A stretch of DNA of 46,291 bases, from NCBI GenBank assembly GCA_900128395.1, contig LT649281.1, forward strand, positions 1 through 46,291, written 5' to 3'. Below, piece after piece: positions 1-46,291 of the stretch. The position numbers and the translations under genes were made by a program. The stretch is from Stramenopiles sp. TOSAG23-2 (Eukaryota; Sar). Each line of letters opens with the position of its first letter. The first letter of the stretch is position 1. The notes beneath the pieces were generated by a model. That model searched no databases. It was not told the DNA's origin and saw nothing but the letters and a program-made list of their open reading frames with translations.

Positions 1-75
1 GTATTGTTTGTTTTTAACAATTCACCAATAGCTAATGCATCCTCATCCGTGAGATGATTTCCCACCAAATTCACA
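1..75 (-). repeat. Leucine-rich repeat fragment at window edge
   Basis: On the minus strand this reads as an LRR segment (NLVGNHLTDEDALAIGELLK then TNNT) in the frame one base shifted from the upstream membrane ORF. The DNA closely matches the first LRR of the gene at 21.3-22.9 kb: about 32 bases around 2-33 recur at 22205-22240. It is most likely the start of an LRR array that continues beyond the window, C-terminal to the membrane module at 43-633. Confidence 0.7.
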
Positions 76-633
76 TTCTTTTTCATATTGTACCATAAAA
101 GTAACAAAACTATCAGGTAAACAACATTGTAATAAACGATAAAATGGCATACATACATCTAAAAATAATGGTGCAATTATGATAAATGGCGATGCACATA
201 GGCAATCTATAGTGTCCCATTCTTTCTCTTTTCTTAAATACACTACAATGCCAACAATAGCAATGAAGTGATTTAAACATAAAAAACCAAGTGTGAGTTT
301 ATACCAATCCATATGATTATTATTTAAAAATATAAATAATAAATTGACATCACTAATTATATCAAAAAAATACAATCCTATATTAATTATAGCAAGACCA
401 ATGCCTATGCCACGAAAACAACATGGATTATTTTGTTTTATCTCCTCTGCTTTTTTTTTCAAATAACTTTTTTGACGTTTCATTTTATTTTTAATACTTT
501 TTGGTGCAACTTTTTCCATTCCCACAATGGCCCCACTAACAACTGCACCACCAACAGTAACAGTGGTTAACAATGCATCCCCTGTATTTAAACCAGATTC
601 AATATCAACGGATGTAATCGATGACGATGGCAT
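43..633 (-). CDS. XK-like multi-pass membrane module of a truncated LRR gene
   Basis: The ORF encodes 196 residues. Residues 1-75 are soluble and end in a Lys-rich stretch (about 48-68). Three or four hydrophobic segments follow (about 74-101, 108-133, 142-170). The second half of the first segment, FFDIISDVNLLFIFL, resembles the membrane signature of XK/Kell-related proteins, a family linked to lipid scrambling; this similarity is weak and is an inference. The ORF stops at a TGA just after the last membrane segment, but the next frame continues directly into LRR sequence (1-75). The true gene is therefore probably a membrane-LRR fusion whose frame is broken by a small indel, or by a splice I cannot identify. 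An alternative is an unrelated tetraspan protein beside a stray LRR. I am confident it is a real membrane protein and unsure of the family. Confidence 0.6.
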   Translation of the reverse strand: MPSSSITSVDIESGLNTGDALLTTVTVGGAVVSGAIVGMEKVAPKSIKNKMKRQKSYLKKKAEEIKQNNPCCFRGIGIGLAIINIGLYFFDIISDVNLLFIFLNNNHMDWYKLTLGFLCLNHFIAIVGIVVYLRKEKEWDTIDCLCASPFIIIAPLFLDVCMPFYRLLQCCLPDSFVTFMVQYEKECEFGGKSSHG

Positions 634-1384
634 TATATAATATGTATGTATAAATATATCTTTGTTTTATTTCGTGTTGTGTTATAACTATGAATAACTA
701 TAAATAACAATAAATGATTCAAATGATTTGTTTGTTTATTATCTTCTTTCTTTCTTTCTTTCTCTTGTCGTCACCATCTCTCTCTGCATCAACTACATGT
801 TTAAATGTGTGTTTGTGTGTGTAACGAACTATGTGATCTTCCTCTCTTATTTATCATCTTGAGCCTTTAGCTGTGATAACACTTCATTTTTGTATTCTAA
901 TACCCTCTTTAAGTACAAAATAGAAATTTAATTATATCAATAGGTGAAATAAGAAGGGTGTAAATTACATAGTGATACGTTATATTTTATGGTATAAAAC
1001 TACCTGCCAGGCTAAAATTTTGATAATAAGAAGGGTGTAAATTACATAGTGATACGTTATATTTTATGGTATAAAACTACCTGCCAGGCTAAAATTTTGA
1101 TAGGGCAAAAGAATTTTACAAAAACTATTTTAAGACGGAAGGAGTTTTACAAAAAAAAAGTCCATTTGTGCATTTATTCAAAAACTTTAAACTACGACAA
1201 ATTGCGACAAATTCACTGCAAATTTGTTGTTGACTGCGTTTGTATTTTAGGAAGAGAGTCGTCCACTGGAAATAGATTCAAATCTCTGAGAAATGTCACT
1301 GTAAAATAAAACAGAGGACGTACTTTCTTGTAATCATCATATATTCTCATCTATCTCTCATATATATTTTTAAAACCCACATTT
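634..1384. other. Intergenic region between XK-like and PhyH-like genes
   Basis: No convincing gene is present. It contains a short TTTC/TC-rich tract (about 741-765), a GTGT tract (about 808-822) and the exact 77-bp tandem duplication listed separately. An 86-codon plus-strand ORF over 1049-1309 has no recognisable features and overlaps the duplication, so I do not call it. Confidence 0.6.
948..1101. repeat. Exact tandem duplication, 77-bp unit, two copies
   Basis: Positions 948-1024 are repeated base for base at 1025-1101. The unit is not low-complexity, so the duplication looks recent, or it is an assembly artefact. It lies about 280 bp downstream of the stop of the PhyH-like gene. Confidence 0.9.
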
Positions 1385-2710
1385 TCACAACTTGGAAACA
1401 TCATCACCACCACCTAAATATTCCGCATGTGCCCAATCAAACCTTGACATCATCTTTGCATTTTTTGTATATTTCCAACTAAAATTTCGATTTCGTGGTA
1501 AATTATTCATTGATAATTCTTCCACTAAATAATGTCCCTCTTTCTTTGAATTAATAAATGGGTCCATATTGTTTCCATCTACCATACCTAATCCACCCGC
1601 AGATCCAGAATATCCCATTAATCGAATTAATTTATCCGAACATTTATCTAATACAGCATCTGAAACAGCTGCAATTTGATTTTCTTGTTGTCGTAAAAAT
1701 CCACGATTGTATAATATACGAGCTGCATAACGTGTTCCATCTGCAGTTCTTCTTCCACCACTATGCAATAACCTTGAATCTGTTATAAATGCAGTCCCGG
1801 CCGGTGCATTTAATGCAAATAAATTATTATTTTCTGCCATTTGTTCAAATTCCGTCCCTGGAAAGACCCTGTTTAAACCATTTTCATCCATATGTGATCC
1901 AGGCACTATGTATGTACCACCATTTTCAACACTAAAATCAGTATATAACCATATAATTAAACATGCAGCTGGATAATTTGGATGTGGTAATGGAACAAAA
2001 CCTTGATCTTGATGCATATCTTGCAATCCACCACCTTTATTAACAATGCTACCATGTGCAGTACCTAAATAATAATCACGTCCTAATATTTTCTTTAATA
2101 ATTTCTCTGTTAAACCATCATCATTTAAATGCGTTGGATTTAATTCCACTAATTTCCTAAAAACTTCACCTTTTGGTATAAGATTAAAAAGTGTTTGTCC
2201 AGCACCTCGATGAGACATATGTGCAACTCCACATTCACGCTCTGCTGCACCTTGATCGATGATACGATCTATTTGTAGTTGGCATTGTTCTGGTGTCATT
2301 GCATCTTTTATTAAACAATAACCATAACGCATGAAATCATATTCTAATTGTGTTTGATCTCGTGTTGGTTTTGGTAAATTTGGAATTTCAGTTGTATTCC
2401 GTATTTTTCCTTCATTCAACATTCGTTTTGTAATTTTAATTAATCTTGCACCACTTGATGGTTGCTTATGGTATTTAATTTCAGTATTAATAGGGCCACC
2501 ATCTTGCCCGACACGAAAATGTTCATTGACATTAGGTCGTATGGATCCTTCCTTTGATGTAATAATAATATTATTTTTTGCAAGTTCACGTTTCAAACGT
2601 TCAACTTCTAAACGCAATTCTTTAATTTCTTCCTCTTTTGACATATATGGTGCAGTTGTTACACCTTGTTCAATTAACCTATTCTCCTCTTCCATTTTCT
2701 TTGATGACAT
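1385..2710 (-). CDS. Phytanoyl-CoA dioxygenase (PhyH) family Fe(II)/2-oxoglutarate oxygenase
   Basis: The protein has 441 residues. Residues 1-50 form a charged, coiled-coil-like N-terminus. The oxygenase domain covers about 115-345: the entry segment QLEYDFMRYGYCLIKDAM is typical of PhyH proteins, and the iron-binding facial triad is visible as His233-x-Asp235 in DMHQDQGFV and His316 in RLLHSGG. An Arg in TRYAARI (about 326-330) is placed to bind 2-oxoglutarate. Family members hydroxylate phytanoyl-CoA or many small molecules, so the substrate cannot be told. No signal peptide, membrane segment or PTS1 is visible (the protein ends SKL*). SKL is itself the canonical peroxisomal PTS1 tripeptide, so import into peroxisomes is plausible and fits the phytanoyl-CoA hydroxylase role. 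The start ATG at 2708-2710 is the first in frame. Confidence 0.88.
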   Translation of the reverse strand: MSSKKMEEENRLIEQGVTTAPYMSKEEEIKELRLEVERLKRELAKNNIIITSKEGSIRPNVNEHFRVGQDGGPINTEIKYHKQPSSGARLIKITKRMLNEGKIRNTTEIPNLPKPTRDQTQLEYDFMRYGYCLIKDAMTPEQCQLQIDRIIDQGAAERECGVAHMSHRGAGQTLFNLIPKGEVFRKLVELNPTHLNDDGLTEKLLKKILGRDYYLGTAHGSIVNKGGGLQDMHQDQGFVPLPHPNYPAACLIIWLYTDFSVENGGTYIVPGSHMDENGLNRVFPGTEFEQMAENNNLFALNAPAGTAFITDSRLLHSGGRRTADGTRYAARILYNRGFLRQQENQIAAVSDAVLDKCSDKLIRLMGYSGSAGGLGMVDGNNMDPFINSKKEGHYLVEELSMNNLPRNRNFSWKYTKNAKMMSRFDWAHAEYLGGGDDVSKL

Positions 2711-3544
2711 ATGGTCTATCGTTTATTATGAATCACAATCCTTGTTTGTTTCGTATCTTGCTATCGTTAGTAGTATAAGTATTGTTTCTCTGTTCTCAAA
2801 AATACAAATGATTAAATGGCTACACAGTATTATTATATAATATTGTTATAAGGCAACTGTTTCTCTCTCTCTCTCTCTGCCATATACAAGTGAGAGGATG
2901 TATATATTTCTTTCTACATCACCATTTACATTCATATATTGACGATTGACGACACAACTAGTTGGACGGAACTTTTTGGAGAATAGTATAAAATAGCATT
3001 AAGATAGCAGGGTGAATATTATCCAAATAGGAAAATATATACTTAGTAGAATACATATAAAATATAAAAAACGGGAAAAACACCCAAAAATGGAAAAAAA
3101 ATGGTGATTTCCATGCTGATGGATTGATTCATACGTATAATATCCGGATATATACCACATACTGGTAAATGTATTTATATATTTGATGGTTAAAATCTAT
3201 AAGTTATAATATTTTTACATTTTACACTTCTCGTGTTAAAGTAATATATTCTCAATACTCAATCGCAAGAATAATATGTTATCCTACTATAAATGTATTT
3301 ATATATGGTATTTATGGTGTAAATATATAGTACGTATATACATGGAGATTTGTACAAAGAAGGATGGGCGTATTGGAAAACCAAAAATGGAAAAAAAAAT
3401 GGTGGTGATTCATTGATTCATATATATCCGGATACTGGTAAATGTATTTATATATGGTATTTATGGTAACATATATATAGTATGTACATATGGAGATGTG
3501 TACATAAGAAGGATGGGCGAACTTCAATACTTGTGTATTTACCT
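2711..3544. repeat. Decayed tandem repeats, about 149-bp period, in a gene-free region
   Basis: There is no supportable gene. From about 3080 to 3530 the sequence contains degenerate copies of one unit: the oligo-A/ATGGTG block recurs at about 3086 and 3382, and the TACTGGTAAATGTATTTATAT block recurs at about 3172, 3291 and 3435. The spacing between the best-matching pair (3291 and 3440) is 149 bp, and the A-rich block pair is spaced about twice that. The copies differ by small indels, so this is older than the exact duplications elsewhere in the window. Confidence 0.65.
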
Positions 3545-3821
3545 GGAATAATACCCCATCACTACTCAGGAAACCCCGCTATCACTAGCTTTGAATTCAT
3601 TTCTAGCTTCACTTTTGGGTTGATTTAGTTTTTGTTTCATCCACCAGTTCCGTATATTTTTGTTTCGTTTTCCCCCTATGTTCCAAATATTTTTGGAATA
3701 ATACCCCATCACTAGCTTTGAATTCATTTCTAGATTAACTTTTGGGTTGATTTAGTTTTTGTTTCATCCACCAGTTCCGTATATTTTTGTTTCGTTTCCC
3801 CCCTATGTTCCAAATATTTTT
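3545..3821. repeat. Tandem duplication of the 3' end of the GT25 gene
   Basis: Positions 3545-3694 and 3695-3821 are two copies of one unit. The first carries an extra 23 bp, so the periods are 150 and 127 bp. The second copy contains the last codons and stop of the glycosyltransferase. In the first copy the stop codon is replaced (TAA to a GAA-containing reading) along with a few substitutions. The duplication therefore extends or replaces the gene's C-terminal tail in a modular way. Confidence 0.85.
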
Positions 3822-4904
3822 GCTTGGTTTTATCCCCGTGTATATATTTTTTTTCATCTTCCATGTATTTTTTTTTATTTGTTTATTCGACGACTTAAAT
3901 GGTACCCAGTTCCATAAGTTTTTTATTTGTTTACTCGACCACCAATCAGGTGGGAAATCGTAGTTCGCCAAAGTGATGTTATTCTCATTATAATACGACA
4001 CCCAATTTGTATAAGAACCATCTGTTGATGATATTTTTTTAATATCCGCGGTGATTAGCATTGGGTTTAATACTACACTTTTAAATCCGGGAGTTTCTTG
4101 AAATTCCTCGACAAATATATCATCTATTGGTCTATCATCATATTCAAATGATAAAATAATATCATATATACTTTCATCGACACCTACTGCAAAATTACCA
4201 TATGCTCGTATAGCAGGAATGTTATGAGGCGATATAATTTCTTTCCTCCAATGATAGGAAGAGCCTAAATACAACAGATTCCAATGTCTATATTTCCTAT
4301 GCATAATTTGATCATATTGTCTGTGAAATGCATATTTAAAACGTTTTAAGAAAACTAAATCATCTTCACATATTAATATTTTTTTATAATGGTGTTTCTT
4401 TGCATCTTTAACAATATTCATTTGTGTTTGTTTTAGACCAACAGCCCCCTTATTACCAGATCTTAACATCGTTATATTAATTACATCGGGTATTCCGTCG
4501 ATTGCCTGAAAAATTTGGTAGGATATGCCATATTTTTTAAACTTCCTCTGCATTATTTCAAGATTACGTTTATCTTTTTTTCTATTGATTAAATATACTT
4601 GATCGAACACATTATTGACTGTATAATCTTGATTCGTATGGAGGTAGTCGTGCCGCAGGTAAAACTTCACCGGTTGGGTAACGGTTTGCGGAACAATTTC
4701 AACGTTATTGTCATTATAACTGAATGAATCATGTACTATTAATGGCGGTTGATGAAATGCATCTAAATTTCTATTGTCTGTTTTTGAATGTCTAACATGA
4801 TACATGACGTACATATAGTACATCAGGATATCTATCAAGATTTGTTGTATTACTAACGTACACAATAATATTGATACTACACGTGACAGACCCAAACATT
4901 TCAT
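3735..4904 (-). CDS. GT25-type glycosyltransferase, type II membrane protein
   Basis: The protein has 389 residues. Residues about 7-35 are a single hydrophobic signal-anchor, giving a type II Golgi/ER topology. The catalytic region (about 97-300) shows the hallmarks of glycosyltransferase family 25 (LPS glycosyltransferase / procollagen galactosyltransferase type). These are VYLINRKKDKRN near the start, GAVGLKQTQMNIV in the middle, and ILICEDDLVFL (about 173-183), whose acidic EDD takes the place of the DxD motif that binds metal and nucleotide sugar. RPIDDIFVEEF follows. The C-terminal 80 residues are Lys/Asn/Trp-rich with loosely repeated K-N-I-W-N motifs, and the last codons lie inside a tandem duplication. 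The acceptor substrate is unknown. A 62-codon ORF just upstream (4901-5089) overlaps the start but has no support. Confidence 0.8.
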   Translation of the reverse strand: MKCLGLSRVVSILLCTLVIQQILIDILMYYMYVMYHVRHSKTDNRNLDAFHQPPLIVHDSFSYNDNNVEIVPQTVTQPVKFYLRHDYLHTNQDYTVNNVFDQVYLINRKKDKRNLEIMQRKFKKYGISYQIFQAIDGIPDVINITMLRSGNKGAVGLKQTQMNIVKDAKKHHYKKILICEDDLVFLKRFKYAFHRQYDQIMHRKYRHWNLLYLGSSYHWRKEIISPHNIPAIRAYGNFAVGVDESIYDIILSFEYDDRPIDDIFVEEFQETPGFKSVVLNPMLITADIKKISSTDGSYTNWVSYYNENNITLANYDFPPDWWSSKQIKNLWNWVPFKSSNKQIKKNTWKMKKNIYTGIKPSKNIWNIGGKRNKNIRNWWMKQKLNQPKS

Positions 4905-5588
4905 GTTTGGATTTTTTCGGTTTCTTTTATTACGTGAATGCCGCCATGCACTTGTACTTTATATATATATATATATGAGAAGGAAATTCGTTGTTGGATG
5001 CCAATATATATATTAATGGCCGCCATATATGAGAAGATGTGAGCTCCCAGAGCTATACTAATAGGTTGCAATACGTATACATTCTTCATGATTTTTTAGG
5101 ATGATGATAGATATAAACTAAAACAGCAGGTGGTAGCTCAGTGCTAGGAGAAAACTGATGTACACTTAACACTTAACAAATAGTCTAACACTATTCACTA
5201 TTCTAACTATGGGAAAAATAGGTATATATATCGTTTTCTAAAATGCCAATTTTATTTTTCATATGTAGTTGTAAAAAATAGCAAAATATCCGAAAATATA
5301 GAAAAAATGATTGAATATTTCCCCCATAGTGAATAGTGTTAAGTGCACAAGTTTTCTCACGCAGCCAATATAACATTAAACTTATCCGCAACAAAGATAT
5401 TTGATATTTTGACAACATAAACGTATAATACACGATAAACGATTGGATCATAATAAAATCTCCAGTATTGCTTTCTGCAATTTATTGTTATTAATAATAC
5501 ATATTTATAATAAATCTCTAATTTCACATTTGTATATTCATTATTAATTTTTACATCATTTTTTGCAAATTATTCATTATTAAATATT
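4905..5588. other. Divergent intergenic region with an inverted-repeat element
   Basis: This lies between two divergently transcribed genes, GT25 (-) and the dehydrogenase (+), and so should hold both promoters. It contains a TA-dinucleotide run (about 4960-4976) and the imperfect inverted repeat listed separately at 5148-5358. No gene is seen. Confidence 0.6.
5148..5358. repeat. MITE-like imperfect inverted repeat
   Basis: The left arm (5148-5213) and right arm (5323-5358) are reverse complements over about 36 bp, from GAGAAAACT at the outside to TATTCACTAT and GGG at the inside. The left arm carries two internal insertions of about 19 and 9 bp made of duplicated arm sequence. About 110 bp of AT-rich sequence lies between. 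The core ATAGTGAATAGTGTTA recurs alone at about 23220-23236. No clear target-site duplication is visible, so calling it a mobile element is an inference. Confidence 0.5.
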
Positions 5589-6605
5589 ATGGCTTCAGCA
5601 GTGAAACAAAATTTAAAAATAGTTGCCTATGTACATAAAAGTTTTCATAATTTATTATTTCCAAAAATTGAAGCGTTAAGTCCATATGCAACGATTGTAA
5701 ATGCTGGATATGATATTGAAAATTATAATGAGGAGAAATTAAAAGATGCAAATGTACTTGTATTACATGGACATGCTGGACATGCATTTGAAATATTATA
5801 TAAAAAAATGCCAAAACTGCAATGGGTGCATAGTTGCAGTGCAGGTGTTGATTGGTTGTTTAATTCAGGATGTGGTGAAGATTTTAAAAAGAATGAAACA
5901 CAAGTATTGACAAATGCAAAAGGTTGCTATTCATTATCATTAGCTGAATATACGATTGGTGCAATGTTATATTTTGAAAAACAATTTCCACGTTTACAGC
6001 AACAACGAAAAGATCGTAAATGGAAAGGATTTATTATGAATCAATTGCCAGGGAAAACATTAGGTATTGTTGGATATGGAGATATTGGACAACAATGTGC
6101 TAAATTAGCAAAACCATTTGGTTTAAATATCATTGGTTTACGTAGAAGTCCAGAAAAAAGCAATGGTGATCCAAATATTACAAAATGTTTACCAATTGAT
6201 CAATTGAATCAATTAATACCATTATGTGATTTTATAGTTGTTGCATGTGCATTAACAGATGAGACAGTTGGTTTAATTGGTGAAGAACAATTGAAATTAA
6301 TGAAAGAATCATGTGTTGTTATTAACATGGCACGTGGACCATGTATCGATGAAGATAAATTAATTGATGCATTGAGAGATGGAAAAATCAAAGGCGCAGC
6401 TTTAGATGTAACAACGATAGAACCATTGCCAAAAGATAGTAAATTGTGGGATATACCAGATGATAGATTATTATTATCACCCCATAATGCCGATAGGACG
6501 GAAGATATGACAGAAAATACATTGGATTTATTTGTTGAGAAAATCAAATATTATCAAAAACATGTGAAGCATGAATTTGTTGTGAATAAAATTACCATGT
6601 ATTGA
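5589..6605 (+). CDS. D-isomer 2-hydroxyacid dehydrogenase, NAD(P)-dependent
   Basis: The protein has 338 residues, the normal length for the family. It has a split catalytic domain at both ends and a central Rossmann domain. The dinucleotide-binding GYGDIG is at 162-167 in KTLGIVGYGDIGQQ. The catalytic trio is visible: Arg249 in NMARGPCIDE, Glu278 in TTIEPLPKDS and His299 in LSPHNADRTED. Members reduce 2-keto acids such as glyoxylate, hydroxypyruvate or phenylpyruvate to D-hydroxyacids. The sequence around HSCSAGVDWLF and the SPHNAD form suggest the hydroxypyruvate/ketoacid-reductase branch rather than 3-phosphoglycerate dehydrogenase, because there is no ACT domain. No targeting peptide is evident, so it is probably cytosolic. 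The gene converges with the IQ/TPR gene. Confidence 0.92.
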   Translation: MASAVKQNLKIVAYVHKSFHNLLFPKIEALSPYATIVNAGYDIENYNEEKLKDANVLVLHGHAGHAFEILYKKMPKLQWVHSCSAGVDWLFNSGCGEDFKKNETQVLTNAKGCYSLSLAEYTIGAMLYFEKQFPRLQQQRKDRKWKGFIMNQLPGKTLGIVGYGDIGQQCAKLAKPFGLNIIGLRRSPEKSNGDPNITKCLPIDQLNQLIPLCDFIVVACALTDETVGLIGEEQLKLMKESCVVINMARGPCIDEDKLIDALRDGKIKGAALDVTTIEPLPKDSKLWDIPDDRLLLSPHNADRTEDMTENTLDLFVEKIKYYQKHVKHEFVVNKITMY

Positions 6606-6869
6606 GTTGCAAAGAGGGTATTAAAGAGAGAGAGAGAAGAGATAAAAGTTAAGAAAACACCCCGTTGAGATATATAAACATGTTTACAAAACGGTAAAAA
6701 ATATTATATACCCTGAAGCTGTGTTGAAAAAGGTAAAATACATTTTACACACATAAAATATTACACTCTATACACTATATTACTTCGTACTGTGTTGCTG
6801 GGTTTCCCATAACACACACAATTTTTATATATATATTTTTTTGTACGCAAAATCGCACACACATTTCTG
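6606..6869. other. Convergent 3' intergenic with small palindrome
   Basis: This 264-bp stretch separates the 3' ends of the dehydrogenase and the IQ/TPR gene. A 7-bp stem (GTAAAAT, 6733-6739, pairing with 6742-6748) sits almost exactly midway. There is a GA-repeat at about 6627-6640. No gene is seen. Confidence 0.45.
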
Positions 6870-9800
6870 TCACACCAAGGGTTCTTCCTCTTCCTCTCCC
6901 ACTTCTTTTTTTGTTCTACCCATTGTTGTACCACCCTTTACAAAGGTTTCCATTTCCATCTGTTCTTTCAAACGTTTTTCTTTCCTTTGTCTTCTTCGTT
7001 CATCTTTTTTCTTCTTTTCAAGTTCTTTTTGTCGTTGTAATCTTTCTAACCATTTTTTATTTCTCCATTCTAATTTACTTGCAAGACGTTGTATTTTAGC
7101 TTTTCGACGTTGTAGCACTGGTGATGATATTGCACCATAACCTCTATCAATAAACACATTATAAACACATTGTATAGATCGATTACTTGGATTTAATGAT
7201 GTAGCTTTTTGATAACATAAATGGGCTTCGTAATAATCTTTACGTACAATTTGTAAAAATATTCCTCGAGCTAATAACGATTTGGACATTGCAATATTCT
7301 TTGCTTGATATCGATGTTTTCGTATTGATAATTGCAATATTTGTCGATCAAAAATGTCATAGAAGGGCTCACCCATATCAGTTTCCATTATAAATGATTC
7401 CATACTTTCTATTCGATGTTCTACTTCCTCCTCATCTTCAACTTCAGCAAAATTTAACAATAAATTTCCAAATTGTAATGAATCACCTAATGGCATTTGA
7501 GAAACAAAATTTTCATATGCCCATCTTGCTTTTTTATAATTATGTAAGAATAAATGCAAATAAAATACATATGCCTCAATAGCTTTTGGTTCAAAATCAC
7601 TTGTGGATTCAATTTCATCATTTGAGTCTTCATCTTCCTCCGTTGAATCTTCGTCTGAGGAACTATAATCTTCCGAATTGTAATCCACACCTCTTTTCTT
7701 ACAATCAAGCAAACGTTTATACTTTACTAAACTGATTGGCTCTAATTTATTCCCGATTAATTTCTTGTTATGTTTCTCCCATGCTTTTTGTAGTTTAGCC
7801 ATTACTTTCTCTTGTGCTTCATGTTTTAATTTTGCTTCTACTGCAATAGTAATTCGCTCAACGAACAATTTTTGTTTGACAAGTAATTTAAATGTTTCAC
7901 CAGCACTTTGATCTCTAGAACTAATACCTCGGAAACATGATTGTATTTTCGTAGCCGCTCTTCGTCTTTCACGTATATCATCTGTGATCACAGCAATCAT
8001 AGATTCTACATGTTCAATTTGAGCATCATCTGGGCAAGGCATTCCTACATGTGTTGTCTCATTTGTAGTTTGACACCACCAATACGTTAAGCCGGATTCT
8101 TCATCTTCTGGATCATCAACTTCAATCCACTGCTTTGCTTCCCTCGCATTTACAAGTGATTCATGAACTTGTTTTAAATTATTCAACGCCTCATGCCGTT
8201 TACTATACAAAACATAATCACAAACAGCTTTGTTGATATTACCGGATGGATTATTATAATGTATTAATGCGTATCTATTGAAATAAATATCATAAAAATA
8301 ATGAAACGATTCTGCTTTTGGATCTAATAATACTGTAGGCTTTAACAAATTTTTCAGTTCCACTTTTTTTTTTGGTGTTGTTAAAAAGTGTACTATTGCT
8401 TTTAAGAAAATTAATAATGGTTGTTCCGGTTTTCGTTCCTTCTTCTTCTTCTTCTCAATGATTTTTCCTTCCACTTCCACATCAGTAGAAGTAGTAGCAG
8501 TAGTATCATCATCACCGATATCACGTTGCCCCGCTAAAATTTCCTTTGCAAGTTCATAGTTTTGTTTATATGCAATTTGATACGATACATAATTTATTAT
8601 ATTACTAATACTATTTGCATTTCGATTAAATCTAGCGACCACTCCTGATGTTTGATGTTGCAATTTCCATAAAATGGTTTTAAATTTAATTGTACGAAGT
8701 AATAGCAATTCACCAAAATATATACCGCTGTGTTTAATTGCTAAAAAGCGTCTCATTTGTCTTTGTATCTTAACAGCAGCCCAATATCTTCTTGAATACC
8801 ACATACATAGGTTTAAAAAATATCGAGCTCTTTGATTTCTCCAAAATTGCTGTAATTTGGTAGACATAACATATATTTTATACAACCTTGCCTTCTCTCT
8901 ACCTAATATGCCTCTAAAATATGCTTGGATACATATAGCAGCAAAATTATTTTTTGCATTTAGTTTACGTTTCTTGCTATTTATGAAATCAAGTGCTATA
9001 TATTTAACCTCTTCCGTTAAATTCCCTTCCTCATATAATGTCCTTTCCCATTTCGATAGTTCGTATTTATCTTTCACAACACGTTTTACCATTTTTTTTC
9101 TATCATGCAGTTCCAAATTTGCTACGAGCATTTGGAGCAACTTATCACCTTTATCTCTCCACCCAGGAACTTTACGATGATACCATAATACTGGATAATC
9201 TAGAAATAACTCTCTTATTTCTTTGTATTGGAACCATAATTTGTATTCATTACCATCTTCAGAAACTGCTAAAATTCTTAACCCACCATTATCATCTTGT
9301 GAGACTACCAACGATAAATATACTTGTCGTTGAGTTGTCAATATGGTCATTTTTGGATATGGTTCTTGTTTAAATTTAATATCTAACTTTTGACCTCGGC
9401 CTTTTACTGTTGTCATCACAAGCATTGGTAAAAATGCTTTTGCTAGTTGTTCTCCATATCTTGGTCTTAATAATCTTGGACGATCCAAACGGTATAAAAT
9501 TTCATTTACTTCTTTTGCCATTACAATACGACGATATTCTTTAATGCCCCTGATTGCATATCGTAGATTATTTTTACCAGCTTTTGCAAGCTCCTCCCGT
9601 TTTTTCCGTACACGATCCCATAATTGACCACTTATAAGTAAATTATCGCCACTTCGAAGCACCCTGATCTCAAGTTTAATATCATCTACGCGCCTTTTTG
9701 TTACACATAATAAATTGTGAAAAGAATCCCCACTTTTAATATTATCATCTTGAATTCGTTGAAACAATTGGCAATGCTCTGCAATTGGATGTGTCCGTGG

Positions 9801-12671
9801 TAACATTTTAATGCCTTTTGCAAGATCGTAAAATTTTGTTGCACGTCCAACATCGTTTAACAAATATCGGTAAACAAGCGCCAAGTACATTGCCTTTTGT
9901 TGATTCATTTTGTCATTTTTCCATGTAAAAAAGACAATATGATAAAAAATCAAACTGTCTCTCTTAGTGGTATCAAAACGCAAGCCTTCGTTCATTAATT
10001 CCAAGGCATCATCAGGATTACGTGGATTTTCCATTAAATCAAGCAATGCTTTACTAAAACAAAATAGTGGCATGCGACCTAATACTAAATTGTGTTTTTT
10101 ATGAAATAACTTTGTAAATTCAACATCTAATTCAACTATATGAACATGTAAAAGTTGCATGCATTGAAACGTACGTTCCTCTGCTTTTGACATAACTGGT
10201 ACTGGGATGTCTTCTTGTTTCTTTGTCTTTTCCCCCTCACCTTCACCTTCATCATCATCATCTGATGATAATGTATTAGTCATATCCGCCATTTTATCAG
10301 CAAATGAAAATTTTGAGCTTTTCGTATATGATTCTTTATCTGGCAATTCAATTTCTAAACATTCATTATATTTACCAAAGTAAAAGTTAAACGCACGACG
10401 CTTTTTACCAACAGATATACGCATTAATAATCCTCGAACACGACTTTGCAATAATCTAATATGGTAATACCGATGTGCTACAATATTTTCCATGTTGGTT
10501 AAAACTCGTTCCATACCTTGTTCAATAGCAACTGTTTGTTGCAATTCGTAATATATATCCTTTGCCAAGTAAATTCTAAAAGCACATTGGATAATTAACG
10601 CTTTTGCATTTAAATTTGCTATTCGCATTCTGGCAAATGCTCCTCTTGTTTTTCGCTGCAATTCATTGACCCATATTAATGTACTTTTATATTTATATTG
10701 TTGGATAACACGTCGATAAAATGCTTGTATTTTAACCACAGTCGCTATGACAAATTTAAAAATCTTTTTTGTACCGTTTTCTTCATGCCTATACCACAAC
10801 ATGATGTTTCTTTTTCGCCTATATGCAAGCCATTGACGTATATACGACTGCAAAAACGTAGATGCATCTAATTCCAATCGTATTCTTGCAACATCCATTG
10901 CCCTACCGATAGCTTGAATACGTCCTTGTACACCGCGAAATATACGCTGTATCTGTATAGCCATTTTCCCTAGATGGACAAGGCGATCGTATAAAGCTCT
11001 AATTTCATCAGGTGTCAATTGCAATGGTTTTCCATTGTCTTTTTCGCGTTCAGCTGCTTTGCTACCTGGTCGTAACATTGGGAAAAAATTAACTAGATAT
11101 TTATCAGCTCTAAATTTTGCTGACAATTTCTCAGTAAATCGAATTCGAGCTGCACGTCCACGGTATATTTTCTGAATTTGAGTTGCTGCATGTGTCTTCT
11201 CATTAAATATCCTCTCCCTTTCTTCTCGTAGCGTATCATTTTTAAATTGGTCAAACCATAACGATACTGAATATCGTCTAAAGTTTTTTTGAATTAATGT
11301 AGCAGCAAAAAACCGTTCATGTAATGTAAATGGATCAAAAAGCAACAAGTTTTTTCGTTGGTGATAATAGTTATTATTGATGTCATCGGCGTTGTTATCC
11401 AATGGTGTAGCTTGCCGTGGTACAATATCGGTAACGTTGTTATACTCTGCTGTAATACGTGCCGGTGAAGATGTTATTTGTTGAAGTTGTTGCCTCACTA
11501 GCAATGGGTTTCTTTTATTTTGCAAATTGTTTTCATCGTTTTTAATTATTATTGCATCAATTGGATTGATTATCATATCACTTAGCGATGAATCTGTATT
11601 GTTAAGATTATTTTCATCTGGTGTTGGTGGATAACTTATTCTACCTTTGGTCAATGCTTGATTTAATATATCATTATCATAGTTCACAGCTGCTAATTCA
11701 CGTTCGTCTTTTTGTTCATCAACTTTTACTTTGCTGTTCTCCTCTTTATCAAAATTGTCATCAGCATTATTCTCTGCATTTGTTGGTGATTTCAAAACTT
11801 CATCTTCATATTTTTTCCATAATAATTGATATGTATTACCTGTTAATGCCATTTCTAGCTGTTCTAAATTCGATTCATCTAAATCAAATTTACCACGTTT
11901 CTTCCTTCGACTACTTTTTCTTGAATTAGAACTTTTATTGGATGCTCTAGATATGCTACTACTACTTCCAGAATGTTTTGTGCCGCGGCTATTTACATTT
12001 TGATTATCAACGTGTTTACTGGAGAAAGTTGTCATACTTGTACGTGTACTTATTGCACTATTAGGCGACTTGTATTCTACTATTGACGTATTATTATTAT
12101 TATTATCATCACTACTTTTTTGTTTTGCATTTGGTGACAATTTTTCTTGCATTACCTGTTGGTGTTGAACAAGAGGACTATTTGGTGTTTGGGGCGATTT
12201 CATTACATTATTATTTACATGGCTATCGTATGCAGAATCATTATAATTGATCGAAGAAGACGCTGTTGATGGTGGTAAACTCGGCAACAAGAGGCCTAAT
12301 GCAGTTGGTGATTTTTTAGATAAATGATGTATTTCTCGTAAGCCGCTGCTTACACGCATATTTTTTCGCATGCCACCACTTTTATTAAATAAATTTAAAC
12401 GTTTTGCATCGTGATTTCTAGATTTGACATCCGGCGGTGTACTTATTAAAAGATGTGTTCGCAAGTCTGAATACAACGAATTTCTTGCTTTTAATGTGGA
12501 TTCCTGTGGTGGTTCTGCTATCAATCTACGAGTCCCTTCAGGTGGTATATATTTTGACGGACCCATTAGTCTTCTCTTCCTTTTGTTGTACAATTTTAGT
12601 AATATTGGACTCTGATTGTTGCCAATGTTCCTATTATCATTTTTCGAGAGATTTGGAAACAACCAAGACAT
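6870..12671 (-). CDS. Giant IQ-motif / TPR-containing protein (1933 aa)
   Basis: One uninterrupted ORF of 1933 residues. Residues 1-450 are Ser/Asn-rich and probably disordered, with basic RKSSRRKKRG at 251-260. A first IQ cluster follows (about 455-780), including AATLIQKNFRRYSVSLWF, AATQIQKIYRGRAARIRF and MAIQIQRIFRGVQGRIQA; these bind calmodulin or light chains. A helical, TPR-like section lies at about 830-970. Residues 1020-1160 include a possible C2-like beta-rich segment. A second IQ group starts near 1247 (AAICIQAYFRGILGREKAR). A Trp-containing WW-like stretch (LTYWWCQTTNETTHVGMP) is near 1530, another IQ near 1580, an acidic run near 1670-1690, and TPR-like helices at about 1730-1835. 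The C-terminus is a Lys/Arg/Glu coiled coil. A cytoskeletal or flagellar scaffold regulated by calcium is a reasonable inference; no orthologue name is claimed. Confidence 0.85.
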   Translation of the reverse strand: MSWLFPNLSKNDNRNIGNNQSPILLKLYNKRKRRLMGPSKYIPPEGTRRLIAEPPQESTLKARNSLYSDLRTHLLISTPPDVKSRNHDAKRLNLFNKSGGMRKNMRVSSGLREIHHLSKKSPTALGLLLPSLPPSTASSSINYNDSAYDSHVNNNVMKSPQTPNSPLVQHQQVMQEKLSPNAKQKSSDDNNNNNTSIVEYKSPNSAISTRTSMTTFSSKHVDNQNVNSRGTKHSGSSSSISRASNKSSNSRKSSRRKKRGKFDLDESNLEQLEMALTGNTYQLLWKKYEDEVLKSPTNAENNADDNFDKEENSKVKVDEQKDERELAAVNYDNDILNQALTKGRISYPPTPDENNLNNTDSSLSDMIINPIDAIIIKNDENNLQNKRNPLLVRQQLQQITSSPARITAEYNNVTDIVPRQATPLDNNADDINNNYYHQRKNLLLFDPFTLHERFFAATLIQKNFRRYSVSLWFDQFKNDTLREERERIFNEKTHAATQIQKIYRGRAARIRFTEKLSAKFRADKYLVNFFPMLRPGSKAAEREKDNGKPLQLTPDEIRALYDRLVHLGKMAIQIQRIFRGVQGRIQAIGRAMDVARIRLELDASTFLQSYIRQWLAYRRKRNIMLWYRHEENGTKKIFKFVIATVVKIQAFYRRVIQQYKYKSTLIWVNELQRKTRGAFARMRIANLNAKALIIQCAFRIYLAKDIYYELQQTVAIEQGMERVLTNMENIVAHRYYHIRLLQSRVRGLLMRISVGKKRRAFNFYFGKYNECLEIELPDKESYTKSSKFSFADKMADMTNTLSSDDDDEGEGEGEKTKKQEDIPVPVMSKAEERTFQCMQLLHVHIVELDVEFTKLFHKKHNLVLGRMPLFCFSKALLDLMENPRNPDDALELMNEGLRFDTTKRDSLIFYHIVFFTWKNDKMNQQKAMYLALVYRYLLNDVGRATKFYDLAKGIKMLPRTHPIAEHCQLFQRIQDDNIKSGDSFHNLLCVTKRRVDDIKLEIRVLRSGDNLLISGQLWDRVRKKREELAKAGKNNLRYAIRGIKEYRRIVMAKEVNEILYRLDRPRLLRPRYGEQLAKAFLPMLVMTTVKGRGQKLDIKFKQEPYPKMTILTTQRQVYLSLVVSQDDNGGLRILAVSEDGNEYKLWFQYKEIRELFLDYPVLWYHRKVPGWRDKGDKLLQMLVANLELHDRKKMVKRVVKDKYELSKWERTLYEEGNLTEEVKYIALDFINSKKRKLNAKNNFAAICIQAYFRGILGREKARLYKIYVMSTKLQQFWRNQRARYFLNLCMWYSRRYWAAVKIQRQMRRFLAIKHSGIYFGELLLLRTIKFKTILWKLQHQTSGVVARFNRNANSISNIINYVSYQIAYKQNYELAKEILAGQRDIGDDDTTATTSTDVEVEGKIIEKKKKKERKPEQPLLIFLKAIVHFLTTPKKKVELKNLLKPTVLLDPKAESFHYFYDIYFNRYALIHYNNPSGNINKAVCDYVLYSKRHEALNNLKQVHESLVNAREAKQWIEVDDPEDEESGLTYWWCQTTNETTHVGMPCPDDAQIEHVESMIAVITDDIRERRRAATKIQSCFRGISSRDQSAGETFKLLVKQKLFVERITIAVEAKLKHEAQEKVMAKLQKAWEKHNKKLIGNKLEPISLVKYKRLLDCKKRGVDYNSEDYSSSDEDSTEEDEDSNDEIESTSDFEPKAIEAYVFYLHLFLHNYKKARWAYENFVSQMPLGDSLQFGNLLLNFAEVEDEEEVEHRIESMESFIMETDMGEPFYDIFDRQILQLSIRKHRYQAKNIAMSKSLLARGIFLQIVRKDYYEAHLCYQKATSLNPSNRSIQCVYNVFIDRGYGAISSPVLQRRKAKIQRLASKLEWRNKKWLERLQRQKELEKKKKDERRRQRKEKRLKEQMEMETFVKGGTTMGRTKKEVGEEEEEPLV

Positions 12672-13771
12672 GCTTTATACTCTTATATTTAAATATTATT
12701 GGGTGTCTTCAAGGCATATATATATATACCGATGCAATCAGCGTATATAGTTTTTATTGATACCGTTTCCTATTACTGAATAAAAATTATAGAGTATCAA
12801 CATATTGATATATACTGTATGCAATATTGAAGTGAAGTATATATATATGTTAATGTTCACCACAGGTTTAAGTTTGTTCACTATACTAAAATGCTGAAAA
12901 TGTTATATCATACTTTTGTTAATTACCGACATTTTCCATTAAAGTTAGCACCTGAGATCTGTATACGAAATATGGAAGAAAACCATACATTTTTACAAGT
13001 GTATAATTAAAAGCATCTTGTTACACACAATTTCAAATCCTAGGTTACAGATTTTTGGTATAAATATCCGCCATTTCTAAGTGTTAAAATTTCTGACTTG
13101 ATGAAGCATTTATATGTAATTTATTCAAAGACAGTATTTACTGAGACATACTCGTTAATCCGTTTAATCTTACGATGAAAATAGTATTGTTACAATGATG
13201 AGTTTAGTAAGATAGAATGATTGCGAATTGGCTTGAGTACAAATATAAAATTATTTTTCTGTAGTAGCGTTGTATAGCGTTTCTTTGTTTCTTCTTTGTT
13301 TCTTTATTTTTTTCTCGGTTACACCACGTATTATATTTAGCATGGCATATCATCATCATCAATAATACTATATAAAAAAAGCAAAAAAAAAAACTCAACA
13401 ACAACATACTACAAACAACAAACAACAAACAACAACAACATAAACAACAAACAAAAAACCAACATATATATTCATTATAATTATAAAGCAATAATCACAA
13501 CAATTTCTGTTTTATAGATAGAATTAAATTAGAAATATTATTCAGGCAGATAGTCAACAGAGTCACTATCCTCACTATAAGTTCCACAATCTTTGACCAA
13601 AACCAAACTTTGCATTTTAATAATCATTACTTGTATCTGTCTTGCCAATAGTAATTACTAATTTATAGACTATTATTGTTCAAAATATTGTAAAAAATAT
13701 TATCACAGTCTTTTACGTTTGAGTATATAACAATAATTATCCCTCCATAGTAGAAATAAATTTATTAAGCA
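12672..13771. other. Divergent intergenic region, 1.1 kb
   Basis: This separates the divergent starts of the IQ/TPR (-) and FAM227-like (+) genes and should contain both promoters. It has a TA-rich tract (about 12717-12728), an oligo-A tract near 13370-13395 and a run of AAC repeats at about 13395-13460. A Cys-rich 95-codon ORF read from the AAC tract is low complexity and is not called. Confidence 0.6.
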
Positions 13772-14938
13772 ATGTCAAACGGAGCTAAAAATGATAATAC
13801 CGGTGCATTTATGACCGAGGTTGATGTGCAAGACCAAGAACCTGTATCACGTGTAGAAGATGAAACGTTTCTATTCCAAGAAGATCCAAATAGACAACAA
13901 TTACCAACACAAACACGCTGGCCAATTGTAGCGGAGGACGTTGCTGAAAGTATGGGAATACCAGAGGGGAGGATGTTAAGACAATGGCGTGGCTATTTTA
14001 ATTCAGAACCATGCGCTGCAATCGTTAGAGATATATTTTGGTATTGCTTTTGTAAATTTTATAAAGATGTAAAGAAAGATAGACAGGCAAAATGGGATGT
14101 TAAAAAATTAAAAAACAGAGTTGCTGAAAATTATGCTAAATTATTACATGAAGTTACGGTGAATAATGGTCATCGTGATTTATTTTTACCAGGTATTACA
14201 AATGCAGTTGCACAAGCAGTATTTTTAATATTCTATCATTCATACCCACGTTCAAGGGCAAAGTTGACAGATGATTTTAAAATTAATGTAATAGATACAT
14301 GTTCAGCATGGTTGTCTGGAACAAGGCCATCAAATCCATATTTTCAACATTGGCAAAATTCATTAAAGGAAAAAAAACGTGGTGGTGCATCAATGTTAAA
14401 AAGTAGTAGTGGGGGTGGTGGTGGAAATAGTCCATCTAGCGGTATGCAATTTACTAGAAGAAAGAAAGAAACAGCAGACTCAATGCCAATACGTAGAAAA
14501 GCACGATTAAAGCAACGAACCGTCGCATTTGAACATACTCCATTAATGCATCGTTTTTTAACACATAAACATGGACCAAAATTTAATACGATGACAAAGG
14601 TGAAAGTGCGAATGACAGAGGATCCAGGAAGACCTATTTTATGTAGTGAAAAACCGAAAGTGATTAAAGCGAAACCGGGTGCAGAACAATTAGATGGAAC
14701 GCAAGAAGAAACATTTAAAGATGTGGTACGAGATACAAGGAAACGAATGCAATCTTTAATGTCACAACATACAACTGCATTAACCTTAGTATTAAATGAA
14801 ACAGCCGCAGATAGACGTGAATTATATAGAGCAGAGAAAGAATTAGAAAGTAAATATCAAGCAATTAAAAATACTGATATTCACGAGTATAGTAACTTTT
14901 TAGTGAGCAAAGCTGCAGCAGCAGAGATGAAGCATTAA
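13772..14938 (+). CDS. FAM227-like (FWWh domain) protein
   Basis: The protein has 388 residues. The N-terminal half (about 45-195) looks like the FWWh domain of the FAM227 family: WPIVAEDVAESMGIPEG, then RDIFWYCFCKFY with Phe89-Trp90, then a helix-rich stretch with FLIFYHSYPRSRAKL. A Gly/Ser linker (about 210-222) separates it from a basic, helical C-terminal half. FAM227A/B are metazoan proteins of unknown biochemistry associated with motile cilia, so this is a hint that the organism has a flagellum. Assignment rests on my recollection of the FW pattern and overall order, not on a profile search. The start ATG at 13772 follows an A-rich leader. Confidence 0.6.
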   Translation: MSNGAKNDNTGAFMTEVDVQDQEPVSRVEDETFLFQEDPNRQQLPTQTRWPIVAEDVAESMGIPEGRMLRQWRGYFNSEPCAAIVRDIFWYCFCKFYKDVKKDRQAKWDVKKLKNRVAENYAKLLHEVTVNNGHRDLFLPGITNAVAQAVFLIFYHSYPRSRAKLTDDFKINVIDTCSAWLSGTRPSNPYFQHWQNSLKEKKRGGASMLKSSSGGGGGNSPSSGMQFTRRKKETADSMPIRRKARLKQRTVAFEHTPLMHRFLTHKHGPKFNTMTKVKVRMTEDPGRPILCSEKPKVIKAKPGAEQLDGTQEETFKDVVRDTRKRMQSLMSQHTTALTLVLNETAADRRELYRAEKELESKYQAIKNTDIHEYSNFLVSKAAAAEMKH

Positions 14939-15473
14939 AAGCGCATTTAAAAAAAAAAGAGGATTATTTTTGGAAACGCAAGATTTAGAGGTGTCATAAT
15001 AAAGTACGTTCGTAATGACTGATAATATATATATTACTCGTGTAGTATATGACTGTACTTTCAACCATATCTCATATTATGATATATTATGTGCCATTTA
15101 AAATATATGTGAGATAATATTCAAAAAAACACTAAAACTTTTATACTCTCCTCAAAATCTAGTTAAAAATACCACAGAGTACAACACGGTATACACGCTT
15201 CTCCGCGTGTATTTATAAGTGTGTGTACTATCATCTCAAACTTTTATTATTTTTGATGATACGGAGTCGTCTGCTGCTGGGTCATATATATAAAAAATTC
15301 TCTTATATTAAGACGGTTAAAATCTTATATATATATTATATTATCTGTATTTGAGCATATTACTTAACACGGAGAAGAGTATAAAATTTTTATAACACAC
15401 TACGATAAAATACAAAATATTATCAAGATTTTTAAATATGTGCCTAGATTTATAAAAATATGAATAATAAATT
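14939..15473. other. Convergent 3' intergenic with a GC-containing hairpin
   Basis: This 535-bp region lies between convergent genes. It holds a perfect 8-bp stem with a 6-base loop: ATACACGC at 15191-15198, loop 15199-15204, partner 15205-15212. It is nearly midway between the two stops. Otherwise AT-rich and without a gene. Confidence 0.55.
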
Positions 15474-17982
15474 TTACAATTTTGCATTTTCTTTTAATGG
15501 TGCAAGTCCTTGATCTAAATATTCTGACATGCCATAACCTGTCTTGCCTATTAAATTTTTATCCGTAGCATTTACAATCGTATAACGTGTCAATGCTTCC
15601 CCGATATATGTATGTTCACCATTACGAATACTTCTTAATGGCATGAAACCTATTGCCGTACCATGAATTTCGATTTTATTTTTGCCTTTTTCCGTTTCAA
15701 TATTGATTTTTAAGCGATTGTGACGTCGTAAGACGGCGTCGCTGCCACCAGGTCTTTCAATACCATCAAACCATACATCATCGTCATCACTTGATGAAAA
15801 TATACCATTTTCCATGTAAGGTGAACTGTAAGCAGTAGATACATCCATTTTACTGATACGTTCTGAACCAGTAGCACCTCTTTGTATGATTCCATGGCCA
15901 TTTCCCATGGCCCATGTACTGGATAAACCAACATCTGACCCAAAATTACCATTTAAAAATCGATATGATTTTGTTTTTGACCAATGTCTAGGTCCCCAGC
16001 TTTTGTCACGCATACCATTTCCATTGACGTCGTACTTTTTACCATCAACTTCAACAAAACCTGTTACTTTCATATGTTGTTCATAATGGTTTCTTGCAAA
16101 TTGATTTTCATCCGCTTTACGCTTTGCTTCTCGTTCTACCGGATCTTCAATGGCATCATAATAATTATCAGCGGAATAACCAGTCACAACGCCAGCATAC
16201 TCATGCACTAAATGTATATGTACATTTACTTGTTCGACATCATTGTTTGATTTGTCCGCCGCTGCTCTGTAAACATTACGTGGGTTTAACATTTGCATTG
16301 GTTTATTTAACAAGAATGTCCTACCTTTGTAGATAGTTTCGATTTTTCTCATAGGTTTCTTGATATTAATTTCCAATCCACCTGCATGAAAACCATTATT
16401 TGTCTTAATTTTCGCACGTTTGAATACAAATAATACCTTGTTAATTTGCGGCAAATAAACACAAATAGTCATCTCTGCTTGACCTTCATTTGCACGATTT
16501 CCCATTCTTAAAAACCCACCAGAAGATTCAGAACGATCATGGAAATTGAAATAAACACCTGTTTGTATGTTTTTATATGTATATATTATATTGCATATTA
16601 TGTATAGGACTTTGTGTTAGAGAGAAGAGTATAATTTGCTTGCAATACATACATATATATTATACTTACTTTCATTGTAATTTTCAACATCTGGAGGCAA
16701 TTTATGACAATAATCATCTGTTTGTTTGATATTTCCAATAACTGGTACGGGGTCAACAGGATCTAATGTATCTTCTAACATTTTAATATACCCTTTTGTA
16801 ACATCCCACATTGCCAATGTTCCTTCCCCAAATTGTTTTGCCATTGGATTTGATGCTTGACCAGCAGCATAACGTGCTGCAATACCTTGTGCAATAATTG
16901 TTCCACGCCAATAATAAAATCCAGAATAAAAATTCCAATATGGATCAGGAAATGGGCGATTGACTAATGCTGAATATTGTTGTAGCAATTCATCTTGCGT
17001 TGGAATCCCTTCACTTTCTTTTGCATCTAAACCTTTTAATCCACCAAATATTCCTTTTTTCACATTTTCTTCACTTGAAAATTGCCCGTTATATGTACTG
17101 GCACATAAATTAGCCATGTCTAACATCGGATGACCAATCGTACTTAATTCCCAATCCAATAAGGCAACAATTCGTGGTTCGGTTGGATGAAAGATGAAAT
17201 TATCAAATTTATAATCACCATGTACAATTTGTACTTCATCATCCGGGGAAAATTGATTTAAACGCTCTGCTACTTGGCGCGCACCTAATTTTGGAACTGT
17301 ATCTGAAACGGCTTCTTGCAACTCTGATACTTTTGAAATAGATTGTAATTGTCGACCAAAATAATTACCAGCACGTCCATAATCTTCTAAACCAACTTTA
17401 CGCCAATCAGCCATGTGTAATTTCGCAATGACTTCCACGACTGATTTGTAACATGCTTTTTTCTCCTCTGGGGATAAGCCATACAATACTGGTGATCCAA
17501 AGATACGACCTTCCACAAAATCCATGACAAAAAAGTCAACCCCTAAAATACTAGGATCTTGGCAAAGAACATGTACTTCAGGCACTGGTATCACACCTTG
17601 CAATGCTTTCATAATGGTATATTCACGTGCAACTTGATGAGCAGTCTTATTGGATAATTTGCCAGGTGGTTGTTTCCTCATAACAAATTTTCTACCATTT
17701 GTTGTATTTAACAAATACGTCGGATTACTTTGCCCAACATTGAATTGCCTAACATTGACATTAGTATTTTTAAAATGTTCCGGTACTTGAGCTGCAAGGT
17801 AAGATATTAATTTATCTACATTAAACGTACTTCGGATGTCGTTTGACCAATTAATTCATTTTCACTGGTTAAAATGTTCCGGTACTTGAGCTGCAAGGTA
17901 AGATATTAATTTATCTACATTAATTTCTAAACGTACTTCGGATGTCGTTTGACCAATTAATTCATTTTCATTGGATGCCATG
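15474..17982 (-). CDS. Fusion of APH/ACAD10-type kinase domain with DUF7065/DUF7064 lipocalin-like domain
   Basis: Exon A is read down from about 17982 to 16670, exon B from 16558 to 15474, with an intron at 16559-16669. The first part is an aminoglycoside-phosphotransferase-like kinase. [13 protein letters not shown] and [12 protein letters not shown] form the nucleotide-binding N-lobe, [11 protein letters not shown] carries the catalytic Asp, and [12 protein letters not shown] the metal-binding Asp. This set is typical of the ACAD10/11 hydroxyacyl-CoA kinase branch. Splicing joins it in frame to [23 protein letters not shown] and a 360-residue domain containing [11 protein letters not shown], the signature of DUF7065/DUF7064 (hydroxyneurosporene-synthase/AttH-like fold). 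The N-terminus is odd: an ATG at 17980-17982 opens a good leader, but a tandem duplication introduces TGA stops before the kinase domain. Either an unusual splice, an allele defect or an assembly error is involved. Substrate unknown; lipid or isoprenoid metabolism is an inference. Confidence 0.75.
16559..16669 (-). other. Intron (111 bp) joining kinase and DUF7065 exons
   Basis: On the minus strand the donor is GTAAGT after ...GAAA and the acceptor is CAG before GTGTTTATTTC. The intron is AT-rich with in-frame stops. Removing it gives a continuous frame (...[15 protein letters not shown]...) that restores the expected N-terminus of the DUF7065 domain. Confidence 0.85.
17771..17974. repeat. 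Tandem duplication of the kinase gene's first coding segment
   Basis: The left copy (about 17771-17868) and right copy (about 17870-17974) match at an offset of 99 bp, then 106 bp after a 7-bp length difference (left copy lacks ATTTCTA-like bases near 17823). There is a single base change near the end. The right copy carries the ATG-proximal codons. The left copy runs in frame into the kinase domain but begins with stops. Confidence 0.9.
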
Positions 17983-18637
17983 TTCAATAATATATAATGC
18001 TCGTTTTTTTTTTATTTTTTTGTTTGTTTAAATTGGTTTTTTGTATTTTCTTCACTATATATATGTATTTGTGTGTATATCCCCCTGGTATATTATATAT
18101 TATAGTTATATAAATAAATAAATGACTATATATAAGTGTATACAACAATCTATTAATTATGTTGTCCCTCCTATTGCTATTACTTCGTTCTCTATCGATA
18201 CATTGATTGATGCAGCCTATATATATCTATAGATATAAATATAAAAGATATACCATCCAACATTTGTTCATTAGACTGAGCGAGATGGATGATGGAAAAA
18301 GTATTTGGAAATTTATTACATAAAAATGAAATATTAAAATGGAAACTGTATTATATAGAATATTAATACTTTCAACCATATATTGTTAAAGGAAACTAAA
18401 AAAATGGATATTATGTTTAGAAAAATGAACTACTTTTTTGGGTATTTATGTATTTTAGTCTTCCCAATATACCTTAAACAATTGACTCTCGGACTTTATT
18501 AAAACCAGAAAGAATTCTTTCTGTTTAAACTTGTGGAAAACCACACGAGGTTGCCCAGGTATATAAATTAACTTCTCTGGGAAAACCATTAGAAAATATA
18601 TTATTACGGCCATGTATGTATATCTATCTATATCTAT
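17983..18637. other. Intergenic between kinase-fusion start and acyltransferase-like stop
   Basis: Both flanking genes are on the minus strand, so this holds the promoter of the kinase fusion and the 3' region of the acyltransferase-like gene. It includes T-rich (18007-18025) and TA-rich (18100-18130, 18215-18250) tracts and the three-hairpin block listed separately. No ORF is convincing. Confidence 0.6.
18506..18587. ncRNA. Candidate structured RNA or 3'-UTR element: three consecutive hairpins
   Basis: Three stems follow one another within 82 bp. The first is a perfect 18-bp palindrome, CAGAAAGAATTCTTTCTG (18506-18523). The second is TGTGG-AAAA-CCACA (18532-18545). The third is a longer stem, GGTT plus CCCAG (18549-18558) pairing with CTGGG plus AACC (18577-18587). 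The block is less AT-rich than its surroundings and has no ORF. It begins about 50 bp past the stop of the minus-strand acyltransferase-like gene, so it could be part of that gene's 3' UTR. The strand cannot be told because the stems are symmetrical, and function is unknown. Confidence 0.35.
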
Positions 18638-20938
18638 TTATGTTGATGTTGTCAATTCAATATCACTTGTTAAAACTACAGTATTTTTTGTCGTATTCTT
18701 ATTATTTTTCGCTTTGCCATTATTAGAATCTTCTTCCTCCTTCTCCTCCTCTAAATCAATATGATGTTTTGACCAACAACAACAACAACAAAAACATATT
18801 TGATGGCAAGGAAATAAGATTAAATTTGTTTCTACATTATCATCATCATTCATCAACTCATTGTCATACATTGATTTTGAATCTATTGAGGCTAATATAT
18901 TATTACGACTAGATTGTTTTCGCATGCATTTAGTTAAACACCATTCACAACTACCTTTGAATTGAAAACGTTCCAATACAATTGCTAATAAATACCAAAA
19001 AAGAATAATAACAAATAGAACTAAAAATATATTCCATTCATATTCACGTGAACCATTTGGTCGACTTATCCATGGTTTTTGTCGTCCACCAATTTCATCA
19101 AATAACATGCATATCAATAAATTCAAAAATTGAAATACCCATAATGTCAATGTAATTGCACCAAATCGACGTGCAGATCTACATCTATTTTTCACAAATT
19201 TCAATCTTTCTTTATTATTTTCCACTATTACTAATAAAAATAAAACTAACGCAATTTCACCGCCACCACAAAATAATCGAATATGGCTACCTGCTTGAAG
19301 TGCTACATCATCACTCCTCCACACTATTAATAACACAAATATAATAAAACCAATAAAAAATGCAATAAAACAATTCAATAACATAATACGCAACCATTTC
19401 AATTGTAATATTACAAATGATTTTTTATCATTTCTTAATAATGTTGTTGGAATAGTAGACGATGATGATGACGATGAAAATATTATTGCATTTGTTTTAC
19501 GTTCAAATATAATAACAATTCCAATAAAACTACCAATTAAACTTGGTGCTAAATATGCAAATATACCAAATCTCCCGAACAATGGTTGAAGTAAAAAAAT
19601 AATTAAAATAGTACCACCTATACCACCAGCCTTTACTTCATCATATCCAATATCAACACCACGTCCCCACCAAGGTTTCAATTTACATATTTTCCCTACA
19701 AACGTAGCATTTTCTGTTCCAATTCCAACTTGAACTGTACACCATAAACGCCCAACATTTCCTAAACCATGTGTATGTATACCATATTTAGAATCACGTT
19801 TACCATAATTATTTAAAATAGTATTGCATGCAAGATCACGTTCAGAAGATATGCTCATATTTAATTGATGGATATCATCGTCGGAGGAAGTTTTTTTATT
19901 GTTGTTTAAAATAATCAATGGTCGTTTTCCAACATCACGATAACCACCTGTATTATTTGTATAATATATATTATTAATAATATTTTGAAAATCACATAAT
20001 GTATATCTCTTCTTCTCCTTTGTATTAAATGCATGTTCTTCTTCTCCATTTTCTTGTTTGGTCCATGTAATTGGTACACCGTTTTTCACAATACTACATG
20101 TATTATTTGGTGGTAATATAATTTCTTTTGGAGAAGATAATGTATTAAATCCATCATTACTTGGATAATAGGAACAATCTGTTGGTGTACAACATGTTAA
20201 ATGATCTAATCCTACACGTAATATCGGATTAAATATAAGTATTAAAATCACTAACATTGTATATAATTTCATAATTTTCTGCAATGTCCATTTACGTGAT
20301 AATACTTCAATTGTTATTAATGATGTTATCAATGTAGAAAAACCAATTCCTTCTATTATAAAATTTCGTACAAAAGGATTTATAAATAACCATTCCAATT
20401 CTTCATTAGTTAAACGTCCTAATCCACCATTTGAATAATGCATGATAATATTATTTTCAACTATACGATAGACAAATAATTGAGATAAATAACCAACTGC
20501 AATCAACATGAAAGATCGATTTATTTGTGAATATCTTATATTCTTTATGGTGGTTTGAAAATTATAGTCTTTTTCATCGTCGTTGTTTGATTTATTATTG
20601 TTGTTGTTGTTGTTGTTGTTATACAAACGTTTGAAAATGGAAATGGAAGTACCAAGGGATGATAATACAAAAAATAAACCAGACATACCACCGACATAAT
20701 ATAAAAGCAGTGTATATGGTGTTTTGGATAAATCTTGTAATTTTCGTTCATCTACACAATATTGTGTTGCATGTAATAATAAAACCATGATAATAGCTAC
20801 ACCGCGTAAAGAATCAATAGTTAATAATCTACCTTTTAAACTTTCATTGTATTTAATTGAATATATTAATTGTATGAAATTATTATTATTATTATTATTA
20901 TCTTCAAGATTATTTCTTTGTATATTATTTATTTCCAT
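18638..20938 (-). CDS. Multi-pass acyltransferase-like membrane protein (HGSNAT/DUF1624-like start)
   Basis: The protein has 766 residues with an Asn-rich N-terminus (13-20). At 36-57 the motif GRLLTIDSLRGVAIIMVLLLHA is the signature of membrane acyltransferases of the HGSNAT/YeiB/acyltransferase-3 superfamily, with a candidate His at the end of the first membrane helix. About ten hydrophobic helices follow, at roughly 43-58, 75-100, 140-160, 195-215, 225-240, 455-485, 515-545, 550-570, 595-615 and 635-660. A large Cys-containing, probably lumenal loop lies at about 242-440. The C-terminus is cytosolic and Cys/Asp/Glu-rich, including a CCCCC run. Related proteins move acetyl or acyl groups across membranes onto sugars or lipids; substrate unknown. 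Weak beyond the first motif. Confidence 0.65.
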   Translation of the reverse strand: MEINNIQRNNLEDNNNNNNNFIQLIYSIKYNESLKGRLLTIDSLRGVAIIMVLLLHATQYCVDERKLQDLSKTPYTLLLYYVGGMSGLFFVLSSLGTSISIFKRLYNNNNNNNNNKSNNDDEKDYNFQTTIKNIRYSQINRSFMLIAVGYLSQLFVYRIVENNIIMHYSNGGLGRLTNEELEWLFINPFVRNFIIEGIGFSTLITSLITIEVLSRKWTLQKIMKLYTMLVILILIFNPILRVGLDHLTCCTPTDCSYYPSNDGFNTLSSPKEIILPPNNTCSIVKNGVPITWTKQENGEEEHAFNTKEKKRYTLCDFQNIINNIYYTNNTGGYRDVGKRPLIILNNNKKTSSDDDIHQLNMSISSERDLACNTILNNYGKRDSKYGIHTHGLGNVGRLWCTVQVGIGTENATFVGKICKLKPWWGRGVDIGYDEVKAGGIGGTILIIFLLQPLFGRFGIFAYLAPSLIGSFIGIVIIFERKTNAIIFSSSSSSSTIPTTLLRNDKKSFVILQLKWLRIMLLNCFIAFFIGFIIFVLLIVWRSDDVALQAGSHIRLFCGGGEIALVLFLLVIVENNKERLKFVKNRCRSARRFGAITLTLWVFQFLNLLICMLFDEIGGRQKPWISRPNGSREYEWNIFLVLFVIILFWYLLAIVLERFQFKGSCEWCLTKCMRKQSSRNNILASIDSKSMYDNELMNDDDNVETNLILFPCHQICFCCCCCWSKHHIDLEEEKEEEDSNNGKAKNNKNTTKNTVVLTSDIELTTST

Positions 20939-21040
20939 TTTGTTGTTTCTGCCTTTATTAATACTAAATTTTTATATTTTATATAAAATAATTTTAAATT
21001 AATTTTTAAATTTAAAAAAAAAAAAAAAATTACGTAAAAA

Positions 21041-21132
21041 ACGTTGTTAAGTGGTATGTAAATAACAAAAGGTATTATATATGAAAATAAACAATTGAAA
21101 TATACACGCGTGCTTTTGTTATATATATATAT
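21041..21132 (-). promoter_or_regulatory. Shared upstream element, copy 1
   Basis: This stretch lies 103-194 bp upstream of the acyltransferase-like start. It closely matches 23049-23152, which lies 125-228 bp upstream of the PDZ/LRR gene. Conserved blocks include CGTTGTTAA, ATATATGAAAATAAACAATT and TATACACG.G followed by CTTTTGTTATATATATATA. Its position before two starts suggests a shared promoter or 5'-UTR block, but a dispersed repeat is equally possible. Confidence 0.5.
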
Positions 21133-21362
21133 TATAATTTTAATAATTATAATTATATATATTTCTTCACACTTCACTTCACATACATATATAGTTAAAG
21201 CAGAGAGGTCTGGTTAAAGGGAGAATATGATATTTTGAATTGATATAGAAATATATATAGGGATATTGTAGTTGGTAGTATATAAATATATATATATATT
21301 AATTATTATATCTGTATATACATCCCTTTCACTTGTTGATACCCGTTTGATCCATCTTTTTT

Positions 21363-21765
21363 ATATTGTTTTATAGCTCTTAATTGTGATTTCATATTAT
21401 CACTAAGTTGATTAGTAGATAGCCACAATGTCTTTAATGTATTGTTTGTTTTTAATCCATCAATAATACTTTGTATTCCACTAATATTATTATTATCTAG
21501 GTACAATACCTTTAATGTCTTGTTTGATTTTAATGCTTCACCAATACTTTGTACATCAGTATTTATATTGTTTTATAGCTCTTAATTGTGATTTCATATT
21601 ATCACTAAGTTGATTAGTAGATAGCCACAATGTCTTTAATGTATTGTTTGTTTTTAATCCATCAATAATACTTTGTATTCCACCATCATCAGTAATATTG
21701 TTATGACCTAGGTACAATTCCTTTAATGTATTGTTTGTTTTTAATCCTTCACCAATACTTTGTAC
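21363..21765. repeat. 202-bp tandem duplication of LRR tail
   Basis: The block starting at about 21363 (TTATATTGTTTTATAGCTC, then the LRR tail and last repeat) recurs starting at about 21563-21565, an offset of about 202 bp. The copies join inside a codon, so the tail-coding ORF terminates (QYKY*) before re-entering LRR sequence in another frame. Confidence 0.8.
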
Positions 21766-22240
21766 ATCAGTAATATTATTACCTTGTAGGTTCAATATCT
21801 TTAACGTATTGTTTGCTTTTAATCCTTCACCAATACTTTGTACATCAGTAATATTATTATTGTCTAGGTACAATGTTGTTAATGTATTGTTTGTTTTTAA
21901 TCCATCAATAATACTTTGTATTCCACCATCATCAGTAATATTGTTATGATATAGGCGCAATTCCTTTAATGTACTGTTTGTTTTTAATCCTTCACCAATA
22001 CTTTGTACATCAGTAATTCTATTACCTTGTAGGGACAATTTCTCTAATGTATTGTTTGTTTTTAATCCTTCACCAATACTTTGTACATCAGTAATATTAT
22101 TATTATCTAGGTACAATACCTTTAATGTCTTGTTTGATTTTAATGCTTCACCAATACTTTGTACATCAGTAATATTATTTTGACCTAGGTCCAATGATGT
22201 TAATATATTGTTTGTTTTTAACAATTCACCAATAGCTGAT
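21417..22240 (-). repeat. DNA-level LRR array, 78/87-bp units
   Basis: Roughly nine units of 78 bp, with longer 87-bp variants (extra Asp-Gly-Gly), are nearly identical at the DNA level. One 74-bp stretch (21708-21781) matches 46158-46231 exactly in opposite orientation. Confidence 0.9.
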
Positions 22241-22345
22241 ACATCATCACCATTAACACAAGAGAACGATGCACACCAACATGGACAAATAAACAACAAT
22301 CTACAACAGAGCATATCCCACCACCAATATTGTAATAATAACCAG

Positions 22346-22575
22346 TTATATTCTTTTCGTGAACAAGTAAGTGTTATTGGACGTTCATCATTTAAAAGCG
22401 TATACGTTGAATCATCTAAATTGGTAACTTCATGTTCAAAACTATCTGAATCTCCATCAATTATATTCTTTTCGTGAACAAGTAAGTGTTATTGGACGTT
22501 CATCATTTAAAAGCGTATACGTTGAATCATCTAAATTGGTAACTTCATGTTCAAAACTATCTGAATCTCCATCAA
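22346..22575. repeat. Exact 115-bp tandem duplication inside the PDZ/LRR gene
   Basis: Positions 22346-22460 are repeated at 22461-22575. The unit codes for the end of the PDZ-like domain. Its length is not a multiple of three, so the copy nearest the start runs into a TGA and separates the N-terminal module from the LRRs. Confidence 0.9.
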
Positions 22576-22924
22576 CACGAATACTTTCTATCATATCACC
22601 AACTTTCATTCCATTTGATTTTGCATAGTCCATAGTTGATGAATGAATTGATTTTATAGATACGTCATACTCCACCTCATTTTGATTCTCAATGTCACTG
22701 CTATTTTTATCGAAACCAGTAGAACTACTACTACTACTACTACTACTTATAGGATTAGGTGTAGCGTTATTATTTATTCTTACTTGTTTCTGAAATTCAC
22801 CAATTATTTCATGTTCTGGTAAAAATGTGATAGTATAACGCTTTTCCTTGACCGCAGGGCCCAAGCAGCGACGGAAAGGCGTGGTGAAACAATGCCAAAA
22901 GCAACATAGAGCAACAGCACCCAT

Positions 22925-23983
22925 AATGATTTCAACTTTTGTCTATATATATAATGTATGCCTACTTCTATATATCTGTCTGACGTTAATTAATTTAAAT
23001 TAAATTATTAATTTCAATTTGTATTATTTGTGAAAAAATAAATATGATGCGTTGTTGTTAAATGATATGTAAAAACCAAAAAAGCAAGGTATAATATATG
23101 AAAATAAACAATTGACATATACACGAGTGACCTTTTGTTATATATATATACATATATTTTAACATATCACATACATATATATATATATTTAAATTTAACG
23201 AGATTTGATCTTTTTCAATATAGTGAATAGTGTTATTTGGTGGTGGGGTTTGCGGGGTTGTTTGGGTTTTTTTAGGGTTTAGCATATCCATAAAAGTGTT
23301 GCGCCTACACAGCACTGGTTATTTGTTCATTGCCAATAACCAGTCCTGTGTACCTGTTAATACGGAATTCGGTAGGAAAATATCATATATATCTAAGTAT
23401 AATAATTAGTAGTCCAAATAAGAATCACCAATCACCATATTGGATTTCTATATTCAGATTTCACCTTAACCTCCAGATCATACAAAAACAATATCATATT
23501 GAACCCTTTTCGGATATATACAAACATGATATATCAAAATGGGAATAATAGTATCAAAATATGATATAAATATGATATAAATATAATAGAATTGATGTCA
23601 TCTCTCCATTTGTTGTTGAGATATATTATTTTGATATTGGATTTCCCATCTCTAGATTATTTCATTCACTTCCAAATTGCCAATTATTGATCAAATCTAT
23701 GATGAATGTGATGAATGTGATGAATGGAAAGGAGTTTAAAATGATCCATTTCCATGAGACGAAAGCAAGCGGAAAAAAAAAAAAGTTTGTTACAACAAAA
23801 CCTCTTACATTCCGTTATTTGTTAAGTATTAAAAAAGTAAATATTAGAAAAGATTTAAAGTTTATTGTTATTATTTTTTTTTTGAAGAAATTATATTATA
23901 ATATAGATTATATTCTAATTTTGATTGAAATAATAATAATAATAATAAATTAATTGGATTACATATATATATATATATATAAC
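22925..23983. other. Divergent intergenic region, 1.06 kb
   Basis: This lies between the PDZ/LRR gene (-) and TMEM19 (+). It holds copy 2 of the shared upstream element, one copy of the ATAGTGAATAGTGTTA core, an ATA-rich stretch (23540-23590), a GATGAATGT triplication (23700-23726) and an ATA tract just before TMEM19. An 88-codon ORF at 23687-23953 is low complexity and not called. Confidence 0.6.
23049..23152 (-). promoter_or_regulatory. Shared upstream element, copy 2
   Basis: This is the partner of 21041-21132, with the same ordered blocks and small indels. It is 125-228 bp upstream of the PDZ/LRR gene start and in the same orientation relative to the gene as copy 1. Confidence 0.5.
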
Positions 23984-24766
23984 ATGTCTACCATAGGTGC
24001 AATTGTCCCACCAATATTAACTACCATATATGCAATGCGCTCATCCGCATTGGATTTATCAGGTATAATAGCATCATGGGTTGTTGGTGTACCAACTGGT
24101 TATGCATCCCATAGAATGATGTTACATGTAAGTTTATTATATTAGCCATACAATTACCATATAAATATATATATCACATAAAAATTGCTTTTTTAAATAT
24201 CTATACTAACAGCACACACACACACACAGTTATATTTATTTTTTTTCTCTTCTTCTAGAATAACAAGAGTTGGTGAAGGTATTAAAAAAGTATTAGAAGG
24301 AAATGAATTTAAAAAAGGTGGTGGAAGGAATTATATTCAAGTATTTTCTAATGGTGGATGGCAAACAATTATTGCATCTTTATATATTTATTTTTTTCGT
24401 AATCAATTATTGTTTTCTTCTCAAAAAAACCAAAAAAAAAAAAAAGAGAAGGAAGAGGAAGTGGAAGGAAAAAAACCAACAACAACAATAATGAAAAATC
24501 AAAAAGATCAACAAATGATAATCGATAAAGATAATGAAAATATTTCTTTAAAAACATATTTACAATGCTTCAGTTTAGCAGCATATGCATGTTCTTGTGG
24601 TGATACATGGGCATCTGAATTAGGTATCTTATCACAAAGCAATCCAAGATTAATTACAATGCCATGGAAAATTGTACCGTATGTATTTATTTATTTTACA
24701 TCTTCTTCTTCTTCTTTTATTATATTACATTAAGGCTATTATCTAACATATAAATACATACATACA

Positions 24767-24812
<46 letters not shown>

Positions 24813-25279
24813 AACATAATAATATATACAGAAAAGGTACAAATGGTGGTGTTAGTTTTATTGGATTATTAGCTTCGGCAGGTGGTGGAATATCAATTGG
24901 ATTAGGACATGCTATATATGATTTAATTTTTGTTCGTAGTTATAAACGTTCAATCAGTAAATTTAAAATCTTTACATCTACTGTATTATTTGGTGGATCA
25001 ATGGGATTAATTGGTAGTATGATCGATTCCATATTAGGTGCATTTTTTCAATATAGTGGTAGTGTTGATATTACCGTAGGCAAAGAAGTTATTAAACGTA
25101 TAGTAACAAATCCAAATCATCCAAATAATAAATGGATTACCGGTATCAATATATTATCAAATCATCAAGTCAATTTGATTTCCATCATTTTAACATCATT
25201 TATTGGATATTATACATCAGAATATTTCTTTGGTATTGAAAAAATAAAACGAAGAAATAGAAAGGAGATCAAAAATTAA
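23984..25279 (+). CDS. TMEM19: TMEM19 / DUF92 family membrane protein, three exons
   Basis: Exons are 23984-24127, 24230-24678 and 24832-25279, giving 346 residues. Splicing restores one frame and the family's conserved motifs in order: SSSRITRVGEGIKK, KKGGGRNYIQVFSNGG, CGDTWASELGILS, then PKGTNGGVSFIGLLAS directly across the second intron, and MIDSILGAFFQYSG. The protein is multi-pass. A Lys/Glu-rich loop of about 45 residues after the third membrane segment is longer than usual. Family members include human TMEM19 and bacterial DUF92 proteins related to phytyl-phosphate kinase, so a CTP/isoprenoid-phosphate role is possible but not shown. The start ATG at 23984 follows a TA repeat. The gene converges with separase. 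Confidence 0.88.
24128..24229 (+). other. TMEM19 intron 1 (102 bp)
   Basis: Donor GTAAGT; acceptor CAG at the end of an (AC)n run. A later TAG at 24257-24258 looks like an acceptor after a T-rich tract but gives the wrong frame. The CAG acceptor keeps phase 0 and adds LYLFFFSSS before the conserved RITR motif. Confidence 0.8.
24679..24831 (+). other. TMEM19 intron 2 (153 bp) with tetranucleotide microsatellite
   Basis: Donor GTATGT; acceptor ACAG. It contains a TACA tetranucleotide repeat (about 24755-24795) followed by a TA run. Removing it creates the conserved PKGTNGG motif. Confidence 0.9.
24755..24812. repeat. TACA tetranucleotide plus TA microsatellite
   Basis: About ten TACA units followed by a TA run, inside TMEM19 intron 2. 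Likely length-polymorphic. Confidence 0.9.
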
Positions 25280-25611
25280 GAAATTAAAAGAGTGTTTTGT
25301 GAGTGTAAGAAGTGTTTTGTTTTTAAAAGTCAAGAGACACTCTCCATCAAGAATCAAGATAAAAGCTATGATATCAATGCTATCATAAAAAATACGAATC
25401 AAATACGAACCGGTTCGTGGTTCGTATCATACAGCATAGCTATGCATATGCATACGTGTAAAACACAAGAAACACTCTTAAAACAGTAAAACACATCAAA
25501 TTTAGAGGGTAAAAAGTACTTAAAGTACTCGTACTTTTTAAAAATATACGACGCGTATAAAAATAGAACAATTCTCCCTCTACTCTCTACTCTCTCTCTC
25601 TCTCCTCTCGC
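25280..25611. other. Convergent 3' intergenic rich in palindromes
   Basis: This lies between the stops of TMEM19 and separase. It contains a perfect 14-bp palindrome (25405-25418). An alternative 9-bp hairpin, ATACGAACC (25403-25411), pairs with 25419-25427. A 9-bp stem AAAAAGTAC (25511-25519) pairs with 25531-25539. An outer imperfect inverted repeat runs around 25284-25301 and 25464-25484, and there is a TC-repeat at 25577-25600. No gene. Confidence 0.6.
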
Positions 25612-28600
25612 TCACATCTTTAATACGACTGGAACACCGTAACAAATTGTCGCAGATCCATTTAAAAACGGTAATTTGATATTTTTTATACCACGTCGCT
25701 TTCCAATCAGTTTCATATTTGTCCCATCATGATCTTTTAATGAACTTTTCAAAATATCATTCAGCCATTTACCTTTTTCACATGATGCTATATTATTTAA
25801 TAATCGCATTGCTAATATGTCACAATCACCACTACTAACTTTCCATAAATTCGACACAACAGCTGGACAACCAGCACTGATTAAACTAAACACTTTACCA
25901 TGAGATCCAAAACGACCTTTTGTATAAAGTCTACCACTATTACAACCCATATCAAAAATAATACAATTCGTTTCATTGGAGGATTTTGCTACTTTTCCAG
26001 AGCTTGTAAATTTCATAAGACTATCATGTCCCCAATATGTCAATACTTCTGATGTATTTAATAAATTCATAATATCGTTTGATGCAGGTTTTTTACCAAT
26101 TATAATTCGCTCCGTATTACTAATACCTGATAATAAATCGGATAACGCGCCGTTACAAGTATCACCATCTTTCAATTTACAAAAGTTTTTCTCTGTTTGT
26201 GGCAAATTACGTTCTGGATTAATTACATATGAACTGTTCGATAACTTGTAACATGTTTGAGTTTTTTTCTCGCTAGATGAGACTCGTTCCCATAAATCTA
26301 ACAATGAATGAATTGAAGGCATTCTAGTCACGTGGATATCATGAAATGTCTTTGTAGATTCCCATGGAAAACATTGCATTTCTGATCCTAAAATAAGAAT
26401 GATTGGATTGTTTTTCGATGATGATAACGACATATTCGACATTTTACTTTCTAACGATGATGATGATTTGGAATTGCCAAAATTAAAGACTGAAACCAGC
26501 TCATCTAGTTTTTCTATTAATGTTTTCATATCATTTTCTATCTCATACCTGCTTTTCCACCAATTCTTTTTAGCATTATTATCACTCGTATCAATATTAC
26601 AAGCATCATCTAAAGTTTTTTCATTATTCATTTGTATTTTATTAAAGTTATTCAATAATATTTCCATTTGGCTGCTTGTTATTTGAATCGCTTTCATAGC
26701 TATTTCTCCATTTCTGACATGCGTCATTACGATACCTAAGTGATTATCATAATACATAGAGACAACATCCCAATTATTAACCTGTTGAAGCTTTTTAAGA
26801 CGTAACATTGTATGCTCTTGTGTATTTTTTAATGACGATAATGTTGGATTAAATCGTTTAAAAAGTGTCTTCTTATTGCTGCTGTTGCTGCTAATATTCT
26901 GGTTGCTGCTGCTATTATTATTATTATTATTATAATGCCATAAATCGTATGATAAACCAATTGAAAGCAATGCCAACACACCAATGCTGCTACTATTATT
27001 ACTACTAGACCCAGCACCTTTCTTACTATTCAAGCAATAATATTTTGTTCCAACATATCCACGTAATACTTGACGTGTAATGAACGGTATTGATAAACCC
27101 CAAACAAAACGTGCAGCTGTTTTACAAGAATCAAGTGCAAGTATATTTTGTTTCGGTTTTATTTTTGATTGAAAATAACATAATACCGCACGTTCAATAG
27201 GTAATTTACATATTTGGAAGCATTTTTTCATCATTTTTCGAACAATATCGTCTGTTTTCTCATAATTGGTAGACTTTAAATGTAATTCTAATTCATGAAA
27301 CATTTTTTCTTGCTCCATATTTAATATTTTCGTGCAATGATCAATTTGAAAGCCTGATGATTTTTCACTACTACTACTACTACTACAAATCCATGATTTA
27401 TCAAGAACATCACTATCTTTTCCGGAGCAAAACAATTTCAACATGCTGGATATTAATTTATTTACATGTTTTATTTCCGACTTTGCACGTTGACTATTTC
27501 CAATGAATACACTATGTTCAATATGACCAAGTCCTTGTGCTAATGTATTTACACATATTTTACTTGTTTTTGTAATGCGAAATGGTTTAAATGTTATTTT
27601 TTCTTCGTCATCATCCTTCCTAATAAATGATTGGCATCGTACATTTGTTAAAATATCAAGTTGCAATTGAAACGTCTCATACCTTGTGTTTGCCCTCAAA
27701 ACTTTAGTTAAATCGATTCCAGTTGATAAATATGCTTTGGAGCATGATGGTAAACATCGTTGTTGATACAATACATTCATGAATGATAAAAACGAGATAT
27801 AAGTTTGTATAACTGGCCATGAATTTAAAGGCAAAGTTGATATAATATTGCCATTATTATCAATATCATTTTCTTCCTCTTCGTCGCCGTCCATCGTTGT
27901 TGGTTCTAATGTTAAGTGATTAACTTTACGATGATAAAATAAATCTGCACGCTTTGCAAAATCTAATGCATTACCCATTTGACCGATTGCATGATGTAAA
28001 CGTGACATCGTAAACATATGTTTACCATATGTTGGATCAAATTTAGATATAGCACATACATTTTTTTTCAAAGTTTCTAATTCATGTTTTAAATGTTCAA
28101 TATTATATTTTGTATGCAATTTTAATTCTTCTTTTAACAATTTATATGAAATGGATAATGTTGATGATTTTGCCATCGTCGATGATGGTTGAATAGTTTT
28201 CAAAATATTTATAGCTATCGTTGTAAATCCTTGATTATATAAAGTTTCAACAAGCTTTAACTTAATATCAATAAAATCAGGTTGTATTTTTTTTAAGACG
28301 TATTGAACGAATACATTTTTCGCCATATAATGACGAGCATGATCTTCCCATCCTAATGCTTGTCGAAACAATTGAATCTCAATATCGGTTTCATTATAAA
28401 TGTTAAAAATAATTGCTACATTTTGCAATAACGCAACAGTTGGTTGCATTATATACCATGGGTATTTGATGGTTTTAATGTACTGTCCATTTACGTGTTG
28501 TAATTTTGCAATTGACTTTTTTAACAATTGGAATCTATCAATTGTGCATGAATTATCAGTATTATACAATCCATAGATAATATCACGCCATCCTAACAAT

Positions 28601-30126
28601 ATGAATTGCTTGCTATAATCTTTTGTAGCAAATACAATATCGAATTGTTGAAATAATTCATTTATTGAAAAACGACTATGTTTTACAATATCCTCCTTTT
28701 CAATGTTTTTTAACAATAAAATATTGTCAAACAAACTGATGGACCAATGCAATATAAATCTTGTTGGATTGCTTTGTTTTGCAAAATAATTACGCATAAC
28801 AGAATGAACTGCGCAATAACCATTCAAACACATTTCTTGCACAATAGTTTCATCTCCAGCTTCTAATATATAAAATTTATATGCCTCAGATATTCGATGG
28901 AGTATAAAACATTTCGTTTCATTTATCATGGAGTTGTTGTTATCATTCTCCACCATTGATTTAGCAAACGTTTCCCATAACATGTTAGATAGAAACGACT
29001 CTTTTTTTACCTTGTATTTTCGTTGCCATCTCGCTTGGTTACCAATAATCATATTTACGATTTTCTGTATAAAACTACATGCATTATTGTAATTATTATT
29101 ATTATTATTATTGGAAATATATGTTAAAATTGATCGTGTTAATATATTCAAATCAATTGATCGATTGTTTTGATCTGGTGGTGTTGGTGATGATGATTGT
29201 ATTGTTTTATCATTTAGTGATAATAATTTTTTATAAGTTGCAAAACTATATTGATAACGTGCAAAAACAATATGATCATGATTATTGCCATTATCACTGG
29301 TAGCATCAGCAGTAGCAGCAGCAGATGATGTATCAAATGCACACGATGTCAACATACTTGATATAAAAAATAAATTGTAATAACAATCAATGGAAGACGA
29401 GACTAGTTCTTTTTCTAAATAAACTGCAGTGCGAAACGTAATACTTGCTAATTTTCTTAAAAGTTCCTTTGATTGTATCTTCGAGCATATAATTTCACTT
29501 TGAAAAATATCACCTAACGTTTTATTTGTATTTTGATGATGATTATTATTATTCATATATATATTAATTGTATGAAAAAAAATGTGAAAATAAATGATTT
29601 TTTCACTTAATTGTGCAGAACTTATTTCAACTAATTTTTTTAACATCGTTGTAATTGGTTTCATGAGAATTTTTTTCGTACTATCGCTGTCAAAAATAGA
29701 GTTGGTTGAAGTAGTATTAAAGGCAAACCACCAACATGTATTGTTATTATCGTTTTGTTTTGTTTTTTTATCATCATTAGTCGTTTTATTGTTCTGTTTA
29801 TTATGAATGTCGTTATTATTTTCATTATTATTATTATTTTTGGAATTACAAATAGTTACAGTTTTCTCCAAAATCGATAGACATTTCTGCAATATATGTT
29901 CTTGTAACGAACCTTGTATCTCTTTCGATTCTTTGTATTCCTCATAGGATTCAAGTAATTTCACATCGCCTTTCTCTTTTTCAATTAATTTTTTTGGCGT
30001 TATAATGTATTCCAACCGTTTATTTAAATGTTTATAAATTTTTCCTAATCCTTCATTAGTTTTACATCCTTTTAACTTGATGGAAATTTTTTCAAAATCA
30101 CGAATAATTTTTTTCACAAACGCCAT
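25612..30126 (-). CDS. ESP1: Separase (cohesin-cleaving CD-clan protease)
   Basis: The protein has 1504 residues, in the lower part of the separase range. The long N-terminal part is helical (TPR/HEAT-like) with Asn-rich inserts. The C-terminal protease is unmistakable. The pseudo-caspase/active-domain entry is ILILGSEMQCFPWESTK...TRMPSIHSLLDLW. The catalytic His1367 is in LTYWGHDSLMKF and the catalytic Cys1395 in IIFDMGCNSGRL. Then come SLISAGCPAVVSNLWKVSSGDCD and the terminal ICYGVPVV, all in family order. Separase cleaves the cohesin kleisin after ExxR at anaphase onset and is held inactive by securin. His and Cys are both intact. The gene is divergent from the candidate securin gene at 30836. 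The ATG at 30124-30126 is the first in a Lys-rich N-terminus. Confidence 0.95.
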   Translation of the reverse strand: MAFVKKIIRDFEKISIKLKGCKTNEGLGKIYKHLNKRLEYIITPKKLIEKEKGDVKLLESYEEYKESKEIQGSLQEHILQKCLSILEKTVTICNSKNNNNNENNNDIHNKQNNKTTNDDKKTKQNDNNNTCWWFAFNTTSTNSIFDSDSTKKILMKPITTMLKKLVEISSAQLSEKIIYFHIFFHTINIYMNNNNHHQNTNKTLGDIFQSEIICSKIQSKELLRKLASITFRTAVYLEKELVSSSIDCYYNLFFISSMLTSCAFDTSSAAATADATSDNGNNHDHIVFARYQYSFATYKKLLSLNDKTIQSSSPTPPDQNNRSIDLNILTRSILTYISNNNNNNNYNNACSFIQKIVNMIIGNQARWQRKYKVKKESFLSNMLWETFAKSMVENDNNNSMINETKCFILHRISEAYKFYILEAGDETIVQEMCLNGYCAVHSVMRNYFAKQSNPTRFILHWSISLFDNILLLKNIEKEDIVKHSRFSINELFQQFDIVFATKDYSKQFILLGWRDIIYGLYNTDNSCTIDRFQLLKKSIAKLQHVNGQYIKTIKYPWYIMQPTVALLQNVAIIFNIYNETDIEIQLFRQALGWEDHARHYMAKNVFVQYVLKKIQPDFIDIKLKLVETLYNQGFTTIAINILKTIQPSSTMAKSSTLSISYKLLKEELKLHTKYNIEHLKHELETLKKNVCAISKFDPTYGKHMFTMSRLHHAIGQMGNALDFAKRADLFYHRKVNHLTLEPTTMDGDEEEENDIDNNGNIISTLPLNSWPVIQTYISFLSFMNVLYQQRCLPSCSKAYLSTGIDLTKVLRANTRYETFQLQLDILTNVRCQSFIRKDDDEEKITFKPFRITKTSKICVNTLAQGLGHIEHSVFIGNSQRAKSEIKHVNKLISSMLKLFCSGKDSDVLDKSWICSSSSSSEKSSGFQIDHCTKILNMEQEKMFHELELHLKSTNYEKTDDIVRKMMKKCFQICKLPIERAVLCYFQSKIKPKQNILALDSCKTAARFVWGLSIPFITRQVLRGYVGTKYYCLNSKKGAGSSSNNSSSIGVLALLSIGLSYDLWHYNNNNNNSSSNQNISSNSSNKKTLFKRFNPTLSSLKNTQEHTMLRLKKLQQVNNWDVVSMYYDNHLGIVMTHVRNGEIAMKAIQITSSQMEILLNNFNKIQMNNEKTLDDACNIDTSDNNAKKNWWKSRYEIENDMKTLIEKLDELVSVFNFGNSKSSSSLESKMSNMSLSSSKNNPIILILGSEMQCFPWESTKTFHDIHVTRMPSIHSLLDLWERVSSSEKKTQTCYKLSNSSYVINPERNLPQTEKNFCKLKDGDTCNGALSDLLSGISNTERIIIGKKPASNDIMNLLNTSEVLTYWGHDSLMKFTSSGKVAKSSNETNCIIFDMGCNSGRLYTKGRFGSHGKVFSLISAGCPAVVSNLWKVSSGDCDILAMRLLNNIASCEKGKWLNDILKSSLKDHDGTNMKLIGKRRGIKNIKLPFLNGSATICYGVPVVLKM

Positions 30127-30835
30127 AATTATTACGTTATTATTGTATCAATGTAACAATGTATATCAGCAAGACTGTCTTTTTTGTTTCCGTCGTTACT
30201 TTGTGTTATCGACGTTTGTTCCACGTATGTGATGTATGTATATCATATATTCGATAATAATTTTAATATATATATATATTTTATTATTTCTTGTTTTTGG
30301 GCATCGATCGATTATTATTAGCATACGAATAGTATGGGAGCAGTCGGATTGAGGGAGTGGACAGGTGCAATCCATGTGAGGGAGTAAAATATATTATTTG
30401 AAAAAACGCCAACACGAATATAGCATAGGAATAGCACCTAACGTCTTCATCAACTATCAAATGACAATAATTTATACTTGAAAAGGGAATTAGAATACTA
30501 AATACACACGTCAATAATATGGATTTTCATACATAAAAACAAAAAATAAAAAACAATACATATATATAGTTGGGTAGATAGATAGATATATTTCTTTTGG
30601 TAGTGTGATTCAAACATAAGATTATTTTCTAACGTATTGTATTAACGTATATATGTTTATATAAATTAAATTTCACGTATAAATTACTATAATCGATTTC
30701 GTAATTTGAAAACACACACACAAAAAAAAGAACGAGAAATACGAATCGCAAGAGCATTTTGTTTTTTAATAATTTTAATTTCGTCAAACTATATATATAG
30801 ATCTATAAGCACGCAAAAAGTTATAGTTTAGAAAC
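30127..30835. promoter_or_regulatory. Bidirectional promoter region between separase and candidate securin
   Basis: These 709 bp separate two divergent starts and must include both promoters unless distant elements are used. It is AT-rich, with TA tracts (30266-30282, 30790-30800), a GATA/TAGA tract (30572-30592) and a more GC-rich block at 30330-30385. I recognise no defined transcription-factor site. Confidence 0.55.
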
Positions 30836-31453
30836 ATGTCATCCTTTATCAATCAAACAAACTTATCAAAGGAAAATCCTAATAATCATCATCCAAATAT
30901 GATTATGAAACAAAAATCTACTTTAAAAGGGAAAAAAAGTGGTGGTTTAAAAGTACGTAAACCATTAGGCCAAATAAACGCAAATGTTGGAACAACGTTA
31001 AAACATAATCATAGTAAAAATAGTGGCATCAAGAAACAACAAAAAACATTTAGAAAACCATTAGGAACAATCAGTAAAAATTCGATCAATGTAAATAAAT
31101 CCACTGTTCCAAATGTGGAAGCATGGCCTAAATCAAATACTAAACATGTTGAATATTTTCCATATGCAGAGAAACCATCGGCAAAAACATTTTTAAATAA
31201 TTTAACGAAATGTAATAATAATAATAATAATAATAAAAATAGGAAAGTTGTAGAAATTGACCATGAAGAGACAAAACATTTAATAACAAGTGGGTTTGAC
31301 AATGATGTAGATGATTTGGTTGGTACAAAAAGTCTTGTCGTTAATAGTAGTAAAAAAGGTGGTTTGCTTGGATCATTAATTGGTGATATGGGTGATGAAG
31401 ATTTATCTGATTTAAGTTCATCTGATGATGATAGTAGTAGTGATGATGAATAA
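30836..31453 (+). CDS. Candidate securin (separase inhibitor)
   Basis: This 205-residue, largely disordered protein has no homology obvious by eye except to securin logic. A KEN box is at 12-14 (SKENPN). There are two destruction boxes, RKPLGQIN at 41-48 and RKPLGTIS at 73-80; the animal securin D-box has the same R-K-x-L-G-T/x-hydrophobic-N/S form. At 96-110 EAWPKSNTKHVEYFPY resembles the animal securin stretch with a Pro, then acidic and aromatic residues and FFPF, which lies in the separase active site as a pseudosubstrate. The N-terminal half is strongly basic and the C-terminal 20 residues are almost all Asp/Ser/Glu, the polarity seen in many securins. It sits head-to-head with separase. 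Other KEN/D-box proteins (sororin, geminin-like) are alternatives. Confidence 0.65.
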   Translation: MSSFINQTNLSKENPNNHHPNMIMKQKSTLKGKKSGGLKVRKPLGQINANVGTTLKHNHSKNSGIKKQQKTFRKPLGTISKNSINVNKSTVPNVEAWPKSNTKHVEYFPYAEKPSAKTFLNNLTKCNNNNNNNKNRKVVEIDHEETKHLITSGFDNDVDDLVGTKSLVVNSSKKGGLLGSLIGDMGDEDLSDLSSSDDDSSSDDE

Positions 31454-31762
31454 ATTACATATGCATATATATGTAATATGATATATATTAAAGTATCGTA
31501 ATGATAAATAAATAATAACAAATGTCGCGAGGACGAGGTATTTTACATGGTGTATAATATCAAAGTCCCCAATTACTTGTTCGTAGATGTGGAGGTTGCA
31601 TTTGTATATGTAGTAAACTTATATTGTGCGTGTAAAAATAAAAACAATAAATTTAAAAAAAATAATATGGAAAAATTCTCTAGAGATAGAACACTTTTTT
31701 ATACACGAGTATTAACTTTTACTTTTTCGTACGTATGATATGATATGATATGATATCGGTAT
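31454..31762. other. Convergent 3' intergenic
   Basis: A 9-bp stem, ATTACATAT (31454-31462), pairs with 31469-31477 and starts directly after the securin stop codon. A short TGATA repeat (about 31736-31756) lies before the end of the FHA gene. No gene is seen. Confidence 0.5.
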
Positions 31763-34700
31763 TTACAACGTTTCCAGTTTATTATTACCATCGTCCATCC
31801 TTCTTCTCAATGGACTATTGTTGGTTCCTGCAGCAACCGGGTTTGATTGAACCAATCGGCGTCTAATACGTCGATGTCGACTACTGCCGCGTATGACCCA
31901 ATTCAATTGATCTGAACTTGGCCATGCCTTTGATAATAACGTATCAGTAGTATTCATTGAATTACCACGACTTGGTGCTCGTAATACAAGAAGTGAAGGA
32001 AATGTACCGCTTTTTCTATTATTCGATTGGCTATTTTTTGTGTAATTATTATTATTATTACCACCACCACCAGATGATTGCATGTATGATGGTTGCTCTA
32101 CATCCTCGTATCTTTTGCGAGTATCCATTTTCTTGAATCCATTACCTTCCATAGTATTTAGCTCACCGTCATCTTCATATCGCCTACCACTGCTTTGTCC
32201 ACTACTGCTGCCACCCATGTCACCGAAATCACCTTCCATAAAATTCATCATATTACCGCTTTGGTTGTGAAGTTCACTTCCAACTTCTGGAGTTGATGGC
32301 AATTGATCGTATAAAAAAGAACTTTTACGACGTATTGGTACCGATGCAGCTTGCCCTATCAACATATTATTATTATTATCACCACCTCCAGTACTTTCCA
32401 TAAATTGTAATTCACTGGATAATGGACGAATACGTTTGGGAGTTGGGGGAGGTATAAACAATGTATGGAAGTTAACAACGTATACTAATTCTGACCTACG
32501 CTCTTTTTTTCTTGATTTCTTCCCAAACATTATAGTAGAACCATTCTGAAGACTAACTCGAGCTATCGAACACCTTTTACCATCAACATACGTGCCATTT
32601 GTACTATTACAATCTACCAAATGCATTTGAGGAACACCTTTATTATCAAATGTGCTATATATCATGGCATGAACTTTACTAACCATTCGACTTTGAATTT
32701 TAGAATCCAGTACCAAATCACAACTTCTTTCTCTACCAACAACAGTTCTCCCTTCATAAATACGCAATTCCTTTGGTATGTCACGCAATATTTCTTCATC
32801 TATATTATTACTGTTAAAAGTTGCTGGATTCAAGTTATTGTTGTTGTTGTTGTCATTATTATTATTGTTGTTGTTGCTAGAAGATGATTTAGAATCTTCT
32901 ATTAATTGTAAAGTTGCACAAATTGGTCTTGACGGTGATGGTAATATCTTTGTTTTTGCATTACTCTTTTTCTTGACATTTGTTTTAATTGGCGTTGGCA
33001 TCAAATTGTTTGCACCATTAGAGATACCACCACCACTCATCATTAAAGTTGATTTTTGAAGTGTGCCGCTGTTATTATTTGACAAGCGCATCATCATATT
33101 AGGTTGCTTTGGCGGCGTTTCTATTGCGACTGGACTTGGTTCAACTGTATGAAGTGGGAATATTTGTCTAGGTGGTTGCTGGCGTTGTTCAAGGTCATTA
33201 TATGGTGTACCATTCATCATGGCGCCTTCAACATTTTGCACTGCATTTTTCAGCATATTAATAATTGTTTCATATTTTGGCAAAGTTCGCTCCTCCTCTA
33301 TATCATCTTTATCAACAGGTATTGGCTCAGCAAATGTCGGACTGACACGTCCTTTTCGCTTTTTCTTAGTCGATTTAATTTGTTTTACATTTTTGCTTGT
33401 ATCCTTTTTCTTATTATTACCCCCAAAGAAAGTTTTCCCTGTACCAACATTATTAACCATGGATCGAAGGAGATGTTCGCTTTTAATTGTTTTCTTCTTC
33501 GTATTTTTCTGTTTTCCCCTCTTGTCCATGGTTGATTTTGCAACTGTTTTTTGTTTTTCTTTGATTTCATCTTCCATATCTTCTAGCTCAAATGTATCAT
33601 CCTTATATTCAAACTCATCATCATCATAGTTTCCATCTTCACTACTATCTGGTATTATCTTGCGCCTATCACCCATCTTCGTCGCTTTTTTCATTTTCTT
33701 ATTTTGTTTTGGTTTAATACCCTTTTTTAATGCCATTTTCTTTTTATGTTGTTTTAAATAATTACGTCGTTTTAAATCGTTTAACGATTTTGGTGGGTGT
33801 TTTAAATAATCGTCTACGTCTTCTTCAATCCCTTGTTTAAATTCAGTTATTAATTGTTTATGTACAGATTGCAAAGGCTTATCGTTCATATGATCCAAAG
33901 TCAAAGCGTAAAAATGCTTCTCTTTTTCCATCTTGAATCGTCTGCTCTTCTCAATTGCCATTTTTTTCGCTAATTTATCTTGCTCTTTCAACGTATCAGA
34001 TATTTTCCTCATTCGTTTTATATTTGTTTCTGTTAACTTAATCTCTTGATCTAAACGTTGGATATTGGATATTTTCTTCCTTGTCCGTTCTAAGCTGGCT
34101 TTTGCTTGCATTTCAACAAATTCCACATCTTTGATTTCTTGTTCATCTAATTTAACAGTTTGATCCTTTTTAGACAATAACTGTGGTTTGAACAACATGT
34201 TTTTCTTTATTTTTCGTGGTGCAAATAAATCCTCGCCACCACGTTGTGTACCATTTAACTTTCGTCGGGCACGTATCCGTTTTATATGTTGCTGTATCAT
34301 CCGTTGGCTCCGACCTGATGGAGTTTCTGTTTTCCCATCTAACACGTCTTGTCCAACTAAAAATCGCGGCGAAGTTAATTTTTTACGTATATATTTCTGA
34401 AGATCGGTAACTGAAGGTTTTCTAATTTCCAACGACAACTGTATTGGTGCGGAAGATGCATTTAATGATTGTCTCAACGTTTTTGTATCCATTGTACTAC
34501 GCAAAAATTTGTAAAAACTATCAAAATTTCGCTCTACACCAGTTGCCATGTGAAAACGTTTGGTCATCGTAGAACGTTTCGGTTTCTTTGCTATATAATA
34601 ATCTTCTTTCTCGCTATCACGAAATACACCAACAACGTGGTTAGTAATAAAATGCCCACAATAACAAATCAATGGCTTCGTACTATCGGCAACACCAAAT

Positions 34701-36378
34701 TTATTACAATCACATTTTGAACAGTATCCATACCTATCTGCATCTCCTATACGGTATGAATTACCCATGCCATGGCCTGTACCTAATTTTTTAATCAATA
34801 AAACACTTTTTAATCCATTTATATGCTGACGCCTATATGCTTCACGTCGATCAAACAAACACCTGGCGAGATATCCGCGTATCATTTTTTGTATCAAAAT
34901 TGCACTACGCTTACGTTTTGCAACTAATTTTCTATAAAGTACCATTGTAATATGTTTTTTATGTCTAGCAAGAATCCAATTTTTAATATATATTCCACTA
35001 GCTACTTGTAACTTTATACGATTTGCAGTCGCTATACGTTGCAACGGTTTTCTACTTTCATATAATTTTTCAACAATTAATTTATGATCTCTAGCCCACT
35101 TTAACCTTTTTAATTTGTTTCTGCCTAATTTACCTCTCATGAATTTTTGCAAAAATGTTGCTGCGTCGATTTGATCTAACAAGTGCAAAACGTAATTTCG
35201 TGCTAGTTTACCACGCATGACAGCTTGTATTTTAATTATTTTTCGTAAATATTTTTGTTGTCCAATTTTTTTAATAACTTTAGCCAGAAATTTTTTTCTA
35301 AATACATACATTTTCCATGTTGCTTGAATTTTGGCTGCACATTTGATTTTTAAACGCAGCAAATCGACAAAATTACGCGCAGCTTTGCCTCTATATATTC
35401 GCTGTAACTTAACAATGAAAAAGTTCATCTTTTTCAATCTTGCGATTTCCTTTAAAGCATCTTCTACCATTTTTGCAATACGACCTTGTGCTTCCCGCTT
35501 ACCCAACATCCGTCGAAAAAAACCTTGTAACAAAATTGCAGCATTGAGACGGGCCTCTGTGAAAAATAAACATACATATATATATAAATCATGTGTTAGT
35601 GTATAAATTAAAATGTATGTGTATGTGTGTATATATATATATTACGTTATGTTAGATACTTACCAGGTTCTAAATATTTTTTATAATACCATTCTTTATA
35701 TTTACGATGTGGAGTTAACACTTTATATTTAATCTTTTCTTTTGTTCTATGTATGCGATTTTTAAAATTTTGCACAATTTTCCTAGGATCAATACTTTCT
35801 CTTTTTTTCTTTTTGCTACTTCCAAAAATAGCCTCTAATGCTGCTTTTTGATCACCAACCCCTGCTTCTAGTAGTGGTACGATTTTAATAGCATGCCCAC
35901 ATTCAATAGCATAATCTTTCGCAGTTTTCCCATACATATTGGTTAAATCTACTGAACAACGTGGTCGTTTTTGTTCATCAAATAATAAAGTTGGAATTAA
36001 TAAACTATATCCTGCTTTACAGGCTTCAATTAGTGGTGTCATACCAAACTTATTTTCATAATCTGCATCTGCACCACGCTCGATGAGTTTGCGTATTGGC
36101 ACCCTTAAACCATATCTACATGCTGCTATCAATGGTGTATTACCATATGTATCTTCCCAATTTACGTCTGCACCATAATTATCTATTAGCATATATACTT
36201 TCTCAAAATCACCTTTTCGCATAGCATCTGTATAATCAGCATATATAACGCGAAGACCTTCTCGTTTCTCCGCTTCAACTCTTGCTTTAGCCTCCTTTAA
36301 CTTGGCCTCGTAAGCTAACTTTGCATCTGCTTCCGCTTGTTTTCTACGCTCTTCAACAAGCTTTTTCGCTGCATCCAT
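31763..36378 (-). CDS. Ankyrin - IQ - Cys/His - FHA multidomain protein, two exons
   Basis: Exon 1 is 36378-35664 and exon 2 is 35556-31763, giving 1502 residues. Residues 1-40 are a charged coiled coil. About three ankyrin repeats follow (45-180), e.g. DVNWEDTYGNTPLIAACRYG and NKFGMTPLIEACKAG. Six IQ motifs run from about 243 to 470, e.g. FIVKLQRIYRGKAARNF and SAILIQKMIRGYLARCLF. A Cys/His cluster (CSKCDC ... CYCGHFITNH, about 510-545) could bind zinc. A long Lys/Glu coiled-coil section follows. The FHA domain at about 1165-1250 carries the phosphothreonine-binding residues: Gly-Arg in TVVGRERSCD, Ser in MVSKVHA and Asn in NSTNGTYVDGKRC. The tail is Asn/Ser-rich. The protein probably scaffolds calmodulin-dependent and phospho-dependent contacts at a cytoskeletal structure. 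I do not know a named orthologue. Confidence 0.8.
35557..35663 (-). other. Intron (107 bp) of ankyrin-IQ-FHA gene
   Basis: Donor GTAAGT after GAACCTG, acceptor TTTTTCACAG before AGGCCCG, phase 1. Removing it joins ...YLEPE to ARLNAAILLQGFFRRM, completing the first IQ motif. Confidence 0.9.
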
Positions 36379-37072
36379 GGTTTATAGTATTTACTTATAT
36401 AAAAAAACAATAGCAAAGGAAGGTAAATGCTTGTGCTATTGTTTGTATATTCCTTTTCAGGTAATACTTTTTCTATCGCTTTTCAAATAAAACTATTATA
36501 AATTTATAAAATGGAGCATGATTTCTATCTTATGGTGTTTTAATATAAAGTTTGTTCGTTGTTGTTGTATCGATGTTTTTGTATAACATATCCAATAAAC
36601 TGTGCATGTTGTATGAGAGTGTGATATATATATATATAAGTTAATAATAATAAAAGAGGTGCATCATGTTATATAATAATAGTAATAATAATAAGTAACG
36701 TAAACATTATTAAAGCACTAAACAAACAAAATAAAAGCACAATGCCACATAATAATAACACTATATAACATATAACATATAACACACAATAGCATCTTTC
36801 ATTTCGCATAAATCAGATATAAACAACACCACACAGTATTGTGATATTGTGTTAAAGTGCATTCAGCTTTTTATAATAAGCCGTAATACTATTGAATATA
36901 TTGAAGGTTCTAGAAAATAAAAGACTGTAAATTATTATACACCAATTTGACCTCATTTTAACACTGAAGTTACACAATCCAATATAGAAATACCGTCCCC
37001 TTTTTTTGGACGAGAAAAACATTTTTAAAACTTTCTCTCTCTCTCTCTCTACACACACGCACAGAGACGAGA
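36379..37072. other. Intergenic, 694 bp, between two minus-strand genes
   Basis: Promoter side of the ankyrin-IQ-FHA gene and 3' side of the PH-domain gene. It contains TA (about 36625-36640), ATA/ATAATA and repeated TATAACA motifs (36765-36788) and a CT run (37034-37050). No ORF is supported. Confidence 0.6.
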
Positions 37073-38003
37073 TCATCTTCGTGCCATTGCTTCACTTGTA
37101 TATTTTAATCCTAATTTACCATTATTTGTTAATTTATTTTTACGTGCTTGACGTGCACGATCACGTTCTTGAATATCTTGCCATCGTCTTTCCATTCGTA
37201 ATGATTGGTTTGCACTTTTTTCACTTGTTTTAATGGACGAACTTAAAAAATGAAAAGATGCATCAAAACTATCAATCCATATATCTCTTTCTACTACTGA
37301 ATCTGCTTCAAGTTCAAGCTATCCATATTTGTAAAACAAATTGTATATATATTTGCATATTTAAGTATTTGATAGTTAGTAATAAGTTAAATGGTAATAT
37401 TTACAAAGTAAGGAGTTATAATTTATAATTTTGAAAAGCTTTCTGCGCTGCTCTACTTACAATTCTATCGCCATTATTATCTTCTAATATTAATCTTCTA
37501 GTTTCTGCCTCACTGGATTTCTCTGTACAATGTGATCTACTTGCACGAGTTATTTGATACAAAGGTATTTGTTGCATTGCTTTTGGTTGATTATCAATAT
37601 TTGCTAATGTTTTCCACTCAAGGGTTGTATCATCTTTAATAATGGACAACCATATTCCTTCTCCCAATTTTGCTTTTGATGATGTATCTAGTCCATTACC
37701 TGTTTCATTATTATTATTATTATTATTATTACTATTACCACTAAACATGCCAAGGACTGAACTAGCATAATTGGTGGCAGCAGCTGCTAGTGTCGATGAA
37801 CCTCTTGATTTACCTACATATATTAATTTAAACATTCCACCCGCTCTTAACATTGGCAATTGCTTTCTATAAAAGTTCCTACCTCTTTTTTTTTCAGGAG
37901 ATACACCGTAAATTAAATCACCAATCAGTTCACAACATTTATTTGATGACAATTCTCCACCACCACTATCATCATTTGTATCTACTTTTCCATATCCACT
38001 CAT
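37073..38003 (-). CDS. PH-domain protein, two exons
   Basis: Exon 1 is 38003-37461 and exon 2 is 37318-37073 (TGA stop), giving 262 residues. The PH-like fold spans about 50-212: MLRAGGMFKLIYVGKSRG begins the barrel. A disordered Asn-rich insert (about 93-100) interrupts it. EGIWLSIIKDDTTLEWKTL and IPLYQITRASRS are central strands, and RLILEDNNGDRI-LELEADS leads into the closing helix VERDIWIDSFDASFHFL, with the Trp expected in PH domains. This helix lies in exon 2, so the unspliced ORF alone would lack it. The C-terminal tail is basic and helical. PH domains bind phosphoinositides or proteins; the partner is unknown. Confidence 0.75.
37319..37460 (-). other. Intron (142 bp) of PH-domain gene
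   Basis: Donor GTAAGT directly after GATAGAATT, acceptor GGATAG before CTTGAACTTGAAG, phase 0. Removing it gives GDRI-LELEADSVVERD and completes the PH C-terminal helix. Confidence 0.88.
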
Positions 38004-38532
38004 GTCGAATTAGCACTATTATTTGTTCTTCCTATATTATATTATATGATATAAATATACATATATCTGTATTATTATATACGTTTTGCTCATTATTTCT
38101 TAATTTCTTCTCTATTTCATCATAATTCATTTCTTTTTTTTTGTAAAATGTTTAAAAATTGTTTGATTTGTTTATGTTGTTGGTAAAAAAAAAAATTTCG
38201 TGTTATTCTAGAGTTATAATATAGGGTTATTTCTCACCAGACTTTTTAATAATAACAACAATATATATAGTCGAAACAACACATTATATATATACTGCAC
38301 TAATAATATTAATAACAACAACAACAACTACTACTACTACTTCTATTTAGTAATCCACAACTTATCGACTAAAATAAATTAATATATATATACATACATA
38401 CATAAGTGTATATATCATTCAATACCAATAAAGGTGGTAAATATTTCTAATAATTGCCGTTTATTTTATTATTATAGTGGTGTTACTAATATTTTCAACA
38501 TCAAGATATATATAATATTGAAGAAAAACAGC
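38004..38532. other. Divergent intergenic region
   Basis: This separates the starts of the PH-domain gene (-) and the four-TM gene (+). It contains oligo-A (38187-38197), AAC/ACT triplet runs (38315-38342) and TACA repeats (38391-38403). An in-frame extension upstream of 38533 begins at a GTG and is Asn/Ile-rich, so I take it as 5' UTR. Confidence 0.55.
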
Positions 38533-39720
38533 ATGGCAAGGGGTTCACAATTATATACACAGTATTATTTAATACAATTTTTAGTATATTTAATTGTAGG
38601 TATTATGGGAGTGACGATGTTTGTCACAATATCGCCGCAATGTAAGCCAATGTGCCCAGTTGCTTCGGCGGATGATCTCGCAGTGAATGGGTATGATAGA
38701 GATAATAGGATGTATGGAATGAAGGCAACAAAAGATGCAACGCCGGCTGGTGAAAATGGTGCACCACATGAGTTTACCTATTATTATAGTTGTAATATGT
38801 CAAGTGCTATGGGGACACCAGGTTGGTGGAATGGAACTGGTGAAGCTGCGATACGAAAAATATGGGAAACGGCGGTTAAGCAAAGTGCTAATCCAAATTT
38901 TTCTGGAAATCAAGTCTATTATTCGTGGGAAAATGAAACCACTGGACTATGGGACAATAGTAAGAAAGATTCTAGAACAATCACAATCGGGGAAGAAACA
39001 TTTAAAATTAAAAGCAAATGTTATGTATGTTGTGATCCGCAATATATGGCTACAAATGAAGTATGTATGCCATCAATTAGTGGTAGTATTGTATATTCAT
39101 GGTGTCAAACACCAAGTGCTTGTGCTAGTGGTTTCATGCCTGTTACAAACTTCCCAACACCACCAGACATTGCATTGCGTACTTTAGCAAATACGCAATT
39201 ACTTGTATTAGGAACTTTTTATTGTATACAAGCATTGATGTGTTTAAGTATATATTGTGGTGTTAAACGCTTTCAAGATAAATACGAAGAAGATTTTGAA
39301 GGCCAAAATATGAGTTTTTGGGATGGATTATGTGGTTTTTTTGCTAAGCGATCTCCATTAATCAATCGTATTATCAATACATTAACAATTGCACTTATCA
39401 TTATAGGTATAGTAGTATCATTAACAAATTCAGTATGCGTTGATGCACATGATCAATTTGGACGAAAAACATATTACCCAACATTGGAATTTTTTGTTAT
39501 TTTTGTTCTAGTCATTTTTTGCTCTACCTGTGCATATGGTACATACTTTCGTTGCATGCATGTTAATGATACTATATTTAATTTACCATATGCAAGCGAA
39601 GGTGATGATATATACGGGAAAAACCCAACAGAATTATGTATTGATGAAAGGAGACCAGTCGCATGTATTTTAAAATGCTGTCGTGCTTTTGCCATATTAT
39701 GGTGTAAATTTGGGCCGTAG
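38533..39720 (+). CDS. Four-TM protein with Cys-rich lumenal loop, unknown family
   Basis: From the ATG at 38533 the protein has 395 residues. Membrane segments lie at about 13-36, 217-243, 277-296 and 313-335. A lumenal or extracellular loop of about 180 residues between the first two has ten or more Cys (PQCKPMCP, CYVCCDPQ, WCQTPSACASG) and several N-glycosylation sequons (NMS, NGT, NFS, NET). The short C-terminal tail is Cys/Lys-rich. The topology resembles tetraspanin-like or small surface proteins, but I recognise no family. I chose this start because it follows an A-rich leader and directly precedes the first membrane segment. Confidence 0.75.
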   Translation: MARGSQLYTQYYLIQFLVYLIVGIMGVTMFVTISPQCKPMCPVASADDLAVNGYDRDNRMYGMKATKDATPAGENGAPHEFTYYYSCNMSSAMGTPGWWNGTGEAAIRKIWETAVKQSANPNFSGNQVYYSWENETTGLWDNSKKDSRTITIGEETFKIKSKCYVCCDPQYMATNEVCMPSISGSIVYSWCQTPSACASGFMPVTNFPTPPDIALRTLANTQLLVLGTFYCIQALMCLSIYCGVKRFQDKYEEDFEGQNMSFWDGLCGFFAKRSPLINRIINTLTIALIIIGIVVSLTNSVCVDAHDQFGRKTYYPTLEFFVIFVLVIFCSTCAYGTYFRCMHVNDTIFNLPYASEGDDIYGKNPTELCIDERRPVACILKCCRAFAILWCKFGP

Positions 39721-40053
39721 AAAGAAGAAAGAAAGGAAAATTATATAATATCTATAGATGAGATATTATGTGTGAGGAGTGAGGAGATTTAACCTGTGGT
39801 ACTTTTTAAAAAAGAAGAAATTAAAAAAATTATGCCTGAAAGCAAAAGAAAAAAAACATATGAATAATGAATACACGTCCCGTATAAACTTTTACGAAGT
39901 TCCGGTTCGATTTCAGTAATGTTTTTTATGCCTACTCCCCTACTCCCCTGATACCTTTATACGACTTCGTACATTTTATTATTGTTGTGTAAAATATTTG
40001 GACTCTATTTTAGACACCTCGTGAGAACAAATTACCCGCCCCCTCCTCAAATT

Positions 40054-40347
40054 TTACCGCTTTCCTTTACGTTTCTGTGGACTCATTGGGCTTCCACTAG
40101 TATGACTACTACTCTTTTTTATTTTTGACCTTTTCTCACCTATCAATAATCGTGATAAAATAAAGCGTTCAATCCGCTGCTCAAATGCTACATACGGATT
40201 TGGAAATACAATACATGCAACGATTTATCTGGCTGTGCAAATTTTCACTCTCTATTTCGTATATGAATCCTTCTTCTTCGAATACAATAAATGTTCACTA
40301 TATTTATCGACTATCTGACCTGATGGAATGCACAATCCCTTCCAGAT
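40054..40347 (-). other. Possible orphan exons (minus strand)
   Basis: A minus-strand reading ending in TAA at 40054-40056 codes FEQRIERFILSRLLIGEKRS followed by a Ser/Lys/Arg-rich tail ending KRKGKR, with a TAG acceptor-like site at 40188-40189. Upstream, 40252-40347 codes WKGLCIPSGQIVDKYSEHLL after another TAG site. Both look more protein-like than chance ORFs. I could not find a donor joining them in frame, nor a start. They may be the 3' exons of an unrecognised gene or the remains of one. Confidence 0.3.
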
Positions 40348-40633
40348 CTACACAGAAACCTCCTCTCGAAATACATATACAATTTCACAATTATGTATAC
40401 ATATATATATATATATGTGTACACCATCGTATATCTATGTTAATGTTATTTGTTTCAATCCAGCAATGCAACCAATGCTGCTATGCTGGTGCTACATGAG
40501 TGAAAATCTAACCGTAAGGTTTGTAGTGATGTGTAGTGTGAGAACGTGAGAACCTATCTATATGGGGGCAGAAAGCAGAAAGTGGCCAAATAATGGCCAC
40601 GAGATAGCATGGCACAGCACTCACTACAATTTG

Positions 40634-40861
40634 CTAGCACGCACACACCATTAGTAATGCTATTCCATGCTAAGTTCAAAATTGGCCGGAGCAGACGACA
40701 CACAGCACACAGCATGGGCTAAAATACATCAATAAATTATATCGATACTAGCACGCACACACCATTAGTAATGCTATTCCATGCTAAGTTCAAAATTGGC
40801 CGGAGCAGACGACACACAGCACACAGCATGGGCTAAAATACATCAATAAATTATATCGATA
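40634..40861. repeat. Exact tandem duplication, 114-bp unit
   Basis: Positions 40634-40747 are repeated at 40748-40861 with no differences seen. The unit is of mixed composition and non-coding as far as I can tell. Confidence 0.92.
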
Positions 40862-41250
40862 CACTATTAGAAAATGGGGTCTCACTATTTCCAGTAGCAT
40901 GACATAGCATTACATCGTATTATATAGGTAATCAATAAGTAATTAGTCTACATAAAGTATAAGTGGCCTTAAATAATAACAAGTGCTATATATATACTAA
41001 TACTAAATAGGCTAAATTTAAGGTTTTTATCGATTTGTGTTAAAATCCACTTTATAATAATAGATGGACACATTACAAATAAACCAAACACCAAACATAT
41101 ATATATACATCATGAATTGACCTTAGCGAATCACATTCTTCCATCGAATTCATTCAAACATAACCATATATATATATATATATTTTATAGTTTCATTCTA
41201 GAACAGGATACACTGTAGAAATCGACATAATATATTTATTGTGTCTTCTT

Positions 41251-41281
<31 letters not shown>

Positions 41282-41319
41282 CTGTCCGGTGGTGGCGGTG
41301 GTTGAACACATTAATAACA

Positions 41320-42979
41320 ATGTTATTATTATTTAAAAACAATAAGAAATGGAATCAGAACAAATGTTTCATATTGGTGATATTCGTTATATTCATAATA
41401 ACTACATCAACAACAATTCTTGCATCGAACAATGGCGATGATAATGAAAGCCACGAAGATGACGACAACGAAGAAGGTGGTGTGAATAGGATAACTTCCA
41501 TTTGTATCATTGGTGCTGGCCCAGCTGGAATCCAGTTAGCAAGTTTAATTAATACAGAAACAAATCATACATTTAAAATATTTGAAAAAAATGATCGAAA
41601 TACATTTTTTTTAAATAGTTATATAAAAAGTGCATCTATACGTAAATTAAATACAATTGCAAGCAATAATAATAATAATAATCACATATTACCAGATCAA
41701 TTAACATTATTATCAAATAATAAAACATTAAAAACATTCAAGGATTTTTTTAGTACAAGTGGTATCAAATTATCATGCCCTTCAATTATTTATGAAGAAT
41801 CAAAACATAATAAAAATAATAACAACATGGTAATGAATGATGATGATGATGATACAGCAACATTACTCAAACATTGGGATATGAAAAGTATTATTTCTAT
41901 TAACGATATACGTAAAGATATTTCCATTTTAACTAATAAATATGATCGTATTATTTTTTGTACTGGTTTTCATGATGGTAAATGCGGATAATACGCCGTT
42001 TGATATTTGGAAATCGAATCGTATTTCTATGCCAGATTTAGTTACAGGTGAATATTTAATTAATAGGGCATTAACACGTCGTGATTATCATCATATGAAA
42101 GCATTACCTGGTAAAATATGTGATGTAATTACGATACGAGGAGGTGTATGTGAGGCAAAACATTATGAAGAAGTAAGTGCTAACGACGAAGAGAATATTG
42201 ATGAAAATGGAAACAATCTTCCATCGCAATCATCGGCAATAAATATGTTTAAAGATCCAAGGATATATTTTAAAGATGAATCATTTAGTCGTTATTATCA
42301 TGATGTTAATTTACAATTTGCGCCACAACTGGCAAGACTTGCAAGATCGGTAGACTTGCTAACTATTTGTTATAGTGATGATGGTAATGTCAACAATGGA
42401 AAAAACGATGATTTATTATCAGTACAAGATTATTATCATCCTCATTTTAATGATGCATATAAATCATTAGGTGGTGAGGCGCAAAATATGACAAATATGA
42501 CAACAAATATTTTAAAAACACCGAAATTAAAATCTAGTCGTAATAATAATAATAAACGTGTTCGAGATGGAGTAAAAATTGGCCCAAGTGTAAATTTTAA
42601 TGGCAAACATGTTGTTGTATCATATTTTGATATGACTATACATGATAATGAACCATATGTTCATTTTGGATGGAAAGATCCATTATTATCAGTTTATAGT
42701 AATACAAATAACGATGGCGAGGATAAGAAGAACAGCCAGATCAACAAAAGCAAAAGGAAGTTCAATAAATTGACGTTGTATCCAAAATTTAGTTATCATT
42801 TTGAACCAAGAAAACGTTATACGTTCATACGACCATTGCAATGGTTTTTGCATAATATTGTAAAAACTATTAAACCACATCGTGAAACAAATTGTGAAAG
42901 ATGGGAAGAAGGTGATAGGATCAGTCGAGAGAATATGATGGGAAATAATTATTTTGTTGAAATGAATGCGATGGATTGA
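41320..42979 (+). CDS. FOXRED2-like FAD-dependent oxidoreductase with a frame break
   Basis: The start at 41320 gives a signal peptide or anchor (residues about 16-35). An acidic linker leads to the FAD-binding Rossmann motif IGAGPAG (64-70) in ITSICIIGAGPAGIQLASL. RIIFCTGFHDG is the second nucleotide-associated motif of flavin monooxygenase-like proteins. The frame then ends at 41988, and the next frame carries the rest (PDLVTGEY... to NAMD*). FOXRED2 (ERFAD) is an ER flavoprotein in glycoprotein degradation; the similarity is by overall order and is moderate. The break near 41977 can be explained by a 1-bp indel, or by a 70-bp intron (41978-42047, GTAAAT...ACAG) that restores frame as FHDGEYLINRA. 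The intervening 70 bp reads like coding sequence in the downstream frame, so I lean to an indel. Confidence 0.6.
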
Positions 42980-43311
42980 GGATTGGCGGAGTGTGAAAGG
43001 TGAAAGGGTGGAGGCGGCGTGACAGCTCATTTAAAAATATATTTTGCATATTTTTACAAAATCGGTGTGGTGTGTGTGGTGTGTGGTGTGTAAAAAGAAA
43101 AATATATTAATACGAGTACGAAGTAATATGAAGTATGTGTTTTACTATTGATGTGTATGATTTTTAAAAATACCCTTTACCCTTTAATATACCCCCAATA
43201 AATTTTGTTTGTTTGTTATTTTATAAGGAGTTTTTAATTTTTTTTTGCACACTGGCAAACGGCAATACTCATATTTGCATCATGTACGCGAGTAATTTAG
43301 TGTTCAGTCCC
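42980..43311. other. Convergent 3' intergenic
   Basis: An 8-bp stem, AAAAATAT (43033-43040), pairs with 43048-43055 and lies 54 bp past the flavoprotein stop. GTGTG repeats occur near 43065-43090. No gene. Confidence 0.5.
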
Positions 43312-44838
43312 TCACTTACGAAAGAAAGACGATGAATTCCCACCACCACCACCACCTTTCTTTTTATTGTTTGATGATTTGCCACGTTTGTTCTTGTTTT
43401 TACTTTTATTATTATTATTATTATTATCACCACCCCCATTACCATTACCACCACTTTTTTTATTATTACGTTGAAAAGGTGATTTTGAACGATTTCGATT
43501 ATTATTATTGTTTTTGTTATTCTTTTTTGTCTTGTTGTTATTATTACTTCTTGGTGATTTGGAACGGTTGCGATGTTTATTATTATTATTGTTGTTGTTG
43601 CTGTTGTTGTTGTTATTATTTTTACCACCCTTTTTCTTCTTATCACCACTAAAAACCATGCGAGAATCTTTCTTTCGATTATTATTATTATTATTTCGAC
43701 TTCCACCACCACCACCACTCCTACGGGAACTCCAACCAGGCATCATATCTCTCATACTAGGACGCATTTCATTTGCTCTTCCACCACGATCTGGTACAGT
43801 TCCAATAATAACACTTTTTACTGTACTGTTTAAACTTGCCTCGGTTACACGTATTTCCTGTTCTTCACGTAAAGATGGTGTTGCATCAAAGATTTTATTT
43901 GGATTAATAACCGGACGTGGTTCTTTCAATTGTTTTATTAATGGATCAATTGCATTTAATAATTCATCTTCTTGACCAACAACTTTATCAGACCATAAGA
44001 AAGATTGAATGGTAACATCCAAACGTTTTATTAACATTTGCCTTCTTACATCATAATCCGAACGCATTGCTTTACTAATGTCAGATAATATACTCAATTC
44101 TTCTGGCGTTTGTGCTGAACGTTTTAATAATCGACGTGTTTGATCAAAGTAATTATCTGGTAATTTACGTTTCAATGATTTTACTTTTGAATGTATCATA
44201 TCCAACATTTCCATATTTGATAAATTTTGATATTTTTTATCTTTAATGGATATCCTAAAATGTGTAAATATACGTTCCAAACAATTACGTATTAAATCTT
44301 GGTTAATACCGGTAGTATCAGCACTGTTTTGAGATTTTTTTTTCTGTTTCATTGTGTTATTATTGTTGGTTTTGTTGTTGGAATTAAGTGTTTTTTCTTT
44401 GTATAATCGTATCTTATGTACACGTTGAATTTGTACATCTGTTGTTAAAAAATCAAGAATAATCGTTGCATTGTAATTATTAAATGTATTTCCTGTTAAA
44501 TTTTTTGGATTTGATAATGGATATGGAGAACCACGCAATTTAAATAACAATAACACTGCATTGAATGATTTAGATGCATGTTGTAAGTTACGTATTTCTT
44601 TATCATGAACTAGCGATGTAATTAAATAATCATGTAATGTACCACAAATAGTTAAAAATTCAGTAGATTTTAATGCCCAACTTGGTATTTCTGTTTCCGT
44701 TTTTAATGGTATTATGTTTGGTATTTTTAAATCAATTAATTTCACATGTACATCTTCATATCTTGTAGCAAGGTTTGCATGGTTATTATTATTGTTATCA
44801 TCATTCTCCACATCCATAGAATTCGAAATCGATGCCAT
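43312..44838 (-). CDS. FAM98-like protein
   Basis: The protein has 508 residues. Residues about 30-330 match the FAM98 layout: WALKSTEFLTICGTLHDYL near the start and, most tellingly, DVRRQMLIKRLDVTIQSFLW followed by SDK (about 264-286). This is the conserved core at the end of the family domain. In animals FAM98 proteins belong to the tRNA-splicing ligase complex with RTCB, DDX1 and CGI-99, and act in RNA transport. The C-terminal 140 residues are Gly/Arg/Asn/Lys-rich with GGGGG and repeated R-N-R-S-K-S-P motifs, comparable to the Gly/Arg-rich RNA-binding tail of animal FAM98. The tail is coded by AAT/AAC repeats. Confidence 0.75.
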   Translation of the reverse strand: MASISNSMDVENDDNNNNNHANLATRYEDVHVKLIDLKIPNIIPLKTETEIPSWALKSTEFLTICGTLHDYLITSLVHDKEIRNLQHASKSFNAVLLLFKLRGSPYPLSNPKNLTGNTFNNYNATIILDFLTTDVQIQRVHKIRLYKEKTLNSNNKTNNNNTMKQKKKSQNSADTTGINQDLIRNCLERIFTHFRISIKDKKYQNLSNMEMLDMIHSKVKSLKRKLPDNYFDQTRRLLKRSAQTPEELSILSDISKAMRSDYDVRRQMLIKRLDVTIQSFLWSDKVVGQEDELLNAIDPLIKQLKEPRPVINPNKIFDATPSLREEQEIRVTEASLNSTVKSVIIGTVPDRGGRANEMRPSMRDMMPGWSSRRSGGGGGSRNNNNNNRKKDSRMVFSGDKKKKGGKNNNNNNSNNNNNNNKHRNRSKSPRSNNNNKTKKNNKNNNNNRNRSKSPFQRNNKKSGGNGNGGGDNNNNNNKSKNKNKRGKSSNNKKKGGGGGGNSSSFFRK

Positions 44839-45316
44839 ATTTTTGGAAATATGTATGTGTGTGTATTTGGATTATTATATTATTTCGGACCAATGTGCCA
44901 ATTTGTTATTATAGTAAATTGAAGGATAATTTAGTTTTTGTACAATTACAAAATGTGTGTATGTAATGTATATGATATATATATATATATATATATAACC
45001 GCTGACACGTGTGTAAATGATATTTTGATAACTGATGAATATGTTGATACCAATTGGTTATATATTATATAATATATATATATTTATCTTGTTGAAGAAA
45101 ACTGTACTTCATTCACCAATTCCCCACTTCGATATTATATAGTAGAGGGGAGGAGACGAGAGGGGGCTTCATTCAACAACAATCATCAATTGAGAGTTTA
45201 AGTTGTTCAAAATCATCAACAAGTCGTCAAATTGAATGAATGAATGTCAGGACAGAGATAGAGATATACATGATGCAAGAATATACATATATATATATAA
45301 ACATACGATTATTACA
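44839..45316. other. Divergent intergenic region
   Basis: Between FAM98 (-) and the third LRR gene (+). TA runs lie at 44976-44997 and 45061-45083, with a purine-rich AGAGGGGAGGAGACGAGAGG block at 45141-45165. An in-frame ATG at 45236 would add 27 residues to the LRR protein; I prefer 45317. Confidence 0.55.
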
Positions 45317-46291
45317 ATGACATCATTAGTTACGGACGATAATAATAATACAACAACCACTAGCACCACAACTACAACGACGAACCAAAATGATATGGAA
45401 AGTTATGACAATAAAAATAATAATGTGAATACTATTAACATTATTAATACAATGATGAATAATCATCTATCTGATTTAACACAAAAAGCAAAGAAACAAG
45501 CAATAGAGCGGATAGTCGCCATGGCAAATTTTGAACTAACCAAACTTGATAAAAAGGTTGTCAGTGAACCACAACATTTTGAAGATTTACCTAATATATT
45601 ACAAATATGTAGTGGAACAGATGAAAAGCCAGGTCTTATATCATATTTTGAAGACGATATAGTGGCAGTGATAAATATGTTTGGAAAATCAAGTAAACAA
45701 TTTCTTGAATATGATCCCTTGCGTCGTAAATATTATAAAATTGTATTACAATCAAAATATGGTGGTGTAGCACCTGATAAATCTGTTACATATTTAAGTG
45801 CATTACATGGTAAAATTGATGTGGTAAACTATCTATTAGAAAAAGGTGGTGATTGGAATGACAAAATTGAAGGTCTTGTGAACAGGTTGGAGGTTTATTA
45901 TGAAGTAAATTTTAGTAGTGATGCCATTGATTTGGAAGACAAGAACATCACGGATGAGGATGTACAAATTATTGGTGAATTATTAAAAACAAACAATACA
46001 ATAAAGAAATTGGACCTACATGATAATAATATTACTGATGTACAAAGTATTGGTGAAGGATTAAAAACAAACAATACATTAGAGATATTGTACCTACAGA
46101 ATAATAATATTACTGATGATAGTGGAATACAAAGTATTATTGATGGTACCTAATTGATAATAATATTACTGATGTACAAAGTATTGGTGAAGGATTAAAA
46201 ACAAACAATACATTAAAGGAATTGTACCTAGATGATAATAATAATATTACTGATGTACAAAGTATTGGTGAAGGATTAAAAACAAACAAGA
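45317..46291 (+). CDS. LRR gene with Asn/Thr-rich and ankyrin-like N-terminus; frame break, runs off window
   Basis: From 45317 the first 45 residues are Thr/Asn-rich. A helical region follows, and VTYLSALHGKIDVVNYLLEKGGDW resembles an ankyrin repeat. LRRs of the 26/29-residue type start near 45945 (KNITDEDVQIIGELLKTNNT). At 46146-46153 the frame ends (IIDGT*). Compared with intact units, about 31 bp are missing at this junction, and LRR sequence resumes in another frame to the end of the window. The gene is therefore incomplete here and possibly non-functional unless the junction is a sequencing or assembly error. Confidence 0.7.
45945..46291 (+). repeat. DNA-level LRR array, locus 3
   Basis: Four or more 78/87-bp LRR units, nearly identical in DNA to the units at 21.4-22.2 kb; 46158-46231 is an exact 74-bp match to 21708-21781 in inverted orientation. 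The array continues past the window edge. Confidence 0.9.

Follow-up and report, generated by a model that had tools for sequence, protein, structure and literature searches.

Does the small gene beside the separase gene of Stramenopiles sp. TOSAG23-2 encode the inhibitor of that protease, securin? The question is raised by contig LT649281.1, whose whole length of 46,291 nucleotides (about 31% GC) is the window analysed here, in an assembly of 17.45 Mb and 793 contigs whose gene content (separase, Rad21, cyclins) is that of a eukaryote. A 2011 survey placed securins in animals and fungi only and inferred none for the common ancestor (PMC3195147). The plant protein Patronus was added to the securins later (PMC7943633), and a Tetrahymena study reported no obvious securin candidate (PMC3610610). 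The initial annotation proposed that the 205-residue product of this gene is a securin, and judging from sequence it is most probably a functional securin of this protist. This function is the best explanation because the neighbouring gene, the degrons, the Rad21-like segments, the layout of charge and the conservation point to it together. The features on which the argument draws are the following.

25612–30126, minus strand: separase, 1504 aa, with His1367, Cys1395 and pocket Asp1436 (Peptidase_C50, 6.8e-43; separases in the PDB)
30127–30835, no strand: intergenic region of 709 bp between two divergent start codons (ORF coordinates), possibly a shared promoter
30836–31453, plus strand: candidate securin CDS, 205 aa, a single open frame (translation; P0002 near-identical)
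30869–30877, plus strand: KEN box, residues 12–14 (invariant in the five of five aligned rows that cover it)
30956–30985, plus strand: D-box 1, RKPLGQINAN, residues 41–50 (R[KR]PLGQIN in five of five covering rows; 8/10 columns invariant)
31052–31081, plus strand: D-box 2, RKPLGTISKN, residues 73–82 (RxxL in four of six rows; RxxF in P0004 and P0005)
31115–31129, plus strand: VEAWP, residues 94–98, alternative putative pseudosubstrate of the form ΦExxP, with Pro98 as P1 (invariant in six of six rows; regex match at 94)
31145–31165, plus strand: HVEYFPY, residues 104–110, proposed pseudosubstrate (P6 to P1'), with Pro109 as P1 (VEYFPY in five of six rows, VDYFPY in P0005; cf. the Rad21 sites DVELGR↓A and DVEGGR↓A)
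31172–31195, plus strand: KPSAKTFL, residues 113–120, the end of which runs into a weakly predicted helix, 116–128 (8/8 columns invariant; AlphaFold2, low confidence)
31256–31300, plus strand: acidic/hydrophobic block IDHEETKHLITSGFD, residues 141–155, a possible separase exosite contact (10/15 columns invariant, six rows)
31352–31420, plus strand: conserved KKGGLLGSLIGDMGDEDLSDLSS, residues 173–195, which may touch the helical domain of separase (18/23 columns invariant, six rows)

The neighbour is a real separase, and the residues that had been proposed as its catalytic pair, His1367 and Cys1395, are numbered correctly. In addition to the Peptidase_C50 match, the ORF matched separases in the PDB from 2.4e-19 (5fc2), and the two residues were found in the sequences YWGH1367 and MGC1395. 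Asp1436 sits 41 residues past Cys1395, with no gap between them in the PDB alignment; the invariant pocket residue of human separase, Asp2070, is also 41 residues past the catalytic Cys2029 (PMC12609080, PMC10317155). Both separase matches in the assembly fell within this gene and no second copy was found. The candidate and separase genes lie head-to-head, 709 bp apart.

Translation confirmed the 205-residue ORF with a KEN box at 12–14, D-boxes starting at 41 and 73, and Trp97-Pro98 followed by E106-Y-F-P-Y110. The basic N-terminal half and acidic tail described earlier were borne out by the ratio of Lys/Arg to Asp/Glu, which was 20:2 in residues 1–103, 10:21 in residues 104–205 and 0:11 in the last 22 residues. 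When AlphaFold2 was run on the alignment of the candidate and its relatives, the mean pLDDT of the candidate was 54 and a single weak helix (116–128) was seen directly after the decoy region; on this prediction the protein is disordered. Securin is thought to be disordered when free (PMC6858450).

A protein search identified five homologues of the candidate, with 49–69% identity. This first search gave 7 matches and a profile search gave 11, adding only four fragments; all matches of both searches were close relatives, fragments or a chimera, and neither search found a homologue past the close relatives. One sequence, P0002 (ENA records, 205 aa, a cluster of 27 member sequences), differs from the candidate, P0001, at one residue. 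The alignment used throughout contains P0001 and the five relatives; left out were P0002, P0007, in which the N-terminal half is joined to a methyltransferase-like sequence, and the fragments P0009–P0012 (82–88 aa). Among the aligned rows, P0008 is partial and begins after the KEN box and D-box 1, and P0006 has 73 extra N-terminal residues, which were kept in the alignment and removed for the local alignments to securins. Viral contigs gave 43 pattern matches, and no relative was encoded at any of them.

Orthologues were expected to retain the motifs, and they did so: the KEN box and D-box 1 are kept in all five rows that reach them, VEAWP and FPY in all six, and VEYFP in five of six, where P0005 has VDYFP instead. 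D-box 2 is looser and weakens from RxxL to RxxF in two of the six. In the five full-length rows, the KEN box, the two D-boxes and residues 105–110 were invariant at 21 of 29 columns, against 64 of 176 elsewhere, a level matched by 13 of 205 circular shifts with the true position counted. When all six rows were taken, the same four motifs were invariant at 10 of 29 columns, against 54 of 176 elsewhere, which 85 of 205 shifts reached; in this count the partial P0008 empties the columns of the KEN box and D-box 1. A stricter expectation, that conservation would be confined to the KEN, D-box and YFPY sites, failed. All six columns of residues 94–99 are invariant across the six rows, and residues 113–120, 141–155 and 173–195 are also highly conserved, so that the C-terminal half is as constrained as the degrons. 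In known securins it is the C-terminal half that lies along separase.

Separase cleaves after [D/E/S]ΦExxR (PMC12609080). Two family searches of the assembly found a single Rad21/Rec8, the domains of which were confirmed (L006, G000:C5, 1529–3646, 705 aa), and no second, meiotic kleisin. This Rad21 has two near-identical [DES]ΦExxR sites, DVELGR↓A at 236 and DVEGGR↓A at 512, whereas its shuffles contained a mean of 0.13 sites and reached two in 10 of 2000 cases. In the VEYFP and VEAWP segments of the candidate, Val corresponds to P5, Glu to P4 and Pro to P1, and both segments can be read as the DVExGR site of Rad21 with Pro replacing the P1 Arg, as in yeast Pds1. We infer Pro at P1, in the candidate and in Pds1, from our own reading of the register. 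Securins swap the P1 Arg for a large hydrophobic residue (PMC10317155); human securin, with the segment EIEKFFP, becomes a substrate when 118-FP is changed to RE (PMC6858450), and a DIE motif is present in yeast and worm securins (PMC4626109).

The segment originally put forward as the pseudosubstrate was EYFPY. It is kept as VEYFP in five of six rows and resembles the Rad21 sites; the second ΦExxP segment, VEAWP, is the better conserved, and the identity of the decoy is therefore ambiguous. Because of its likeness to human EIEKFFPF we favour V105-E106-Y107-F108-P109 as the probable decoy, with V94-E95-A96-W97-P98 as the alternative; the ambiguity affects the detail of the mechanism and leaves the odds of a securin unchanged. 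The residue at P6 fits less well. Across the six rows the position ahead of VEYFP holds H, H, P, P, S and A, none of them acidic, and only the Ser of P0006 agrees with an acidic residue or Ser; ahead of VEAWP there is Asn in all six. In the DIE motif of yeast and worm securins, P6 is Asp. Compared with what a functional securin should carry, the family thus appears to have an N-terminal APC/C degron (KEN and D-box 1, each five of five) and a conserved pseudosubstrate with ΦExx and a P1 other than Arg (VEAWP, six of six; VEYFP, five of six), and appears to lack the acidic residue or Ser at P6.

If the candidate works as a securin, the disordered protein would bind separase with its C-terminal half laid along the enzyme, and a ΦExxP segment would occupy the active-site cleft, where it would act as a decoy for the DVExGR site of Rad21. 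With Pro at P1, where the protease needs Arg, the site would be blocked and the candidate would stay uncut. At metaphase the KEN box and the D-boxes would deliver it to the APC/C, and its destruction would release separase to cut Rad21; until anaphase the protease would be kept in check.

The layout resembles that of animal securin (PTTG1, PF04856) in length, in the N-terminal KEN box, in the RKxLG D-box, in the basic N-terminal and acidic C-terminal halves, and in a [DE]A[YW]P segment followed by a decoy of the E-x-F-P-[FY] type. In human securin the KEN box starts at 9 (12 in the candidate), the last D-box at 61 (73), the P4 Glu of the decoy is at 115 (106), and the length is 202 residues (205). 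Unlike animal securin, the candidate has two D-boxes, its P1 would be Pro and not Phe, and there is no significant sequence match. It also lacks the LPE and NxLxΦE motifs that dock human securin; a regex scan of P0001 for LPE/VPE and NxLxΦE found none. With budding yeast Pds1 the candidate shares the ΦExxP decoy, which is DIEIAP in Pds1 (letters confirmed against PDB 5u1s), and presumably also a KEN box and a D-box. Pds1, at 373 aa, is longer, has an acidic P6 and carries a VPE motif after the decoy, whereas the candidate is shorter, its P6 is not acidic and VPE is missing. By its description the plant securin Patronus is comparable as well: it inhibits separase, is a substrate of the APC/C and for a long time escaped recognition (PMC7943633).

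A profile match to another KEN/D-box family had been named beforehand as an outcome that would speak against a securin; it did not appear, as P0001 had no match in Pfam up to an E-value of 10, and no direct match in the PDB either. The weak Pfam matches of its relatives were to Securin and to families without known KEN or D-boxes. Pfam Securin (PF04856) was matched by one of the six members only, P0006, with 11.2 bits and an E-value of 0.39 against a curated cut-off of 22 bits; the match spans residues 84–201, from the KEN box to past the FPY segment. A profile search of the PDB gave 7 chains at E 1.6–1.7, with no securin or separase among them. Comparison by hhalign with 13 mammalian securins gave a probability of 1.2% (P 0.042) over 17 columns around D-box 2 only; these 13 came from the best 120 of 467 animal securin matches, the named ones among which are from mammals, which makes for a shallow profile. 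Local alignment scores were compared with those of full shuffles and of shuffles within 15-residue windows. In 1000 full shuffles the score against human securin was reached 35 times for P0001, 167 times for P0006 and 27 times for P0004; in 1000 window shuffles it was reached 158, 310 and 50 times, respectively. Against the C-terminus of Pds1 the corresponding numbers were 508, 761 and 49 of 1000 full shuffles and 524, 706 and 84 of 1000 window shuffles, no better than shuffles for two of the three members. The proposal of a securin is supported by motifs of functional type and their layout, and it falls short with respect to homology to the animal securin family by Pfam, hhalign and local alignment. 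On sequence grounds, homology to animal and fungal securins, membership of Pfam Securin included, is not demonstrable, and by this evidence the candidate would belong to a separate lineage-restricted family or to one eroded beyond recognition.

An unrelated family, the Na_K-ATPase beta subunit, scored better than Securin and was matched by four of the six members (best E 0.0046). We rejected this as a chance match because it reached 16.6 bits against a cut-off of 23.3 and the related PDB alignment was driven by the stretch PNV...P...YFPY.

The KEN box alone means little: when the candidate was shuffled 100,000 times at constant composition, one arose in 14,709 cases. A KEN box with two RxxL was found in 237 of these 100,000 shuffles, KEN, RxxL and ΦExxP in any order in 221, [VI]E[FYK]F(F)P in 15 and two R..LG.[ILV] boxes in 1, where these last two patterns had been devised with the candidate sequence already in view. 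We also sampled ORFs of at least 150 aa, overlapping by less than 30%, from the window and from another 200 kb spread over 20 contigs elsewhere in the assembly (n=103, candidate included). KEN occurred in 11 of them, RxxLG in 11 and ΦExxP in 17. The combination of KEN with RxxLG was found in the candidate only (1/103), as was the order KEN, RxxL, ΦExxP (1/103); KEN, two RxxL and ΦExxP in any order occurred in three, namely the candidate and two ORFs of 3040 and 1006 aa. A cyclin of mitotic type carries the canonical D-box RRALGDISNN, and RxxLG degrons therefore look standard in this genome. The string LEYFPYTERKK was found inside the cyclin boxes of a cyclin encoded in this genome, at the beginning of the Cyclin_C domain, so that YFPY alone is not diagnostic.

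These counts bear on the possibility that an unrelated, disordered Lys/Asn-rich protein lies next to separase and carries the strings by chance. The low GC content of the window, the frequency of KEN and ΦExxP among the sampled ORFs and the YFPY-like strings elsewhere in the genome would all favour it, as would the fact that the gene was picked as a neighbour after separase had been seen. We nevertheless consider chance highly improbable, as the combination of motifs is unique among the 103 ORFs and the motifs are kept among relatives that share 49–69% identity. More weight, although still little, can be given to another APC/C substrate, or a pseudosubstrate-type inhibitor of the APC/C, which would bind Cdc20/Cdh1 via the KEN box and D-boxes and have nothing to do with separase. 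KEN boxes and D-boxes serve as general signals for the APC/C, inhibitors of this type, such as Acm1 and Mes1, share the short length and the disorder, and a D-box is the sole stretch that hhalign aligns to securin. Such a protein would, however, leave unexplained the adjacency to separase, the ΦExxP segments that match Rad21 and the conserved acidic C-terminal half, and we regard it as unlikely.

A different regulator of cohesion degraded by the APC/C, similar to sororin or shugoshin, would act on cohesin or PP2A and not on the separase active site. Small disordered proteins with KEN and D-boxes are hard to recognise, and Patronus, now counted as the plant securin, was first known from the premature loss of cohesion in mutants (PMC7943633), which means that the roles of securin and of cohesion protector can be confused. 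A scan of P0001 revealed no FGF motif of Sororin, and together with the lack of a Pfam match at E up to 10, and with ΦExxP segments and a linkage to separase that a cohesion regulator does not explain, this makes such a regulator very unlikely. A securin remains our preferred reading.

If the candidate is a securin, a separase-paired securin in another lineage would provide a seed sequence for finding missing securins, as well as a recipe for the search, namely to look beside separase for a gene whose product carries a decoy of the Rad21 site found in that genome. It would also make testable whether securin is ancestral or was reinvented. The most far-reaching reading, in which a securin of a lineage other than animals, fungi and land plants retains the whole layout of KEN box, D-box, ΦExxP decoy and acidic tail together with its pairing to separase, is possible, though we hold it to be rather doubtful. 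Among the matches listed in the open-access literature, titles and abstract openings named no securin of the candidate's family.

Several other genes of the assembly and the window were also noticed. A single ORF (L010, G000:C622, 412–2253) contains a Pkinase domain (3.3e-48) followed by Cyclin_N (1.3e-30) and Cyclin_C (7.5e-20), and is thus a natural kinase–cyclin (CDK-like) fusion; kinase–cyclin fusions are known from oomycetes and other stramenopiles. In the window, very large IQ-motif proteins are encoded at 6870–12671 (minus strand, 1933 aa) and 31763–35533 (minus strand, 1256 aa), the latter with an FHA domain. Two LRR genes, at 21556–22314 (minus strand) and 45236–46153 (plus strand), have in common near-identical repeat units, TNNTLKxLxLxxNNITDVQSIGEGLK, as judged by eye.
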